Part shown: positions 1-56,931 of the stretch, piece by piece
How the letters are laid out: every line of letters starts with the position of its first letter
Numbering within the stretch: position 1 is the stretch's first letter
Virus record (IMG/VR): IMGVR_UViG_3300011114_000582
Coordinates: 1-56,931 of that record
Strand: one strand, 5' to 3'
Length of the DNA stretch: 56,931 nt
DNA from: a virus
Program-made: the position numbers and the translations under genes
Notes under the pieces: generated by a model
Database searches by the model: none
What the model was told of the DNA's origin: nothing
Seen by the model: only the letters and a program-made list of their open reading frames with translations

Positions 1-127
1 GGAGTGTAATTATGGCTACCAGCGACACAGAACAAATGGGTCAAGATGTACGTTATCACAAGCGTTTGGCTATGGGCGCGAAGCTCGATGGCTCCTCGCT
101 TGGTGCTAAAGAACCCGCGAAGACGCC
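1..127. repeat. Left copy of exact 127-bp terminal overlap
   Basis: Bases 1-127 are identical to bases 56805-56931. The repeat covers a ribosome site and most of the first small gene, and the portal gene at the far right runs straight into it. The length 127 equals a common maximum assembly k-mer, so I read it as the overlap of a circular assembly rather than a biological terminal repeat. The unit genome is then about 56,804 bp. Confidence 0.95.
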
Positions 128-179
128 TAGTGCGCCCAAGCGTGGCGGCGGTGCATTAGCACAAGCCAAGAAGAAATAA
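12..179 (+). CDS. Small basic protein downstream of portal
   Basis: A 55-residue protein begins MATSDTEQMG and ends in a lysine-rich tail (AQAKKK). The start is set by GGAG at positions 1-4, seven bases before the ATG; that site lies in the last codons of the portal gene on the circular map (portal stop at 56811-56813). The stop overlaps the next ATG by one base (TAATG), so translation is coupled. Its place between portal and scaffold suggests a small head-assembly or virion linker protein. No family is recognised and the role is inference. The copy at the right edge is the same gene seen through the circular junction. Confidence 0.7.
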   Translation: MATSDTEQMGQDVRYHKRLAMGAKLDGSSLGAKEPAKTPSAPKRGGGALAQAKKK

Positions 180-364
180 TGCGATACGTCAGTGACCTCG
201 TCGGTGCTATCGAGGTCCGCAAATCGGCGATCGCGCAGTCATTGGTGAACGGCAATGCCGTCACCTTTGAGGCCTACCAACGCTTAGTTGGCCAGCACCA
301 AGGGCTTGAAGAAGCTCTGGTAATTTTAAATGACCTTTTAACAGAGGAAGACAGTAATGAGTGA
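179..364 (+). CDS. Small protein of the head-assembly operon
   Basis: A 61-residue protein, MRYVSDLVGAIEVRKSAIAQ at the N-terminus, largely alpha-helical in appearance with an acidic C-terminus (LTEEDSNE). It is translationally coupled to the upstream small gene (TAATG) and overlaps the co-chaperonin gene by 8 bases. Proteins of this size and style are common between portal and capsid genes of environmental podoviruses. I do not recognise a functional family; a role in head assembly is inferred only from position. Confidence 0.7.
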   Translation: MRYVSDLVGAIEVRKSAIAQSLVNGNAVTFEAYQRLVGQHQGLEEALVILNDLLTEEDSNE

Positions 365-791
365 TACTCAACCGGTGGCTTCGGATGAAGCCGCGTTGCA
401 GGAAGCATTTCCCGCAGTAGATCCCGGTGCCTTGCCTGTAGGTGGACGTATTCTTGTGCAGTGGAGAGCCGCCAAGAAGACCGTCACGTCATCAGGAATT
501 GTACTCGTTGAGGAGACGAAGGAAACGGAGAAGTGGAATAACCAAGTGGCGAAAGTCATCGCGGTAGGTCCACTGGCTTTCAAAAAACGCGATACACTCG
601 AACCGTGGCCCGAGGGCAACTGGATCGATGTCGGCGACTATGTTCGCATGCCAAAGTGGGGCGGCGATCGCTGGGAAGTACCTTACGGTGACCCAACGAT
701 AGGCGAGACCGCACTTTTTAGTGTTTTTAACGACCACGAAGTGATTGCAAAAGTCACTGGTGATCCCTTGAAAGTAAAGGCGTTCCTATGA
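357..791 (+). CDS. GroES-like co-chaperonin (Cpn10 fold)
   Basis: A 144-residue protein with a GroES-like core at about residues 27-120. VGGRILVQW resembles the Cpn10 opening strand, SSGIVLVEETKETEKWNNQV occupies the mobile-loop region, and AKVIAVGP plus DVGDYVRMPKWGG match the later strands (compare GKVVAVGxG and VGDxV in GroES). The family caps the GroEL folding chamber; phage versions (T4 gp31, for example) help fold the major capsid protein. Its place just before scaffold and capsid genes fits that role. The N-terminus is about 25 residues longer than GroES. Sequence resemblance is moderate, so use of host GroEL is inference. Confidence 0.72.
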   Translation: MSDTQPVASDEAALQEAFPAVDPGALPVGGRILVQWRAAKKTVTSSGIVLVEETKETEKWNNQVAKVIAVGPLAFKKRDTLEPWPEGNWIDVGDYVRMPKWGGDRWEVPYGDPTIGETALFSVFNDHEVIAKVTGDPLKVKAFL

Positions 792-1783
792 CACCCAACG
801 ATAAACTCGACTTACAACTCGCGGAAGAACCCGATGGGTCCGCAGTGGTGTCTTTGCCCGACGGCGAAGCACCGAATACCGCCGATAACGCTGGCGAAGG
901 TCTAGCGACCGGTGGCCGCGTAGACGCGGATGACGGCGACGATGATGATAATCCCGCCGACAATATACCCCACGCCGATCCCGAGCGCGAAGCAATTCGA
1001 CTGGCCCGTCGCGAAGAGCGACAGCTCAAGAAGAAGCTTCAGAAGGCCAAGGCGACCGAGTCGAACCACCTGATCACGTCGCTGAAGCGTCAGAATGACC
1101 AGATGGCGGAGCGACTGGCGATTCTCGAGAAGCGCACAGCCGGTTCGGACCTCGCTCGACTGGACAAGGCGATCGAAGACGGTAACTTGCGACTGCAGTA
1201 CGCCAAGATGAAGGTGAAAGAGGCCACTGAGATGGCCGATGGAGCCTCCGTGGTGGAAGCGCAAGAGGCGTGGTACGAGGCTCGACGTCAAGTCGAAGCA
1301 CTCGAAGCTCTGAAGAAGAAGGCGGTAGCCAGCGAGCCGACCCGCAATTCAGTGCCCCAAGCACCCGACCCCCTGCTGAAGCGTCACGCCTCGGACTGGA
1401 TGGCTCGGAACGACTGGTATGACCCGAACGGTCGGGACATGGACTCCCAAGTCGCCACCAAGGTGGATGAGGCTCTCGTGGCCGAAGGCTGGGATCCGAA
1501 GACCGCCGATTACTGGGAAGAACTGGACAATAGATTGACAAAATATTTGCCGCACCGTTATAATAGCGGCAACGACAATCCGTCGTCAAATCGGAGACCC
1601 CGAACTGTGGTAACTAGCTCTGGACGTGAGACACAATCGACACCTCGTGGAAACGAGTTCCGACTGTCGCCTGAGCGAGTTCGCGCCATCAAGGAAGCCG
1701 GTAGATGGGACAACATCACCGAGCGTAACAAGATGATTCGTAAATACGCGGAATATGACCGCATGAACACAAATAAGGGTTAA
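788..1783 (+). CDS. Putative scaffolding protein
   Basis: A 331-residue protein with a very acidic N-terminal third (a run of DDGDDDD around residue 50) and a long charged heptad-rich segment at about 65-190 that should form coiled coil. A shorter region follows with HASDWMARNDWYDPNGRDMD, and the C-terminus is basic. Acidic, helical, coiled-coil proteins encoded directly before the capsid gene are typical procapsid scaffolds, which are expelled or cleaved during maturation. It overlaps the co-chaperonin gene by 4 bases. No protease is encoded nearby, so release without cleavage as in P22 is possible. Assignment rests on composition and position. Confidence 0.68.
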   Translation: MTPNDKLDLQLAEEPDGSAVVSLPDGEAPNTADNAGEGLATGGRVDADDGDDDDNPADNIPHADPEREAIRLARREERQLKKKLQKAKATESNHLITSLKRQNDQMAERLAILEKRTAGSDLARLDKAIEDGNLRLQYAKMKVKEATEMADGASVVEAQEAWYEARRQVEALEALKKKAVASEPTRNSVPQAPDPLLKRHASDWMARNDWYDPNGRDMDSQVATKVDEALVAEGWDPKTADYWEELDNRLTKYLPHRYNSGNDNPSSNRRPRTVVTSSGRETQSTPRGNEFRLSPERVRAIKEAGRWDNITERNKMIRKYAEYDRMNTNKG

Positions 1784-1787
1784 GATT

Positions 1788-2327
1788 ATGAGAGACGATC
1801 GATTGAAAAAGAATCTTTCCGGTGGTGGCCGTGAGTCCCGCGCAGAGCAGGATAGCGAACGCGGATCAGCATCGAAGGAACTGGCGAGCGCGCAAGAACG
1901 TCGTAGGATGTTCAGTTCGGAATGGATTCAAGAGTCCCTTCCAAAACCTCCGGATATTCCGGGATTTCACGTATGTTGGCTTTCAACGACCAATGGGTAC
2001 GACCCTATCCACAAGCGTATGCGCATGGGTTACGAACCAGTAAGGATTGAAGAGGTTCCGGGCTTTGAGAACTATAAAGTTAAAGCCGGTGAACACACTG
2101 GATTCGTCGCTTGCAATGAAATGTTACTCTACAAGTTGCCTGAGGATGTATATCAGGACATCATGGCAGAGTTGCACCATCACGCTCCTCAGGATGAGGC
2201 GGACAAAATCCGCGTTCAGGCTGAGCAGACAATGGGGCGCGACAGTAATGGCAGGCGTCTTGGTCAGATTGAAGGTGAAGGCATCAGTGAACTTGATAAA
2301 CCTATGCCCGTCCCTACTTTCCAGTGA
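1788..2327 (+). CDS. Conserved-type head-region protein, unknown
   Basis: A 179-residue protein with a charged, disordered N-terminus (residues 1-40, many R, E and S) and a compact second half containing FHVCWLSTTN, MRMGYEPVRIEEVPGFENYK and LYKLPEDVYQDIMAE. The RI-EVPGF stretch is of a kind found in head-region proteins of environmental podoviruses. It sits between scaffold and decoration-type genes in one operon. No enzymatic motif is visible. A structural or assembly role is inferred from location. Confidence 0.7.
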   Translation: MRDDRLKKNLSGGGRESRAEQDSERGSASKELASAQERRRMFSSEWIQESLPKPPDIPGFHVCWLSTTNGYDPIHKRMRMGYEPVRIEEVPGFENYKVKAGEHTGFVACNEMLLYKLPEDVYQDIMAELHHHAPQDEADKIRVQAEQTMGRDSNGRRLGQIEGEGISELDKPMPVPTFQ

Positions 2328-2359
2328 CGGATTCTGAACCATGATTTGGAGTGACTAAT

Positions 2360-2932
2360 ATGTCTTCAACAAATGCACCGTTCGGTTTGCGCCCCTCGTT
2401 CCATCCTTCCGGTTTGGACCGTGCGGTCGCTTTGACTGACGGTATTCTGTCTGGTTATACCAGCAACATCTTGAAGGGTCAGCCCGTCAAGTTGGCCACA
2501 ACTGGCCTTTTGCAAGCCGCCGCCGCTGGTGACGCGTTCTTGGGTGCCTTCGCTGGCGTCCAATGGACCGACACTACTGGCCGTCCCCGTATCAGCAATT
2601 ATTGGCCCGCCAATACTGCCTACGTGACTGGCTCGCTCGTGGCTTATTACTACCAAGATCCCGCGATCGTTTATGACATTCAAGCCGACGGCTCGTTGCC
2701 ACAAACTGCGTTGGGCGCACAATCGGATTTCAGCAATGTTACCGATGGTTCCACGACCACTGGATTGTCTCAGTGCACTATTAGCACCTCGGTTGTTGCC
2801 GCTGGTTCTTCTGCGCAATTGAAGATTATTGGTTTGACCCCCGGCGTTGATAACGCATGGGGAGATGCGTACACTGTTGTACAAGTTCAAGTTAATGAGT
2901 CGCAGTTCAATGCGTCCGTTAACGCTATTTAA
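2360..2932 (+). CDS. Putative head decoration / virion protein
   Basis: I place the start at ATG 2360, eight bases after GGAG at 2348-2351; an in-frame GTG at 2351 lies inside that ribosome site. The 190-residue product opens MSSTNAPFGLRPSFHPSG and is rich in Ala, Thr, Ser and Gly with few charges, like beta-rich capsid decoration proteins. A segment near residues 50-75 (AAAGDAFLGAFAGVQW) resembles the small beta-fold of head-decoration proteins encoded beside capsid genes. It ends just before the strong AAGGAGG site of the capsid gene. The virion role is inferred from composition and position. Confidence 0.68.
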   Translation: MSSTNAPFGLRPSFHPSGLDRAVALTDGILSGYTSNILKGQPVKLATTGLLQAAAAGDAFLGAFAGVQWTDTTGRPRISNYWPANTAYVTGSLVAYYYQDPAIVYDIQADGSLPQTALGAQSDFSNVTDGSTTTGLSQCTISTSVVAAGSSAQLKIIGLTPGVDNAWGDAYTVVQVQVNESQFNASVNAI

Positions 2933-2945
2933 GGAGGACTAAAAA

Positions 2946-3860
2946 ATGGCCGCTCCAATGCGCAGTACCGACTTTCGTAGTATCGTCGAGCCAATTCTGA
3001 ATGAATGCTTCGACGGTATCTACGAACAGCGTAAAGACGAATGGTCCCGTGTCTTCCGTGAAGAACAGGGCATTCCCCGTAACTACCATGAAGAACCCGT
3101 CTTGTACGGATTTGGTGCCGCTCCCCAGTTGCCTGATGGTACTCCCGTCAGCTACCAACAGGGTGGTGTGCTCTTCTTGCAACGCTATGTGTACAATGTG
3201 TATGGCCTCGCCTTCGCATTGACCAAAGTGTTGGTGGAAGATGGCGACCACATCCGTATCGGTCAGGTGTATGCTAAGCATTTGGCTCAATCATTGATTG
3301 AGACTAAAGAGACTCTGTCCGCCAACGTTTTGAACCGCGCTTTCAACGGTTCTTACGTCGGTGGTGACGGCGTGTCGCTGATTAGCACTTCACACCCAAT
3401 CGTGAATGGTACATTCTCTAACCAATTGTCTACAGCCGCAAATCTGTCACAAACATCGCTTGAGCAGATGTTGATCCAGATTCGTCAAGCAGTGGATAAC
3501 AACGGCAAGAAGATCCGTTTGGTGCCCCGCCAGTTGGTGGTCGCCCCCGGCAATATCTTCCAAGCTGAAGTTCTGTTGAAATCAGTGCTCCGCGCTGGTA
3601 CAACGAACAACGACATCAACCCCGTCAAGTCTATCGGCTTGTTGGACGAAGGTGCCGCAGTCTTGAGCCGTTTGACCAATGCTAACGCATGGTGGGTCCA
3701 GACCGACGCTCCCGAGGGCATGAAGCTCTTGATGCGCCGCGCTTTGGAGAAGACCATGGAAGGTGATTTCGAGACTGACTCGATGCGCTACAAGGCAACT
3801 GAGCGTTATCAAGTGGGCTGGACTGACCCCCGTGGCATGTACGGCACTGCTGGCGTCTAA
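2946..3860 (+). CDS. Major capsid protein (HK97 fold, Mu gpT-like)
   Basis: A 304-residue protein preceded by a very strong ribosome site (AAGGAGGA at 2931-2938), as expected for the most abundant virion protein. It looks like the Mu gpT-type branch of HK97-fold capsid proteins. An N-terminal helix region is followed by the segment YVYNVYGLAFALTKVLVEDG, a central IETKETLSANVLNRAFN helix with the STSHPIVNGTFSN loop, and a late PRQLVVAPGNIFQAEVLLKS stretch. The C-terminus (TERYQVGWTDPRGMYGTAG) is the usual ending of this group. It follows scaffold and decoration genes and precedes a hairpin, so it is the peak of late expression. Confidence 0.85.
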   Translation: MAAPMRSTDFRSIVEPILNECFDGIYEQRKDEWSRVFREEQGIPRNYHEEPVLYGFGAAPQLPDGTPVSYQQGGVLFLQRYVYNVYGLAFALTKVLVEDGDHIRIGQVYAKHLAQSLIETKETLSANVLNRAFNGSYVGGDGVSLISTSHPIVNGTFSNQLSTAANLSQTSLEQMLIQIRQAVDNNGKKIRLVPRQLVVAPGNIFQAEVLLKSVLRAGTTNNDINPVKSIGLLDEGAAVLSRLTNANAWWVQTDAPEGMKLLMRRALEKTMEGDFETDSMRYKATERYQVGWTDPRGMYGTAGV

Positions 3861-3864
3861 TCAA

Positions 3865-3885
3865 CAGTGGGGGGTTCGCCCCCTG
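3865..3885 (+). terminator. Hairpin after capsid gene
   Basis: GGGGG (3869-3873) pairs with CCCCC (3879-3883) around a GTTCG loop, extended by CAG/CTG with one mismatch. No U-run follows (sequence CTCCATTAAGG), so it is more likely a 3'-end-stabilising or partial terminator than a full stop. Confidence 0.55.
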
Positions 3886-3906
3886 CTCCATTAAGGAGAA
3901 AAGACA

Positions 3907-4296
3907 ATGGCATACAACAACAACGTGTCTAATGCGGCAGGTATACTGTCCGCTATTACCGCGCCTTTCGATTACACGAGCACCACTGTTACCGTTGGTA
4001 CAATCCCCGCAAACGCACAAATCGTCGACATTAACATCGACGTGACTACTGCTTTTGATGCGGCTGGTACTGATTTGGTGACTGTTGGTAAGACTGGCTC
4101 TGCCGCCGCGTACGTCACATCGACGAGCGTTGCGACTGCTGGTCGTGCTTCAGTCGCTACGACTGGTGTGTACAGTGCTTGGGCTGACGTGGGTTCCGCT
4201 GACGTTACATACGCCACGCTGACTTACGCCTACACAAGTACAGCACCTACCGCTGGCGCTGGCCGTGTGACGATTGTTTACAAATCGTACGCATAA
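3907..4296 (+). CDS. Small beta-rich virion protein
   Basis: A 129-residue protein, Ala/Thr/Val-rich and almost free of charged residues, with the pattern of alternating hydrophobic residues seen in beta-sandwich decoration proteins (VGTIPANAQIVDINIDVTTA, then TLTYAYTST and GRVTIVYKSYA at the end). A good site (AAGGAG at 3892-3897) precedes the ATG. The 134-residue product encoded further right ends in a similar KSYA and has a similar style, so the two may be paralogous surface proteins. The role is inferred from composition and location after the capsid gene. Confidence 0.65.
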   Translation: MAYNNNVSNAAGILSAITAPFDYTSTTVTVGTIPANAQIVDINIDVTTAFDAAGTDLVTVGKTGSAAAYVTSTSVATAGRASVATTGVYSAWADVGSADVTYATLTYAYTSTAPTAGAGRVTIVYKSYA

Positions 4297-4307
4297 GGAG
4301 CATCATC

Positions 4308-5096
4308 ATGGGCGAATTTAAACCAATGGTGAAGATGTACACTACCGAACCTTCAGTGGAATTGAAGCTGAAGAAAGGTGGCTCCGCCACTCACAAGCGT
4401 ATGCACGCTGAGGGTGCTAAAGCGGGCTTCAAGCCCGTAAAAAAGATGGACGGTGGGGTAATGGGCAGTTTAGCGGGTACACCCGCCGCTCCGATGGGTA
4501 ATCCCGTCGCGGCTCGCGCGATGGCCGCTAAACGAATGGCCGCACGCCCCACACCTCCAGCTCGCGGTTTGCCCGCACCTGCTCGTCCTGCTATGCCCCC
4601 GGCCGCACCCATGGGTCGCCCCATGATGAAAAAGGGTGGTGAAGTAGAGTCTGCATCGATGCATAAAGCTGAGATGAAGGCGATCAAGGGCGTCGGCAAA
4701 GAGCTGAAGCACCACGAAGGTATGCCCGCGTCTAAAGCCCACAAAGGCTTGAAGACTGGTGGTATCGCCAAGTCCACGAAACCCGGCGGTTACAAAACCG
4801 GCGGCGTAGTAGACGGACAAGGCGGTTTCAAAAATGGCGGTATCATCAAGACGATGACCAACAAGACGACGAAGGTTGTGGGTGCTACACCTGACAACAA
4901 TTCTGCGCCTACTGGTGACGTCAAGATGGGTAACGCTGGCGGCTACAAAAAAGGCGGTGCCGCAAAAAAGCATTTTGCTACGGGGGGCGTAGTTGATACC
5001 GGCCGCGCCGTAGCAATGCCAAAGAAAGCTCCGAGTTCCCCAGTGGCGATTTCCGAACTTTCGGGAACGTTCAAAAAGGGTGGTCGGGTCTGTTAA
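4308..5096 (+). CDS. Lys/Gly-rich repeat protein of the virion module
   Basis: A 262-residue, strongly basic, low-complexity protein. It carries at least nine short repeats of the form x-(K/T/N/D)GG-x, such as KLKKGGSA, MMKKGGEV, GLKTGGIA, YKTGGVV, FKNGGII, YKKGGAA and HFATGGVV, with an Ala/Pro/Met-rich segment at about 60-105. Similar GG tags appear in four other products of this genome. The protein is probably disordered and could bind DNA or pack inside the head, but no family with known function is recognised. It sits in the capsid-tail operon and is followed by a strong terminator. Function unknown. Confidence 0.65.
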   Translation: MGEFKPMVKMYTTEPSVELKLKKGGSATHKRMHAEGAKAGFKPVKKMDGGVMGSLAGTPAAPMGNPVAARAMAAKRMAARPTPPARGLPAPARPAMPPAAPMGRPMMKKGGEVESASMHKAEMKAIKGVGKELKHHEGMPASKAHKGLKTGGIAKSTKPGGYKTGGVVDGQGGFKNGGIIKTMTNKTTKVVGATPDNNSAPTGDVKMGNAGGYKKGGAAKKHFATGGVVDTGRAVAMPKKAPSSPVAISELSGTFKKGGRVC

Positions 5097-5101
5097 ATAA
5101 G

Positions 5102-5127
5102 ACGGGGGCTTCGGCTCCCGTTCTTTT
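5102..5127 (+). terminator. Intrinsic terminator with UUCG loop
   Basis: ACGGGGGC (5102-5109) pairs with GCTCCCGT (5114-5121, one G-U pair) around a TTCG tetraloop, followed by TCTTTT. This is a textbook rho-independent terminator separating the capsid group from the downstream adaptor and tail genes. Read-through or a further promoter must supply the genes to the right. Confidence 0.85.
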
Positions 5128-5140
5128 AAAAGGATAGGTC

Positions 5141-5545
5141 ATGGCTGATGCAGTCACTAGTCAGACGTTGCTCGATGGAGAACGCCTCGCGATTATGAAA
5201 TTTACGAACATTAGTGACGGTACCGGTGAATCGGCAGTCACTAAAGTCAATGTGGCTAACTTGAGTCCGAATGGATTCGGTCAGGCTTGTACGGGTGTCA
5301 CGGTGAACAAGATCACCTCGGTGTGTCATGGCATGGAAGTGCGTATGTATTGGGATGCGACGACCGATGTCCCATTCTTTTTGGGCACTGTGAATACCAA
5401 TTACCAAAACGACTTCTCGAGCTTCGGCGGCATCACTAACAATGCAGGTGCTGGAAAAAATGGTAACATCGTATTTAGCACTGCTGATGCCACAGCAGGC
5501 GATACCTACACTGTAGTGCTTGAGATGATCAAGTCTTACGCCTAA
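5141..5545 (+). CDS. Putative minor virion protein
   Basis: A 134-residue protein preceded by AAAAGGATAGG. It has a balanced beta-rich composition (VTSQTLLDGERLAIMKFTNI at the start, VVLEMIKSYA at the end). The pattern suggests a small beta-sandwich. Only three bases separate it from the next gene. Its ending resembles that of the 129-residue protein encoded at 3907. It is probably a structural protein; no enzymatic motif is visible and I cannot name a family. Confidence 0.65.
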   Translation: MADAVTSQTLLDGERLAIMKFTNISDGTGESAVTKVNVANLSPNGFGQACTGVTVNKITSVCHGMEVRMYWDATTDVPFFLGTVNTNYQNDFSSFGGITNNAGAGKNGNIVFSTADATAGDTYTVVLEMIKSYA

Positions 5546-5547
5546 TC

Positions 5548-5934
5548 ATGCCCAGCAAATCCGCCGCTCAACACCGATTGATGATGGCCGCCGCCCACAC
5601 TAAGGGCGGTTTCGGCGGTGTTTCACAAACGGTCGGCAAGGAGTTCGTCAAAGCCGACGAAGGTAAGAAGTTCAAGAAGGGCGGCCCGAGTCTAGCCATT
5701 GGCCGGGGCGAGAAGCTCCCGGTCGAAAAGGGCGCGGGATTGACAGAAAAGGGTCGGGCAAAGTATAATCGGGAAACTGGCAGTAATCTGAAAGCCCCAC
5801 AGCCCCAAGGCGGACCTCGACGGGATTCATTTTGCGCTAGGATGGAGGGCAATCCGGGGCCTCTCAAGGACGATCAAGGCCGTCCGACCCGTAAAGCCGC
5901 ATCACTTAAACGTTGGAATTGCCCGGGGTGGTAA
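5548..5934 (+). CDS. Conserved basic phage protein (DUF6321-like)
   Basis: A 128-residue basic protein. The N-terminus MPSKSAAQHRLMMAAAH is a recurrent opening of phage virion-region proteins. The second half (GEKLPVEKGAGLTEKGRAKY, then QGGPRRDSFCARM and a final SLKRWNCPGW) matches my recollection of the conserved DUF6321-type domain found in many podoviruses. It also has one KKGG tag (FKKGGPSL). Function is unknown in the family. Its position just before the adaptor gene suggests a head or head-tail role. Confidence 0.7.
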   Translation: MPSKSAAQHRLMMAAAHTKGGFGGVSQTVGKEFVKADEGKKFKKGGPSLAIGRGEKLPVEKGAGLTEKGRAKYNRETGSNLKAPQPQGGPRRDSFCARMEGNPGPLKDDQGRPTRKAASLKRWNCPGW

Positions 5935-5937
5935 TAA

Positions 5938-7011
5938 ATGGCAACATCTGGGACAGTAGGATTAACGACAGTCAGCGTACAGAACCTGATTGACGATGCG
6001 GCTCGGGCTTCCGGAAAGCTCGCTGAAGAGCTGACGGTCGAGCAAGTGCTTTCGGCCAAGCGTAATCTCTTCTATGTCCTCTCGTCCCTGATTAACAAGG
6101 GTATTCAATACTTCGCGATTAAGAAGACTGTGATCGGTCTGAACGCGGACCAGTACATTTACAATATGCCCGTTGGGTCCAACGACGCCCTGAATGTGCT
6201 CTACAGGCAGATGGAGAGACCCTCCGGGAGTTATACATCTTCGGCCGGGGGTACAGTAGCAAATGTTTACGATAACGACACTAGTACGTATTGTCAACAA
6301 GCATCGGCCAATGGTAACATATCTGTTAACTACGGTACTAGCAATCCTGTCTACATTGGCTCTATTGGCATTTTGCCATTTGTTAGTGGTGGTGGCAGTG
6401 CCACTTGGACAATAACGTACGAATACTCCGTGGACGGATCCACGTGGAACACCCTTTACGACCTCGGTCAGGTAGTAGTCTCGGACAATGAGTGGCTATG
6501 GACCGACATCGACCCCGGGCAGGATGTGATCGCATACCGCGTCCGGGCCTCCGGAGGTACCACGCTTGCGCTTCGTGAATTCTATCTTGGTAATAATAGC
6601 CGAGAGATTCAGATGGCCCGTCTGAACCGTGACGACTACACCAATCTGCCGAATAAGAATTTTACCGCGAACCAGCCTTATCAATTCTGGTTCGACCGCA
6701 CTATACCAGTGCCCACGATCTACCTGTGGCCAGTGCCCTCGGATCCCTTCATCCAGATGACCGTCTGGTATTCGGCACAAGTCGAGGATATCGGGGCACT
6801 CTCGGGCGAACTCGCCGTGCCCGATCGCTGGCTTCTCGCCGTGGAGTCGATGCTGGCTCACCGGATGTCGCTGATCCTGCCCGCCGTTCCGCTGGAGCGT
6901 GTTAAATACCTCGAAGGCCAAGCCGACCGTAATTTCAACGATGCGGAGCAAGAGGAGCGCGATAAGTCCCCAATTTACTGGGCACCGAACATCTCGGTGT
7001 ACACGTCGTAA
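5938..7011 (+). CDS. P22 gp4-like head-tail adaptor with inserted beta domain
   Basis: A 357-residue protein. Residues 1-90 form a helical adaptor-type start (VSVQNLIDDAARASGKLAEE, then NLFYVLSSLINKG and ADQYIYNMP). Residues about 222-357 resume it (ARLNRDDYTNLPNKNF, IYLWPVPSD, then a helical tail). This split matches gp4/SU10-type adaptors, which dock on the portal ring and seal DNA in the head. Residues about 95-220 look like an inserted discoidin-like (F5/8 type C) sandwich: VYDNDTSTYCQQ, TYEYSVDGSTWNTLYDLG and YRVRASGG. The insertion could project from the vertex and bind sugars, which is inference. The next ORF overlaps its stop. Confidence 0.72.
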   Translation: MATSGTVGLTTVSVQNLIDDAARASGKLAEELTVEQVLSAKRNLFYVLSSLINKGIQYFAIKKTVIGLNADQYIYNMPVGSNDALNVLYRQMERPSGSYTSSAGGTVANVYDNDTSTYCQQASANGNISVNYGTSNPVYIGSIGILPFVSGGGSATWTITYEYSVDGSTWNTLYDLGQVVVSDNEWLWTDIDPGQDVIAYRVRASGGTTLALREFYLGNNSREIQMARLNRDDYTNLPNKNFTANQPYQFWFDRTIPVPTIYLWPVPSDPFIQMTVWYSAQVEDIGALSGELAVPDRWLLAVESMLAHRMSLILPAVPLERVKYLEGQADRNFNDAEQEERDKSPIYWAPNISVYTS

Positions 7012-7385
7012 TGCCAAGATTCCTCGACACCACCGGACTGACCTCGGTTGCCATTGGTGTGTGCGACCGGTGCAAGATGAAGTACGCGTTCGTTCGCCTT
7101 GGACCCGATCCCAATTTCCCCGGACTTCGGGTGTGCGACACTGGGTGTCGCGACCAGTTCGACCCGTACCGTCTGCCCGCTCGCAAGACTGAGCGCATTA
7201 ACCTGCGTTTCCCCCGTCCGGATGTGAGTGTTGCGGCGAATGATGATTACCTGATGACCGGCAGTCAGTCGATGGACGGCTCCAGCCAGTTCCAAATCTC
7301 TACGGAGGGGAACACGCAAACGCCGTCTACTAATGGCAATCGGGACACTATCGCTCCGAGTCCACCTAACAATACGAGTACATAA
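7011..7385 (+). CDS. Small zinc-ribbon-type structural-region protein
   Basis: A 124-residue protein with a possible zinc site, CDRC at residues 18-21 and CDTGC at 42-46. A conserved-looking motif follows, YRLPARKTERINLRFPRPDV, and then a polar, disordered C-terminal tail. Proteins of this shape commonly sit between adaptor and fibre genes in phages of Proteobacteria. The start overlaps the adaptor stop by one base (TAATG). Function is unknown; minor virion or assembly factor is the best guess. Confidence 0.65.
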   Translation: MPRFLDTTGLTSVAIGVCDRCKMKYAFVRLGPDPNFPGLRVCDTGCRDQFDPYRLPARKTERINLRFPRPDVSVAANDDYLMTGSQSMDGSSQFQISTEGNTQTPSTNGNRDTIAPSPPNNTST

Positions 7386-9823
7386 TGTCAGCACAAGTAG
7401 CCATTACCCAACTACCCGCCGCCGGTGCAATCACTGGCACTGAGGCGGTCCCGATTGTACAGAACGGTGTGACGGTTCAGACGACGACCGGCGCGATCTC
7501 GGCGTCTCCATCGCAGACGCAGACATTCCTAACCAAAAATCAAGAGCCTACACTTCCCAACAGTCGCTACCTGTCCACTACGTCCGGTCTGACCTTGACC
7601 GACGGCGGGGCACAGTCTTTCTATCGAATCGCGCTCGATGGTGCGGCGGCGAGTCTTAACACCGCTGGCGGTGGTATCATTGTCAAAGACAGTAGCAATA
7701 CAGTCATCAACCGCTCGATCGCAGTGTCGGGCAGTGGTCTAAGCGTTTCTAACGGCGATGGCACAGGCGGTAATCCGACGCTTGAATTGACTGGTATCGC
7801 GGCCTCTATCGCCGCGCTGTCCGGCACTGGCATGCTGGCGATTACCGGTGGTGGTACTTCGATTTCGGGCCGTACGCTAGCGGGAACCGCGAACCAGATC
7901 AACATTGCGAACGCTAACGGTGCGGCAAGTGCTCCGGTGTTTAGCATCGCGGATGACGCGGTACTTCCCGGTACTGGAGGCGTTGTAGTTCCTAATGGTA
8001 CCACCGCACAGACTCCATCGGGCACTTCTGGTCAAATCAGATATAACACTGACTCACAACTATTCGAAGGCTTTGCGAATGGCTCTTGGACGCCCTTCAG
8101 CTTAGCCGGTGGCGTGTCTACCTTTAGCGCGGGATCAACTGGGCTTACCCCATCCGCGCCCGCCAGTGGTGTGGTGACACTCGGCGGTACATTGAACGTA
8201 TCGAGTGGCGGTACTGGCGCGAATACTCTCACTGGATATATTAAGGGATCCGGAACTTCGTCAATGACGGCCAGTGCTACAATCCCAAATACGGATATTA
8301 CTGGCTTGGGTACAATGTCCACGCAGAATGCTAGCGCAGTCGCGATTACTGGTGGGACGATTACTGGCGCAACGGTCACTGGTGGGACTATCGACAATAC
8401 CACGATTGGTGCTACGACAGCCGCCGCCGGTACTTTTACTAGCGTAGCGATGACTACAGGTACGATCGCTACCGCCCCCTCTTCGAACACAGACATCGTA
8501 AACAAAGAATATGCCGACTCGATTGCTTCGGGTCTAAATTTCCATCCAGCTTGCGATTACGCGACGACGGCGGATCTGGGCACTGTTCTGTACAACAATG
8601 GTGTGTCGGGTGTCGGTGCGACATTGACCAAGACTGTGCCTTTATCTACGCTGACAATTGATGGTCATACGTTTGTAAGTGGCGATATTGGCAAGCGCGT
8701 GTTGCTCAAAAACGAGACGAATAGCGCGTACAACGGCGTATATACCGTGACGGCTGTAGGCTCCGGTGTAGCGGCATGGGTTCTTACCCGTGCGACTGAC
8801 TACGATACGAGTGGAACTGGGACCAATGAGATCGACCAAGGCGATTTTGTGTTGGTCTTGTCCGGTTCGGCTAATGCTAACACATCTTGGGTTCAGCAGA
8901 CACCTTTACCTATTACTGTTGGCACAACTGGCATCACCTTTGTTCAGTTCGGCGCGCCTTTGACCTACACTGCTGGTACGGGTTTAAATGAGTCGCCTTC
9001 CTATACATTCAACATTGCTAACACTGGCGTGACTGCGGCGACCTATGGCTCAGCCTCACAAGTCCCAGTACTCGCGGTTAATGCGCAAGGTCAATTAACC
9101 TCGGTCACTAACACTTCGATAGCGATCTCAGCCGGTGCGGTGTCCGGTCTTGCGGCATCTGCGACCACTGACACTACTAACGCATCAAACATTAGCTCCG
9201 GAACGCTTGGAACGGGCCGTTTGAGTGGTTCTTACACTGGCATCACAGGTGTTGGTACACTGACCGCTGGCACATGGAACGGCTCAACAATTGGCATCGG
9301 TTATGGCGGCACAGGTCTGACAGCTACGCCTACCAACGGTCAGTTGGCCATTGGTAATGGTTCTGGTTACACATTGGCGAACCTGACCGCAGGAACGAAC
9401 GTCAGCATCTCAAACACCGCTGGTGGCATCACAATCTCTGCCACACCATCTTTCGGTGGGACTGTGACAAGTGTGGACATGACTGTCCCATCGTTCTTGT
9501 CAGTCTCTGGTAACCCGATCACGACAAGTGGCACTTTGGCTGTTACTTACTCTGGCACAGCTTTGCCAGTGGCTAATGGCGGTACAGGTGCAACAACGCT
9601 TTCAGGCTACTTGTTTGGTAACGGCACAAGCGCAGTAACAGCATCCACGACCATCCCTAATACAGCGATCACTGGTTTGGGAACAATGTCAACACAAAGT
9701 GCTGGCGCAGTAGCTATTACTGGTGGGACAATTAACGGAACATCGATTGGTGCGACAACGACATCAACGGGTGCATTTACTACTGTGACTGCCACTACTG
9801 GCATCTTCGGAGGAACCTTCTAA
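7385..9823 (+). CDS. Long repetitive tail fibre protein
   Basis: An 812-residue, Gly/Thr/Ser/Ala-rich protein with extended fibre character. The N-terminus (VAITQLPAAGAITGTEAVPI) looks like a fibre attachment motif. The shaft contains many copies of short blocks such as (S/N)GGTGA(N/T)TL(T/S)GY and TIPNT(D/A)ITGLGTMSTQ, the latter near residues 300 and 760, typical of trimeric beta-structured fibres. A non-repetitive domain at about 380-520 (ATTADLGTVLYNNG through GDFVLVLSGSANANTSWVQQ) may be a folded knob within the shaft. The C-terminus ends GIFGGTF directly at the next start. Probably a receptor-binding fibre. Confidence 0.78.
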   Translation: MSAQVAITQLPAAGAITGTEAVPIVQNGVTVQTTTGAISASPSQTQTFLTKNQEPTLPNSRYLSTTSGLTLTDGGAQSFYRIALDGAAASLNTAGGGIIVKDSSNTVINRSIAVSGSGLSVSNGDGTGGNPTLELTGIAASIAALSGTGMLAITGGGTSISGRTLAGTANQINIANANGAASAPVFSIADDAVLPGTGGVVVPNGTTAQTPSGTSGQIRYNTDSQLFEGFANGSWTPFSLAGGVSTFSAGSTGLTPSAPASGVVTLGGTLNVSSGGTGANTLTGYIKGSGTSSMTASATIPNTDITGLGTMSTQNASAVAITGGTITGATVTGGTIDNTTIGATTAAAGTFTSVAMTTGTIATAPSSNTDIVNKEYADSIASGLNFHPACDYATTADLGTVLYNNGVSGVGATLTKTVPLSTLTIDGHTFVSGDIGKRVLLKNETNSAYNGVYTVTAVGSGVAAWVLTRATDYDTSGTGTNEIDQGDFVLVLSGSANANTSWVQQTPLPITVGTTGITFVQFGAPLTYTAGTGLNESPSYTFNIANTGVTAATYGSASQVPVLAVNAQGQLTSVTNTSIAISAGAVSGLAASATTDTTNASNISSGTLGTGRLSGSYTGITGVGTLTAGTWNGSTIGIGYGGTGLTATPTNGQLAIGNGSGYTLANLTAGTNVSISNTAGGITISATPSFGGTVTSVDMTVPSFLSVSGNPITTSGTLAVTYSGTALPVANGGTGATTLSGYLFGNGTSAVTASTTIPNTAITGLGTMSTQSAGAVAITGGTINGTSIGATTTSTGAFTTVTATTGIFGGTF

Positions 9824-10287
9824 TGGCGGCTACTGGCTACACCCCAATTTCGCTGTACTACAGCACCACGGCTTCTGCCGTACCTTCTGCTGGCAACCTT
9901 GCTAATGGCGAGCTTGCGCTGAACATTGCTGACATGAAGCTGTATGCAAAGAACGGCTCAGGTGTTGTGACGCTATTGGCATCAAATGCGGCAACGTCTG
10001 GTGTCAGCACCATTTCATTTGGCTCCACGGGCTTAACGCCAAGCACAGCATCAAATGGTGCAATTACTGTGGCAGGTACGTTGGCGGTCTCAAACGGTGG
10101 TACAGGGTCTACTAGCCTGACAGCAAACAATGTGTTGTTGGGTAATGGTACTTCTGCGTTGCAGGCGGTGGCCCCCGGCACCTCGGGCAACATCTTGACC
10201 TCTAACGGCACAACATGGACATCCGCCGCAAACACAGGCGTTTCAACAGGTAAAAGCATCGCAATGGCGATGATCTTCGGGTTCTAA
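9823..10287 (+). CDS. Short fibre-like protein
   Basis: A 154-residue protein. Its N-terminus (ATGYTPISLYYSTTASAVPS then ANGELALNIADMKLYAKNGSG) is a module widespread in phage fibre proteins. The rest has the same SNGGTGSTSLTANN shaft repeat as the longer fibre just upstream. It starts on the last bases of that gene. It may be a short second fibre or a detached C-terminal segment. Codons here are more A/T-ending than in the flanking structural genes. Confidence 0.68.
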   Translation: MAATGYTPISLYYSTTASAVPSAGNLANGELALNIADMKLYAKNGSGVVTLLASNAATSGVSTISFGSTGLTPSTASNGAITVAGTLAVSNGGTGSTSLTANNVLLGNGTSALQAVAPGTSGNILTSNGTTWTSAANTGVSTGKSIAMAMIFGF

Positions 10288-10297
10288 GGAGCAATAA

Positions 10298-10669
10298 ATG
10301 GCAAATCCAAACATCGTAAACGTCACGTCGATCTACGGCAACACGTCTTACCTTATTCCTAGCACGACAAGCGCAACCACTTGGACTGCGTTGACTCCTG
10401 CAACTGGCACTGTTAACAAGATTGACAACATCGTTGCGGCCAATGTGACAGCTTCTGCTGTTGCTGTGACTGTTTCGATCAATAGCGCAACTGGTGGTGG
10501 CGGTACAGCTTACCGCATCGCCTACCAGATCAGCGTCCCTGCCAACGCATCACTCATCATTGTGGACAAGACAACTGCTTTCTACTGCGGTGAAGGTCAA
10601 TCCATTGTGGTGACTGTTGGCACTGGCAGTGCAATTGAATTGACAGCAAGCTACGAAGCAATCACCTGA
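10298..10669 (+). CDS. Small beta-rich fibre-module protein
   Basis: A 123-residue protein with little charge and a strong beta pattern (ANVTASAVAVTVSINSATGG, then ANASLIIVDKTTAFYCGEGQ and a final ELTASYEAIT). It resembles small jelly-roll proteins encoded inside fibre clusters of marine and freshwater phages. AAGGAG at 10286-10291 sets the ATG. Function is unknown; it is likely a minor virion protein or fibre partner. Confidence 0.62.
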   Translation: MANPNIVNVTSIYGNTSYLIPSTTSATTWTALTPATGTVNKIDNIVAANVTASAVAVTVSINSATGGGGTAYRIAYQISVPANASLIIVDKTTAFYCGEGQSIVVTVGTGSAIELTASYEAIT

Positions 10670-10682
10670 TAGGAGCGACTCT

Positions 10683-11819
10683 ATGTCGATGCGCTATCAA
10701 GCCGCCATATTGACGGCATCGTATTTTCCGTTGCAGACGCCTGATGCTCCTACGATTGGTACAGCCACGGCTGGAAATACTCAAGTTTCTGTTGCTTTTA
10801 CCGCCCCTACAAATGTGGGTGGTGGCGCAATCACGTCTTACATTGCGATTGTAAAAAACTCATCAACAGGCGATGTAGTGACAAACACAGGCGCATCTTC
10901 TCCAATTGTCGTAACTGGTTTAACAAATGGGGTTGCTTACACAGCTACCGTATCTGCTACAAATGCTTACGGTACTGGCCCTGCAAGTTCGGCAAGTGGT
11001 TCGTTTACTCCAGCCGCTCCAACTAACCCTTCATCAGTTGAGTATTTAGTAGTTGCTGGTGGCGGTGGTGGTGGTTCAACGCGAGGCGGTGGAGGCGGTG
11101 CAGGCGGCTACAGAACAGCCAGTGGTTTTGCAGTTACTGCTGGAACTCCAATTACCGTTACTGTTGGCGGTGGTGGAACTGGGTGGAATTGGACGACTTC
11201 TGCTCCCGCTGGTGGCAATGGAAGCAATTCTGTATTTAGTTCTATTACTTCTGTTGGCGGTGGTTTGGGTGGTGGTAGAAGCCCGAGTCAAGCAGGCCAA
11301 ACTGGAGGTTCTGGTGGTGGCGGAGAAGGGGATGGAGGAGTTGCGGCAAATGGTGGTGCTGGCACTTCTGGACAAGGAAATTCTGGTGGAACATCTTCTG
11401 GAAACTACGGTTCTGGTGGTGGTGGCGCAGGAGCCGCTGGCGCCAATGCATCAAGCGCAACAACTGCTGGTGGTGTCGGTTTAGCATCTTCAATTTCTGG
11501 CTCTAGCACATATTACGCTGGAGGAGGTGGTGGTGGCGCTTTAACTGGTGCTGGTAGTGCTGGAGGAAATGGCGGAGGTGGTACTGGTGGCAACGGAACT
11601 ACAAATACTGCTGGAACTGATGGAACTTCAAATACTGGTGGCGGTGGTGGCGGCGGCGGCGATAATGCAAATGGTGGCAACGGCGGCTCAGGCATTGTGA
11701 TTATTCGCTACGCTGACACATACTCAGCCGCAACATCTACCACTGGTTCGCCAACAATTACTGTGGGTGGCGGTTATCGTATTTATAAATGGACGGGCAG
11801 TGGCTCGATTACTTTCTAA
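10683..11819 (+). CDS. Fn3 plus glycine-rich tail fibre protein
   Basis: A 378-residue protein in three parts. A fibronectin type III domain lies at about 20-113 (PDAPTIGTATAGNTQVSVAF through GLTNGVAYTATVSATNAYG). A glycine-rich segment follows at about 120-335, starting with the signature SVEYLVVAGGGGGG, as in the Gly-rich receptor-binding tips of some phage adhesins. The C-terminal cap is GSGIVIIRYADT to YKWTGSGSITF. The cap is nearly identical to that of the product at 13403, so the two share a recent origin. Likely a host-recognition protein; glycine-rich loops there can change specificity. Confidence 0.75.
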   Translation: MSMRYQAAILTASYFPLQTPDAPTIGTATAGNTQVSVAFTAPTNVGGGAITSYIAIVKNSSTGDVVTNTGASSPIVVTGLTNGVAYTATVSATNAYGTGPASSASGSFTPAAPTNPSSVEYLVVAGGGGGGSTRGGGGGAGGYRTASGFAVTAGTPITVTVGGGGTGWNWTTSAPAGGNGSNSVFSSITSVGGGLGGGRSPSQAGQTGGSGGGGEGDGGVAANGGAGTSGQGNSGGTSSGNYGSGGGGAGAAGANASSATTAGGVGLASSISGSSTYYAGGGGGGALTGAGSAGGNGGGGTGGNGTTNTAGTDGTSNTGGGGGGGGDNANGGNGGSGIVIIRYADTYSAATSTTGSPTITVGGGYRIYKWTGSGSITF

Positions 11820-11828
11820 GGATAGTCA

Positions 11829-13034
11829 ATGCCTAATTTCAATGGACTTTGGACATCACGACAACAGTTGCAAGCAATTGCGGCCAGTCTTTGGCCGTCC
11901 AAACCCGGTGCGCCAACGATCGGAACCGCAACAGCGGGGAATGCCAGCGCATCCGTAACTTTTACTGCGCCATCGCAAACTGGCTATCCAACAAGTCTTA
12001 CCTATACCGTGACTTCAAGCCCCGGAGGTTTTACTGGCACTGGGTCATCTTCTCCAATTACTGTTTCTGGCTTGACAAATGGAACTGCGTACACATTCAC
12101 AGTAACTGCAACAAATGCAACTGGCACTGGGCCAGCAAGCGGAGCTTCTAATAGCGTAACGCCAGTTGCTCCATCAAGGATTTTCACGATCTCCCCTTCG
12201 GTGTCTGGTAAGTCAACATGGAATCTTGATGTCGACGGGCCTCTTACATTGTCTGCATACGGTGATTGGACTATTACACCAAGTTCCACCTTTTCAGCAT
12301 CAGTCAAAATGTGGGGTGGTGGTGGCGGTCGAGGTAATAACACAGGCGCAACGGGTGGTGGTGGCGGCTATGCGGGTGCTACTGTTTCGTTCACTAACGC
12401 CCAAGCGCACATTCTTTCTGTCGGGCAAGGCGGATTGTTTGGCAATCCATCGGGCAGTGCATTTAATGGTGGCGGCCCCGGTAAAGGGAGTTCGCAAAAT
12501 GCTGGCGGCGGCGCTGGCTACACTGGAATTTTTAGGTCTTCCAAGACACAAGGGAATGCCGTTCTGATCGCTGGTGGTGGCGGTGGCAACGGTTATTCAT
12601 TTGGCACAAACCAAGGTAACGGTGGCGCTGGAGGTGGCTCTAGTGGTCAATCTGGCTATGGCGGAAATCCCGGTGGTGATGTAAACAATCAAGGCACACA
12701 ATCTGCTGGAGGCCCAAGTGGTAGTGGCTCTGCAACTTCTGGCTCTGCATTGCAAGGTGGTGATGGAACTGGTGGCAGTTACAACGGAGGCGGCGGTGGC
12801 GGCTATTACGGTGGTGGTGCTGGCGGTACATTTAGCACCCCGATTAGCACTAATTATGCAGGTGGAGGTGGTGGCTCAGGCTACTACAACCCAACTTACG
12901 CCTCCTCTGCCACACTGACAACTGGCAGTTACTCAACACCCGGCAACAGCGGGGATGCAAATCGCGGAACATCTGGCAATGGTTCAACATCGCAAGATAC
13001 TGCTGGCAATGACGGCAAAATCTACATCGTATAA
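11829..13034 (+). CDS. Second Fn3 plus glycine-rich fibre protein
   Basis: A 401-residue protein beginning MPNFNGLWTSRQQLQAIAAS. An Fn3 domain at about 26-115 shares PGAPTIGTATAGNASASVTF and GLTNGTAYTFTVTATNATGT with the upstream fibre. A link region (IFTISPSVSGKSTWNLDVDG) follows, and residues 155-400 are very glycine-rich (GGGGGRGNNTGATGGGGGYA, many later runs). The C-terminus (AGNDGKIYIV) is different from the caps of its two neighbours. Probable receptor-binding protein, alternative or complementary to the flanking ones. Confidence 0.73.
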   Translation: MPNFNGLWTSRQQLQAIAASLWPSKPGAPTIGTATAGNASASVTFTAPSQTGYPTSLTYTVTSSPGGFTGTGSSSPITVSGLTNGTAYTFTVTATNATGTGPASGASNSVTPVAPSRIFTISPSVSGKSTWNLDVDGPLTLSAYGDWTITPSSTFSASVKMWGGGGGRGNNTGATGGGGGYAGATVSFTNAQAHILSVGQGGLFGNPSGSAFNGGGPGKGSSQNAGGGAGYTGIFRSSKTQGNAVLIAGGGGGNGYSFGTNQGNGGAGGGSSGQSGYGGNPGGDVNNQGTQSAGGPSGSGSATSGSALQGGDGTGGSYNGGGGGGYYGGGAGGTFSTPISTNYAGGGGGSGYYNPTYASSATLTTGSYSTPGNSGDANRGTSGNGSTSQDTAGNDGKIYIV

Positions 13035-13043
13035 AGGACAAAA

Positions 13044-13406
13044 ATGGCACATTACGCACAACTTGATGAAAACAACATCGTCTTGCAAGTCATCGTTGTT
13101 CACAACAACGACTGTATGCTTAATGGTGTAGAAGACGAAGAACGTGGTGAATTGTTTTGTAGAAGTCTTTTTGGCATAGACACCATTTGGAAAAAAACAA
13201 GTTACAACGCAACTATTCGTAAGAACTATGCTGGAATTGGCTACACATACGATGCAACTCGTGATGCATTTATCCCCCCACAGCCATTTGCAAGTTGGAT
13301 TTTGAATGAAAGCAATTGTCATTGGGAATCGCCAACTGCCATGCCTACTGATGGCAAACAATACCAATGGGATGAGTCGTCTACTTCTTGGGTGGAGATT
13401 GTATGA
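13044..13406 (+). CDS. Conserved fibre-associated protein
   Basis: A 120-residue protein of a type common in cyanophage and freshwater phage fibre clusters. It begins AHYAQLDENNIVLQVIVVHN and carries GIGYTYDATRDAFIPPQPF followed by ASWILNESNCHW. Family members are usually annotated as unknown or as tail-fibre domains. It contains paired cysteines and many aromatic residues. The ATG of the next fibre gene lies within its stop (ATGA). A structural role as a fibre tip or assembly partner is likely, not proven. Confidence 0.7.
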   Translation: MAHYAQLDENNIVLQVIVVHNNDCMLNGVEDEERGELFCRSLFGIDTIWKKTSYNATIRKNYAGIGYTYDATRDAFIPPQPFASWILNESNCHWESPTAMPTDGKQYQWDESSTSWVEIV

Positions 13407-14335
13407 GTGAACAATATCCCGGTGGGTTTATAACCAAGACCGCACCAACTGTATCGACATCGTCGGCACAGGGGATGTGGACTCTTTCTCAGCAGGCAGG
13501 TTATCAAAAGCAAGGTGTTTGGCCTCCAACATCTGCGTCTTCTGTTGAATACTTGGTCGTCGCTGGTGGTGGTGGTGGCGGCAATTACGTCGGTGGTGGT
13601 GGTGGCGCTGGTGGTTTTAGAACTGCTACAGGTCTTGCCGTAACTGCGGGTTCTGCAATAACAGTTACCGTTGGTGCAGGTGGTGCAGGAGCCACAACGG
13701 GCGGTCAAGTAAACAACGGTTCAAACTCTGTATTTAGCTCAATCACTTCAACTGGCGGTGGAGGTGGCGGCTCTTATTTTGCTGGTTTTAGAAACGGCGG
13801 TAATGGTGGTTCTGGTGGTGGCGGTTGTCCAACTGGTTCTATTGGTACTGGAGGTACAGGAACATCTGGTCAAGGAAATGCGGGTGGTTTGTCAATTTCT
13901 GTAACTGGTACTGCGGATGATTACAACAGGGGTGGTGGTGGTGGTGGAGCTTCTTCTTCTGGAGCTTATGGAGGTTCTGGCGGTAATGGCGGCTCTGGAA
14001 CATCAAGCAGTATTTCTGGCGCATCTGTAACTTATGCGGGTGGCGGTGGTGCGGGTGTTCAAAACAATACAGAAAGTTCTGGTGGTTCTGGTGGCGGTGG
14101 TTTAGGTGGTGGCGGTAGCATTAACAACGGCGGTGCGGCTACGACTAACACTGGTGGTGGCGGTGGCGGTGGTGGATCTGGGTTCAATGGCGGTAATGGT
14201 GGTTCTGGAATAGTAATTATTCGTTACGCAGACACTTTCCCAGCCGCAACCTCAACCACTGGTTCGCCGACAATCACTGTGGCTGGTGGATACCGCGTAT
14301 ACAAATGGACATCTTCTGGCTCAATCACTTTCTAA
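13403..14335 (+). CDS. Glycine-rich tail fibre protein
   Basis: A 310-residue protein. ATG 13403 is preferred: GGAG at 13394-13397 sits five bases upstream and the start overlaps the previous stop as ATGA. The N-terminus is MSEQYPGGFITKTAPTVSTS, then SVEYLVVAGGGGGG begins a long glycine-rich region (about 48-265). The C-terminal cap (RYADTFPAATSTTGSPTITV to the end) is almost the same as in the product at 10683. It lacks an Fn3 domain. It probably uses a different N-terminal attachment with the same tip, the signature of domain shuffling among adhesins. Confidence 0.73.
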   Translation: MSEQYPGGFITKTAPTVSTSSAQGMWTLSQQAGYQKQGVWPPTSASSVEYLVVAGGGGGGNYVGGGGGAGGFRTATGLAVTAGSAITVTVGAGGAGATTGGQVNNGSNSVFSSITSTGGGGGGSYFAGFRNGGNGGSGGGGCPTGSIGTGGTGTSGQGNAGGLSISVTGTADDYNRGGGGGGASSSGAYGGSGGNGGSGTSSSISGASVTYAGGGGAGVQNNTESSGGSGGGGLGGGGSINNGGAATTNTGGGGGGGGSGFNGGNGGSGIVIIRYADTFPAATSTTGSPTITVAGGYRVYKWTSSGSITF

Positions 14336-14344
14336 GGAATAAAA

Positions 14345-14491
14345 ATGCATCTACAACTACCAATTGAAACAGTCAATCAAGTTCTTGGTTACCTTGGCAC
14401 ACGCCCCTATCAAGAGGTGTACAGCCTGATTCAAGCAATTCAAGACGCCGCAAAACCACCAAAGGTCGAAGATGGAAACAGTGGAGACTAA
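14345..14491 (+). CDS. Small conserved-type protein before lysis genes
   Basis: A 48-residue protein, MHLQLPIETVNQVLGYLGTR at the start, with an AAGGAATAAAA ribosome site before the ATG. The GYLGTRPYQEVYSLIQAIQ core is of a kind often found beside lysis cassettes in phages of Proteobacteria. It overlaps the next small gene by 20 bases. No function is known; position suggests part of the fibre-lysis transition. Confidence 0.6.
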   Translation: MHLQLPIETVNQVLGYLGTRPYQEVYSLIQAIQDAAKPPKVEDGNSGD

Positions 14492-14666
14492 ATTGTCCGT
14501 GCATGAAGCAGTGTGCGCCCAGCGTTACGAGCGTATTAACGAATCGCTGGACAGCGGTAAAAAACGTATGAAGACGATAGAAATATTGCTTTACATCACT
14601 ATTGCCGCAGTGCTTCTTGGTCCCGGCGTTGCCGCCGAGTTTGTTAAAAAGCTATTGGGGATCTAA
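14472..14666 (+). CDS. Small single-TM protein, possible lysis factor
   Basis: A 64-residue protein with a charged N-terminal half (METVETKLSVHEAVCAQRYE) and a C-terminal membrane segment (TIEILLYITIAAVLLGPGVA, about residues 36-55). It starts inside the preceding small gene and ends on the first base of the holin gene, so it belongs to the lysis cassette. It could be a second holin, an antiholin or another lysis regulator. A small phage protein family of this layout exists, but I cannot name its activity. Confidence 0.62.
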   Translation: METVETKLSVHEAVCAQRYERINESLDSGKKRMKTIEILLYITIAAVLLGPGVAAEFVKKLLGI

Positions 14667-15160
14667 TGTTCGAACTCGTAAGTGGTGGACTGTTCGGCGG
14701 TTTGATCGGAGGTCTCTTCCGACTCGCTCCCGAGGTGCTCAAGTATTTCGACAAGAAGAACGAGCGAGAGCATGAACTCGCGATGTTTGCCCGCCAATGT
14801 GAACTCGAGACGCTCCGGGGCCAGCAAAAGCTCGCCGAGATCGGGGCACAACGCGAAGCCGCCGTGGACGTCGGGGTCATGGACGCGTTCAAAGCGGCGA
14901 TCGACCAGCAAGCCGAGATGGTCAAAGCCGCCGGAGGCTGGTCCGCGAGCCTATCAGCTTCCGTCCGACCCGTGGTCACCTACTGGATTATGGCTTTGTG
15001 GTCGTTCATTCACCTCTGGTTCGCGTGGCAAGCTCATCGCGCCGGAGCCTCGCCCGAGGTGGTGTTCAAGACCATGATGACCGTGGACTTCTGCGCTTTG
15101 GTGTCGGGCACCATCAACTACTGGTTCCTCGACCGCACCCTCAAGCAACGCGGGCTATGA
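14666..15160 (+). CDS. Holin, 3-TM type (GTA_holin_3TM-like)
   Basis: A 164-residue protein. A glycine-rich amphipathic N-terminal hydrophobic stretch (SGGLFGGLIGGLF, residues 6-18) is followed by a charged coiled segment (20-75) and two C-terminal membrane helices, SVRPVVTYWIMALWSFIHLW and TMMTVDFCALVSGTINYWFL. The order matches the 3TM holin family of gene-transfer agents and phages (PF11351). Holins form timed holes in the inner membrane that release endolysin. The lysozyme ATG overlaps its stop. The lysozyme has no signal peptide, so it depends on this holin. Confidence 0.75.
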   Translation: MFELVSGGLFGGLIGGLFRLAPEVLKYFDKKNEREHELAMFARQCELETLRGQQKLAEIGAQREAAVDVGVMDAFKAAIDQQAEMVKAAGGWSASLSASVRPVVTYWIMALWSFIHLWFAWQAHRAGASPEVVFKTMMTVDFCALVSGTINYWFLDRTLKQRGL

Positions 15161-15615
15161 ATCTGGAACTGGCCGCCGAACTTTGCCGCAGGTTCGAAGG
15201 CTACCGGGCGAAGCCCTACCTCTGCCCGGCCGGAGTGCCGACTATTGGGTACGGCTCCACATACTACGCTGATGGCCGTAAGGTGACTCTCGAGGACCTC
15301 CCAATGGACGAACCCACGGCTCGTGCGCTCTTAATGGCGGAGTTACTCCACACCTACGCTCCCGGTGCTATACGTCAGTGTCCGAATCTCCTCGTCCTCG
15401 CCGCGCAGGGCGACCCCCGGAAGCTGAATGCGATCGTGGACTTTTGCTACAATCTCGGTATCGGGCGGCTTCAGACCTCGACACTCCGGCGCAAGATCAA
15501 CGCTGGCGACTGGGAGGGCGCGAAAGAGCAATTGATGCTGTGGACCCGGGGTGGCGGCAAGGTGTTGCCGGGGCTACTCAAGAGGCGCACCGCCGAGTGT
15601 GCTTTGCTGGATTGA
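15157..15615 (+). CDS. Endolysin, GH24 lysozyme
   Basis: A 152-residue muramidase that cleaves the MurNAc-GlcNAc bond of peptidoglycan at lysis. Start ATG 15157 overlaps the holin stop. The T4/P22-type active site is visible: Glu14 in RRFEGYR, then position 23 and Thr29 in GVPTIGYG. Position 23 is Cys (AKPYLCPAG) rather than the usual Asp, giving E-x8-C-x5-T, a variant known in GH24 endolysins. The later LNAIVDFCYNLGIG and LMLWTRGGGKVLPGL motifs are typical. There is no N-terminal membrane or signal segment, hence holin-dependent. No spanin genes are seen nearby. Confidence 0.9.
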   Translation: MNLELAAELCRRFEGYRAKPYLCPAGVPTIGYGSTYYADGRKVTLEDLPMDEPTARALLMAELLHTYAPGAIRQCPNLLVLAAQGDPRKLNAIVDFCYNLGIGRLQTSTLRRKINAGDWEGAKEQLMLWTRGGGKVLPGLLKRRTAECALLD

Positions 15616-15640
15616 CCTGATGCTAAAAACATGGTATAAT
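15612..15640 (+). promoter_or_regulatory. Strong sigma70 promoter in lysis-tail junction
   Basis: TTGACC (15612-15617), a 17-base spacer, then TATAAT (15635-15640) with an extended -10 (TGG). The -35 overlaps the lysozyme stop codon. Initiation near 15647 would give a short leader with GAAGGA before ATG 15676. It supplies the adaptor, nozzle and ejection genes independently of upstream terminators. Confidence 0.8.
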
Positions 15641-15675
15641 TTCGTCCAACGTTGCCATTCGTGTGAAGGACTTCT

Positions 15676-16311
15676 ATGACTGCCGCGTCGGTGATGACCT
15701 ACGACTCCCTTGTTGAAAACATCCAGTCCTATCTGGAGCGTAACGACACCGCTACTCTCGACAAGATCCCTCTCTTCATCATGCTCGCCGAGCAGGTGAT
15801 CGCGTCCAAGATCAAATTCCTTGGTAACTTGACCGTCAACACGAGTAACATGGTGGCCAACAACGCCGTGATCGCGAAGCCCGCTCGGTGGCACAAGACA
15901 GTATCGATGAATATCACAGTAGCCGGTGAGCGTCAGCCCGTGCTCCTGCGCAAGTACGAGTACCTTCGTAACTATGCTCCGGACCCCACCGAGACTGGGA
16001 TGCCGAAGTATTACGCGGACTACGATTATTCGAATTGGCTCGTCGCCCCCACGCCCGATTCCGCGTACGACTTCGAGGTGTTGTACTACGAGCGGGTGCA
16101 ACCACTGGACTCAAGTAACCAGACGAACTGGTTCACGGTATATGCACCGCAAGCATTGCTCTACGGCTCGCTCTTGCAAGCGATGCCATTCCTGAAAAAC
16201 GACGATCGTATTCCGATGTGGCAAGCGCAATACGACGCTATCATGGCCACATTGAGCGAGGAGGACAAACTCCGTGTCGCTGATCGCCAAGCTATTGCGG
16301 TGGATTCATGA
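15676..16311 (+). CDS. Phage adaptor protein (SU10-like head-tail connector)
   Basis: A 211-residue protein with the layout of short helical adaptors of podoviruses: SLVENIQSYLERNDTATLDK at the start, IMLAEQVIASKIKFLG, then a beta region with VLLRKYEYLRNYAPDP and the conserved-type GMPKYYADYDYSNWLVAPTP. QALLYGSLLQAMPFLK forms the terminal helix. Such proteins form a ring below the portal. Another adaptor-like gene lies 9 kb upstream, so this virus has two, as P22-like tails use stacked rings. It is the first gene after the strong promoter and overlaps the next gene by 4 bases. Confidence 0.75.
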   Translation: MTAASVMTYDSLVENIQSYLERNDTATLDKIPLFIMLAEQVIASKIKFLGNLTVNTSNMVANNAVIAKPARWHKTVSMNITVAGERQPVLLRKYEYLRNYAPDPTETGMPKYYADYDYSNWLVAPTPDSAYDFEVLYYERVQPLDSSNQTNWFTVYAPQALLYGSLLQAMPFLKNDDRIPMWQAQYDAIMATLSEEDKLRVADRQAIAVDS

Positions 16312-17543
16312 GCTACGTCAGTCCATTCACCGGTGACGTCATTCAGCCGACAGATGTCAGCTTTCGGTCTGTAACGCTTTCGGCCAATACTCAGCTCCAA
16401 TGGCCCGTTAACGGCAACACGAACACGGACTACGCTACCCGAATTATGCAGGTAACGGCGACGGCGGGGGGCCTCAGCCTCTACATGCCGCCTGCAAACC
16501 AGAACTCGGTGGGCAATGATGCGCTGATCCGCAACATTGGCTCGAACACGTTCACCGTCAAAGACTATGCGGGCACGAACACCATCGTGTCGATTGCGGC
16601 GGGCGAGTCTAAGTACATCTACATCACGACGAACCCCGATGCTCAAGGCACTTGGGGCAATATCTCATTCGGCACTGGAACATCTTCTGCTGACGCCGCG
16701 ACACTTGCGGGTTATGGACTTGTAGCCAGTGGTGCAACACTGAATCAGAGCCACCCAAGCGCGGCGATAACTAGCGGCTCCACGTTTGCGACGACCGATC
16801 GAGCACAGACTCGTATGTGGTCAAGCGGATCTGGTACTGCCACACTCCCACTTTCCGCGACACTTGGTAATAACTGGTTCACACTATTTAAGAACGACGG
16901 TTCGGGATCTTTTACGATTTCTTGCTCTGGTGCTGAACTGATCGATGGGAACTCGACCAAAACGTTCAACCCGTCAGAATCTGCGTTCATTGTGTGTACT
17001 GGAACTGGTTATGTAACGGTCGGCTACGGCGTTAGCTCACAATTCGTATTTACTGCCTTAACCAAGAATGTTACCGGCGGCAGTTACGTATTGACGAACA
17101 ACGAAGCCGCAAACACGATTCAAGAATATGTCGGCAGTCTCGTGAGTAATGTGACTGTGACGTTCCCGCCCGTAGTGAACTTGTACGTGATCTCGAATCA
17201 AACGACCGACAATGGTTACAGTTTAACTATTACGACTGGACTTGGATATACAGCTATAATTCCTCCGGGTCAGCAAGCTACATTGATCTGCGACGGCACT
17301 AATTTCCTCAATGCCAACACTACCCAAGCGGGCGCGACTTCGGTCAGTCTAGTAGATGGCACAGTTGGTACTCCATCGCTCAACTTCGCGGCTGAAACTA
17401 GTACAGGTATTTATCGTCCCGGCTCTGGTCAACTCGGTATTTCGGTGCTTGGTACTGAAATCGTGAATGTGAATGCCAGTGGTGTTGATGTCACTGGCGT
17501 TGGTACATTCTCCGGCGGCATCGCAGGAGGTACGTTCACATGA
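16308..17543 (+). CDS. Tail fibre / tailspike-like protein
   Basis: A 411-residue Ser/Thr/Gly-rich beta protein. The N-terminus (YVSPFTGDVIQPTDVSFRSV) suggests an attachment domain. The middle has repeated beta motifs (GLSLYMPPANQNSVGNDALI, TIPP-type loops and VTFPPVVNLYVISNQT). The C-terminus (AAETSTGIYRPGSGQLGISV to GGIAGGTFT) is of the type that precedes tail-fibre ends in phages. The final GGTFT resembles the end of the 812-residue fibre. It sits between adaptor and nozzle genes and overlaps both by 4 bases. Confidence 0.68.
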   Translation: MSYVSPFTGDVIQPTDVSFRSVTLSANTQLQWPVNGNTNTDYATRIMQVTATAGGLSLYMPPANQNSVGNDALIRNIGSNTFTVKDYAGTNTIVSIAAGESKYIYITTNPDAQGTWGNISFGTGTSSADAATLAGYGLVASGATLNQSHPSAAITSGSTFATTDRAQTRMWSSGSGTATLPLSATLGNNWFTLFKNDGSGSFTISCSGAELIDGNSTKTFNPSESAFIVCTGTGYVTVGYGVSSQFVFTALTKNVTGGSYVLTNNEAANTIQEYVGSLVSNVTVTFPPVVNLYVISNQTTDNGYSLTITTGLGYTAIIPPGQQATLICDGTNFLNANTTQAGATSVSLVDGTVGTPSLNFAAETSTGIYRPGSGQLGISVLGTEIVNVNASGVDVTGVGTFSGGIAGGTFT

Positions 17544-19525
17544 CCAAAAAGGTCTTTGCCCTTGATACAAAACCCGGCGTCCAGCGCGACGGTACGATAT
17601 TCGACAAGCAGTTTTACAATTCCGGCCGCTGGGTACGCTTTCAGCGTGGGCGTCCACGCAAAATCGGCGGTTATCGCGAGATCGTTAACGACTTGGCTGG
17701 TCCTTCTCGTGGCATCTATCTCAATCCCCAGCAGAATTTCAACAATGTGTTTAGTGGTTACTCGGACGGCCTTCAGCTCCTGCCTATTAACAATAGCGGC
17801 GTGGGTTCCGGCATCACTGACATGACACTCACTGGGTTTACTCCCAGTGATTACAATCTGTGGCAGTTCGACACATTTTACGACGTGAGCGGATCGGGCG
17901 ATAACCTACTCTTAGCGCATCCCGGCCAGAATCTCGCACTGATCGATAACAACGTCAATACGCCAGTGCTCGGCGGTTCCGTTACCGGTACTAGCCTGAG
18001 TCCGATCGGAGTATTCACACAGGTCGCCGCGACAATCACATCAGGCTCTCCAAACATCACACTGTCCACTGCGAATATTCAGATCGGAGCGGGACAGTCG
18101 GTGTCCGGCACTGGTATTCCAACTGGTGCGACCGTGGTGTCAATCACTACAACGGCTTTGGTGATCTCCGCGCCAGCCACGGCGAATGGATCCTCAATTA
18201 CGTTAACATTCGACAATAATATTTCGGTGTCTGGTGGTGTAGTGACACTTCACCCCTATGTATTCGTGTACGGCAATAGCGGTCTGATTAAGAACTGCTC
18301 GGCTGGCAACGCACAGGATTGGGTATCGGCTGATGCCAATGAGGTGTCGGTGGCTACCGGCAAGATCGTGCAAGGCCTCCCAGTGCGTGGTGGTTCGAAC
18401 GCTCCATCCGGACTCTTTTGGAGCTTGGACTCACTTATTCGCGTGTCCTATATTGGCGGTGTGGGCACTCCTCCACAGTTCTGGCGATATGACCTGATTT
18501 CGAGTCAATCCTCGATCTTGTCCTCGCAGTCCGTCATCGAATACGACGGCGTGTACTATTGGTGCGGCGTCGATCGATTCCTGCTCTACAATGGTGTCGT
18601 TAAAGAGATTCCGAATACGTTTAACCAGAACTACTTCTTTGATAACCTGAACTACGCACAACGCGAAAAAGTGTGGGTATCTAAGGTCCCACGGTTCGGC
18701 GAGATTTGGTGGTTCTACCCACGCGGCGACGCGACTGAATGTACAGACGCGATCATTTACAACGTGCGCGAGAATTGCTGGTACGACGCTGGCGAATCGG
18801 TCGGTGCACAAAGGTCTGCCGGTTACTTCTCGCAGGTGTTCCACTATCCAATTACTGCTGAATGGAATACGAATGCTACTGGTGGCGTGCTCGAGTTCAC
18901 ACTAACTAATGCGGGATCTGGGTATACTAACGGTACGTACAACAACCAGCCATTGACCGGCGGTATTGGCACAGGAGCAACCGCTAACATTGTGGTCGCC
19001 GGTGGCGTCGTAACTTCCGTCGTAATCAATGGTCACGGCACCGACTACACAGTCGGCAATGTGTTATCCGCCGCGCTCCCTGCCGGATCGAATTTCGCGA
19101 TCACCGTAGATTCCTTGATGAACTTCGTGTCGCTGTGGCAAAACGAGATCGGCACTGACAAAGTACAGGGCGCGACTGCGCTGGCGATCGAATCGTACTT
19201 CGAGACCAACGACCTCGGGTGGGTGTCGGGCGGTCCTGCACAGCCCTCGCCCGAAGGCCTGAACAAGGCATTACACCTCGAACGTGTAGAACCCGATTTC
19301 GTACAAGCGGGCGAAATGGAGCTGTACGTCACAGGACGTCCATTCGCTCAAGCCGATGATGTGACCACTGGCCCCTATCTCTTCAACCCCGACACACGCA
19401 AGATTGATATGCGTGAACAACGTCGCGAACTGCGCCTGAAATTCGTGTCGAATGTGGCGGGCGGTAACTACCAACTTGGTCGTGTGATCCTCGACGCTGA
19501 CACTGGCGATGTGAGACCGTACTAA
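17540..19525 (+). CDS. P22 gp10-like tail nozzle / stabilisation protein
   Basis: A 661-residue protein with the features of the P22 gp10-type packaged-DNA stabilisation family: KPGVQRDGTIFDKQFYNSGR at the start, then GRPRKIGGYREIVNDLAG. The beta-propeller-like core contains YNLWQFDTF, SQSVIEYDGVYYWCGVDRFL and IIYNVRENCWYD. In P22 this protein forms the tube under the adaptor ring that closes the DNA channel and carries the tail needle. A Gly-rich insert (SGSPNITLSTANIQIGAGQS) and a second one around residues 450-500 add extra beta domains. It follows the adaptor and fibre genes. Nozzle function is from family resemblance. Confidence 0.74.
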   Translation: MTKKVFALDTKPGVQRDGTIFDKQFYNSGRWVRFQRGRPRKIGGYREIVNDLAGPSRGIYLNPQQNFNNVFSGYSDGLQLLPINNSGVGSGITDMTLTGFTPSDYNLWQFDTFYDVSGSGDNLLLAHPGQNLALIDNNVNTPVLGGSVTGTSLSPIGVFTQVAATITSGSPNITLSTANIQIGAGQSVSGTGIPTGATVVSITTTALVISAPATANGSSITLTFDNNISVSGGVVTLHPYVFVYGNSGLIKNCSAGNAQDWVSADANEVSVATGKIVQGLPVRGGSNAPSGLFWSLDSLIRVSYIGGVGTPPQFWRYDLISSQSSILSSQSVIEYDGVYYWCGVDRFLLYNGVVKEIPNTFNQNYFFDNLNYAQREKVWVSKVPRFGEIWWFYPRGDATECTDAIIYNVRENCWYDAGESVGAQRSAGYFSQVFHYPITAEWNTNATGGVLEFTLTNAGSGYTNGTYNNQPLTGGIGTGATANIVVAGGVVTSVVINGHGTDYTVGNVLSAALPAGSNFAITVDSLMNFVSLWQNEIGTDKVQGATALAIESYFETNDLGWVSGGPAQPSPEGLNKALHLERVEPDFVQAGEMELYVTGRPFAQADDVTTGPYLFNPDTRKIDMREQRRELRLKFVSNVAGGNYQLGRVILDADTGDVRPY

Positions 19526-19785
19526 TGGCGAACATTCTTAATCCCACTCAGGTCTATGACCCTCGTTACCACACTTTCGAGTCGTGGGCGTGCCTTATGT
19601 GTGAACTCTACGCTCCACAACAGCTCTCGATTCCGGACGCAAGCACTGACTGGAAAGATTGGGGTGCGGGCTTGAAAGCGATCGACGTCTTCACGAATGA
19701 GGGTATTCCCGGGCCTTACCAGTTCGATGATTGGCAAGAGTGGGCCGAGCAACTCGTTAACGCTGTTAACCCTGCGGTGAACTAA
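19525..19785 (+). CDS. Small protein between nozzle and ejection genes
   Basis: An 86-residue acidic, tryptophan-rich protein (HTFESWACLMCELYAPQQLS, DASTDWKDWGAGLKAIDVFT, FDDWQEWAEQLVNAVNP). It starts on the last base of the nozzle gene stop and ends one base before the giant protein gene. Proteins of this pattern occur at the same position in other environmental podoviruses. Role unknown; it may be a chaperone or a minor virion part. Confidence 0.66.
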   Translation: MANILNPTQVYDPRYHTFESWACLMCELYAPQQLSIPDASTDWKDWGAGLKAIDVFTNEGIPGPYQFDDWQEWAEQLVNAVNPAVN

Positions 19786-19786
19786 C

Positions 19787-22700
19787 ATGGCACTCTACGA
19801 ACAACTCTCCGCCGCTAGCACCCCCGAAGATATTGCCGCCGCCTATAACGAATTCGTAGGCCTCGCAGGTGGTGATACTGCCGCTGTGCAACAACAAGCA
19901 ATCGATTATCTGAGCACGCTTGGAATTGGTGCCCCCACCATCTCGCAAGCCTACAATATCTACTCGCAACCGCAGGCTGAAGCCCCTGCAGTGCAATCAC
20001 CGCTGGCTACTGTCGCTGGCACTTTGTCGAAGGCGAATAGCGATACAGTCTCGAATGCTCCAGCTAATGTTTTAGGTGGTGTGATTTTGGCTGGGGACAG
20101 TTGGCTAGCCGGTGATGAGAAAACTAATCTTGCAAACTCGGCTTTCGGTCAAAATGTTACTAATGTGGCAGTTGGTGGATACAAGACACAAGATGTCTTA
20201 AATCAGCTTAATGCATTCGAAAGTCAAGGCGGCACATTCGCTCCCGGCACTACTGTGGTGCTCGATATTGGTGCGAATGACATAGCGTCCGGCGTTGATC
20301 GTGATACGGTACGTAGTAATATTAACGAAATCGTCTCAAGATTAGATGCGGTAGGCGTCAATGTCGTTTTGTCTGGTGCACCAACCGCTACTTCGTATGC
20401 AGATGCGATTGCACGTTCAGATTTAAAAATGGATGATCTGTACAGGGATGTTGCAAGCAATAATAGCAACGTCACCCTTGTTGATGCGATGTCTGGATTG
20501 CTGAACGACAAGACTTTGATGGATGAAAGTGGGTTTCATTTAAAAGATGATGCCTCCAAAGCTTTATTCATTAACCAACTCGCCGACGCCTATCAAAGCC
20601 TCACCCCATTACAGAAAACGGCAGTATCGAATAAAGTGGCAGATGCTGGTTCATCTGATCCCGCTAGTTTAGCCAAAGCGATTGACGAAGTCGCTGGAAC
20701 TAATCTAGCCACGACATCTACCAAGTCTCAAGCTGTAGATTTGACCAAAGCTACTGATTTGAATAATGGGACATTTCTTACTCCGTCTGGGCAAATCGTC
20801 GACTCCGAAGGTAGTTTAGTAAAAGATACAGGTTCGTCTGCTACTGCTACATTAACTCAACAAATACTCGCACAAAATCTTACCGATAAATGGTCGGGTC
20901 AAGGTTACGGAACAGCTCAGGCCAATGCCGCAGACATGGCCGGGATTATGGCAAGTATCGGGATAACCGATATAAATCAATTCGGTGAGATCACAAAAAC
21001 TATCCCAGCGTATTATATTGATACTGAGAATGGTCAAGAGTATGTCCCAGAGCAAACTGTTAAAACTTACGGAAATAAGCTGACGGGTCAAGAGGTGCCA
21101 AACACCTATAGCGAACGCCAGACGGGTAATGCTTGGGGCGGCACATTCGCTGGGTCAGGTAATACAGGCTATCGTGTGCAATTCACACCCGATGGGAAAC
21201 CGATCTTTTATACGACTGGAGCTTCAAGTAGCGATATTGGCCAAATCGCCCCATTCCTCGCGATAGCTCAATTCATCCCGGGTGTTGCCCCATTTGCCAT
21301 GGCCCTAAACGCCGCGATCGCTATTGACCAAGGTGACGTGCTCGGCGGTCTCGCAAGCATGGCCGGTCTTGGTGGATACACTGATATCGCCACCGGCTTG
21401 CGCGTAGCGAAGGCTATCGACCAAGGCGACATGGGTGCGCTGGCGATGTCGCTGTTGCAAAACGAGACAGTGGGCCAGATGGCTGGTAGCACGATGCTTA
21501 CCGATACGATCTCACTTGCCGACGCTGGAAATGCGTACAGTGTGGCCGATAATGTGAGCAAAGGAAATTACGCTGGTGCTCTGAATTCACTCGGTACGCT
21601 TACAGGTAGCGCCGATACTAAGACTGCAGGAGCCGCACTGAATCTGGTTAATGCGATTAATTCGGGCAACGAAGTCGCCATTATTAACGCCGTGGCTGGA
21701 CTTAACAACACGATCAAAGCGGCTGACAATCTTGCGAATGCTAACATCGCCAAGTCCGTAGCCACCAGTGTGTCCAGTGGTGCCGATGCATTCGTACAAG
21801 CCAAGCAAGCTGGTGCGACAGATGAGGATGCGTTGAGTGCCGCCAACACTGTGACCGGTACGACCAAGACTACTCAAGTCACCGATAACCGTGCGCAGAA
21901 TACACTAAACCTTGATAATGCGGACGTTAATTCGCTCGATGAGGCCGCCGCACTCGCGATTGCTAAAGGCAACGATTCATTCACTGTGGACGGCAAGACT
22001 TACATTGTGAACAAGGCGACCGGTGATCTGCCCGCAGACGAGAAGCAAGCGGCTGACACTCGACTTGTAAAGAGCTACTTGAACTCGCTGGGCAAGACTG
22101 ACGTGGCTCAGCTCACTGACGCAGAGCGACAAAATTACCTGAATAATTACGACAAGTTTACTGCTGGTGGTACTGGCGTACTCAAGGCCGCTACACTCGC
22201 CGACGTATTGAGTGGTAATTCAACGTACAGTGCGGCTGAATCGATCGAGAACAGTAAATATACTAACCCATTCACGGTCGAGGTCAGGGGAGTGGGTAGC
22301 ACCGGGGTTGAGACTACCCCCGAAGTCTCGAACGTCGCTAAGGCCGGTGACGAGCTAACTAAGTGGGCGAATAGTCTCACGGGACCTGAGGCCGATACGA
22401 TCAAGCAATTGATTTCCACCACCTCCGGCTTACTTGGCGAGCAACTCGCAGATATCGGTACGGCCGCCAGCCAAACCGGGCTAGTTGGCCGCTACAACGC
22501 GTTGGTGCAATTCGGTCAACAGCTAGAGAAGGTCGGTAAAGACCTCGAAATTCCGGCGGTTACGGCCGCAAACCAGAATTTCTGGGACAAAGTGCAAGCC
22601 GAAGAGGGCTACACCGGCAAGCTCGCCGCCGCGCTGAAAGCTATTCAAGAACAGCCATTGGCGCTCGTCGCCGCCGCTAAAGAGGTGGGTCAAGAGGCAC

Positions 22701-24676
22701 TGCCGATGCTCCTCGGCGGAGCCGCGTTCAAGTATGGCGGCAAGATGCTCGGCGTACTCACTGACATGAGTGCCAATGCGCTCGAGTCCATGGGTTCGAA
22801 TAATCGCCAAACATTCAATGACGAGCTGGCTAAGGGCACCCCTGCTGATCAAGCCGAGAAGATCGCGGAACGTAATGGTATCCTCGCTGGTGCGATCACG
22901 ATGGGAACCGCTGGGCTGGTGGACACGACCCTAATCAAGTCTTATGAGAAAGCACTTGAGAAGTTCACTGGCCGCGTGGCGGCTGGGGCTGGCAAAGAAT
23001 TCCCCGAAGAGAGCTTCGAGGAACTGGCGATCGCGTTGGCTACCGGAGATGACCTTAACACTGCGCTCACCAAATCGGTGATCGGCGGCTTCACAGGTGC
23101 CAAGGCATCTGGCACGATTTCCGGAGTCAGTGGTACATCACACGGCAGTGTTAATACCGAATTGAAGAACGCTTTCGCTGAGCAAGGCCTCACCTCCACC
23201 GATGGTTCTTTCCGTCCCGAGACTATCACGAAGATTACTGACACTGGTGCAGGCACTACAGGTGGCAAGACCACCGTGACTGAAGTTGATACAGGTGCGA
23301 GCACTAATGCGGCCACGGATTTTGCGTCGATCTTCGAGACGACCGGCAATACTACGCAAGCTGTCGATTCCTCAGTGAGCAATGCTGTAAGCAACGGCGC
23401 GAATGTGGATACCACCATCTCCTCTGTCGTGAACGCCGCGACCAACACCGGGGCTAATGCCAACGCTGTCGCCGCCACCGCCGCCAATGCCGCAGTGCTG
23501 TCGGGTGCGAATGTAACCACGGCATCCAACGCCGCTACAACAGCCGCGTCCAATGTGACCACGGGTACTAACACCACAACCGGTGCGAATACCAACACTG
23601 GTACAAACGCGAACAGCAATACGAGCACCAACGCCAACACCGGCGTGACTACCAACACCACAGTCGATACTAATACGAACTCGGCGACTACGACGACGAC
23701 TAACACGAATACCAACACGAACACGTCAGTCAACACGAATACTAATACGAATATTAATACTACGGTTAACACTAACAACAACACCGGTATTAATACTAAC
23801 ACCACAGTGGATAACAACACCGGGGTGACGACGAACACGGTGACTGACACCAACACGAATACCACCGCTACGATTACCACCAACACCGACACGGGTGAAG
23901 TGACCAGTGTGGACGGCCCGGTGACTGTGATTAACAAAGACGTGGTCAAGATCGGTGACACAGTAGTCAATATCAACACGGGCGAGGTGCTCGACCCCAG
24001 CGTTGTCACCAAGACCACGCCGGTTACTAAGACTCCCACCACCCCTTCTACTCCTTCCAAGCAGGTGTTGATGGGTGGTTCGGGCCTCATTGAACCCACT
24101 TACGCCGCCAAAGACCACGACATCTCGGAGACGTGGCTCGGTGGCCGATTCCGAAATATCGCCCCGCTTGCCGGGATGGGAATACTAATGCCGGAGAGCA
24201 CCCCTATGTTCCAAGAAACACAAGCACTTTCTGCCCTGCGCCGTGCCGCCGGACTCGAAGACGAGGCCAAGAAGCCCGAAGCGGACTATTACGCCTACGG
24301 CACAGAGCCGTCCTACTCGAAAGTCCTCGAGCCGTTCATGAACGGGGGGACTGTACAGAACCATGCCGACGGTGGTAAAATAATGGCTTCTCCACTCATG
24401 GCGGCGTCAGGCGGCGATGTACCACACAAAGGCTCACACTACGTGCAAGGCGCAGGAGGCGGCCAAGACGACCTTATCCCCGCCAAGCTCGCCGATGGTG
24501 AATATGTCTTCGACGCTGAAATCGTGGCCGCACTGGGCGACGGTTCGAACAAAGAGGGTGCCAAGAAGCTGGATGCAATGCGGGAAGCAATCCGCAAGCA
24601 CAAGCGTGGCGGTTCACTCAAATCAATTCCTCCCAAGGCTAAATCGCCCTTGGCATATCTGAAAGGCGCATTATGA
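19787..24676 (+). CDS. Giant ejection-type protein with SGNH esterase domain
   Basis: A 1629-residue protein. Residues about 97-275 form an SGNH/GDSL hydrolase-like domain: block I GVILAGDSW (Ser105), block II NVAVGGYKT, block III VLDIGANDI (Asn164), and a late MDESGFHLKD with His251. The usual Asp three residues before the His is Ser248; Asp246 and Glu247 are near. Such domains deacylate sugars or lipids, so this one could act on the cell envelope. Hydrophobic helices lie at about 485-560. A low-complexity Asn/Thr tract spans about 1258-1370. The C-terminal block (GGGQDDLIPAKLADGEYVFD) recurs in phage ejection-type proteins. It is the largest gene and the first of four in a putative ejection operon. 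Confidence 0.72.
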   Translation: MALYEQLSAASTPEDIAAAYNEFVGLAGGDTAAVQQQAIDYLSTLGIGAPTISQAYNIYSQPQAEAPAVQSPLATVAGTLSKANSDTVSNAPANVLGGVILAGDSWLAGDEKTNLANSAFGQNVTNVAVGGYKTQDVLNQLNAFESQGGTFAPGTTVVLDIGANDIASGVDRDTVRSNINEIVSRLDAVGVNVVLSGAPTATSYADAIARSDLKMDDLYRDVASNNSNVTLVDAMSGLLNDKTLMDESGFHLKDDASKALFINQLADAYQSLTPLQKTAVSNKVADAGSSDPASLAKAIDEVAGTNLATTSTKSQAVDLTKATDLNNGTFLTPSGQIVDSEGSLVKDTGSSATATLTQQILAQNLTDKWSGQGYGTAQANAADMAGIMASIGITDINQFGEITKTIPAYYIDTENGQEYVPEQTVKTYGNKLTGQEVPNTYSERQTGNAWGGTFAGSGNTGYRVQFTPDGKPIFYTTGASSSDIGQIAPFLAIAQFIPGVAPFAMALNAAIAIDQGDVLGGLASMAGLGGYTDIATGLRVAKAIDQGDMGALAMSLLQNETVGQMAGSTMLTDTISLADAGNAYSVADNVSKGNYAGALNSLGTLTGSADTKTAGAALNLVNAINSGNEVAIINAVAGLNNTIKAADNLANANIAKSVATSVSSGADAFVQAKQAGATDEDALSAANTVTGTTKTTQVTDNRAQNTLNLDNADVNSLDEAAALAIAKGNDSFTVDGKTYIVNKATGDLPADEKQAADTRLVKSYLNSLGKTDVAQLTDAERQNYLNNYDKFTAGGTGVLKAATLADVLSGNSTYSAAESIENSKYTNPFTVEVRGVGSTGVETTPEVSNVAKAGDELTKWANSLTGPEADTIKQLISTTSGLLGEQLADIGTAASQTGLVGRYNALVQFGQQLEKVGKDLEIPAVTAANQNFWDKVQAEEGYTGKLAAALKAIQEQPLALVAAAKEVGQEALPMLLGGAAFKYGGKMLGVLTDMSANALESMGSNNRQTFNDELAKGTPADQAEKIAERNGILAGAITMGTAGLVDTTLIKSYEKALEKFTGRVAAGAGKEFPEESFEELAIALATGDDLNTALTKSVIGGFTGAKASGTISGVSGTSHGSVNTELKNAFAEQGLTSTDGSFRPETITKITDTGAGTTGGKTTVTEVDTGASTNAATDFASIFETTGNTTQAVDSSVSNAVSNGANVDTTISSVVNAATNTGANANAVAATAANAAVLSGANVTTASNAATTAASNVTTGTNTTTGANTNTGTNANSNTSTNANTGVTTNTTVDTNTNSATTTTTNTNTNTNTSVNTNTNTNINTTVNTNNNTGINTNTTVDNNTGVTTNTVTDTNTNTTATITTNTDTGEVTSVDGPVTVINKDVVKIGDTVVNINTGEVLDPSVVTKTTPVTKTPTTPSTPSKQVLMGGSGLIEPTYAAKDHDISETWLGGRFRNIAPLAGMGILMPESTPMFQETQALSALRRAAGLEDEAKKPEADYYAYGTEPSYSKVLEPFMNGGTVQNHADGGKIMASPLMAASGGDVPHKGSHYVQGAGGGQDDLIPAKLADGEYVFDAEIVAALGDGSNKEGAKKLDAMREAIRKHKRGGSLKSIPPKAKSPLAYLKGAL

Positions 24677-25644
24677 GCATCCTCCAAGGTGATCCTCTAC
24701 CGAATATCACGACTACCAAAGAGGTAGAGACCAAGGGTCCCGACTGGTACAACCAATACCTCGAGAGCCTCGCCGCCCCCGGCACCGAATTGCTCGGCAA
24801 GACCGGTGCAGAGCTGGTCGCACCCATGTCCGAACTCCAGACCGGGGTGCTCGATACCGCCAAGTCGGGCGGGTTGGGTGGCTACGAGACGATGCTGGGC
24901 GAAGCTCAAGACACGGCACGACTCGCGGCCGCTGGCGTCACACCCGAGATGATCCAAGGGTTCATGAATCCCTACACCTCCGGTGTGGTCGACGAAATGG
25001 AGCGACTCCAACAGCAGAATCTTCAGCGTTCACTGATCCCCTCGCTCAAAGGCGCATTTGCCGGTACTGGTGGTGTGGGTAGTCAACGGATGTTCGGCGC
25101 GATGGGCCAGATGGGAGCGGACGTTCAGGCGAACTTGCTCGGTGCACAGACTAAGCAATTGGCATCCGGCTACGACAGCGCACTGAAAGCGGCGATGGAC
25201 CAAGCTAATCTCTACCGCTCAGCGGCCGAGACCGAAAAGGGACTTGCTACCACCGAACTTGACGCGAAGCTTAAAGAACTCGAGCGCATGTACAGTCTTG
25301 GTGGCGAGGAGCAGAAGCTGGAGCAGGCCCAGATTATGGCACCACTCACTGCCGCTACTGGTGCGGCCAATGTGTTCTCGAATGTCAAAGTGCCGAGCAC
25401 TGTGTCCGAGGAAGCCAACGCTCCGATCCCCGGCGCCTACTCCACGTCGCCGCTGGCCCAAATCGCCGGTCTCGGTTCACTGTTCGCCGCCGCACCTAGT
25501 GGCACAAGCGCCGCGTCGGGATTTGGCAATGCAATCAGCTCGTTGGGTTCCTCACTGAGTAATATTTTCAGTGGTAACAATAACCTTTTGAATCAACGTG
25601 TTAACATGCCATCTGATATTACTCAGATGGACTGGGAATCTTGA
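24673..25644 (+). CDS. Putative ejection / internal virion protein
   Basis: A 323-residue protein that overlaps the giant gene by 4 bases. Its N-terminal half has APGTELLGKTGAELVAPMSE, GFMNPYTSGVVDEMERLQQQ and then AFAGTGGVGSQRMFGAMGQM. That last stretch is a glycine-hinged helical motif I associate with minor tail or internal proteins of podoviruses. The middle (about 150-240) is helical and Ala/Gln/Glu-rich. The C-terminus is Ser/Gly-rich and low in charge. It is likely released into the host with DNA. Family recall is incomplete, so the function is inference. Confidence 0.65.
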   Translation: MSILQGDPLPNITTTKEVETKGPDWYNQYLESLAAPGTELLGKTGAELVAPMSELQTGVLDTAKSGGLGGYETMLGEAQDTARLAAAGVTPEMIQGFMNPYTSGVVDEMERLQQQNLQRSLIPSLKGAFAGTGGVGSQRMFGAMGQMGADVQANLLGAQTKQLASGYDSALKAAMDQANLYRSAAETEKGLATTELDAKLKELERMYSLGGEEQKLEQAQIMAPLTAATGAANVFSNVKVPSTVSEEANAPIPGAYSTSPLAQIAGLGSLFAAAPSGTSAASGFGNAISSLGSSLSNIFSGNNNLLNQRVNMPSDITQMDWES

Positions 25645-25652
25645 GGTAAGCT

Positions 25653-27272
25653 ATGGCAGACACTGCAGAAGATACAAGCGGCTACAGCCCACTGCTGGCG
25701 CAGATGCTCAAGATCGACCCCGAGAAGATCGGGAGTGTATCGCTCTCGGCTCTTGGACGACAGGCGATGGGCGCGGATACCGACGCCTATAAAGCCGCGA
25801 AAGCGGAAGTGGACGCGGCACGCGAGACGATGAAGCAGGCGTTGCAGGACCGTAAGGGCCGCATTGACCCCACCTACCTTGCACTTGCACAGGGCTTCCT
25901 AGCTCCTACCCGCACTGGCTCCTTTGGCGAATCACTGGGCACTGCCGTTGGTGGTTACAGCAAAGCGCAAGAAGCCGAAGCCGACCGAAACGCTCAGCTC
26001 GCCAAGATGCGCTACGAGTTGGCCTTGAAAGCCGTGGACGAGGAAAAAGAAGCCGCACGCCTCGGTCTCAATGTGGTGTCCAAGCTCACGCCAAAGCTTA
26101 CCGCGTACCAGCAACAGGTGCAATCCGAGGGTGTCGATCCGCGCTCACCCGAAGGCATCTCGCGCATCAAAGAACTGCTCGCGGTGGACAAGGCTACACC
26201 CGAGATGAAAGCGTACGCCGCGCAAGCTGGTATCTCGCTCACAGATCCACAGTTCGCGATGAAGTTCAAGATGTACGAGGACACGAAGAGCCTACGCGAC
26301 ATTGCCACTCGCCTGAACCTCAATCTTAATGATCCCGCACAACTCGTGCAAGCCCAGCAAGAGGCCCAGCGCGATGCGTTCCGCAAGGATAACAAGCTCG
26401 TGGCCGACGCCTTGCAGACTTTTGGTGGCGATCCGCTTAATCCGAAGGACCTCAAGCGTGCGCAGGGTATCGTGGACGAGAATGTGCGTCTCGAACAACA
26501 AGGCAAGCGTGCTACGATCGCTCAGCAGATCGCTCAGACCACCCGCACCAAGCAAGAGATCGATGACCACATTCGCAGTGGCGATTTTAACGCGGTGGCC
26601 GCGAAAGCCGTGGACGTTGGTGTGCCGATCGATCCGAAGGTTTCCTACGCGGGCCTGAACAAGCTCGAGGCCGCCAAGAAGCGCGAACACGATCTGAACG
26701 AGTCCGCAAAATACATCCGCGAGAAGATCTCGCCGTTTACCTCCGGGATCGACGACGACATTCAAGACCTGCGCCGTGCGCTGAAGCTCAACTCCGAAAT
26801 TAGCACTGGGTACACCTACGGCATGGGCCTCGGCATTGGCGACCTCGCGAAGCTCACCTCCGGGGATCGCGCCAAGATCAACGAGTTTGACTCGCTCTCC
26901 GCACTGGCCGCGAAGCAGAACCGCATTCCGGGCGATTCCAATGTGTCGAACTTGGACGTCAAGATGATGCAACTCGGTACGTTCAGCTCCGACAAAGAGC
27001 CTTCGACCAACGAGACCCTCATCAAGTTCAAGCTTGCACAACGCGAGCGCGACAAGGACTTCAACAAGTACATGGCCGACTACGCCGCCGTGAATGGTGC
27101 CATTACACCTTATGCTGAAGCCCAGTGGCGTCGCTATCTAGATGCTAACCCCATCACCACTCGCGACGAAAAAGGCAAGGTTACGATCAACCCGAACCGC
27201 ATGACTTATCAGCAATACTTCAGCATGCCCCGAGTGCGTGTTGACAGCCAAGGACGGGAGACTCAGCAATGA
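25653..27272 (+). CDS. Putative ejection protein, helical
   Basis: A 539-residue protein with a good site (TTGAGGTAAG) before the ATG. It is largely alpha-helical and charged. After SGYSPLLAQMLKIDPEKIG comes a long coiled segment (about 45-150, with KAEVDAARETMKQALQDRKG and KAQEAEADRNAQLAKMRYEL). A Gly-containing LALAQGFLAPTRTGSFGESL motif marks many phage internal proteins. It overlaps the next gene by 4 bases. Together with its neighbours it probably forms the conduit for DNA across the envelope, as P22 gp7, gp16 and gp20 do. Sequence does not show which one it matches. Confidence 0.65.
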   Translation: MADTAEDTSGYSPLLAQMLKIDPEKIGSVSLSALGRQAMGADTDAYKAAKAEVDAARETMKQALQDRKGRIDPTYLALAQGFLAPTRTGSFGESLGTAVGGYSKAQEAEADRNAQLAKMRYELALKAVDEEKEAARLGLNVVSKLTPKLTAYQQQVQSEGVDPRSPEGISRIKELLAVDKATPEMKAYAAQAGISLTDPQFAMKFKMYEDTKSLRDIATRLNLNLNDPAQLVQAQQEAQRDAFRKDNKLVADALQTFGGDPLNPKDLKRAQGIVDENVRLEQQGKRATIAQQIAQTTRTKQEIDDHIRSGDFNAVAAKAVDVGVPIDPKVSYAGLNKLEAAKKREHDLNESAKYIREKISPFTSGIDDDIQDLRRALKLNSEISTGYTYGMGLGIGDLAKLTSGDRAKINEFDSLSALAAKQNRIPGDSNVSNLDVKMMQLGTFSSDKEPSTNETLIKFKLAQRERDKDFNKYMADYAAVNGAITPYAEAQWRRYLDANPITTRDEKGKVTINPNRMTYQQYFSMPRVRVDSQGRETQQ

Positions 27273-29314
27273 CCATCGAGCGAGTAATCAACGGCACGAT
27301 CTACGAATTCCCCGATGGTACACCCGAAACCACCATTCGGAAGTTCACACTGACGAAGGCTGGGACGCCCGAATCTGCGGCTCCAGCGGCTCCTGCACAA
27401 CCGCAAGCCAAACGTCCTGAAGCCTTTTTGCCCGGTGCGGCGGGTCAGGCACTACAAGGCTTGTCCATGGGCTTCTCCGACGAAGCCATTGCTCGGATGC
27501 GCTCACTGGGCGGTGACCAGAGCTACGAGGATTTGGTGAAAGCCGAGCGCGAAGGTCTGCGTAAATACGCTGAGGAGAACCCCCGCACTGCCGTGGCGTC
27601 GGAATTGGGAGGCGCACTCGTGCCCGCTCTTTTCACCGCCGGGGCTGGCGCGATCCCACAAGTGACTAAGGCCGTTGGCCCCAAGCTCGCGAATTTGCTC
27701 TTCGGTACTGCTCCAAGCATCCCCCGCATGATGGGGTACGGTGCCGGATCCGGTGCAGTGACCGCCGTTGGAACTTCCGAGAAGGAACCCGCCGAATGGG
27801 GCGGGGAGGCTCTGCGCGGCGGTGCCGCTGGTGCCGTTACTACCGGTGCGATGGGACTGCTCGGCAAATACGCCTTGATGCCCGCATTCCAAAAGATCAA
27901 GACCACGATGGGTTTCGGCGACGCGAATAAGGCGGCCGACCTCGCGATCGTGAAGGCACTGGAGAAGGACGGGATGACCCCCGACCAAGCGTTGGCTAAG
28001 ATGCAAGCCATGTCCCGTGGCGAGATCACCCTCGCGGACCTCGGCGAGAACACTGCCGCACTCCTGCGTCGCGCCACTGCCGCTCCGTCGCCCGCCCGAA
28101 TCATGGGCAAGTCCGAACTCGCTACCCGCGAGATGGAGCGCATCCCCCGGGTGTCGGAGGACCTTCGTACCCTGATGTCCGGCTCCAAGGATTTCTACAC
28201 GGACGTGCTCGATCTCACTAAAAAGCGTGCTCAAGAAGCCGAGCCTCTGTACAAAGCCGCGTGGGACAGTGCCCCGACGTTCAGTCCCACCACTGCACCC
28301 GACATCGCCAAGCTCCGGAATCTCCCTACCTTCAAGGAGGCGATGAAGATCGGTGCGAAGCGTATGGCGGACAACGAGCTGGATATTGCCGATCCCAAGA
28401 ATACCCTACGTGCTTTGCACGAGACCAAGATCGCACTGGACGACATGATCGAGAGCGCGATGCGCGAGGGTAAAGGCGGTCAGGCCGGTACGCTCTTAGA
28501 TATGAAGAAGCGGCTCCTCGCCGACATGGAGAAAGCTTCACCCGAGTACCGGATCGCACGGCAAACCTTTGCCGGTGATTCCGAGCTGTTGACGGCGATG
28601 AAGGAGGGCCAGCGTATTTACACACTGCCCGAGATGGACATGCGCAAGCTCATCGATCGTTTCAAGGATTCGCCCTCGGAGTACGATGCTTTCCGCGCTG
28701 GTATTTCCCAAGCGATGCTGGAAAAGCTCCGCACTGCGGGTCCAGCCGCTGACCCCATGAAGTCGATTCTGTCTCGTGACGCCGAGCAAAAGCTTCGCCG
28801 CGCATTCCGCGATGACGCCGCATTCGACGAATTCAAAGACCGTTTGGTTCAGGAGCAACGGATGCTCCAGACCGAGAAGTCCGGATTCCGTCGCACGCCA
28901 CTGGATACCGACCTCGACCAAGGCGCGGGTGGAGTGGGTGCCGCCGCGAACTTGATGGCCGGTCGCCCTTTTACCGCCGCCGGAGATGCCCTGCGCGCCC
29001 AGTTCCCAAATCTCGTAGGTATGCCCCCTCGGATCGCCCAGCCGACCACCGAGAAGCTCCTGACGCCCACGGCCAAGGTGGATTCGGTGATCGAGAGTAT
29101 CATGGACTCGCTGAAACAGCAGGAGCAGTCGCTCTTGACTTCCAGCCGTGTCACGACCGGTGGTGCCACCCTCGCTGGGGGCCTTGCCGCCGCCCGAGAT
29201 CCCAAGAATCAGTACCCCGAGGACATGATGCGCCCACCGAAGATCGAGCTTAGCGGCATGGCCAACCCGCCCGCCGGTCCCGCACCATCTCCCTTGGGTT
29301 CTCTCGGCCAGTAA
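27269..29314 (+). CDS. Putative ejection protein with hydrophobic glycine-rich segments
   Basis: A 681-residue protein. The N-terminus (IERVINGTIYEFPDGTPETT) is a small domain often found at the start of large internal phage proteins. Residues about 48-200 contain Gly/Ala-rich hydrophobic helices (LPGAAGQALQGLSMGFSDEA, ELGGALVPALFTAGAGAIPQ, MGYGAGSGAVTAVGTS) that could insert into a membrane. The rest is helical and charged. It is the last gene of the late operon and is followed by a strong terminator. A pore-forming ejection role is inferred from these segments and from position. Confidence 0.65.
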   Translation: MTIERVINGTIYEFPDGTPETTIRKFTLTKAGTPESAAPAAPAQPQAKRPEAFLPGAAGQALQGLSMGFSDEAIARMRSLGGDQSYEDLVKAEREGLRKYAEENPRTAVASELGGALVPALFTAGAGAIPQVTKAVGPKLANLLFGTAPSIPRMMGYGAGSGAVTAVGTSEKEPAEWGGEALRGGAAGAVTTGAMGLLGKYALMPAFQKIKTTMGFGDANKAADLAIVKALEKDGMTPDQALAKMQAMSRGEITLADLGENTAALLRRATAAPSPARIMGKSELATREMERIPRVSEDLRTLMSGSKDFYTDVLDLTKKRAQEAEPLYKAAWDSAPTFSPTTAPDIAKLRNLPTFKEAMKIGAKRMADNELDIADPKNTLRALHETKIALDDMIESAMREGKGGQAGTLLDMKKRLLADMEKASPEYRIARQTFAGDSELLTAMKEGQRIYTLPEMDMRKLIDRFKDSPSEYDAFRAGISQAMLEKLRTAGPAADPMKSILSRDAEQKLRRAFRDDAAFDEFKDRLVQEQRMLQTEKSGFRRTPLDTDLDQGAGGVGAAANLMAGRPFTAAGDALRAQFPNLVGMPPRIAQPTTEKLLTPTAKVDSVIESIMDSLKQQEQSLLTSSRVTTGGATLAGGLAAARDPKNQYPEDMMRPPKIELSGMANPPAGPAPSPLGSLGQ

Positions 29315-29334
29315 GCTACTAATATAGCTCCCCA

Positions 29335-29364
29335 CCCCTTCGACGCGCTCGGAGGGGCTTCTCT
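29335..29364 (+). terminator. Terminator of the late operon
   Basis: CCCCTTCGA (29335-29343) pairs with TCGGAGGGG (29349-29357, one G-U) around CGCGC, followed by CTTCTCTTC. The hairpin lies just after the last ejection gene and ends the rightward late transcript before the intergenic control region. Confidence 0.8.
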
Positions 29365-29425
29365 TCACCCCGCCTTACGTTCAGCTTACGTGCGCATGCA
29401 CGAGAGAACCCCTGTATAGACTTCC

Positions 29426-29671
29426 TGTTCCATTAAGATGGTACGGCGTCTGGAACGCTCTAGTGTCTCGAAGCCCGCGTCCTTCGGGGCTTGAATGTGT
29501 CGTGTTCCGTTGTATCCCCCGTTCCATCATATACCCCCCTATTCGAACCACGGCGTTGACAGAGCATTCCCCCCGCGTGCGCATGGAACAATGGTACAGA
29601 GGGCCTGTCTGTCGAATGGGAGAGGGTGTTCCATCATGTGTTCCATTGCTATGGAACGGTGGAACAAACGG
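29426..29671 (+). repeat. Left arm of long inverted repeat with GTTCCAT boxes
   Basis: This gene-free stretch (29315-29760 as a whole) aligns along about 245 bp with the reverse complement of 50618-50857. Exact shared blocks include CGTTCCATCATATACCC, CGAATGGGAGA and GGAACGGTGGAACAA; a block near 29541 shares most of AACCACGGCGTTGACAGAG. It carries about ten GTTCCAT or ATGGAAC type boxes in both orientations and a hairpin AAGCCC to GGGCTT near 29469-29493. It precedes the primase gene. A replication origin or master operator is inferred; no gene is visible. Confidence 0.8.
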
Positions 29672-29677
29672 TGGGGA

Positions 29678-29706
29678 TTGCTGTTCCGATGGCGAGATGT
29701 TATAAT
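29678..29706 (+). promoter_or_regulatory. Main early promoter overlapped by a GTTCC box
   Basis: TTGCTG (29678-29683), a 17-base spacer, TATAAT (29701-29706) with extended -10 (TGT). The spacer holds GTTCCGATGG, a variant of the repeated box of this region, so a protein bound there would block or alter RNA polymerase. The leader ends with TATAGAGAGGTG before ATG 29761. Confidence 0.78.
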
Positions 29707-29760
29707 TCTACCAGCCCACAGCGGTGGTGTCAATATATAGACGTATAGAGAGGTGAAACG

Positions 29761-31323
29761 ATGACTAGTCTAGTTCAAGACTACGCGAATCTGTTCGCTG
29801 GGAATCTGCGGTCCTTTGGACAGTGGGACCCGGCTACTGGTAATATGGTAACGGAGAAATCCGAGGTAACGCTCCAGCACTACGCGGACCATTTGGAGGG
29901 TCGGATGGGGCTGGGTATAGTCCCAATCACGGACGGCGGTACGGTGCTCTTCGGGTGTATCGATGTGGATAATCACGGCAAAGGCTCGGATGGGTCCGAC
30001 ATCGACATCCCGAAGCTTGTGGAGAAGATCGAGCATTATCGGCTCCCGCTGGTAGCTACCCGGAGCAAGTCGGGTGGAGCACACTTGTACCTGTTCGGCG
30101 AGGAGTATCTTCCGGCCAAGCTCGTGATTCGGCTCCTGAATTCGTGGCGCGACATGCTCCAAATCCCGAACCACGTGGACATCTTCCCGAAGCAGGACTC
30201 GCTGACCACGTCCAGTGGCGAGAAGTCGCTCGGGAACTGGATTAACCTGCCGTTCTTCGACAAAGACAAGACGGTGCGGTACGCGGTGGATGACAAAGGT
30301 CAGAAGATGTCGTTCGAGCTGTTCATTACCTACGCCCAGTCGCGTCGGGTTACAGTGGCGGCACTGCAGGAGATGGCCCACCGGGAGCACTTGGAGGCCC
30401 CGCCGTGCATCCAAAAGATGATCCACACGGGCGTCGAATCCGGTTCTCGCAACGACTCAATGTATAATGTGGTGGTGTATCTTAAGCGTGCCCGCCCCGA
30501 CACGTTCTTTGACGATGCGATGGCACTGAACCGCACAATGTTCGACAAGCCGCTCGGTCCCGCTGAAGCCAAGAAGGTGATTCGGTCCGCGTCGCGCCGT
30601 GACTACTTGTACAAATGTAGCGAGGAGCCGTGCAAGTCGCTCTGCGACCGCAAGGTGTGCGTAACCCGCGAGTTCGGTATCTCGACCGAGGAGAGCAAAG
30701 AGCTTGATGCACAGGACCAACTGCCGCAGTTCACCGAACTGATCGAGTACCAGTCTGAACCCCCACGCTGGGGCATCCACGTCAACGGGAAGCTTATCGC
30801 GAACATCCCGACTATTATCCTACGTGACCCCGCCGCAATGGGCACGCTGATCTTCGAACAGCTCAAGATCAATATCCCCAAGATTACTCAAGATTCGTGG
30901 CGACGCCGCATTCTCGACCCGCTCATCCCGACCTTACGGGTGATCGAAGTGCCAAAAGAAGCGAGTGCGTCGGGTATCATTGCCGCGAAGTTCAACGAAT
31001 TCGTGCAAAAGGCCGACCTGACCTCCGATGGCACCAACACTGAGGATCGCAAGGCACTGACCCGCAACATCCCTGTGGTGCAAGTCATCAACGGCGTGCG
31101 GTGTATCGTGTTCCGGGGCACGGCCTTCTCCGAATTCCTCAAGCGCAACAAAGCCGAGGTAATGACGGGGATGGACTTGTGGACGTCATTGCGGCGAGAC
31201 TGTGGCGCGGACCACGACAAGCTCCGAATCCCGGGCGGCAAGCCCATCAATGTCTGGTATGCTCCTATAACTGAAGATCACGAGGTGAAAGTCGATGAAC
31301 CCAAGTTCCGATCAGAATTCTAA
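29761..31323 (+). CDS. DNA primase, archaeo-eukaryotic (AEP/PrimPol-like)
   Basis: A 520-residue protein with an AEP catalytic core. FGCIDVDNH gives the metal-binding Asp68 and Asp70. TRSKSGGAHLYLF gives the sugar-handling motif with His108. NHVDIFPKQD supplies the third acidic residue (Asp140), followed by GNWINLPFF. This series matches the TOTE/PrimPol type of primases. After the core comes a helical PriCT-like region and a cysteine cluster (CSEEPCKSLCDRKVC, near residue 285-300) that may bind zinc. It makes primers for phage replication. Cyanophage S-2L, also a base-Z virus, uses an AEP PrimPol. The gene is first in the early operon and overlaps the helicase gene. Confidence 0.8.
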   Translation: MTSLVQDYANLFAGNLRSFGQWDPATGNMVTEKSEVTLQHYADHLEGRMGLGIVPITDGGTVLFGCIDVDNHGKGSDGSDIDIPKLVEKIEHYRLPLVATRSKSGGAHLYLFGEEYLPAKLVIRLLNSWRDMLQIPNHVDIFPKQDSLTTSSGEKSLGNWINLPFFDKDKTVRYAVDDKGQKMSFELFITYAQSRRVTVAALQEMAHREHLEAPPCIQKMIHTGVESGSRNDSMYNVVVYLKRARPDTFFDDAMALNRTMFDKPLGPAEAKKVIRSASRRDYLYKCSEEPCKSLCDRKVCVTREFGISTEESKELDAQDQLPQFTELIEYQSEPPRWGIHVNGKLIANIPTIILRDPAAMGTLIFEQLKINIPKITQDSWRRRILDPLIPTLRVIEVPKEASASGIIAAKFNEFVQKADLTSDGTNTEDRKALTRNIPVVQVINGVRCIVFRGTAFSEFLKRNKAEVMTGMDLWTSLRRDCGADHDKLRIPGGKPINVWYAPITEDHEVKVDEPKFRSEF

Positions 31324-33037
31324 AGTGCAGATCGCCTACGATGCAAAGACCAGTCGATTCGTTATCCACTCGCCGCCGTGGATGGTGGACAAGATTCGCC
31401 GTATTCCCAATCGGCGTTGGGATTCTCGTCGCCGCGTGTGGACAGCTCCTGCTCTACGGGCTAATAGCGAGTTCCTGCTTGGTAATTTTGACGCTGACAC
31501 ATTTACAAGCGATGCTCGCACGGTTGCAACTGAGACTATCGAGCGCGTACGCACGAATCAAGTAGCGGCGTTTCCGCCGGTCTACACGTTCAAGACTACG
31601 CCACGACCCTACCAGCTCAAAGGCCTCGATCATGCGTGGAATAAGAGCACATTCGCGTTCTACATGGATATGGGTACGGGCAAGACCAAGACTTCGCTCG
31701 ACCTCTTTGCCGCCTACTTTATGGACGCCAAGGTGGACCGAGTGCTGATCGTCACCAAGTTCAGCACACGCAAGAACTGGGAACGTGAGGTCCTCATCCA
31801 TTGCCCGATGGAGTGCGACACGATGATTCTCGACACCGGGAAGCCCAAGGCGTTCGAGGAGTGGAATACCGCGACCGATGGCCGCCTGAAGTTTCTGATC
31901 GTCGGCACCGAGTCGCTGGCGGCCGGTGGTGCGGTGCATCTTGCGCAAAAGTTCGTGGACTGCAGTACCCGCGTCGGCATGATCGTGGACGAGGCGCATA
32001 TGATCAAAAATCACTCAGCGGTGCGCAGTAAGAACTGCGTCAAGCTGGGCAAATCCGCGAATTACAAAGTGATCATGACGGGCACGCCAGTGGCGAATGG
32101 CCCCATGGACATCTTCATGCAATTCGAGTTCCTCGATCCGAACATTATCGGGATCGGGGATTTCTACTCTTTCCGCAATCGGTACGCGATCATGGGCGGG
32201 TATGAGGATCGGCAAGTGGTGGGCTACCAGAATATGGAAGAGCTTATCGAGCTGATCTCGCCGTTCATCTACCAAGTTCGCAAGTCCGAGGTGCTGACGG
32301 AGTTACCACCAAAAGTGTATCAGACCCGCGAGGTCCAGCTAACTGATGAACAAAAACGACTATATAAAGACATTGCTAAACGTGACAAGACGGTATCTGG
32401 AGATCAAGGAATCACCGTCAAGACGGTGCTTGAGCGAATGCTCCGGCTCCAAGAGATCGCCGGGGGTATCATCACCTTCGAGCGCAACCCCGACCTCTAC
32501 GATGCGGCGAAGTTCACGCACAATCGCATTGCAGGAAAGAATCCGAAAGTCGAAGAGCTACTCGCTATAGCCGAGGAGAACGACGCCAGTACGATCGTGT
32601 GGTGCCGGTTTATCGAGGAAATTCGTATGGTGTGCGAGGCCCTGCGCGAGAAGTACGGGCACGACTCTGTGGTGGAAATCCATGGCGGCATCTCCGAGAA
32701 TGACCGCGACCACAACGTGCAGAATCTGTTCCAGACTGGCAAAGCGCGATTTCTTGTGGGCAACGCGGCCACCGGCGGTGTAGGTCTGAACATGACTCGT
32801 GCGGAGTTGGTAGTGTACTACTCCAATTCGTTCTCTTTCACCGATCGCGAGCAGTCCGAGGACCGTGCACACCGGATTGGGCAGACGCGAAGCGTAACGT
32901 ACATCGACATCATCGCCGAAGGCACTGTGGATGCGGCCGTCACGCAAGCGTTACGCGAGAAAAAGGATGTGAGCGAGTTCGTGCGGACGAGCATCAACGA
33001 CCGAAACGATCGGAACTTGCTAGGCACGCTCGTGTAG
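31295..33037 (+). CDS. SNF2-like superfamily 2 helicase/ATPase
   Basis: A 580-residue protein with full SNF2 motifs. After an N-terminal region resembling HARP-type wings (IPNRRWDSRRRVWTAPALRA), TPRPYQLKGL is the Q-type motif. GTGKT (residues 127-131) is motif I, DEAH (232-235) motif II and TGTP (262-265) motif III. The second RecA lobe has VEIHGGISENDRDHNVQ, GNAATGGVGLNMTRAE and QSEDRAHRIGQTRSV (motifs IV-VI). Such enzymes translocate on or anneal DNA. Paired with the primase by a 29-base overlap, it may serve replication initiation or fork restart. No DnaB-like helicase is seen in the genome. Confidence 0.85.
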   Translation: MNPSSDQNSKVQIAYDAKTSRFVIHSPPWMVDKIRRIPNRRWDSRRRVWTAPALRANSEFLLGNFDADTFTSDARTVATETIERVRTNQVAAFPPVYTFKTTPRPYQLKGLDHAWNKSTFAFYMDMGTGKTKTSLDLFAAYFMDAKVDRVLIVTKFSTRKNWEREVLIHCPMECDTMILDTGKPKAFEEWNTATDGRLKFLIVGTESLAAGGAVHLAQKFVDCSTRVGMIVDEAHMIKNHSAVRSKNCVKLGKSANYKVIMTGTPVANGPMDIFMQFEFLDPNIIGIGDFYSFRNRYAIMGGYEDRQVVGYQNMEELIELISPFIYQVRKSEVLTELPPKVYQTREVQLTDEQKRLYKDIAKRDKTVSGDQGITVKTVLERMLRLQEIAGGIITFERNPDLYDAAKFTHNRIAGKNPKVEELLAIAEENDASTIVWCRFIEEIRMVCEALREKYGHDSVVEIHGGISENDRDHNVQNLFQTGKARFLVGNAATGGVGLNMTRAELVVYYSNSFSFTDREQSEDRAHRIGQTRSVTYIDIIAEGTVDAAVTQALREKKDVSEFVRTSINDRNDRNLLGTLV

Positions 33038-33045
33038 TGTATAAT
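33017..33045 (+). promoter_or_regulatory. Sigma70-type promoter at helicase end
   Basis: TTGCTA (33017-33022), 17 bases, TATAAT (33040-33045). It sits within the last codons of the helicase gene and just past its stop. The leader ACATAGAGGAAGT precedes ATG 33078. This is the only strong promoter of the genome without an extended -10. Confidence 0.72.
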
Positions 33046-33077
33046 AGAGCACATAGAGATTAGAACATAGAGGAAGT

Positions 33078-33419
33078 ATGCAAAAACCCGTAGTATTCGT
33101 TACTCAAGAAGTTACGACCGCCAACTATCAGGATGTGGAACGCTTTGGCGAACCCGTATTCCTGTCCACCAGCGAGGTGTCGAATGTCCCGGATTCCCTC
33201 CACAATCAAAAGCTCATCGCCTTCATCCGAAGCCGATTCGACAAGTACGACCCCGCCGTTGACTTCATCGCCCCCAGCGGAAGTCCTATCGTCGCGGGGT
33301 TGGTATTTGCGATGGCTCGAGAAAGAGGAGACACCTTCAACATCCTCAAGTGGAACAACCGCGATCGCCAATACACAGCGATCCGAATCGGAGTAAAGGG
33401 AGAAAAGAATGTCTACTGA
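33078..33419 (+). CDS. Early protein of unknown function
   Basis: A 113-residue protein, QKPVVFVTQEVTTANYQDVE at the start, with a Rossmann-like alternation (IAFIRSRFDKYDPAVDFIAP then SGSPIVAGLVFAMARERG). The SGSP loop could bind phosphate, but no family is recognised. It overlaps the next gene by 11 bases and follows its own promoter. A role in nucleotide or replication control is only suggested by location between helicase and putative ssDNA-related genes. Confidence 0.68.
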   Translation: MQKPVVFVTQEVTTANYQDVERFGEPVFLSTSEVSNVPDSLHNQKLIAFIRSRFDKYDPAVDFIAPSGSPIVAGLVFAMARERGDTFNILKWNNRDRQYTAIRIGVKGEKNVY

Positions 33420-33846
33420 GATCGATAACGAGTACTCGAAATACGATAATGTACCGCTTGTCGAGTTGGTGCACGCGATGTCCACGATGCAGAATCGCAA
33501 AGAGGCACTCGAGGACCAGCTCAAGATCGTGAACAAGGAATTCGACTTTCTGCGTATCACGAAGATTCCCGCCAAGATGGAAGAGGACGGCGTGGACCGC
33601 ATTAATGTGACCGGCATTGGCCGCGTGTCGCTGACAGCGGACATGCACGTGTCGGTAAAGGCCGACCAAAAGTCCGAATTCTTCACGTGGCTCCGCGACA
33701 ATGGTCGTGGCGACCTCTTGCAGGAGAATATCAACCCGTCTACTCTTAAGGCGGCCGTGAAGAAGATGTTCCGCGAAGGCGAAGAAGTGCCAGATACTCT
33801 TCTGAATGTGTCACCTTTTACGCGTGCGTCAATCACGCGGACCTGA
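33409..33846 (+). CDS. Conserved-type phage replication-region protein
   Basis: A 145-residue protein with an N-terminal helical pair (VPLVELVHAMSTMQNRKEAL, EDQLKIVNKEFDFLR) and a beta-rich middle (GVDRINVTGIGRVSLTADMH). The C-terminal part (WLRDNGRGDLLQENINPSTL, then VSPFTRASITRT) recurs, in my recollection, in phage proteins annotated only as hypothetical. It is encoded next to the 247-residue protein in many such phages. Probably a helper in DNA replication or recombination; this is inference. Confidence 0.68.
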   Translation: MSTEIDNEYSKYDNVPLVELVHAMSTMQNRKEALEDQLKIVNKEFDFLRITKIPAKMEEDGVDRINVTGIGRVSLTADMHVSVKADQKSEFFTWLRDNGRGDLLQENINPSTLKAAVKKMFREGEEVPDTLLNVSPFTRASITRT

Positions 33847-33849
33847 ATT

Positions 33850-33886
33850 CGGCAATAATGCCGGACAACCCGCACGCGATGCGTGC
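33850..33886. other. Two small palindromes in intergenic gap
   Basis: CGGCA-ATAA-TGCCG (33850-33863) and GCACGC-GAT-GCGTGC (33872-33886) lie between two early genes, directly before the GGAGC ribosome site of the 247-residue protein. They may form hairpins in mRNA that tune translation, or act as an operator. No U-run follows, so they are poor terminators. Confidence 0.5.
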
Positions 33887-33905
33887 ATGTAACTAGGAGC
33901 TAGCG

Positions 33906-34649
33906 ATGGCTAAAAATCAAGTAGCAGTAAAAGAAGAGTTCGAACTTGTGACTAACGAGATTCCGGATTTTTTAAAGCAAGGTAATCGGGGCGCGGAGAA
34001 TGTCGGTACTGACGACATGATTATCCCCCGCATAGAGCTGATCCAAGCACTGTCCCCAGTGCGCAAGAAAAGCGATCCCGCCTACATCGAAGGCGCAGAG
34101 GAAGGAATGCTGTACAATAACGTCACTCGCACGCTGTACGGCACTGAGGTCACTGTGGTGCCGGTGTACTACACGAAGCAGTTCCTCGTGTGGAAAGACC
34201 GTAAGGCGGGCGGTGGTGGTAGCAACGGCTTCCGTGGAGCGTTCGCCACAAAAGAACTGGCCGACCGCGCAATCGCGGAGCTGGCCGAAGAAGCGTTGGA
34301 AGTGTCCGATACGGCTCAACACTTCGTGCTGGTTCGCAATGGCGACGACTGGCAAGAAGCGGTGATCTCGATGGCCAAGTCCAAGATCAAGGTGTCCAAG
34401 CGTTGGAATTCGCTGATGCGACTCACCAACACGGACTCGTTCAGCCGCGCCTACAAGCTGTCGGCAGTGACCGAGACCAATGCAAGGAACGAAAGCTACT
34501 TCAACTTCAACGTCTCGGCCCTTGGGTTCGTGAATAAGGACCTGTACGAGCGTGCCGAGAAGCTGTATGAAACGATCCGCGCCGGTGGTGTCAAGGTCTC
34601 CAATGACTACGACGGCGAAGTGAACGAAGTCGCAGAATCCGAGTATTGA
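33906..34649 (+). CDS. Putative ssDNA-associated early protein
   Basis: A 247-residue protein with an acidic C-terminus (YDGEVNEVAESEY). The N-terminus contains IPDFLKQGNRGAENVGTDDM and IIPRIELIQALSPV, and the middle has an OB-like beta region (EVTVVPVYYTKQFLVW). Then comes ISMAKSKIKVSKRWNSLMRL with many basic residues. Proteins of this type are regularly found with phage primases and recombinases. An acidic tail after a basic core suggests nucleic-acid binding, such as an SSB-like or annealing role, but no diagnostic motif is present. It has an individual hairpin leader and is followed by a hairpin. Confidence 0.65.
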   Translation: MAKNQVAVKEEFELVTNEIPDFLKQGNRGAENVGTDDMIIPRIELIQALSPVRKKSDPAYIEGAEEGMLYNNVTRTLYGTEVTVVPVYYTKQFLVWKDRKAGGGGSNGFRGAFATKELADRAIAELAEEALEVSDTAQHFVLVRNGDDWQEAVISMAKSKIKVSKRWNSLMRLTNTDSFSRAYKLSAVTETNARNESYFNFNVSALGFVNKDLYERAEKLYETIRAGGVKVSNDYDGEVNEVAESEY

Positions 34650-34657
34650 TTAACCAC

Positions 34658-34673
34658 GGGGGCTTCGGCCCCC
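34658..34673 (+). terminator. Hairpin with UUCG loop
   Basis: GGGGGC (34658-34663), TTCG, GCCCCC (34668-34673). The stem is very stable but the downstream sequence ACTAAAGG lacks a U-run, so it may be a processing or partial termination signal between early genes. Confidence 0.6.
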
Positions 34674-34687
34674 ACTAAAGGACTAAT

Positions 34688-34969
34688 ATGGCTACTAAAA
34701 AGCAAGTCGAGACACCGGCAGAAGACGTGCTCGAAGAATTCAAAGAGATCGTATCCACGATGCCTATCCCTCCAGTTTCACAGGACGAGAGCGACGAAGA
34801 GCGTCGGGTTCGCAATATCAACACGTCTTTTGACGCGAATGTTCACTATCTGCGCACTCTACGCGACGCCTACCACGACAGTGCGGTGCAAGAGATGTTT
34901 ACCACAGCGATCGCGCACACAGTCACGGCTCAAATGTGGGCAGTGCGTGCAGTGAAGTATCGCGGCTAA
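34688..34969 (+). CDS. Small helical early protein
   Basis: A 93-residue protein with a Lys-rich start (ATKKQVETPAEDVLEEFKEI) and a helical C-terminal half (DANVHYLRTLRDAYHDSAVQ, TTAIAHTVTAQMWAVRAVKY). Its stop overlaps the helicase ATG (TAATG), so the two are coupled. It may assist the UvrD-like helicase. No family recognised. Confidence 0.66.
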   Translation: MATKKQVETPAEDVLEEFKEIVSTMPIPPVSQDESDEERRVRNINTSFDANVHYLRTLRDAYHDSAVQEMFTTAIAHTVTAQMWAVRAVKYRG

Positions 34970-36384
34970 TGCAAGTTCACGCCATCTACGGACCCCCCGG
35001 GACTGGCAAGACCACGGAGCTGTTGCGGCGAGTGAAGGAGACTCGCGATTCAGGCATTCAAGCCGAACGAGTCGCTTTCGTCTCTTTCACCCGTGCGGCG
35101 GCATCCGAGGCACTCTCCCGGCTGGGTCTCAAGCGATCGGACAATGTGTCCACCATCCACGCGATGGCTTTTCGTCACATGGGCTTGCGGCAAACGCAAG
35201 TAGTGGACGCGATGAAGCTTCGCGAATTTTCAACAGTAATGGGGATACCGATTATTGGTAAATCCCCGGAAGACGATGAGGAGCGTGCCGATGGAGACTT
35301 CTACCTTGACCTACTCAATTACGCCCGGAACACCTTTTCCAATCCGGCAGAGGTGTACGACATCTCGGACCGGCCGGGTACTCGGGCCGAGTTTAATGCG
35401 TTCGTTCGGGCATACGCTGATTGGAAATCTACGTATGGCTATTACGACTTCACCGATATGCTTGAGCGTGCCGCCACTGGCGCGGTTCGAGCGGACGCCG
35501 AGGTTGTATTTGTCGACGAAGCTCAAGACCTATCACCTCTTCAGTGGGCTGTTATCGAGAAGCTCGTCAGACGTTCTCACGAAGTGCATATCGCAGGGGA
35601 CGACGATCAGGCGATTTATACGTGGGCCGGTGCGGATGTACACGGTATGGCACGATTCACACAAAAGCACAAGGGTGATAGCCATGTGCTCTCGTACTCG
35701 CATCGACTTCCTGCTTCAGTCCACGCACGATCTCAAGACCTCATCCGTCGAGTCGCATTCCGCGTGGATAAGGAGTTTAGTCCCAAAGCAGATTTGGGAT
35801 TGGTCCGATTACACGGGTCGATACACTCCGTGGACATCACGCATGGAGAAGATATACTTCTACTGGGACGGACGCATTCAGTCCTTCGGGAAGTTGAGCA
35901 ATCGCTCATCGAACGTCGGATTCCGTACACACGCGAATCGGGACGCCCTGGACTTTACCAGAATCGTTATGCCGCCGGTCTCCGAGCGTTCCGCAAGATG
36001 GGCCGAGGCGAGCGAATCACCGATGGGGAGCGAAACGCAATATTCACCATTTCCAGTGCTGAGACTCGCAGGCTTCTTGAAGCGGGCGACCTCGCCACTC
36101 TTGGTCGAACCCCATTTTACGTGGCCCTCCAAATCCCCGGCCGAGTCGTGGACTTTTACGCAGACGCTGACCTCGACACTGAGCCGACTATCCGACTCTC
36201 TACGATTCATGCGGCAAAAGGCCATGAAGCGGATCGAGTCATTCTTCTCACCGACATGACCACGCGGGTACAGCAGACCGCCGAGAAGTCACCGGACGAC
36301 GAGGTCCGAGTGTTCTACGTCGGAATGACTCGATCCAAGCGCGTACTAGATATAGTGGAGGGGTACAACGGCTACAAATTGTGA
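34969..36384 (+). CDS. UvrD/Rep-like superfamily 1 helicase
   Basis: A 471-residue SF1 helicase. The ATG at 34969 is chosen because it overlaps the upstream stop and puts the P-loop (YGPPGTGKT, residues 7-15) at the N-terminus. Other motifs: FVSFTRAAASEAL (Ia), STIHAMAFR, DEAQDLSP (183-190, motif II), GDDDQAIYTWAGA (motif III), LSYSHRLP (IV), STIHAAKGHEADRVIL (V), and FYVGMTRSKRVL (VI). It is about two-thirds the length of UvrD and lacks long 1B/2B insertions, like T4 Dda-type enzymes. It likely removes obstacles during replication or repair. A strong promoter begins right after its stop. Confidence 0.9.
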   Translation: MQVHAIYGPPGTGKTTELLRRVKETRDSGIQAERVAFVSFTRAAASEALSRLGLKRSDNVSTIHAMAFRHMGLRQTQVVDAMKLREFSTVMGIPIIGKSPEDDEERADGDFYLDLLNYARNTFSNPAEVYDISDRPGTRAEFNAFVRAYADWKSTYGYYDFTDMLERAATGAVRADAEVVFVDEAQDLSPLQWAVIEKLVRRSHEVHIAGDDDQAIYTWAGADVHGMARFTQKHKGDSHVLSYSHRLPASVHARSQDLIRRVAFRVDKEFSPKADLGLVRLHGSIHSVDITHGEDILLLGRTHSVLREVEQSLIERRIPYTRESGRPGLYQNRYAAGLRAFRKMGRGERITDGERNAIFTISSAETRRLLEAGDLATLGRTPFYVALQIPGRVVDFYADADLDTEPTIRLSTIHAAKGHEADRVILLTDMTTRVQQTAEKSPDDEVRVFYVGMTRSKRVLDIVEGYNGYKL

Positions 36385-36387
36385 TAG

Positions 36388-36416
36388 TTGACAGACAGTA
36401 TCGTGGGTGGTATAAT
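36388..36416 (+). promoter_or_regulatory. Strong promoter of the polymerase/base-Z operon
   Basis: TTGACA (36388-36393), 17 bases, TATAAT (36411-36416), extended -10 TGG. Both hexamers match consensus. The leader has CAGATAGAGGACA before ATG 36454. It drives the SSB-tailed protein, polymerase, PurZ, MazZ and DatZ. Confidence 0.9.
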
Positions 36417-36453
36417 AGCCACTTCAGTAACCAACAGATAGAGGACATTCAAG

Positions 36454-36717
36454 ATGGCGTACGACAACACTAATTCGGGCATGATGGCTCGAAATGAGAA
36501 TCGCAAGACCGACAAGCACCCGGAATTCTCCGGCTCGATCAACGTAGAGGGTGTGGATTATTGGCTCTCGGCGTGGGTAAACGAGGGCAAGCCCGGCGGG
36601 AAGCTCGAAGGCAAGAAATACTTCTCCATTAAGCTGTCGCGCAAAGAAGGCGGTTCTGCCGCTACTGGCCGTCCAGCCAGCGACTCCAATTTCGTGTCTG
36701 ACGACATCCCGTTCTGA
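36454..36717 (+). CDS. Small protein with SSB-type acidic tail
   Basis: An 87-residue protein with KHPEFSGSINVEGVDYWLSA, WVNEGKPGGKLEGKKYFSIK and a low-complexity linker ending in SDDIPF. The DDIPF ending is the same as the tip of bacterial SSB (DDDIPF), which recruits many replication and repair enzymes. The GSI-VEG-YWLSAWVNEG pattern resembles a compact beta (OB-like) family of small phage and rhizobial proteins. It is coupled to the polymerase (TGATG). A ssDNA-binding or SSB-mimic role is plausible. The body is much shorter than a normal SSB. Confidence 0.72.
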   Translation: MAYDNTNSGMMARNENRKTDKHPEFSGSINVEGVDYWLSAWVNEGKPGGKLEGKKYFSIKLSRKEGGSAATGRPASDSNFVSDDIPF

Positions 36718-38552
36718 TGACCGAATTCCCACGCATTGACCACGCTCCGGTGGTGGTCATCGACACCGAGACCACGGGGCTGAAGTGGTGGGCCGACAAG
36801 CTGTTCGGCATTTCCATCGCGCTCCCCGGGTTCTCGGGGTACTGGGACGTCCGGTCCGATCCTTACGTGATCACGTGGCTCAACGACCTAATCGCCGAGA
36901 AACGTGTCGATCTGTGGGTCGGCCATAACCTCAAATTCGACCTCCACTTCCTGCGGGAAGCTGGTGTGGCGATTCCGCTGGACCGAATCGACTGCACGAT
37001 GACCCGTGCCGCCCTGATCTCGGAGCACGAACCCACGTACGCACTCGACTTCCTCGCCCGCAAATACTGCGGGATGAAGAAGGACGACGAGATCTACGAG
37101 GAGATGTCGCGCATCTTCGGTGGCCGCCCGACTCGCAACGCGCAGATGCCGAACATTTCACGCGCTCCGATCAGCATTGTGTCCAAGTACGCGATCCAAG
37201 ACGCCGTGGTGACGCTGGCACTGTACAACTGGCAAGAGGAGCAGATGCGGACGCAGAATCTCGCGCAGGTTCACAAGCTCGAGCGCGACCTAATGCCCGT
37301 GATTATGGATATGGAAGAGCAGGGTGTGCGGGTGGACGTTGGGCTGGCTGAGAAGGCCGTCCGTGACCTCACCGTGCGCGTTGACAATATGCAGAGGGAT
37401 CTGAATAGCTTGGCCGGTTTCGAGGTCAACCCGAACCCTTCCGGATCGATCGCCGATCTGTTCAAGCCCAAGCTCGGGGACGATAATGAGTGGTATCTCA
37501 TCGACGGCACGAAAGCGGACAAGACCGACGGCGGCAAGGCCTCGATCAACGCCGACTGCTTGCGACGCATGAAGCACCCCGCCGCGAAGATGATTCTCGA
37601 CTTGCGCAAAATGCTCAAGACTCGCGACACTTTCCTTTCGGGCCACATTCTCGGACATGAACACGATGGCATCATTCATTGCAACTATAACCAGACTAAG
37701 AATGACAGTGAAGCGGGTACAGGCACTGGACGGCTCAGTGTTACAAATCCGGCTCTACAACAAATACCTTCGCGGGACACTGCTATTAAGGCGTTGGTCC
37801 GGCCGATTTTCAAGTCGGATTTTGGAGCTAAATGGCTGGGTCTGGACTGGTCCCAATTCGAGTTTCGGGTCGCTAACCATTACGGTCAAGTTCCCGCGAT
37901 CTTGGAGGCGTACAAGGCGAACCCGCAACTAGACTTCCACCAATTGGTGTCGGACATGACCGGGATCCCCCGCAACGCCCAGTACGCCGGTGGCCCGTCC
38001 TCCAAGGCGATTAACCTCGGACTCGCGTTTAACATGGGATCCGGCCGACTGGCACAGGAGTGCGGATTGCCCTACACCGAGGAGGTGGGACCCAGTGGCA
38101 ACGTGTTCCTGAAGGCGGGACCCGAGGCGATGGCACTGTTCGAGAAGTACCACGCCGCGAACCCCGGGATGCGCAACACCGCGCAGAAGGCGAGTAACAT
38201 CGCGAAGGAGCGTGGCTCAGTGCACTCGGTGATGGGACGCCGCTTGCGCTTTCCCGGTGGACAATTCGTGCACAAGGCGTCGGGGCTGATCTACCAAGCC
38301 ACCAGCGCGGACTGCATGAAGCAAAAGCTCATCGAACTGCACAAGTACTTAACCGCCGAAGGCTGTGGGCGACTACTGCTGACGGTACACGACGAGGTGG
38401 GTATATCGCTCGATAATGACTCACTCGACAAAGCGCATGAGGTAGCACGAATCTACACGACCTTTGATGGTGTAGAATGCCCCATTCATCTACGTGTTCC
38501 AATCACGTGCGACTGGGGTGTAGGCGAAGACTGGTACGAAGCGAAAGGATAG
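36717..38552 (+). CDS. Family A DNA polymerase, candidate DpoZ
   Basis: A 611-residue polymerase. The 3'-5' exonuclease domain has DTETTGL (Asp16, Glu18), GHNLKFDLHFL and KYAIQDAVVTLAL. The polymerase has GTGRLSVTNPALQQIP, motif A LDWSQFEFRV (Asp377), O-helix SSKAINLGLAFNMG (Lys430, Leu434, Phe438) and motif C TVHDEVG (His558, Asp559, Glu560). Leu434 matches E. coli Phe762 and Phe438 matches Tyr766; the equivalent of Arg754 seems absent. It is followed at once by purZ, mazZ and datZ, so it is a candidate DpoZ that prefers 2-aminoadenine. No 5'-3' exonuclease domain is present. Confidence 0.9.
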   Translation: MTEFPRIDHAPVVVIDTETTGLKWWADKLFGISIALPGFSGYWDVRSDPYVITWLNDLIAEKRVDLWVGHNLKFDLHFLREAGVAIPLDRIDCTMTRAALISEHEPTYALDFLARKYCGMKKDDEIYEEMSRIFGGRPTRNAQMPNISRAPISIVSKYAIQDAVVTLALYNWQEEQMRTQNLAQVHKLERDLMPVIMDMEEQGVRVDVGLAEKAVRDLTVRVDNMQRDLNSLAGFEVNPNPSGSIADLFKPKLGDDNEWYLIDGTKADKTDGGKASINADCLRRMKHPAAKMILDLRKMLKTRDTFLSGHILGHEHDGIIHCNYNQTKNDSEAGTGTGRLSVTNPALQQIPSRDTAIKALVRPIFKSDFGAKWLGLDWSQFEFRVANHYGQVPAILEAYKANPQLDFHQLVSDMTGIPRNAQYAGGPSSKAINLGLAFNMGSGRLAQECGLPYTEEVGPSGNVFLKAGPEAMALFEKYHAANPGMRNTAQKASNIAKERGSVHSVMGRRLRFPGGQFVHKASGLIYQATSADCMKQKLIELHKYLTAEGCGRLLLTVHDEVGISLDNDSLDKAHEVARIYTTFDGVECPIHLRVPITCDWGVGEDWYEAKG

Positions 38553-38557
38553 AGGTA

Positions 38558-39685
38558 ATGGACAATATTAGAATCGTAGTCGATCTGCAATACGGGAGCA
38601 CCGGCAAGGGGCTGATCGTGGGCAAGATCGCGGAGGACGTGGCACCCGACACGGTGATCACCGCGTGGGCACCCAATGCGGGGCACACGTACATCGCCAA
38701 AGACGGACGCAAGTTCATCCACACACACCTTGCCAATGGCATCGTGTCGCCCGGTCTCCGTCGAGTGCTACTCGGCCCCGGCTCGTTGATTAACCCTCAG
38801 CAACTGCTGGCCGAGATCGCCGCGTGCTCCGATTTACTCGAGGACGTGCAGATTCTCATCCACCCGCACGCCGCCGTAGTGACAGACCGTCACATCGAGG
38901 AGGAAGCCGGGCCGATGACCAAGATCGGTTCGACTAAAAAAGGCGTGGGTGCCGCAATGTGCCAGCGCATTCGACGCGATCCGGATGACCTGAATATCGC
39001 CGCCGATTGTGAGGAACTGTCGAAATATGTGGTCACTGTAGCCGCCTATCGCACCGCACTGCGCGACGCCAAAACCGTGCTGGTCGAAGGCGCACAGGGC
39101 TACGGGCTGTCGATGTACCACGGCTTTTACCCCTACACTACCTCGCGCGACGTGAGCCTGTGGCAGATCCTTGCCGATTGCGGTATCCCGTACGACTTGC
39201 TCCCACATATCATGGGCGAGCTGGCGATCAACGTGGTCGGCACGTGCCGTACCTACCCAATCCGAGTGGCGAACCGATTCGACACGCACGGCACACAAGT
39301 CGGGTACTCCGGCCCGTGCTACGGCGACCAAATCGAGATCTCGTTCGAGGAGATCGGGCAGAAGACCGAGCTGACCACTGTCACCAAGCTCCCACGCCGC
39401 ATCTTTACGTTTAGCCGCCAGCAGATCGCGGAGGCGATCGAGTACAATGGTGCTCGCGAGATCTTCCTGAACTTCGTTAATTACTGCCGGAGCGAAGAAG
39501 AGGTGCGCGACATCGTAGAATCAATCGAACGCACGCCGGAGACGGTGGTCAGGTGGATCGGACTGGGACCCGAGTACAAAGACGTGTATTCAATGCCACA
39601 GTACGGTGCCGAGGCGCGAATTGCGCGAATTCTTGAACTTTGGAGAGCTTATGCTACAGGTAGAATCAACAGTACACACGGATGA
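38558..39685 (+). CDS. purZ: PurZ, 2-aminoadenylosuccinate synthetase
   Basis: A 375-residue PurA-family enzyme. Start ATG 38558 follows GATAGAGGTA. The nucleotide-binding loop reads YGSTGKG (Gly13 to Gly18), where cellular PurA has GDEGKG; the catalytic Asp is Ser14, the hallmark of phage PurZ. NAGHT, KIGSTKKGVGAA, VEGAQGYGLSMYHG and CRTYPIRVANR support the family and its archaeal/phage branch. PurZ joins dGMP and aspartate to form the precursor that host PurB turns into dZMP (2-amino-dAMP). MazZ and DatZ genes follow. It overlaps mazZ by 35 bases. Confidence 0.9.
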   Translation: MDNIRIVVDLQYGSTGKGLIVGKIAEDVAPDTVITAWAPNAGHTYIAKDGRKFIHTHLANGIVSPGLRRVLLGPGSLINPQQLLAEIAACSDLLEDVQILIHPHAAVVTDRHIEEEAGPMTKIGSTKKGVGAAMCQRIRRDPDDLNIAADCEELSKYVVTVAAYRTALRDAKTVLVEGAQGYGLSMYHGFYPYTTSRDVSLWQILADCGIPYDLLPHIMGELAINVVGTCRTYPIRVANRFDTHGTQVGYSGPCYGDQIEISFEEIGQKTELTTVTKLPRRIFTFSRQQIAEAIEYNGAREIFLNFVNYCRSEEEVRDIVESIERTPETVVRWIGLGPEYKDVYSMPQYGAEARIARILELWRAYATGRINSTHG

Positions 39686-40154
39686 AGCCAATGAACTTCC
39701 ATGGGCGATTCATCCCGAACGGGCGGCAGAAATTGTCGATGCGCAAGGCGCAACCGTCGCGTCTTTCGAAGTCCGTCACCACTTGCGTGGTGTTATGGGG
39801 AACTGCGATAAAAATGCCGACCTTGCGGTCCGTGCGGTCAACGCGTATAAAAAGCGTGGTGGCGCAGATATCCGACAACTTCAGGATCGAATTACCAAGT
39901 GGGCTGACGCGAACTTTCCGGCGCGTACCACTGCGGACATCCTCCTCAAGCTCTACGAGGAGGTGGGCGAGTACGCTCGTAACCCAAAAGCCGCTCTCGA
40001 AATGGGTGACATCATGATCCTCTTGCTCGACGTCGCACACAAAAACGGTATAGACGTACATAGGGCAGTGGAGGAGAAGATGGACATCAACGAGACCCGC
40101 ACGTGGGCGGTGGATAGTCACACGAGGATCATGCGCCATGTCGAAACGGAATGA
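39651..40154 (+). CDS. mazZ: MazZ, MazG-like dGTP pyrophosphohydrolase, N-terminally extended
   Basis: A 167-residue protein. ATG 39651 follows TTGGAGAG. The C-terminal domain (about 75-150) has the MazG metal motif: LYEEVGEYA (Glu103, Glu104, Glu107) and ALEMGDIMILLLD (Glu117, Asp120). In base-Z phages MazZ converts dGTP to dGMP, the substrate of PurZ. Residues about 15-70 carry a separate module, AIHPERAAEIVDAQGATVAS and NADLAVRAVNAYKKRGG, known as a small domain of unknown function in many phages; here it seems fused to MazZ. The assignment rests on the motif and its place between purZ and datZ. Confidence 0.85.
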   Translation: MLQVESTVHTDEANELPWAIHPERAAEIVDAQGATVASFEVRHHLRGVMGNCDKNADLAVRAVNAYKKRGGADIRQLQDRITKWADANFPARTTADILLKLYEEVGEYARNPKAALEMGDIMILLLDVAHKNGIDVHRAVEEKMDINETRTWAVDSHTRIMRHVETE

Positions 40155-40353
40155 CGAATTTAACAAGTGGTACGAGCAGACCTTCGGTGGTGTGCTCGGG
40201 TCCGAGGACGACGAGAATCGGGAAGCGGTGAAGAAGATCTGGAATGGCGCACTGGAGCACATCGCTCGCCGGTACGAATTTCAGCTCTTCGACGAACTGT
40301 CGGGCGACCAGATTGCGGACCAGATCCGCCGACTGCAGGCGGTGAAATCATGA
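40138..40353 (+). CDS. Small protein in base-Z operon
   Basis: A 71-residue charged helical protein (SKRNDEFNKWYEQTFGGVLG, then AVKKIWNGALEHIARRYEFQ and ELSGDQIADQIRRLQAVKS). It overlaps mazZ by 17 bases and the next gene by 4, so it is co-translated. No family is recognised. Confidence 0.66.
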   Translation: MSKRNDEFNKWYEQTFGGVLGSEDDENREAVKKIWNGALEHIARRYEFQLFDELSGDQIADQIRRLQAVKS

Positions 40354-40646
40354 ACACTGAGCATATCGAACATATGTGGAAGGTGGCGAGCAATGATCCG
40401 AATCATGACACGAATTGGCATGACCCAGTTGTCGTAGCTTTCGCTAACTTGGTTGCAAAACACACACTTGCAAACATTGACCCAAGCAGTTTTATGTCAT
40501 GGCAAGAGGGGTACGAGGCAGGTAAGCAGACTGAGCGTGAGGCGTGTGCAAAGGTATGTGATGAATACGATGTAGCAGAGGATGTGAATTCCTGCGACAC
40601 GGCTGAAGGAATTGCCATTGCCATCCGAGCAAGGGGACAAGCATGA
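40350..40646 (+). CDS. Small protein with AIRARGQA ending
   Basis: A 98-residue protein. ATG 40350 overlaps the upstream stop. It contains DPVVVAFANLVAKHTLANID and YEAGKQTEREACAKVCDEYD, the latter a pattern common in short phage proteins of Burkholderiales. It ends IAIAIRARGQA, nearly as its neighbour does. The last 27 bases recur at the end of the next gene. Function unknown. Confidence 0.65.
   Translation: MNTEHIEHMWKVASNDPNHDTNWHDPVVVAFANLVAKHTLANIDPSSFMSWQEGYEAGKQTEREACAKVCDEYDVAEDVNSCDTAEGIAIAIRARGQA
40620..40646 (+). repeat. Gene-junction repeat, copy 1
   Basis: A 27-bp sequence starting GCCATCCGAGCAAGGGG encodes the end of one small gene and contains the ATG of the next. A copy with one difference lies at 40823-40849, also at a gene junction. 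Confidence 0.85.
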
Positions 40647-40849
40647 ACACACAACCCGAAGCCCTGAGGTTTGCAAATGCATTGGATGTAATGGCGCGTG
40701 GACTTATTGGAACGGCGAATCATATAGAAGCCGCTTCAGAACTGCGCCGCCTGTTTCAGTTGGCACACGATCAGCACACGGAGATTTATGGTTTGAAACT
40801 TGAAGTGGAAAACCTGCGCGCCGCCATCCGAGCAAGGGGGCAAGCATGA
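40643..40849 (+). CDS. Small helical protein with AIRARGQA ending
   Basis: A 68-residue protein (NTQPEALRFANALDVMARGL, then EAASELRRLFQLAHDQHTEI and LKLEVENLRAAIRARGQA). It looks helical, with a final leucine-rich segment that may form a coiled coil. It overlaps the previous gene by 4 bases and shares its C-terminal codons. Likely a member of a shuffled family of small phage genes; role unknown. Confidence 0.65.
   Translation: MNTQPEALRFANALDVMARGLIGTANHIEAASELRRLFQLAHDQHTEIYGLKLEVENLRAAIRARGQA
40823..40849 (+). repeat. Gene-junction repeat, copy 2
   Basis: Second copy of the 27-bp junction sequence (one mismatch to 40620-40646). The gene lying between the copies could be gained or lost by homologous recombination without disturbing flanking frames. 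Confidence 0.85.
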
Positions 40850-40941
40850 CTTGGCCCTTCCCACCCTTCCCGAATCCGAAGCACAAAGATGTGCGCAAGC
40901 CTAAATTTAACCCCGAGAATTACGAGGACGCACCCATATGA
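40846..40941 (+). CDS. Tiny proline/basic ORF before datZ
   Basis: A 31-residue ORF, TWPFPPFPNPKHKDVRKPKF in its first part. Its ATG lies in the junction repeat and its stop overlaps the DatZ start (ATGA), so translation could pass from the upstream gene to datZ through it. It may be a real micropeptide or a coupling element. Confidence 0.5.
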   Translation: MTWPFPPFPNPKHKDVRKPKFNPENYEDAPI

Positions 40942-41501
40942 GTTTAACAGTATACGAACAACTTCGCGCATGCCACGTTAGACGCTGGCACATCGTGCAG
41001 ACGTCGCGAGAGCAGACGCTGGCCGAGCATTCTTTCGCAGTCGCGGTGATAGCGGGGTCCCTTGCGGCGGCTATGCGCTGGAACGGACTCTTGCAGGAGT
41101 CGGGCAAGCTCAAGCTCTTGCAGTGGGCACTCGCGCACGACATCATCGAGGTGCGCACCGGGGATATGCCGACGCCGTTCAAGCGAGACCTAGAAGCCGT
41201 AGGGGGTAAGGGTATCGTGGAAAAGGCCGAGGACCGAGTGGACGCCGACACGATGGCCGCTTACCGTCAGGTGCGCGGGACCGAAGTCGAGACGATCGTC
41301 AAGCTCGCGGACCAGATCGAGGCGATCTTTTTCCTGCAGGACAACGGAGTCGGGGCACACGCCAAGCAAGTGCTCGATGGCCTTCGTGCGATCCTGTCCG
41401 ACATGGTGAACGAGGCCGAACGCCAGTTCCCCAAGCTGTCGCCCCGCGAGTCGGTGCGCCGCGTTTGCAACGATATAGGCATTACAGGGGGATGGTTATG
41501 A
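40938..41501 (+). CDS. datZ: DatZ, HD-domain dATP triphosphohydrolase
   Basis: A 187-residue HD-domain protein of the YfbR-related type. RRWHIVQTSREQTLAEHSF gives His31; WALAHDIIEVRTGDMPTP gives His67, Asp68 and Glu71; VKLADQIEAIFF gives Asp125. These are the metal-binding and catalytic residues. DatZ removes the triphosphate from dATP, clearing adenine from the pool so that the polymerase must use dZTP. It is encoded in the same operon as purZ and mazZ. The NrdR-like gene begins on its last bases. Confidence 0.88.
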   Translation: MSLTVYEQLRACHVRRWHIVQTSREQTLAEHSFAVAVIAGSLAAAMRWNGLLQESGKLKLLQWALAHDIIEVRTGDMPTPFKRDLEAVGGKGIVEKAEDRVDADTMAAYRQVRGTEVETIVKLADQIEAIFFLQDNGVGAHAKQVLDGLRAILSDMVNEAERQFPKLSPRESVRRVCNDIGITGGWL

Positions 41502-41740
41502 ACTGCATCAAGTGCGGCGAGGACACCCGAGTCACGACCACGTACCAAAACGCCAATGGCATCACCCGCCGTCGCCGGATTTGTAACCACTGCGAATTTC
41601 GCTTCACCACCCGCGAAAAGGCCGACGAGCGCGATATAGAGCGTGCCGAACTGCCCGAGCCGCCGAAGGACAAGAAAAAGAAGGGGGTTGACAACCTATC
41701 GCAGGTGTGGTATAATTCGTCCCCTACCAATAAACCATAG
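41498..41740 (+). CDS. NrdR-like zinc ribbon protein without ATP cone
   Basis: An 80-residue protein. ATG 41498 overlaps the DatZ stop. The N-terminus (MNCIKCGEDTRVTTTYQNAN then RRRRICNHCEFRFTTREKA) matches the zinc ribbon of NrdR: CxxC, RRRR, CxxC and RFTT. NrdR represses ribonucleotide reductase operons. The ATP-cone domain that senses dATP is absent here. A basic tail (PPKDKKKKG) follows, and the last codons overlap the next promoter. It might bind NrdR boxes or another DNA target. Given that DatZ depletes dATP, loss of a dATP sensor is notable. Confidence 0.72.
   Translation: MNCIKCGEDTRVTTTYQNANGITRRRRICNHCEFRFTTREKADERDIERAELPEPPKDKKKKGVDNLSQVWYNSSPTNKP
41688..41716 (+). promoter_or_regulatory. 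Strong promoter of the deacetylase gene
   Basis: TTGACA (41688-41693), 17 bases, TATAAT (41711-41716) with TGG extension. The spacer has CAGGTGTG, whose CAGGTG core is the reverse complement of the CACCTG found in sister promoters. The leader contains CATAGAGGACACC before ATG 41754. Confidence 0.9.
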
Positions 41741-41753
41741 AGGACACCACACG

Positions 41754-42611
41754 ATGACGATTCGCACCCCCGTATTCTACCACCCGGCCCAAGAGGTCTC
41801 CTACGACTTTATCTCGGTGAGCAAGATCCCCAAGTTCATCGCCCAGTCGGGTGCGGAGGTGCGTTCCGACTTCGGTCCCTACACGACGGCTGACTTGGAG
41901 GAGGCCCACAGCCGTGAGTATGTCCATGGGGTCCTCGACCATACCACTCCGAACGGCTTCGGCACGATCGACCCCGAGCTTACTAACTCGCTCCTGTACT
42001 CGAACGCCGGCCACTGGACGGCGGCTCGCCACGTGCTCCAGCACGGCGGTGTCGCGTGCTCCGCGACGCAGGGCTTCCACCACGCGCACTTCGAGGACGG
42101 CTACGGCTACTGCACGTTCAACGGCCTGATGATCACCGCGATGAAGGCACTGCGCAACGGCGCGAAGAACGTGCTGATTATCGACGGCGATGGACACCAC
42201 GGCGATGGCACCGAGGACGTGATGGACCACCTGATGATCCGGGGCCGCGTGGTGCACATCACTCGCCCCGACATAGGACGCCCTATCCACTCGCAGTGGA
42301 ATGCCAAGATGTGGCAGTCGTTTGCTAAGGGATTGATTCGAGACTCGAAGGCGGGTATAATTCTGTATCAGGCCGGTGCTGACGCTTGGGACCGCGATCC
42401 CTATGGCGTCGGATACCTGTCCAAGGAGGGTCTTGCGGCCCGCGATCGTGGCATCTTCACCGCCGCACGCGACGCCGGGGTCCCATTAGTCTGGAATCTG
42501 GCCGGTGGATACGCGAAGAAGATGCAAGACACGATCGACATCCACCTGCAAACGCTGGCAATCAGCGACGAGGTCTACCATGCCACTGCCGAATCAACTG
42601 TCGTTCGCTGA
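41754..42611 (+). CDS. Histone-deacetylase-fold hydrolase
   Basis: A 285-residue arginase/deacetylase-fold enzyme. The HDAC active site is complete: His109-His110 in GFHHAHF, metal ligands Asp146 and His148 in IDGDGHHGDG, Asp210 in YQAGADAWDRD, and the transition-state Tyr253 in LAGGYA. The family removes acetyl or related acyl groups from lysines, polyamines or small amides with zinc. It has its own strong promoter and follows the base-Z genes. Phage target unknown; candidates are host proteins or acetylpolyamines. Shorter than typical HDACs (about 350 residues) at the N-terminus. It overlaps the next gene by 32 bases. Confidence 0.85.
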   Translation: MTIRTPVFYHPAQEVSYDFISVSKIPKFIAQSGAEVRSDFGPYTTADLEEAHSREYVHGVLDHTTPNGFGTIDPELTNSLLYSNAGHWTAARHVLQHGGVACSATQGFHHAHFEDGYGYCTFNGLMITAMKALRNGAKNVLIIDGDGHHGDGTEDVMDHLMIRGRVVHITRPDIGRPIHSQWNAKMWQSFAKGLIRDSKAGIILYQAGADAWDRDPYGVGYLSKEGLAARDRGIFTAARDAGVPLVWNLAGGYAKKMQDTIDIHLQTLAISDEVYHATAESTVVR

Positions 42612-43851
42612 CCTAATGCAAGGGGTGGGTAAGGGCCATCGCGCTCTTGCCGCTCTCCCCGAAGCCCAGCGTATTCCGCTCGGAATGCGGCAAGCGCAGA
42701 AGACCATGCTCCCCGCCGAGGTGCTGGAGCAGTACAACAAGGCCGGGATTTTCGGCAAGACTACCAGCGGCGAGCCGATTCGTGCCACAATGTCCTCGAT
42801 GAATCAGGATGCCGTGAAAAGCGGATTCATGCCGCAGACGGGCAAGATCCGACTTGACCCCGAGAGCAAAGTGCCAAAGGACCTCGACGAGGCGCACGCA
42901 CGCGGCTACCACCCGAACATCACTTGGGACCGTGGACGAGTGCGTCCCGGTAAAGAGGATATGGGGTACGGCCTCGAGCAGTACATGATAGCGGCGGCGG
43001 CACGGGATCCCCGCTACCAGTCCGCGATGCGTCAGCCCTTTTCCAGCTCGCGCCCCGATCCGGTAATGACCGAACTGTACGCGATGGACGTCAAGCCCGA
43101 CGCCTACGGAATGCGGGACCCCGATTCCGCATGGTGGAAGAATCTACCGGCGAAAGGTAAAGAGCTGTACGCGCTGGCGTACGACATGATGCGAGCACAG
43201 GGCCACGGCAATGTGTCTTCGCACCTGACCGATGTGAACACCGCCCGACGACTGGGCAACATCGCGTCGCACTCGCTCGGCCACGGCGACCTCGGCTTCA
43301 TCGCTCCGGTGGAGGAATGGGGCCATATGCCCGGAATGTCGGGCCAGCTCTTCTCCAGCCCCGTCCAGTCCGCACACGCCGAGGACTACTACCTCAAGAA
43401 GCTCTTTGGCGGCCCCGGTCTCAAGACGAACCAAAAGACCGACGAACTGATGGACGCGGCGGCGGACCTGCGCACGCCCGATTTCTTGCAGATGACGCCG
43501 GACCAGACCCTCGGCACGCTTTTCACACGCGAAGCGCAGATGGCGGGAGCCTATGGCCCCGGCACTGGCACCCAGTCGCCCCTGCGAGTCAGCCAAGTGC
43601 GTCCCTACGAGAACGTCTTGCTCAAGAATCTAGCCGAGCCTCAAGTGCTCGCGAACCCCGGTAGCATCCAAGGCGCGATGGGTCCCACAACGCTGGGCCG
43701 ACAGGCGACCACCGAGGCGATCATTCGCGGAATGCTCAAAGGGTACGAACCCGAGGAGGTGATCGAGCGTTTGGTGCTCGAAGCCCCCGCCGGTGCCTAC
43801 AAGGGCCGGTACAAAAAAGGAGGACTGGCTCATGCCGCAGTCATCGCTTGA
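42580..43851 (+). CDS. Unknown 423-residue protein with KKGG tail
   Basis: ATG 42580 has GAGG seven bases upstream and overlaps the deacetylase gene. The protein starts PLPNQLSFADLMQGVGKGHR and is mixed helical, with GHGNVSSHLTDVNTARRLGN and FIAPVEEWGHMPGMSGQLFS in the middle. Its C-terminus YKGRYKKGGLAHAAVIA carries the same GG tag as several virion-region proteins. This suggests it may be carried in the virion despite its early location. No catalytic motif recognised. Downstream gene start lies within its last codons. Confidence 0.7.
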   Translation: MPLPNQLSFADLMQGVGKGHRALAALPEAQRIPLGMRQAQKTMLPAEVLEQYNKAGIFGKTTSGEPIRATMSSMNQDAVKSGFMPQTGKIRLDPESKVPKDLDEAHARGYHPNITWDRGRVRPGKEDMGYGLEQYMIAAAARDPRYQSAMRQPFSSSRPDPVMTELYAMDVKPDAYGMRDPDSAWWKNLPAKGKELYALAYDMMRAQGHGNVSSHLTDVNTARRLGNIASHSLGHGDLGFIAPVEEWGHMPGMSGQLFSSPVQSAHAEDYYLKKLFGGPGLKTNQKTDELMDAAADLRTPDFLQMTPDQTLGTLFTREAQMAGAYGPGTGTQSPLRVSQVRPYENVLLKNLAEPQVLANPGSIQGAMGPTTLGRQATTEAIIRGMLKGYEPEEVIERLVLEAPAGAYKGRYKKGGLAHAAVIA

Positions 43852-44137
43852 TCTAGATGGGGTGGTCGCGGAGCGCGGCGCATCGTACGGCGACTACACG
43901 ACCCAAGCCGAGATCGCCCAAACGCTGAAGGACCTATTTCGCGAGTGCCCCGGCTGGGAGCGGCTGGAGTACCACCAGCGCGAATCGCTCGACATGATCG
44001 CGTGCAAGGCCTCCCGGATTTTGAACGGCGACCCGAATCACCTCGACTCGTGGGTGGACATCGCGGGGTACGCGACCATCGTGGCGGCACGAATACCGAA
44101 GGGGGGTATTGACAAGGCTACCCCACCTGTGGTATAA
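43832..44137 (+). CDS. DUF6378-type conserved phage protein
   Basis: A 101-residue protein. ATG 43832 is chosen for the strong AAGGAGG site at 43817-43823. The core (ERGASYGDYTTQAEIAQTLK, YHQRESLDMIACKASRILNG, LDSWVDIAGYATI) fits my recollection of DUF6378, found in many phages and of unknown function. The DxW-DxAGYA region suggests a compact helical fold. The stop TAA lies inside the TATAAT of the next promoter. Confidence 0.75.
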   Translation: MPQSSLDLDGVVAERGASYGDYTTQAEIAQTLKDLFRECPGWERLEYHQRESLDMIACKASRILNGDPNHLDSWVDIAGYATIVAARIPKGGIDKATPPVV

Positions 44138-44138
44138 T
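44109..44138 (+). promoter_or_regulatory. Strong promoter with CACCTGTG box
   Basis: TTGACA (44109-44114), 18 bases, TATAAT (44133-44138), extended -10 TGG. The spacer contains CACCTGTG directly upstream of the -10. The transcript begins with a leader hairpin and ends with an ATAGAGGACAC ribosome site before ATG 44208. Confidence 0.9.
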
Positions 44139-44145
44139 ACAGGTT

Positions 44146-44167
44146 CTGGGTTGATAAGACGATCCAG
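44146..44167 (+). promoter_or_regulatory. Leader RNA hairpin, copy 1
   Basis: CTGGGT (44146-44151) pairs with ATCCAG (44162-44167) across a 10-base loop TGATAAGACG. The same leader element follows the promoter at 47673, with an A-U pair where this copy has G-U. It is probably a 5'-UTR structure protecting or regulating the mRNA. Confidence 0.65.
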
Positions 44168-44207
44168 TACCCCATCAATCGATAGACACTATAGAGGACA
44201 CACAATC

Positions 44208-44504
44208 ATGGCAAAGACTACTACTAAACCCGTCGCGATCACTACCGACATGGTGGACGAACTCGCCAGCGTACGTGACCAGCTCAAGGCCCTGACCGCC
44301 CGCGAGAAGTACCTGAAGGGGATCTTCCGCAAGGGCGGCGACGCGATCTACCGTGGTGACCAGCACCAAATCGAGATCAAGTTCACGACCCGCCCACAGC
44401 TCGACATGGATGCCGTCCGCGCAAAGCTCTCGGCCGAGTGGATCGAAGAGCACACCGGCGAAGTCGAGGTGATGAACATCCGCCAGATGGAGATCGTAAA
44501 ATGA
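44208..44504 (+). CDS. Small early protein, basic
   Basis: A 98-residue protein (TTTKPVAITTDMVDELASVR, DQLKALTAREKYLKGIFRKG, then HQIEIKFTTRPQLDMDAVRA). A helical hairpin is followed by a small beta-alpha unit. Preceded by a strong promoter, leader hairpin and ribosome site. It abuts the next gene with ATG overlap. Unknown function. Confidence 0.7.
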   Translation: MAKTTTKPVAITTDMVDELASVRDQLKALTAREKYLKGIFRKGGDAIYRGDQHQIEIKFTTRPQLDMDAVRAKLSAEWIEEHTGEVEVMNIRQMEIVK

Positions 44505-44719
44505 AGGTGACCCCCTACACGACCAAGACCGGCATCCAAATCGGGTGCATGTACCAGCCGAAGCAGACGTGGGAGCCGAGCGCGGACATGGAAAGGCTCC
44601 AGCTCTCGCTACTCAACCCCAGCTATCGCCCAACGGCCACGTTAGTGATCGACACGATCTTGTGGCTCGCGAGTGTGGTACTGATCGCATTGTTAATCGT
44701 AGGAGTACACTATGCTTGA
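44501..44719 (+). CDS. Small membrane protein
   Basis: A 72-residue protein. The N-terminal 45 residues are soluble (YTTKTGIQIGCMYQPKQTWE). TLVIDTILWLASVVLIALLI (about 48-67) is a single membrane helix close to the C-terminus. It overlaps the upstream gene by 4 bases and the next by 8. It could be an inner-membrane effector such as a superinfection-exclusion factor, but this is speculation. Confidence 0.62.
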   Translation: MKVTPYTTKTGIQIGCMYQPKQTWEPSADMERLQLSLLNPSYRPTATLVIDTILWLASVVLIALLIVGVHYA

Positions 44720-44900
44720 AGACGACGAAGTCGAACAGGACGAGGGCGAGAACACTTGCCCCATTTGTAACGCTGGCATGGAGGCCCGGTGCTTGGAGTC
44801 CAAGACCGACCCCCGGCACGACATCTTTTGGGCCAAGTACGGCTACGAGTGCGGCGAGTGTGGTCACAAAGGCGACACTTGGGAAGTACTGGCGGATTAG
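44712..44900 (+). CDS. Small acidic zinc-ribbon protein
   Basis: A 62-residue protein with an acidic start (EDDEVEQDEGEN) and two knuckles, CPIC and CGECG, spaced as in a zinc ribbon of the phage Lar type (restriction alleviation). GYECGECGHKGDTWEV resembles that C-terminal knuckle. A role in protection from restriction is possible but the likeness is only in the ribbon. Confidence 0.66.
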   Translation: MLEDDEVEQDEGENTCPICNAGMEARCLESKTDPRHDIFWAKYGYECGECGHKGDTWEVLAD

Positions 44901-44907
44901 ACGATAC

Positions 44908-44936
44908 TTGACAGGTTATTCCACCTGTGTTATAAT
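44908..44936 (+). promoter_or_regulatory. Strong promoter with CACCTGTG box
   Basis: TTGACA (44908-44913), 17 bases, TATAAT (44931-44936), TGT extension, CACCTGTG in the spacer. Leader ends ACATAGAGGACAC before ATG 44973. Confidence 0.92.
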
Positions 44937-44972
44937 TCATTCTTCATCAACACATAGAGGACACTAGACATC

Positions 44973-45953
44973 ATGGCACACGAACTACACACAAATGCGG
45001 CTGGCAAGGCATCAATGGCTTACGCGGGCGACACCCCTTGGCACGGCTTGGGTCAGCGACTCACACCCGACGCACCACTCGACGTTTGGACTCGCGAAGC
45101 GGGACTCGACTGGGAGGTGAAAAAAGGCGCGATCGCCTACGAGGTGCGCGACGAGGAGGACAATCCGGTCCGTATGCAGACCGTCCCCGCACGTTGGGCA
45201 CTGTACCGCTCCGACACCGGTGCGCCCCTGTCCGTGATGTCGAGCAATTACCACATCACTCAGCCCCGCGCCGTGATGGAGTTCTTCCGCGACCTGACTG
45301 AAGGTGGCGATTTCAAGATGGAGACCGCTGGCGTCCTGCGCAACGGCTCCACCTACTGGGCGTTGGCCAAGGCCGAGGATTCGTTCGACGTGGGCGGCGG
45401 TGACGTGGTCCTGCCCTACCTCTTGCTCGCGACGTCTTGCGACGGCTCGATGTCGAACACCGCGCAGTTCACGACCACCCGAGTGGTGTGCAACAATACG
45501 CTGTCGCTCGCCGTGGCGAACAAGACCGGCCAAATCCGCGTGCCGCACAGCACCCAGTTCAACGCCGAGAAGTTCAAGGCAGAGCTTGGCCTGTGCGCGG
45601 ATACTTGGAGCCAGTTCAAGACGAACGCGACCACGCTGTCCAAGCGCAAGGTGTCGAAAGAGGAGGCGGCCCGCTACTTCCTCGACGTATTCTACGGCGA
45701 GGAAGCCGAGTCGATCGACGTCGAAGCCAAGCGTCCGATGATCGAGCTGGTGACCAAGATCTACCTCGACGGTGTGGGCCAGCGAGCCAAGACCGCACAA
45801 GGCACCGCGTGGGGACTGCTCAACGCCGTCACCCGATTCGCCGACCACGAGCGCAAAGCCGCGTCCCGCGACACTCGCCTCCAGTCCGCTTGGTTCGGTG
45901 CCGGTGCCCGACTGAAACGCGACGCCTTGACACAGGCTCTCGCGCTGGTATAA
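44973..45953 (+). CDS. DUF932-family phage/plasmid protein
   Basis: A 326-residue member of the DUF932 family (PF06067). Motifs include TPWHGLGQRLTPDAPLDVWT, a conserved SSNYHITQPRAVMEFFRDL, SCDGSMSNTAQFTTTRVVCN and NTLSLAV, and a C-terminal helical region with GTAWGLLNAVTRFADHERKA. These proteins are widespread in phages and plasmids; their molecular role is not settled, with links to DNA replication and repair contexts. It has its own promoter. A second promoter is embedded in its last codons. Confidence 0.85.
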   Translation: MAHELHTNAAGKASMAYAGDTPWHGLGQRLTPDAPLDVWTREAGLDWEVKKGAIAYEVRDEEDNPVRMQTVPARWALYRSDTGAPLSVMSSNYHITQPRAVMEFFRDLTEGGDFKMETAGVLRNGSTYWALAKAEDSFDVGGGDVVLPYLLLATSCDGSMSNTAQFTTTRVVCNNTLSLAVANKTGQIRVPHSTQFNAEKFKAELGLCADTWSQFKTNATTLSKRKVSKEEAARYFLDVFYGEEAESIDVEAKRPMIELVTKIYLDGVGQRAKTAQGTAWGLLNAVTRFADHERKAASRDTRLQSAWFGAGARLKRDALTQALALV

Positions 45954-45954
45954 T
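45927..45954 (+). promoter_or_regulatory. Promoter immediately upstream of a terminator
   Basis: TTGACA (45927-45932), 16 bases, TATAAT (45949-45954), TGG extension. It lies in the last codons of the DUF932 gene. Predicted start near 45961 is only about 50 bases before a complete terminator, so it yields a short RNA unless termination is relieved. Confidence 0.78.
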
Positions 45955-45990
45955 TGGGGTTCATGGTTCTGCAGTTGCCGTGAGATTTTA

Positions 45991-46014
45991 AAGGGGCTTC
46001 GGCCCCTTCTTTTT
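45991..46014 (+). terminator. Intrinsic terminator with UUCG loop
   Basis: AAGGGGC (45991-45997), TTCG, GCCCCTT (46002-46008), then CTTTTT. A very strong rho-independent terminator, between the DUF932 gene and the next regulator-like gene. Confidence 0.92.
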
Positions 46015-46032
46015 AAACACATAGAGGAAATT

Positions 46033-46809
46033 ATGACTAGAATAGTCTGGACCAACGAGGAAAAGGTCGCTATCTTCGCCCACATGATCGAGGTCTTCCG
46101 GCAGTTCCCGAAGCTCGGTCGTAAAGAAGCACTCAAGCGAGCGCAGACCGTACTAAACGCCAGCCGGTGGATCAAAGTCACTGACCAACGCGTGTTCAAC
46201 TACAAAGACCGCATTGAAGTCGCCCGGCAGAAGGCCCAGCAGGAGTCGAAGAAGAAGCCTCCGGAGGCCGTCGTCGCCCCTGCCCCTATACTAGCCCCAA
46301 CCCCCGCGCCCGAGCGCAAGGAGAGTACCACGGAACGCCTCGCTCAGGCATTCGAGCGACTGCTGGACATTATGGCCGACGCGGTGGCGGCTAAGGTGGC
46401 CGAGCGGATCACTCCACCGATGTCTCGCGAGGAGCTGACGCGGCACGTGGACCAACAATTCGAGGCGGAGTTCACCAAATACCCGAGGCCCCGCCACGAC
46501 CCCCAGCCCATTCGTCACCCTACCGGCTACGCGAAACCCGGCGTGCTCGTAATCGGACTACTACCGGCACAGGCTCATCACGTGAGCCACCTGTTGGCCC
46601 AGTATTTGGACCTGTCCTTTTTCACCGCTGAGGAAGCCATCACGTTCCCCAAGCTCACCCGGGCACACACGGTGCTGATGACCAAGTTCATTTCGCACGC
46701 CGTGCAGGACAAATACCGCAAGTCCCCGAAGCTCCACTTCTGCAACGGAAGCGTGGCCGTGCTGATTAGCCTCCTCGAAGGAATCTACAAAGAGTCGAGG
46801 GGTACTTGA
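46033..46809 (+). CDS. Putative DNA-binding regulator (Myb/SANT-like N-terminus)
   Basis: A 258-residue protein. The N-terminus (IVWTNEEKVAIFAHMIEVFR, then KEALKRAQTVLNASRWIKVT) has the tryptophan-helix pattern of Myb/SANT-type DNA-binding domains. A Pro/Ala hinge (VVAPAPILAPTPAPER) separates it from a helical middle (FERLLDIMADAVAAKVAERI). The C-terminal domain (YAKPGVLVIGLLPAQAHHVS, later HAVQDKYRKSP) may bind a ligand or partner. Its gene follows a promoter-terminator pair, implying regulated expression. Candidate regulator of the CACCYGTG promoters or host genes; no direct proof. Confidence 0.68.
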   Translation: MTRIVWTNEEKVAIFAHMIEVFRQFPKLGRKEALKRAQTVLNASRWIKVTDQRVFNYKDRIEVARQKAQQESKKKPPEAVVAPAPILAPTPAPERKESTTERLAQAFERLLDIMADAVAAKVAERITPPMSREELTRHVDQQFEAEFTKYPRPRHDPQPIRHPTGYAKPGVLVIGLLPAQAHHVSHLLAQYLDLSFFTAEEAITFPKLTRAHTVLMTKFISHAVQDKYRKSPKLHFCNGSVAVLISLLEGIYKESRGT

Positions 46810-46834
46810 CAGATTGTAGCACCTGTGTTATAAT
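46806..46834 (+). promoter_or_regulatory. Strong promoter with CACCTGTG box
   Basis: TTGACA (46806-46811) overlaps the previous stop; 17 bases; TATAAT (46829-46834), TGT extension and CACCTGTG. Leader contains ACATAGAGGACAAC before ATG 46869. Confidence 0.92.
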
Positions 46835-46868
46835 ATAACCTTTTTAACAACACATAGAGGACAACACC

Positions 46869-47126
46869 ATGCAAGCTAAAACCTACACCAGCCCCGAGCA
46901 GTCTATGTACGGGTGCGACATCGAAGAGTTCAAGGCGTCTGTACGCCGCTCGATCACCTACCGCTTCACCGGCGGCAACATGGTCGTCGCGGGTCTGATG
47001 TCCGACGCGCAGGAGCTGATGGCCATGGGCGATAGCGAGACCGCCCGCCAGTACCTGAACCGTGCAAAGTCGATCCTGTTCGACATCATGGACGGCGAAA
47101 TGTCCGGTAGTGCGGAGGTGAAGTGA
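46869..47126 (+). CDS. Small early protein
   Basis: An 85-residue protein (QAKTYTSPEQSMYGCDIEEF, then TYRFTGGNMVVAGLMSDAQE and ARQYLNRAKSILFDIMDGEM). It looks helical. Its stop overlaps the following ATG. Expressed from its own strong promoter. No family recognised. Confidence 0.7.
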   Translation: MQAKTYTSPEQSMYGCDIEEFKASVRRSITYRFTGGNMVVAGLMSDAQELMAMGDSETARQYLNRAKSILFDIMDGEMSGSAEVK

Positions 47127-47368
47127 TGAACCGCACGATCTCCTACACTGACCTCGCGGCACTCTTTCGCCGCAAATTCGCCCACTCCGATTTGTACTCG
47201 TGCGAGTGCGCCCTGCGCGACTGCTATGACGCGCTGTTAGCCGTCGGTGAGCACCGCGACCCCGAATACGCTCGGAAGCTGTGGTGCGAAATCGACGCCA
47301 TCCGCGATCGCCAAATGGCGATCAATAAGAACGCTCGTGAACTCAAAGAAATGAGGGCCTACCCATGA
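47126..47368 (+). CDS. Small early protein, Cys/charged
   Basis: An 80-residue protein (NRTISYTDLAALFRRKFAHS, SCECALRDCYDALLAVGEHR, ARKLWCEIDAIRDRQMAINK). ATG 47126 overlaps the upstream stop (TGATG). Helical with five scattered cysteines. Unknown function. Confidence 0.68.
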   Translation: MNRTISYTDLAALFRRKFAHSDLYSCECALRDCYDALLAVGEHRDPEYARKLWCEIDAIRDRQMAINKNARELKEMRAYP

Positions 47369-47640
47369 TGATACTCAACTCCGCCATGGACCTGATCGAC
47401 GCGATCGCCAATCGGGACCTCAAGCCCATTGCCTACTCGGGGCACGAATACGGACGCAACTGCGTCGCCTGTATCGTCGAAGCTGGCTCTTGGCTCGGAC
47501 TCGAGGGCTTGCCCAAGGCGGGTGCCACGGTGGACCAGATGGGCAAAGACTATATCGTCTACTGGCCCCGTGCCGAATGGACCGAGAGCGTGCAAGAGTA
47601 CGTTGACACCATCTACGACCCGTCGGGAAAGGTAGAATGA
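47365..47640 (+). CDS. Small early protein
   Basis: A 91-residue acidic protein (ILNSAMDLIDAIANRDLKPI, AYSGHEYGRNCVACIVEAGS, YWPRAEWTESVQEYVDTIYD). It begins in the stop of the upstream gene. A compact alpha/beta fold is likely. No family recognised. Confidence 0.68.
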   Translation: MMILNSAMDLIDAIANRDLKPIAYSGHEYGRNCVACIVEAGSWLGLEGLPKAGATVDQMGKDYIVYWPRAEWTESVQEYVDTIYDPSGKVE

Positions 47641-47672
47641 CCCTATTCGCTGTAGGGTCGTTTGCGGGGGTA

Positions 47673-47702
47673 TTGACAAACCCATTGCACCCGTGTTATA
47701 AT
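47673..47702 (+). promoter_or_regulatory. Strong promoter with CACCCGTG box
   Basis: TTGACA (47673-47678), 18 bases, TATAAT (47697-47702), TGT extension, CACCCGTG in the spacer. The leader repeats the hairpin element of the transcript from 44109. Confidence 0.92.
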
Positions 47703-47709
47703 ACAGGTT

Positions 47710-47731
47710 CTGGATTGATAAAACGATCCAG
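47710..47731 (+). promoter_or_regulatory. Leader RNA hairpin, copy 2
   Basis: CTGGAT (47710-47715) pairs with ATCCAG (47726-47731) around TGATAAAACG. Differences from copy 1 keep the stem intact. Followed by TTATAGAGGACACG before ATG 47771. Confidence 0.65.
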
Positions 47732-47770
47732 TGACCACAACCCCACATAATCTTATAGAGGACACGCACC

Positions 47771-48274
47771 ATGAAAATCGCAACACGCACAGCTACTAAG
47801 ACTCAAGTCGAAATCGTCTCCGTGAACGGCGGCTGGACCACAATCCGCGCTATCGGCCAGCAGAAGACCCTCAAGGTCCGCAACGGCGAATTGACCGGCC
47901 ACACCACAATCACTAAGGCCACGCCTACTACCGCCGAATTGGTGATCGCCAAGGCACAGGCCACCGCCCGTACCAAGATGGACATCAACGAGCGCAAAAA
48001 CGGCAAAGTCGATCCGCTCTACTTGCCCCAGTACACCGCGTACGCCATCCAGCTGGCCGACGGCACGAAGAAGCGTTCGATCGACAAAGGCGACGCGGTG
48101 GCCACGTCACTGCGCAAGCTGACTCTCGACGCCGTGTACGCGACAGCGTCCAGCGCGACCGGCATCTCCCAAGTCGGCCTCCGCGATCGCTTCGCCCACC
48201 TCAACCCCGGCATGCAACGCATGAACCTTGGCAACATGATCCGCAAAGCACTGAAGGAAACCGCAAATGCCTGA
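47771..48274 (+). CDS. Early protein of unknown function
   Basis: A 167-residue basic protein. Its first half is beta-rich (TQVEIVSVNGGWTTIRAIGQ, LKVRNGELTGHTTITKA) like an OB or SH3 fold. Its second half carries YTAYAIQLADGTKKRSIDKG and GLRDRFAHLNPGMQRMNLGN, which resembles a DNA-binding helical end. It is the best-expressed candidate of this region, with promoter, structured leader and strong ribosome site. Function unknown. Confidence 0.72.
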   Translation: MKIATRTATKTQVEIVSVNGGWTTIRAIGQQKTLKVRNGELTGHTTITKATPTTAELVIAKAQATARTKMDINERKNGKVDPLYLPQYTAYAIQLADGTKKRSIDKGDAVATSLRKLTLDAVYATASSATGISQVGLRDRFAHLNPGMQRMNLGNMIRKALKETANA

Positions 48275-48482
48275 TACGAAAAAAGAAGTCCGGGTGCGCT
48301 TGCACTCGGCCACCCTCACGGGTGAAATGCTACTGGACGGCCAGCGCATCGCCTTCCGCGCCGAAATCGACGGCGGCAAGGTGGATGCGTGGTTCGATCC
48401 GACGAAGGACGGACAAGTCGTGGACCGCTGGGTCGCCTTCCGTGCTTTGGACCGATGGATTGACGATAACCTCCGGGGCTAA
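48267..48482 (+). CDS. Small early protein
   Basis: A 71-residue protein (EVRVRLHSATLTGEMLLDGQ, AFRAEIDGGKVDAWFDPTKD, FRALDRWIDDNLRG). It overlaps the gene before by 8 bases. Compact beta-hairpin plus helix look; no family recognised. Confidence 0.66.
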   Translation: MPDTKKEVRVRLHSATLTGEMLLDGQRIAFRAEIDGGKVDAWFDPTKDGQVVDRWVAFRALDRWIDDNLRG

Positions 48483-48486
48483 CGCG

Positions 48487-48636
48487 GTGCAGTTCTGTGC
48501 GAAATGCAAAGCCGAGCGGCTGTCCGGCGGCGGCGTCGAAACCCGCCCCGGCCGGTGGCTGTGCGCGAAATGCTGGGTCTCGTTCACCCAACGGAAAGTA
48601 GGGGGGATTGACAAAGGTATGGCACCTGTGTTATAA
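48487..48636 (+). CDS. Small zinc-ribbon protein (GTG start)
   Basis: A 49-residue ORF starting at GTG 48487, four bases after the upstream stop. It holds two CAKC knuckles (QFCAKCKAERLSGG and RWLCAKCWVSF) spaced as a zinc ribbon. The last codons and stop overlap the next promoter. There is no clear ribosome site, so translation may depend on coupling. Moderate support only. Confidence 0.5.
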   Translation: MQFCAKCKAERLSGGGVETRPGRWLCAKCWVSFTQRKVGGIDKGMAPVL

Positions 48637-48637
48637 T
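48608..48637 (+). promoter_or_regulatory. Strong promoter with CACCTGTG box
   Basis: TTGACA (48608-48613), 18 bases, TATAAT (48632-48637), TGT extension, CACCTGTG in the spacer. Leader with AGATAGAGGACACC before ATG 48673. Confidence 0.92.
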
Positions 48638-48672
48638 TCGTCTTTTTACTTCAACAGATAGAGGACACCGCA

Positions 48673-48897
48673 ATGACTGACACGCTCGCCACCCTGATCG
48701 CCACTCCAATCGCTGGTAACTACGCCGCTGACGCCGCCCTCGTCAAGCGCATCAACCGATTCGCCGAGTCCGACGCCCCCGTCGCCGACCGCGCCGATGC
48801 CGTCCGCTTCCTGTCCCGCGTCGTTTACGGTCTCCACGACCCGCTGATGTCCTACGATGACGCGACTCTCCTCCGGATCTTCCTGACCGGCGAGTAA
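48673..48897 (+). CDS. Small early protein
   Basis: A 74-residue protein (TDTLATLIATPIAGNYAADA, KRINRFAESDAPVADRADAV, VYGLHDPLMSYDDATLLRIF). Helical and Ala-rich. It is the only gene between two promoters, so it is expressed individually. No family recognised. Confidence 0.7.
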   Translation: MTDTLATLIATPIAGNYAADAALVKRINRFAESDAPVADRADAVRFLSRVVYGLHDPLMSYDDATLLRIFLTGE

Positions 48898-48900
48898 TAC

Positions 48901-48930
48901 TTGACAAAGGTACCGCACCCGTGTTATAAT
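48901..48930 (+). promoter_or_regulatory. Strong promoter with CACCCGTG box
   Basis: TTGACA (48901-48906), 18 bases, TATAAT (48925-48930), TGT extension, CACCCGTG. Leader with AGATAGAGGACAAC before ATG 48964. Confidence 0.92.
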
Positions 48931-48963
48931 AGACATTTTAACCAACAGATAGAGGACAACACC

Positions 48964-49239
48964 ATGAACAAGCAACGCCGCGCCAAGATCGAAGCCGAAC
49001 TGCTCGCCGCCCGTACCGCGATCGAGTCCCTGCGCTTCGCGCTGGAGAACCTGCAAGACCTCGCGAACGAAGAGCAAGAATGCTTCGACAACATGCCCGA
49101 AGGCCTCCAAGCGTCCGAGAACGGCCAGCGCATCGAGACGATCGCGCAAGAGTTCGATTCCGCTTGCTCCACGCTCGATTCCGCAGTGGACGAGGTGGGC
49201 AGTGCGCTGGACGACATCGAATCCGCAGTGGACCAGTGA
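48964..49239 (+). CDS. Acidic coiled-coil early protein
   Basis: A 91-residue protein that is almost all helix: KIEAELLAARTAIESLRFAL, ENLQDLANEEQECFDN, then STLDSAVDEVGSALDDIESA. Heptads suggest a coiled coil, and the net charge is strongly negative. Acidic helical early proteins sometimes mimic DNA or bind host nucleases, but this is speculation. Confidence 0.72.
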   Translation: MNKQRRAKIEAELLAARTAIESLRFALENLQDLANEEQECFDNMPEGLQASENGQRIETIAQEFDSACSTLDSAVDEVGSALDDIESAVDQ

Positions 49240-49253
49240 AAGGAGCCGACGCT

Positions 49254-49682
49254 ATGGACTTCGCACCCCTGACCGAGCACTCTCCCCGTCCCAATGGGGA
49301 CCCCGACTACGTGCCCTACTGGGCAAAGGGCGAGTACGCCCGTGCCAACGGCACCAGCTACACCACCGAATCTGGCGTCACAATCGTCGGCGGCCGGGCC
49401 ACCGGAAGGCTCCCCGTGGCTTCGAGACCCGCCCCGGTACCTAAGGTCCAACCCGCCGCCCCAAGCGTCCCGGAGACCCCGCGGAAGGCCTCGGCGACCC
49501 CTCCGAAGCCCACCCGGACCCCGGACCTCGTGGCCCAGCTCCTCGCCGTGCACAAAACCCGCGAAGCGCGGCTCGGACTGTGCGCGAAATACGGCGTCGA
49601 TCCGGCGATCTTCACGAACGCTCCGAACCCGGGCGTGGCCGCTATGCGGCTGGCCAATGCATTGCGCGCGAAGGTGCTGTAA
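49254..49682 (+). CDS. Early protein with Pro-rich linker
   Basis: A 142-residue protein. ATG 49254 follows GAAAGGAGCC. The N-terminal part (HSPRPNGDPDYVPYWAKGEY) is joined by a Pro/Ala linker (residues about 60-95) to a helical C-terminal domain (LVAQLLAVHKTREARLGLCA, then FTNAPNPGVAAMRLANALRA). No family recognised. Confidence 0.66.
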   Translation: MDFAPLTEHSPRPNGDPDYVPYWAKGEYARANGTSYTTESGVTIVGGRATGRLPVASRPAPVPKVQPAAPSVPETPRKASATPPKPTRTPDLVAQLLAVHKTREARLGLCAKYGVDPAIFTNAPNPGVAAMRLANALRAKVL

Positions 49683-49690
49683 TGTACAAT
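49662..49690 (+). promoter_or_regulatory. Possible leaderless-type promoter
   Basis: TTGCGC (49662-49667), 17 bases, TACAAT (49685-49690), then seven bases (CGGCCCC) to ATGGCC at 49698. The same distance and CGCCCC/ATGGCC context occurs at the small terminase gene. Confidence 0.45.
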
Positions 49691-49697
49691 CGGCCCC

Positions 49698-49838
49698 ATG
49701 GCCGACACCACGCTCGTACTGCTTGCCCTCCTCGGACTCGGGGTGGGCACGCTGTTGTGGGCGATCCACGAACTCAATCGAGGACTGAACGATGACAAAG
49801 ACGACGATTCAGACGATGGCGGCTCGCGCCTTCCCTGA
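49698..49838 (+). CDS. Tiny membrane protein
   Basis: A 46-residue ORF with an N-terminal membrane helix (TTLVLLALLGLGVGTLLWAI) and an acidic cytoplasmic tail (NDDKDDDSDDGG). It has no ribosome site but a -10-like box seven bases upstream, which fits a leaderless transcript. It overlaps the next gene by 47 bases. Plausible but unproven. Confidence 0.45.
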   Translation: MADTTLVLLALLGLGVGTLLWAIHELNRGLNDDKDDDSDDGGSRLP

Positions 49839-50004
49839 CCTACCCCAGCTCCAGACGATGCTCGCCGACGTGTACGACATCGCGTACCAGCAAGCACTCG
49901 ACGACGCGGCGTACAAAATCTCCACGCTGACCGCGCTGGGCGACACCGCCGCCTCCTTCGCCGTATTCGTGCGGGACTTACGGAAGCCTCTCGGAGACGC
50001 TTGA
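49792..50004 (+). CDS. Small early protein
   Basis: A 70-residue protein (TKTTIQTMAARAFPDLPQLQ, ADVYDIAYQQALDDAAYKIS, FAVFVRDLRKPLGDA). ATCGAGGACTGAACG before the ATG gives a usable site. Helical; no family recognised. Confidence 0.62.
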   Translation: MTKTTIQTMAARAFPDLPQLQTMLADVYDIAYQQALDDAAYKISTLTALGDTAASFAVFVRDLRKPLGDA

Positions 50005-50007
50005 GAG

Positions 50008-50118
50008 ATGCCAAGCTATTACCATACCGGTACTATATCTCCTGACGCAAGGAAGACCCCAAGGAAGGCCTCGGAGAGGTATCGGAGCAAGGTGCGGAGG
50101 TCCGGTGCGACTGCCTGA
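50008..50118 (+). CDS. Possible basic micropeptide
   Basis: A 36-residue, Arg/Lys-rich ORF (SYYHTGTISPDARKTPRKAS) with GAGAG before the ATG. It overlaps the nuclease start by 14 bases. It could be a leader peptide coupling translation of the nuclease. Weak support. Confidence 0.3.
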   Translation: MPSYYHTGTISPDARKTPRKASERYRSKVRRSGATA

Positions 50119-50548
50119 GCAGAAGCTCTACGACTGGCTGGTCCGCAAGGTGGGCCACATCGCCCTACTGGAGCGTGTTGAGAACCGGGTGAAAAAAGAC
50201 ACCCCGGACCTGTACTTCGCCACCAAAGCCCACTGCCTCCCCGACCGCCCCTTGATCGGCTGGATCGAACTTAAAGTCCTCGACGCCTTCCCCGCGAAAG
50301 CCACCACCACCGTCAAACTCCCGCACTGGACCAACGGCCAACGCTACTGGGCGATCCGGCACCGAACGTACGGCGGCAACACATGGCTCGTGGTCCAAGT
50401 CGGCGACGAGGTGTTCCTGCACAACGGCCCGGAGCTTGCAACCAACGACTGGACCCAAGCGGAGTGGCGCACCTACGGCGTGCGGCTGGACAAACGGAGC
50501 TGTACCACCGAGGCCGTACTTGCAGGGCTGTACGAACTCATGTTTTAA
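50105..50548 (+). CDS. PD-(D/E)XK nuclease (VRR-NUC-like)
   Basis: A 147-residue protein starting at GTG 50105 with GCGGAGG six bases upstream. The nuclease core is visible: an N-terminal helix with EQKLYDWLVRK, then ENRVKKDTPDLYFATK (Asp) and LIGWIELKVL (Glu-x-Lys), followed by a beta-rich end. This is the PD-(D/E)XK signature as found in VRR-NUC and small resolvase-like phage nucleases. It may process replication intermediates or host DNA. It closes the early module, next to the right inverted-repeat region. Confidence 0.75.
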   Translation: MRLPEQKLYDWLVRKVGHIALLERVENRVKKDTPDLYFATKAHCLPDRPLIGWIELKVLDAFPAKATTTVKLPHWTNGQRYWAIRHRTYGGNTWLVVQVGDEVFLHNGPELATNDWTQAEWRTYGVRLDKRSCTTEAVLAGLYELMF

Positions 50549-50577
50549 TTCTCCCACGGCGTGCAACGCGCCGCTCG

Positions 50578-50617
50578 GGGTGATCTCACCCTCGGAACCG
50601 GTTAGTGACCACTAACC
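50578..50617. promoter_or_regulatory. Two perfect dyads next to right inverted-repeat arm
   Basis: GGGTGA-TC-TCACCC (50578-50591) and GGTTAGTG-AC-CACTAACC (50600-50617) are perfect palindromes 8 bases apart, just after the last early gene. They may be a terminator stem plus an operator, or dimer binding sites. No counterpart is present beside the left arm. Confidence 0.55.
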
Positions 50618-50857
50618 TCTTGTTCCACCGTTCCACAATGATGGAACGCCAGATGGAACGCTTCTCCCATTCGAAAAAAGACCCGGTGTTCCATTGTTAC
50701 ACACGCACGCGGGGGTATTGCCCTGTCAACGGCATGGTTTAATATATATGGGTATATGATGGAACGATGGTACACGGGCTGTGTGTCTCGAAACCCGCGT
50801 CGGACGGGGCTTGTGAGGCAGTAGTGCGTTCCATCGCCGTTCCATCATTATGGAACA
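50618..50857 (-). repeat. Right arm of long inverted repeat with GTTCCAT boxes
   Basis: Reverse-complement counterpart of 29426-29671. It holds about nine GTTCCAT/ATGGAAC boxes, the AAACCCGCGTC to GGGGCTT hairpin region at about 50796-50816, and an AT-rich stretch (TTTAATATATATGGG, 50738-50752) absent in the left arm. The surrounding gap 50549-51038 has no convincing gene. It precedes the terminase operon. A replication origin, packaging start or control region is inferred. Confidence 0.8.
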
Positions 50858-51001
50858 AACCACAGTCTTCAGACGTCGAATATTCTTCCACCACCACTCA
50901 GGGCCTCTCTGATCCTTCCTCGTGTACGCGCATGAAAGCTTTATAACTCCGGGTTATGTTCAGCCGCTTGCTCATAACGCCCGGTCATACAACACGGCAT
51001 A

Positions 51002-51031
51002 TTGTGTGGCTCGTGGCATCTGTGTTTTAAT
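51002..51031 (+). promoter_or_regulatory. Promoter of terminase / late operon
   Basis: TTGTGT (51002-51007), 18 bases, TTTAAT (51026-51031), TGT extension, with CATCTGTG in the spacer: a diverged member of the early promoter family. The -10 lies only seven bases from ATG 51039, predicting a leaderless or near-leaderless mRNA. Confidence 0.6.
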
Positions 51032-51038
51032 TCGCCCC

Positions 51039-51698
51039 ATGGCCTTACCAGACGAACGCAAACTGCTAAAAGATATCGGATCGGAGACGATTGCCGAATA
51101 CGAGCGTCGTGCCGGGATCTCTGTGCAAACACTGCTGGACGCCCTTGTGCGTGACCGCGTGCGGCACCCACCCAGTGATTCTAGCCAGCTGGCGCACTCG
51201 CCCACGTGCAACGACCCGACGCTGAAAGCGATCGGCGACCTTGCACTGCTCGAGGAAACGCGAGCGTACAAAATGCTCCAGATCATCGCCGAATTTCGCG
51301 ATGGTCCGCCCGAGGCGCGATTTTCCTTACGTCATGCTTACACCACGGCGGGCATCCACCGGCAAACGCTGATTGGGTGGCGGCACGACCACAAGCTATT
51401 CGACAGTGTGATGGACAGCATTCAGGAAGAAATGGTCGACACAATGCGTGCGGAAGCGTACCGCCGCTCGGTGATCGGACACGACGAGCCGCTGGTACAC
51501 CAAGGTCTCAAGACCGGCGACACTGTGAAAAAGTTCAGTGATTCATTGCTCCAGTTCACCCTCATGGGGTACGATGCGAAATTCCGCTCGAAAGATGTCA
51601 ACATGAACGTGTCGGGCCAGCTGGACTCGAACATCAATATTGAGGGTCTCCGTGATCGACTTGCCCAACGTCTTAACTCGCGCTCAAAGGCGGAGTAA
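51039..51698 (+). CDS. terS: Terminase small subunit
   Basis: A 219-residue protein. I choose ATG 51039 (ALPDERKLLKDIGSETIAEY); an in-frame GTG at 50922 would add residues that look noncoding. The central part has an HTH-like segment (FSLRHAYTTAGIHRQTLIGW) followed by a helical part with IQEEMVDTMRAEAYRRSVIG and DTVKKFSDSLLQFTLMGYDA. This layout is typical of small terminases, which recognise phage DNA and load the motor. No Shine-Dalgarno lies before the ATG. It overlaps the large terminase by 47 bases. Confidence 0.8.
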   Translation: MALPDERKLLKDIGSETIAEYERRAGISVQTLLDALVRDRVRHPPSDSSQLAHSPTCNDPTLKAIGDLALLEETRAYKMLQIIAEFRDGPPEARFSLRHAYTTAGIHRQTLIGWRHDHKLFDSVMDSIQEEMVDTMRAEAYRRSVIGHDEPLVHQGLKTGDTVKKFSDSLLQFTLMGYDAKFRSKDVNMNVSGQLDSNINIEGLRDRLAQRLNSRSKAE

Positions 51699-53088
51699 AA
51701 AGTCAACGATCGTTGATTCGGCGAACTGGCACGAGTTCGTGGACGAGCTGTCGGACCGCGAAGCACTCGAACTCTTTTACGACTGGCAAACGTGGGCACG
51801 TCCCAACCAGATGCTCCCACCCGGCACCGACTGGACCGTGTGGATGATCCTCGCCGGACGGGGCTGGGGCAAAACCCGCTGTGGTGCCGAATTCGTGCGC
51901 TACCACGCCGAGAACGGACTGGCGGGCCGCATTGCACTGATTGCCGAGGACGCGGGGGACGCTCGCGACGTGATGGTCGAGGGCGAATCGGGCATCTTGG
52001 CCATCTCGCACCCCAAATGCAAACCGGTATTCGTCCCCTCCAAACGGCGACTCGAGTGGCCCAACGGCGCGATCGCCACGATCTACTCGGACAACGACCC
52101 CGAGACACTGCGCGGCCCCCAGCACGATTTGGCGTGGGTGGACGAACTGGCGAAATTCCGCAACGCCGAGGATATGTGGTCCAACCTGATGTTCGGCCTT
52201 CGCCTTGGCCAAAAGCCCCGCGTTTGCGTGACCACGACGCCCAAGCCCATCCCCATCGTCCGTCGCCTGATCTCCGAGGAGAGGGTCTACGTCACCACGG
52301 GCACGACACACGAGAATTTCAATAACCTCGCCCCCACGTTTCGCGACGAAATCATCTCGCAGTACGAGGGCACACGCATTGGGCGGCAAGAGCTGTACGC
52401 GGAGGTCATTGACCCCGAAGACTACGGTATCGTCAAGCGCGAGTGGTTCAAGCTGTGGGATGCGAACAAGCCACTGCCCGAATTCATCTACGTGCTCCAG
52501 TCCTACGACTGCGCGTACACTGAAAAGACGCAAAACGATCCGACCGCGTGTTCCGTGTGGGGCATCTTCCGGCCGAACGAGGACAGCGGGCTGTGTGCCA
52601 TGCTCATCGACTGCTGGGAGGACTTCCTCGCGTACCCCGACCTCCGACCCAAGATCATCGACGAGTACGGCTCGATCTACGGCGAACCCGGCAAAAAGGT
52701 AGACCTCGTGCTCGTTGAGGACAAGGCGTCGGGCATCAGCATTTTGCAGGACCTCCAGCGTGCCGGGGTGCCGTGCCGCGCCTACAACCCGGGCCGTGCC
52801 GACAAGGTCCAGCGTTTGCACTTGGTGGCCAACATCATCGCCCACGGCCGCGTCTACATTCCCGAGTCGCTCGTCCACCGGGGCCAGCCACGCGACTGGG
52901 CCGAGCCGCTGGTGAGCCAAGTGTGCTCGTTCCCCGAGGCGGACCGCGATGACCTGACCGACACGCTGTCGCAAGCACTCCGACTGCTGAAAGATATGTC
53001 GTTCCTGCAAATCGACCCGGTGGCACCGGACAACGATTACGTGGACGACGAGTACAGACCGAACCGAGGAAATCCTTATGCCCAGTAG
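51652..53088 (+). CDS. terL: Terminase large subunit
   Basis: A 478-residue packaging motor and nuclease. GTG 51652 follows GAGGG by five bases; TTG 51640 upstream is less likely. Walker A is AGRGWGKTR (Gly69-Thr75), Walker B LAWVDELAKF, and a TTTPKP coupling motif follows. The RNase H-like nuclease has SYDCAY (first Asp), LVEDKASG and DRDDLTDTL. It cuts and pumps DNA into the procapsid through the portal. It is followed closely by an internal-type protein and the portal. Confidence 0.93.
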   Translation: MIDLPNVLTRAQRRSKKSTIVDSANWHEFVDELSDREALELFYDWQTWARPNQMLPPGTDWTVWMILAGRGWGKTRCGAEFVRYHAENGLAGRIALIAEDAGDARDVMVEGESGILAISHPKCKPVFVPSKRRLEWPNGAIATIYSDNDPETLRGPQHDLAWVDELAKFRNAEDMWSNLMFGLRLGQKPRVCVTTTPKPIPIVRRLISEERVYVTTGTTHENFNNLAPTFRDEIISQYEGTRIGRQELYAEVIDPEDYGIVKREWFKLWDANKPLPEFIYVLQSYDCAYTEKTQNDPTACSVWGIFRPNEDSGLCAMLIDCWEDFLAYPDLRPKIIDEYGSIYGEPGKKVDLVLVEDKASGISILQDLQRAGVPCRAYNPGRADKVQRLHLVANIIAHGRVYIPESLVHRGQPRDWAEPLVSQVCSFPEADRDDLTDTLSQALRLLKDMSFLQIDPVAPDNDYVDDEYRPNRGNPYAQ

Positions 53089-54280
53089 CCCACTCGACGA
53101 ACTGTTGCAAGGTGTGGACCCAATGGACGCGGCCACGATATTTGCCGGTGTGCGCAACACTGTGCCGCTGGCCATGGCATTTCGCTCCGGCGAACTTAAC
53201 ACGGGCGAAATGGAGGAGCTGGCCAAGCGTCGAGGATCGGCCACAATCGACGCCCCGCGACCCCTCAGCCCGGACGAGGTGAATCGCCGAGCGCGGATGG
53301 ATTTCGAGATGCAGTACCCCGACCCGCGCATCCGCGAATTGCTCATCGCCGAAATGCTGAAGGAAGCACGCAATCCGTACAGCCCGACGACTGCGACTCG
53401 CCGCAAGGATTTCGAGGAAGCCCCGATGTCGGCCCCGCATTCACTGCGTGCCGCACCGAAGAAATACGCCAACGGTGGTGCGATCGATTTCTCCATACCC
53501 GACATGGCTGACGGTGGTCAGTTCATCCCCGACCCCCAGCCCTACAACAAGGGCGGTAGTGTAGCCAAGTCGCTGGACCAGATGGCGGCGGAGATGATGC
53601 AAAAGGGCGTGAAGCTCGAATCGCCCGCACGTCGTGGATTTCTCGGCCTTGGTAAGGCGGCGGATTTCCCACTCGCCAAGATGGACACCAAGGCACTGGA
53701 GCGGATGCAGTCCGAGATGCGGGGTGCGCCAGCCGTCACTGAGAAGACTGTGACCGTTGATCCCGGCAAAGGCGCGGCAAAGTCTACGCTCAAATCAATC
53801 AGCGAAACGCCCATGACTCGCCGCGAGGTCCTGCAATCGGCCGCTGGTCAGGCAATGCGCGGCGTGCTCCCCGATCTGGGTGGCATGGGCGAGGTGGCCA
53901 AGATCGCCGAGACTGCGGCACCCGCGTTCTCCTTTGACATGGTCCCCGCGCTGGTCGCCGAGGCTGTGCGCAAGGGCATGAGCGAAGAGCAAGCGATGGC
54001 CTTCATCCGTGGCATGATGCCAGCCGCCGAGAAGCGATTCCGCATCGAGGACATGTACGACGCGTACAAAAATCCCGAATTCTTCACCGCACTGGAGGGT
54101 AAGGCTGGCCCCGGCGAAGTGATGCGTAGCATGATGGGAGCGTTGCCCGAGTCGCTGACTGGTGCGCCCCTTTCGAGCATTAGGCCGCAGATTCGTGCGA
54201 TGCGCGAGCGTGCGCCAGAAGTGTACGACCAGCTACGGCAGACAGCGAAAGACATTGGTGAGTATGGTCACGAGAACTAA
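53078..54280 (+). CDS. Unknown protein between terminase and portal
   Basis: A 400-residue protein, overlapping the terminase by 11 bases with GAGGA before ATG. It contains GG tags (KKYANGGAIDFS, MADGGQFIP, YNKGGSVAK) as in the giant and Lys/Gly-rich proteins. The C-terminal half is helical (RREVLQSAAGQAMRGVLPDL, EAVRKGMSEEQAMAFIRGMM). The tags suggest a virion-associated or assembly protein. No family recognised. Confidence 0.68.
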   Translation: MPSSPLDELLQGVDPMDAATIFAGVRNTVPLAMAFRSGELNTGEMEELAKRRGSATIDAPRPLSPDEVNRRARMDFEMQYPDPRIRELLIAEMLKEARNPYSPTTATRRKDFEEAPMSAPHSLRAAPKKYANGGAIDFSIPDMADGGQFIPDPQPYNKGGSVAKSLDQMAAEMMQKGVKLESPARRGFLGLGKAADFPLAKMDTKALERMQSEMRGAPAVTEKTVTVDPGKGAAKSTLKSISETPMTRREVLQSAAGQAMRGVLPDLGGMGEVAKIAETAAPAFSFDMVPALVAEAVRKGMSEEQAMAFIRGMMPAAEKRFRIEDMYDAYKNPEFFTALEGKAGPGEVMRSMMGALPESLTGAPLSSIRPQIRAMRERAPEVYDQLRQTAKDIGEYGHEN

Positions 54281-54293
54281 GCCGTGTTAAAAT
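54265..54293 (+). promoter_or_regulatory. Weak promoter before portal gene
   Basis: TGGTCA (54265-54270), 17 bases, TAAAAT (54288-54293) with TGT extension; CCGTGT before the -10 resembles the early promoter family. It may add transcripts for portal and downstream head genes. Confidence 0.45.
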
Positions 54294-54314
54294 CGCACAT
54301 ATTAAAGGCTGACT

Positions 54315-56813
54315 ATGGCAACTGAATTCCCACAACCGCAGATGGAAGCACCCGCAGGTCCAGAGGACACGCAGGGTATGGTGTTCGACCTTGACATGGA
54401 GGACCCCTACGCCGAAGTCGAGGAGCAACCCGACGGCTCCGCAATCGTGCGGATGGACGAATTCAAAGGGCCGACCGAAGATCGCGATTTCTACGCGAAT
54501 CTGGCCGACGAACTCGACCCGTGGAAGCTGGACAAGCTGGCGATGCACTACCTCGATCTGATCGAGAAGGACAAAGAGGCGCGCAAAGAGCGGGACAAGC
54601 AGTACGAAGAGGGCCTGAAACGCACAGGACTCGGACACGACGCCCCCGGTGGTGCGCAGTTCCAAGGTGCGAGCAAGGTGGTGCACCCCGTGATGGCTGA
54701 GGCCTGTATTGATTTCGAATCGCGTGCCATTAAAGAGCTGTTCCCACCGGATGGCCCAGTACGCACGAACATCCTCGGCGAAGTTACCGAAGAAGAGACC
54801 AAGCGTGCAGAACGCAAGCGCGACTTCATGAATTGGCAACTCACCGAGCAGATCGAGGAATTCCGCGACGAGCAGGAGCAGATGCTGACTCAGTTGCCAC
54901 TCGGCGGCTCGCAGTTCATGAAGCTGTGGTACGACGAGCGCAAAAAGCGACCCTGCGCTGAATTTGTGGCGATCGACAACATCCTACTGCCTTTCTCGGC
55001 TGGTAATTTCTACACTGCACAGCGTGTGACTGAGGTGCAGGACATCACCCAGCAGGAATTCGAGTCGCGCATGGCATCGGGCCTCTACCGCGACGTGACT
55101 TTCACTCGCGCCAGCATGGAACCCGAGCCGACCTCCCCCGAGAAAGCGAATAACAAAATCGAGGGTAAGCAGTGGAGTGACGACACGGACGGTTTGCGTC
55201 GCGTGTACCACATCTACGCGTTTATCGCCGAGGAGGATGATTCGCACTCGAAAGGCGAACTCGCACCCTATGTGCTCATGATCGACGAGAACAACACTGA
55301 AGTCGTCGGTATGTACCGGAACTGGGAAGAGGGCGACGAGGCGATGACGAAGCTCGACCACATTATCGAGTTCAAGTTCATCCCATGGCGTGGTGCCTAC
55401 GCGATTGGTCTCCCACATTTGATCGGTGGACTGTCTGCCGCGATCACTGGTGGCTTGCGTGCTTTGCTCGACACGGCACACATTAACAACGCCGCCACGA
55501 TGCTCAAGATTAAGGGCGCAAAGATCTCGGGACAGTCGCAGAACGTCGAAGTGACTCAAGTGACCGAGATCGAAGGTGCGCCGGGTGTGGACGATATCCG
55601 CAAGATTGCCATGCCGATGCCTTTCAACCCACCGAGCGAGGTGCTCTTCAAGCTCGTGGGCTTCCTGACCGACGCCGCAAAGGGTGTGGTGACTACCTCC
55701 GAGGAGAAAATCGCGGAGCTGAATGCCAACACACCAGTCGGCACGACTCAGGCGATGATCGAGCAAGGCTCGAAGGTATTCTCGGCTATTCACGCACGAC
55801 TGCACGACTCTCAATCGCGTGTCCTGAAGGTACTTCAGCGTATCAATCGCTGGTATCTGGAAGAGATGCGAATGGGCGACGTGGTGCAAGAGCTGGACAT
55901 TCGACGCGAAGACTTCAATCGCAATACCGACGTGATACCGGTGAGCGATCCGCACATCTTCTCCGAGACTCAGCGCATGGCCCAGACCCAAGCGGTGATG
56001 GCCTACATGGACAAGTACCCCGATCTTTTCGATCGTCGTGCAGTGGTCCAACGTGCTCTGAAGCAGATGAAGATACCAAACGTGCAGGAATTGATGCCCG
56101 CGACTGCCGAGCCAATGGAGATCAACGCGGCGGAGGAAAATGCGGCAATGTCGATTGGTCGTGCCGCGTACGCTTACCCGCACCAGAACCAACTGGCGCA
56201 CATCCAAAGCCACCTCGATTTCGCGCTGAACCCAATGCTGGGGTCCAATCCGATCATCGCGCCAGCGTTCTTGCCCGCTTTCCTCGAGCACTTCAAGCAA
56301 CACTTGATGCTCTGGTACCTCGGCCACATGAATGGCTATGTCGAGGAATCGCTTGGCCGTCCTGTGAAGGACTACGACATCGCAGGGATTACCGGAGAGA
56401 TCGACAAGCTGTACGCACTGGCGTCCCAACACACCCAGATGGATGCGAAAGAAGCGTTTGCGAAGGTCATGCCCGCAATGCAGAACATTTTGCAGATGGT
56501 GCAGAAGCTCAAGCCACAGCCACAGATGGACGGCTCGGATCAGGTGATCCTCCAGACGTCGATGGCCGAGACCAAGCGACGTGCAGAACGCGACGCAAAA
56601 GAGCTGGCACTCGAAGAAGAGCGCATCAAAAACGACGCATTGAGCAAAAATCGCGAACAGCAGATCAAGATCGCGCTGAACGCATCCGATAACTTGACCG
56701 AGGAACGGATCAAGACTGCAGAATTGACGCACGACGCGGCGATTCTGAAGCACGAGCAGGAGCAGACTGCATTGGCCGCGCAAGAGAGCGCACAACGAAC
56801 TTTAGGAGTGTAA
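54315..56813 (+). CDS. Portal protein
   Basis: An 832-residue portal of the long podovirus type. After an acidic start come FQGASKVVHPVMAEACIDFE, PPDGPVRTNILGEVTEEETK, ISGQSQNVEVTQVTEIEGAP and MPFNPPSEVLFKLVGFLTDA, the clip/stem region typical of P22/SU10-like portals. STHA-type helical parts follow, then a long charged C-terminal helix (about 735-825, KRRAERDAKELALEEERIKN) that could form a barrel inside the head. It forms the dodecameric gate for DNA. Its stop leads directly to the next gene across the circular junction. Confidence 0.9.
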   Translation: MATEFPQPQMEAPAGPEDTQGMVFDLDMEDPYAEVEEQPDGSAIVRMDEFKGPTEDRDFYANLADELDPWKLDKLAMHYLDLIEKDKEARKERDKQYEEGLKRTGLGHDAPGGAQFQGASKVVHPVMAEACIDFESRAIKELFPPDGPVRTNILGEVTEEETKRAERKRDFMNWQLTEQIEEFRDEQEQMLTQLPLGGSQFMKLWYDERKKRPCAEFVAIDNILLPFSAGNFYTAQRVTEVQDITQQEFESRMASGLYRDVTFTRASMEPEPTSPEKANNKIEGKQWSDDTDGLRRVYHIYAFIAEEDDSHSKGELAPYVLMIDENNTEVVGMYRNWEEGDEAMTKLDHIIEFKFIPWRGAYAIGLPHLIGGLSAAITGGLRALLDTAHINNAATMLKIKGAKISGQSQNVEVTQVTEIEGAPGVDDIRKIAMPMPFNPPSEVLFKLVGFLTDAAKGVVTTSEEKIAELNANTPVGTTQAMIEQGSKVFSAIHARLHDSQSRVLKVLQRINRWYLEEMRMGDVVQELDIRREDFNRNTDVIPVSDPHIFSETQRMAQTQAVMAYMDKYPDLFDRRAVVQRALKQMKIPNVQELMPATAEPMEINAAEENAAMSIGRAAYAYPHQNQLAHIQSHLDFALNPMLGSNPIIAPAFLPAFLEHFKQHLMLWYLGHMNGYVEESLGRPVKDYDIAGITGEIDKLYALASQHTQMDAKEAFAKVMPAMQNILQMVQKLKPQPQMDGSDQVILQTSMAETKRRAERDAKELALEEERIKNDALSKNREQQIKIALNASDNLTEERIKTAELTHDAAILKHEQEQTALAAQESAQRTLGV

Positions 56814-56931
56814 TTATGGCTACCAGCGACACAGAACAAATGGGTCAAGATGTACGTTATCACAAGCGTTTGGCTATGGGCGCGAAGCTCGATGGCTCCT
56901 CGCTTGGTGCTAAAGAACCCGCGAAGACGCC
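56805..56931. repeat. Right copy of exact 127-bp terminal overlap
   Basis: Identical to bases 1-127. It begins nine bases before the portal stop and includes the ribosome site and start of the small gene that follows the portal. Confidence 0.95.
56816..56931 (+). CDS. Partial duplicate of the first small gene
   Basis: Same start codon, ribosome site and first 38 codons as the gene at 12-179, cut by the window end. It is not an extra gene but the same locus seen across the circular closure. Confidence 0.9.
   Translation, partial: MATSDTEQMGQDVRYHKRLAMGAKLDGSSLGAKEPAKT

Follow-up and report, generated by a model that had tools for sequence, protein, structure and literature searches.

A predicted 2-aminoadenine (Z) pathway of the PurZ/phiVC8-like DpoZ kind in a clade of environmental phages

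The DNA analysed here, referred to as the window, comprises one IMG/VR virus record, 56,931 bases in length. It carries four genes on the plus strand within one gene run: a family A DNA polymerase with a 3'-5' exonuclease (36717–38552), a PurA homologue with the motif GSTGKG (38558–39685), a MazG-like protein (39651–40154) and an HD hydrolase (40938–41501). ORF calling confirmed these positions for the four genes that the original prediction had named as a base-Z operon, and also showed that the run is interrupted, with two or three small ORFs separating the last two genes. The best solved structures were those of phiVC8 DpoZ (7pbk) for the polymerase and of cyanophage S-2L PurZ (7odx), MazZ (7ody) and DatZ (6zpa) for the other three. 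Published determinants (PMC8342488, PMC8065100, PMC8599892) were mapped onto the window proteins by alignment, and nearly all published substrate and metal residues of PurZ, MazZ-1, DatZ and DpoZ were found in them.

The PurA homologue, exactly 375 aa long, scored 343 bits against the NCBIfam PurZ model NF038379 (cut-off 300), and all ordinary PurA models of NCBIfam fell far below their own cut-offs. The catalytic Asp13 of PurA, present in the E. coli enzyme, is Ser in the window protein and in all aligned relatives. The alignment further showed that the base pocket, the TTVT aspartate loop and V241 are retained, as are the S-2L dGMP-pocket residues except C204, which is Thr. Phylogeny had been set as the test of whether this protein belongs with PurZ or with PurA. 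In a maximum-likelihood tree of 44 proteins it indeed grouped with PurZ, in a clade with support of 100/98 that includes the window, phiVC8, ZP6, BUCT555, Bm1, SH-Ab 15497, PMBT28, PSA28 and S-2L and is separate from both PurZ0 and E. coli PurA. The gene thus encodes a predicted N6-succino-2-amino-2'-deoxyadenylate synthetase (PurZ), which, judging from these residues and this placement, would use dGMP and aspartate, and not IMP. We considered whether it could instead be an ordinary adenylosuccinate synthetase that boosts the adenine supply, with the MazG and HD proteins serving general nucleotide housekeeping and the DNA being normal. PurZ does belong to the fold family of PurA (PF00709), and some phages, among them Flavobacterium phage MaF61, encode a PurA-like protein while the 7 kb inspected showed no Z-cluster. 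However, the model scores, the Ser in place of Asp13 and the nesting inside the PurZ clade all argue for PurZ, and a DatZ that destroys dATP would counteract any gain in adenine, making an ordinary PurA very improbable.

PurZ-like proteins with 30–37% identity also occur in bacterial and archaeal genomes (L080–L157), including those of cultured Sphingomonas, Mesorhizobium and Stenotrophomonas, and many have GSEGKG and so carry Ser where PurA has Asp13. In the tree, the ones included were basal or nearer PurZ0. Because so many of these cellular proteins share the Ser, this residue by itself is not proof of PurZ. Close relatives of the window protein, which would name a host or reveal a provirus, were not found in bacterial or archaeal genomes; a profile search of cellular genomes returned mostly distant PurZ-like proteins (31–36%), along with two contigs from metagenome bins that are probably of phage origin (L078, L079).

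The MazG-like protein contains the metal motifs EEVGE and EMGD and matched the dATP/dGTP pyrophosphohydrolase family PF04447 with 37.5 bits (cut-off 23). It retains E34, E35, E38, E50, D53, I56, L57, D60, K76, N80, R83, W85, M93, R94 and H95. Among these, the metal residues E35, E38, E50 and D53, the guanine residues I56 and D60, and R83 were found in the window protein and throughout the 60 sequences aligned, a count to which the copy of the window itself (L001) and the reference loci L061–L065 may have contributed. The protein differs from S-2L at I16, N20 and A92, which are reported as unique to S-2L. As the S-2L metal and substrate residues are retained, the protein was assigned to MazZ type 1 and, by analogy, is a predicted (d)GTP-specific pyrophosphohydrolase. 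Its N-terminus has about 60 additional residues (39651–39850) with no Pfam match, which were not recognised as DUF5664.

The HD hydrolase shows RRW, AEHS and HD motifs and a distal D, and matched the dATP triphosphohydrolase family phrog_7076 (E 1e-31). It agrees with S-2L DatZ at 15/15 positions covering the HD motif, the two metal sites, the phosphate site and the I22/W20 selectivity residues; the matches include R19, W20, I22, H34, H66, D67, E70, D75, P79, K81, K116 and D119. We therefore refer to it as DatZ, a predicted dATP triphosphohydrolase. The spacer between mazZ and datZ varies greatly in length among relatives. One of its ORFs in the window, of 71 aa on the plus strand (40138–40353), is conserved in most relatives (tblastn) and gave no Pfam match. 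Two small ORFs that follow one another carry at their 3' ends the copies of a 27-nt direct repeat (40620–40646 and 40823–40849; 96% identical).

The polymerase (611 aa) scored 775 bits against the NCBIfam model NF038380, "aminoadenine-incorporating DNA polymerase DpoZ" (cut-off 500), and its exonuclease residues are intact. The DpoZ signature residues F459, L455 and G548 are present, as are R440 and, in helix E2, R161 and M165. All three DpoZ insertions align, the third being shorter than that of phiVC8. Four family A polymerases from phages taken as non-Z, because they were absent from the listed PurZ matches, carry Tyr in place of F459 and Asn in place of G548. The position of phiVC8 S583 is Glu in the window, likewise in PMBT28 and SH-Ab 15497. 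The protein is therefore a predicted 2-aminoadenine-preferring polymerase of the phiVC8-like clade and, by analogy with phiVC8, would prefer dZTP to dATP.

Upstream of DpoZ, the plus strand carries further replication genes. The replication/Z module opens with an archaeo-eukaryotic-type primase (AEP; 29761–31323; PF22548 51 bits, phrog_21866 E 1.6e-125), followed by an SNF2-type helicase (31295–33037; PF00176, phrog_62). Pam3-like small genes lie between this helicase and a UvrD/PcrA-type helicase (34969–36384; PF00580, phrog_1967); one of them, encoding a Pam3 gp34-like protein (33906–34649; PF23977 229 bits), is retained in the PMBT28, SH-Ab 15497 and phiVC8 clusters (tblastn). A single-strand DNA-binding protein (SSB; 36454–36717; phrog_7364, phrog_18154) follows, and the end of its gene overlaps the start of DpoZ.

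Much of this arrangement recurs in known phages. Salmonella phage PMBT28 and Pseudomonas phage PSA28, whose DpoZ and PurZ are ~48% identical to those of the window, have the gp34-like gene, UvrD helicase, DpoZ, PurZ, MazZ and DatZ in the same order. Homologues of the AEP primase and SNF2 helicase were also seen in PMBT28, whereas the PSA28 locus begins later. Both phages differ from the window in that the SSB gene lies after DpoZ, not before it, in a long N-terminal fusion of MazZ that the window protein lacks, and in their virion genes. We know of no base measurement for PMBT28. In Acinetobacter phage SH-Ab 15497, for which the Z-DNA pathway has been characterised, the order is helicase, DpoZ, SSB, PurZ, fused MazZ and DatZ; its PurZ is ~48% identical to that of the window, its MazZ is fused with DUF5664, unlike that of the window, and its DatZ is just 27% identical in the best segment. 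Cyanophage S-2L, in which Z-DNA has been shown and whose PurZ, MazZ and DatZ have been crystallised, shares PurZ, MazZ-1 and DatZ in equal order and with equal active-site residues, but it lacks DpoZ and relies on a PrimPol. Vibrio phage phiVC8, in which Z-DNA and DpoZ have been shown, shares a DpoZ of the same type and DatZ, and its PurZ is 46% identical; in contrast to the window, it has MazZ-2 and an integrase-annotated gene between DpoZ and PurZ. The PurZ0 phages (Arthrobacter phage Wayne and Gordonia phages) reach the same base outcome with DutZ/DmtZ instead of DatZ/MazZ and with another DpoZ group, and the window lies outside their clade. The pathway, its genes and their order are thus already known in several phage groups; what is new here is the environmental clade, the mosaic virion and the conserved accessory genes.

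In the proposed mechanism, MazZ would convert dGTP to dGMP, and PurZ would join aspartate to dGMP with (d)ATP as phosphate donor, yielding a succino intermediate that host PurB and host kinases would carry through dZMP to dZTP. DatZ would degrade dATP and leave dZTP intact, with an Ile (I22 in S-2L) taking up the space that a 2-amino group would need. DpoZ, aided by the phage AEP primase, the SNF2 and UvrD helicases and SSB, would write Z opposite T, so that Z would replace A in virion DNA. The description of this pathway as complete holds for the phage side, of which every gene is present; neither PurB nor a nucleotide kinase was recognised among the phage proteins scanned. In known Z-phages, both functions come from the host (PMC12884076).

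Because the phage carries every known phage-side gene of the Z pathway, its DNA very probably contains Z. We regard it as highly probable that this is a phage of the PurZ/phiVC8-like DpoZ kind with Z replacing A in the virion, a reading supported by the identity of the genes, by their catalytic residues, phylogeny and order, and by their conservation across many relatives. The sequence itself reads Z as A. The enzyme activities, the host steps and the presence of Z in virion DNA are predicted by analogy with characterised relatives, and published Z-DNA work suggests that such DNA would also resist restriction at A-containing sites. With the genes active, substitution could nevertheless be partial, leftover dATP or a moderately selective polymerase giving a mixture of A and Z. 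Indeed, the selectivity of phiVC8 DpoZ is a preference and not a strict block (PMC8599892), and the S-2L PrimPol has no selectivity and depends on DatZ (PMC8065100). However, the window encodes both barriers, a DatZ with the I22-type residue and a DpoZ with the full signature, and tested phages with the same gene set are described as completely substituted (PMC12884076). A mixed genome is therefore improbable, and replacement of A by Z throughout remains our preferred reading.

A PurZ search showed that the cluster is widespread, with related clusters on at least 59 IMG/VR contigs, although conservation across 59 contigs speaks to the genes and not to a base. MazZ adjoins PurZ in 59/59 of these loci, DatZ is absent only from two that stop soon after MazZ, and DpoZ is absent only from those that start in or beside PurZ. 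We found nothing in favour of a relic cassette, inherited yet inactive in the window phage. Against it, all frames are open, no catalytic residue is lost and the proteins are about 83–97% identical in the closest relatives, so that we give an inactive operon almost no credence. Base-Z phages are thus not confined to a few cultured isolates and, on the reading that the operon is active, would include a clade of environmental phages of mostly 53–59 kb. Their DpoZ, PurZ, MazZ and DatZ are new sequences with roughly 50% identity or less to the studied ones and would be useful for enzyme work. One relative, IMGVR_UViG_3300033571_007100 (L050), has its portal gene split across both ends with a short overlap, so that its ~57.4 kb probably represent a complete genome, either circular or circularly permuted. 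No DNA-level relatives were found in INPHARED, and the window contains no tRNA genes and no Rfam families. GATC occurs 324 times in the window against 321 expected and is thus not avoided, unlike CTAG and GCGC. As a sign of restriction pressure, however, palindrome avoidance allows no conclusion, because 22 relatives had no common pattern except low CTAG.

The virion genes point to another history. The portal protein is common to 20/23 records tested and the capsid protein to 18/23; three divergent contigs of 38–40 kb have neither. The freshwater phage MW202545 (L158, L181) has a capsid protein 87.5% identical and a portal 60% identical to those of the window, but its whole record gave no match to any replication/Z gene tested. 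Since MW202545 shares the virion genes without the Z genes, and since PMBT28, with a near-identical replication order, is a Salmonella siphovirus (PMC6025938), the replication/Z and virion modules must differ in history. They were probably exchanged between lineages, as has been proposed for Z-phages (PMC12884076), and the window provides a clear case of a replication/Z module joined to another virion module. MW202545 and the window phage would also lend themselves to a comparison of DNA with and without Z inside capsids of a similar kind.

The phage had been called a podovirus, which we consider likely. Its portal is related to the connector proteins of HTVC023P, HTVC027P, Roseobacter phage CRP-901 and Caulobacter phage RW, and HTVC023P-type phages are treated as Podoviridae (PMC9599517). 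One neighbouring protein gave a weak DNA-ejection-protein match (E 7e-5), and no tail-tube or sheath family was found among 20 proteins scanned. Against a firmer assignment, MW202545, the nearest structural relative, was deposited as Siphoviridae, and the end of a 1629-aa protein resembles the product of a Caulobacter phage GB2A gene whose annotation is tape measure. A siphovirus morphology inferred from the PMBT28-like replication module was set aside, as the virion genes belong to another lineage.

Downstream of DatZ, two plus-strand genes extend the run. The first, at 41498–41740, encodes an NrdR-type zinc ribbon of 80 aa (PF22811 34.6 bits, cut-off 27.2); it overlaps the end of datZ and leaves no room for an ATP-cone. 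Its C3, C6, C29 and C32 and its RRR and FTT motifs are at least 95% conserved (51 sequences), and it is retained in 50/59 IMG/VR relatives. The second, at 41754–42611, encodes a protein of 285 aa resembling HDAC-fold deacetylases and acetylpolyamine amidohydrolases (PF00850 94 bits). Its H109 H110 pair, D146, H148, D210 and Y253 are conserved (46 sequences); by analogy, D146, H148 and D210 would be the zinc ligands, and the deacetylase looks intact. This gene was found in 48/59 loci. Among 25 IMG/VR loci that encode a close relative of the HDAC-fold protein, the zinc ribbon is present in all that reach far enough upstream, and those extending still further carry DatZ. The linkage of both genes to the Z operon is clear. 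Neither was found in the PMBT28, PSA28, SH-Ab 15497, phiVC8 or S-2L loci, distant HDAC proteins occurred in only a few unrelated large phages of the phage collection, and we found no description of this extension after DatZ in the Z-phage literature searched.

The two genes may simply be neighbours within one lineage. Tentatively, and against what we would ourselves expect, this clade's Z operon could have gained two additional functions, an ATP-cone-free NrdR-type regulator and an HDAC-fold deacetylase. If so, the collapse of the dATP pool would make no difference to the zinc ribbon, which would target host ribonucleotide reductase genes or other promoters; the deacetylase, for its part, would act on a host enzyme or a small molecule that the synthesis or packaging of Z-DNA requires. 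Both conserved accessory genes are testable. The same gene run also contains a DUF6378 protein of 114 aa at 43793–44137.
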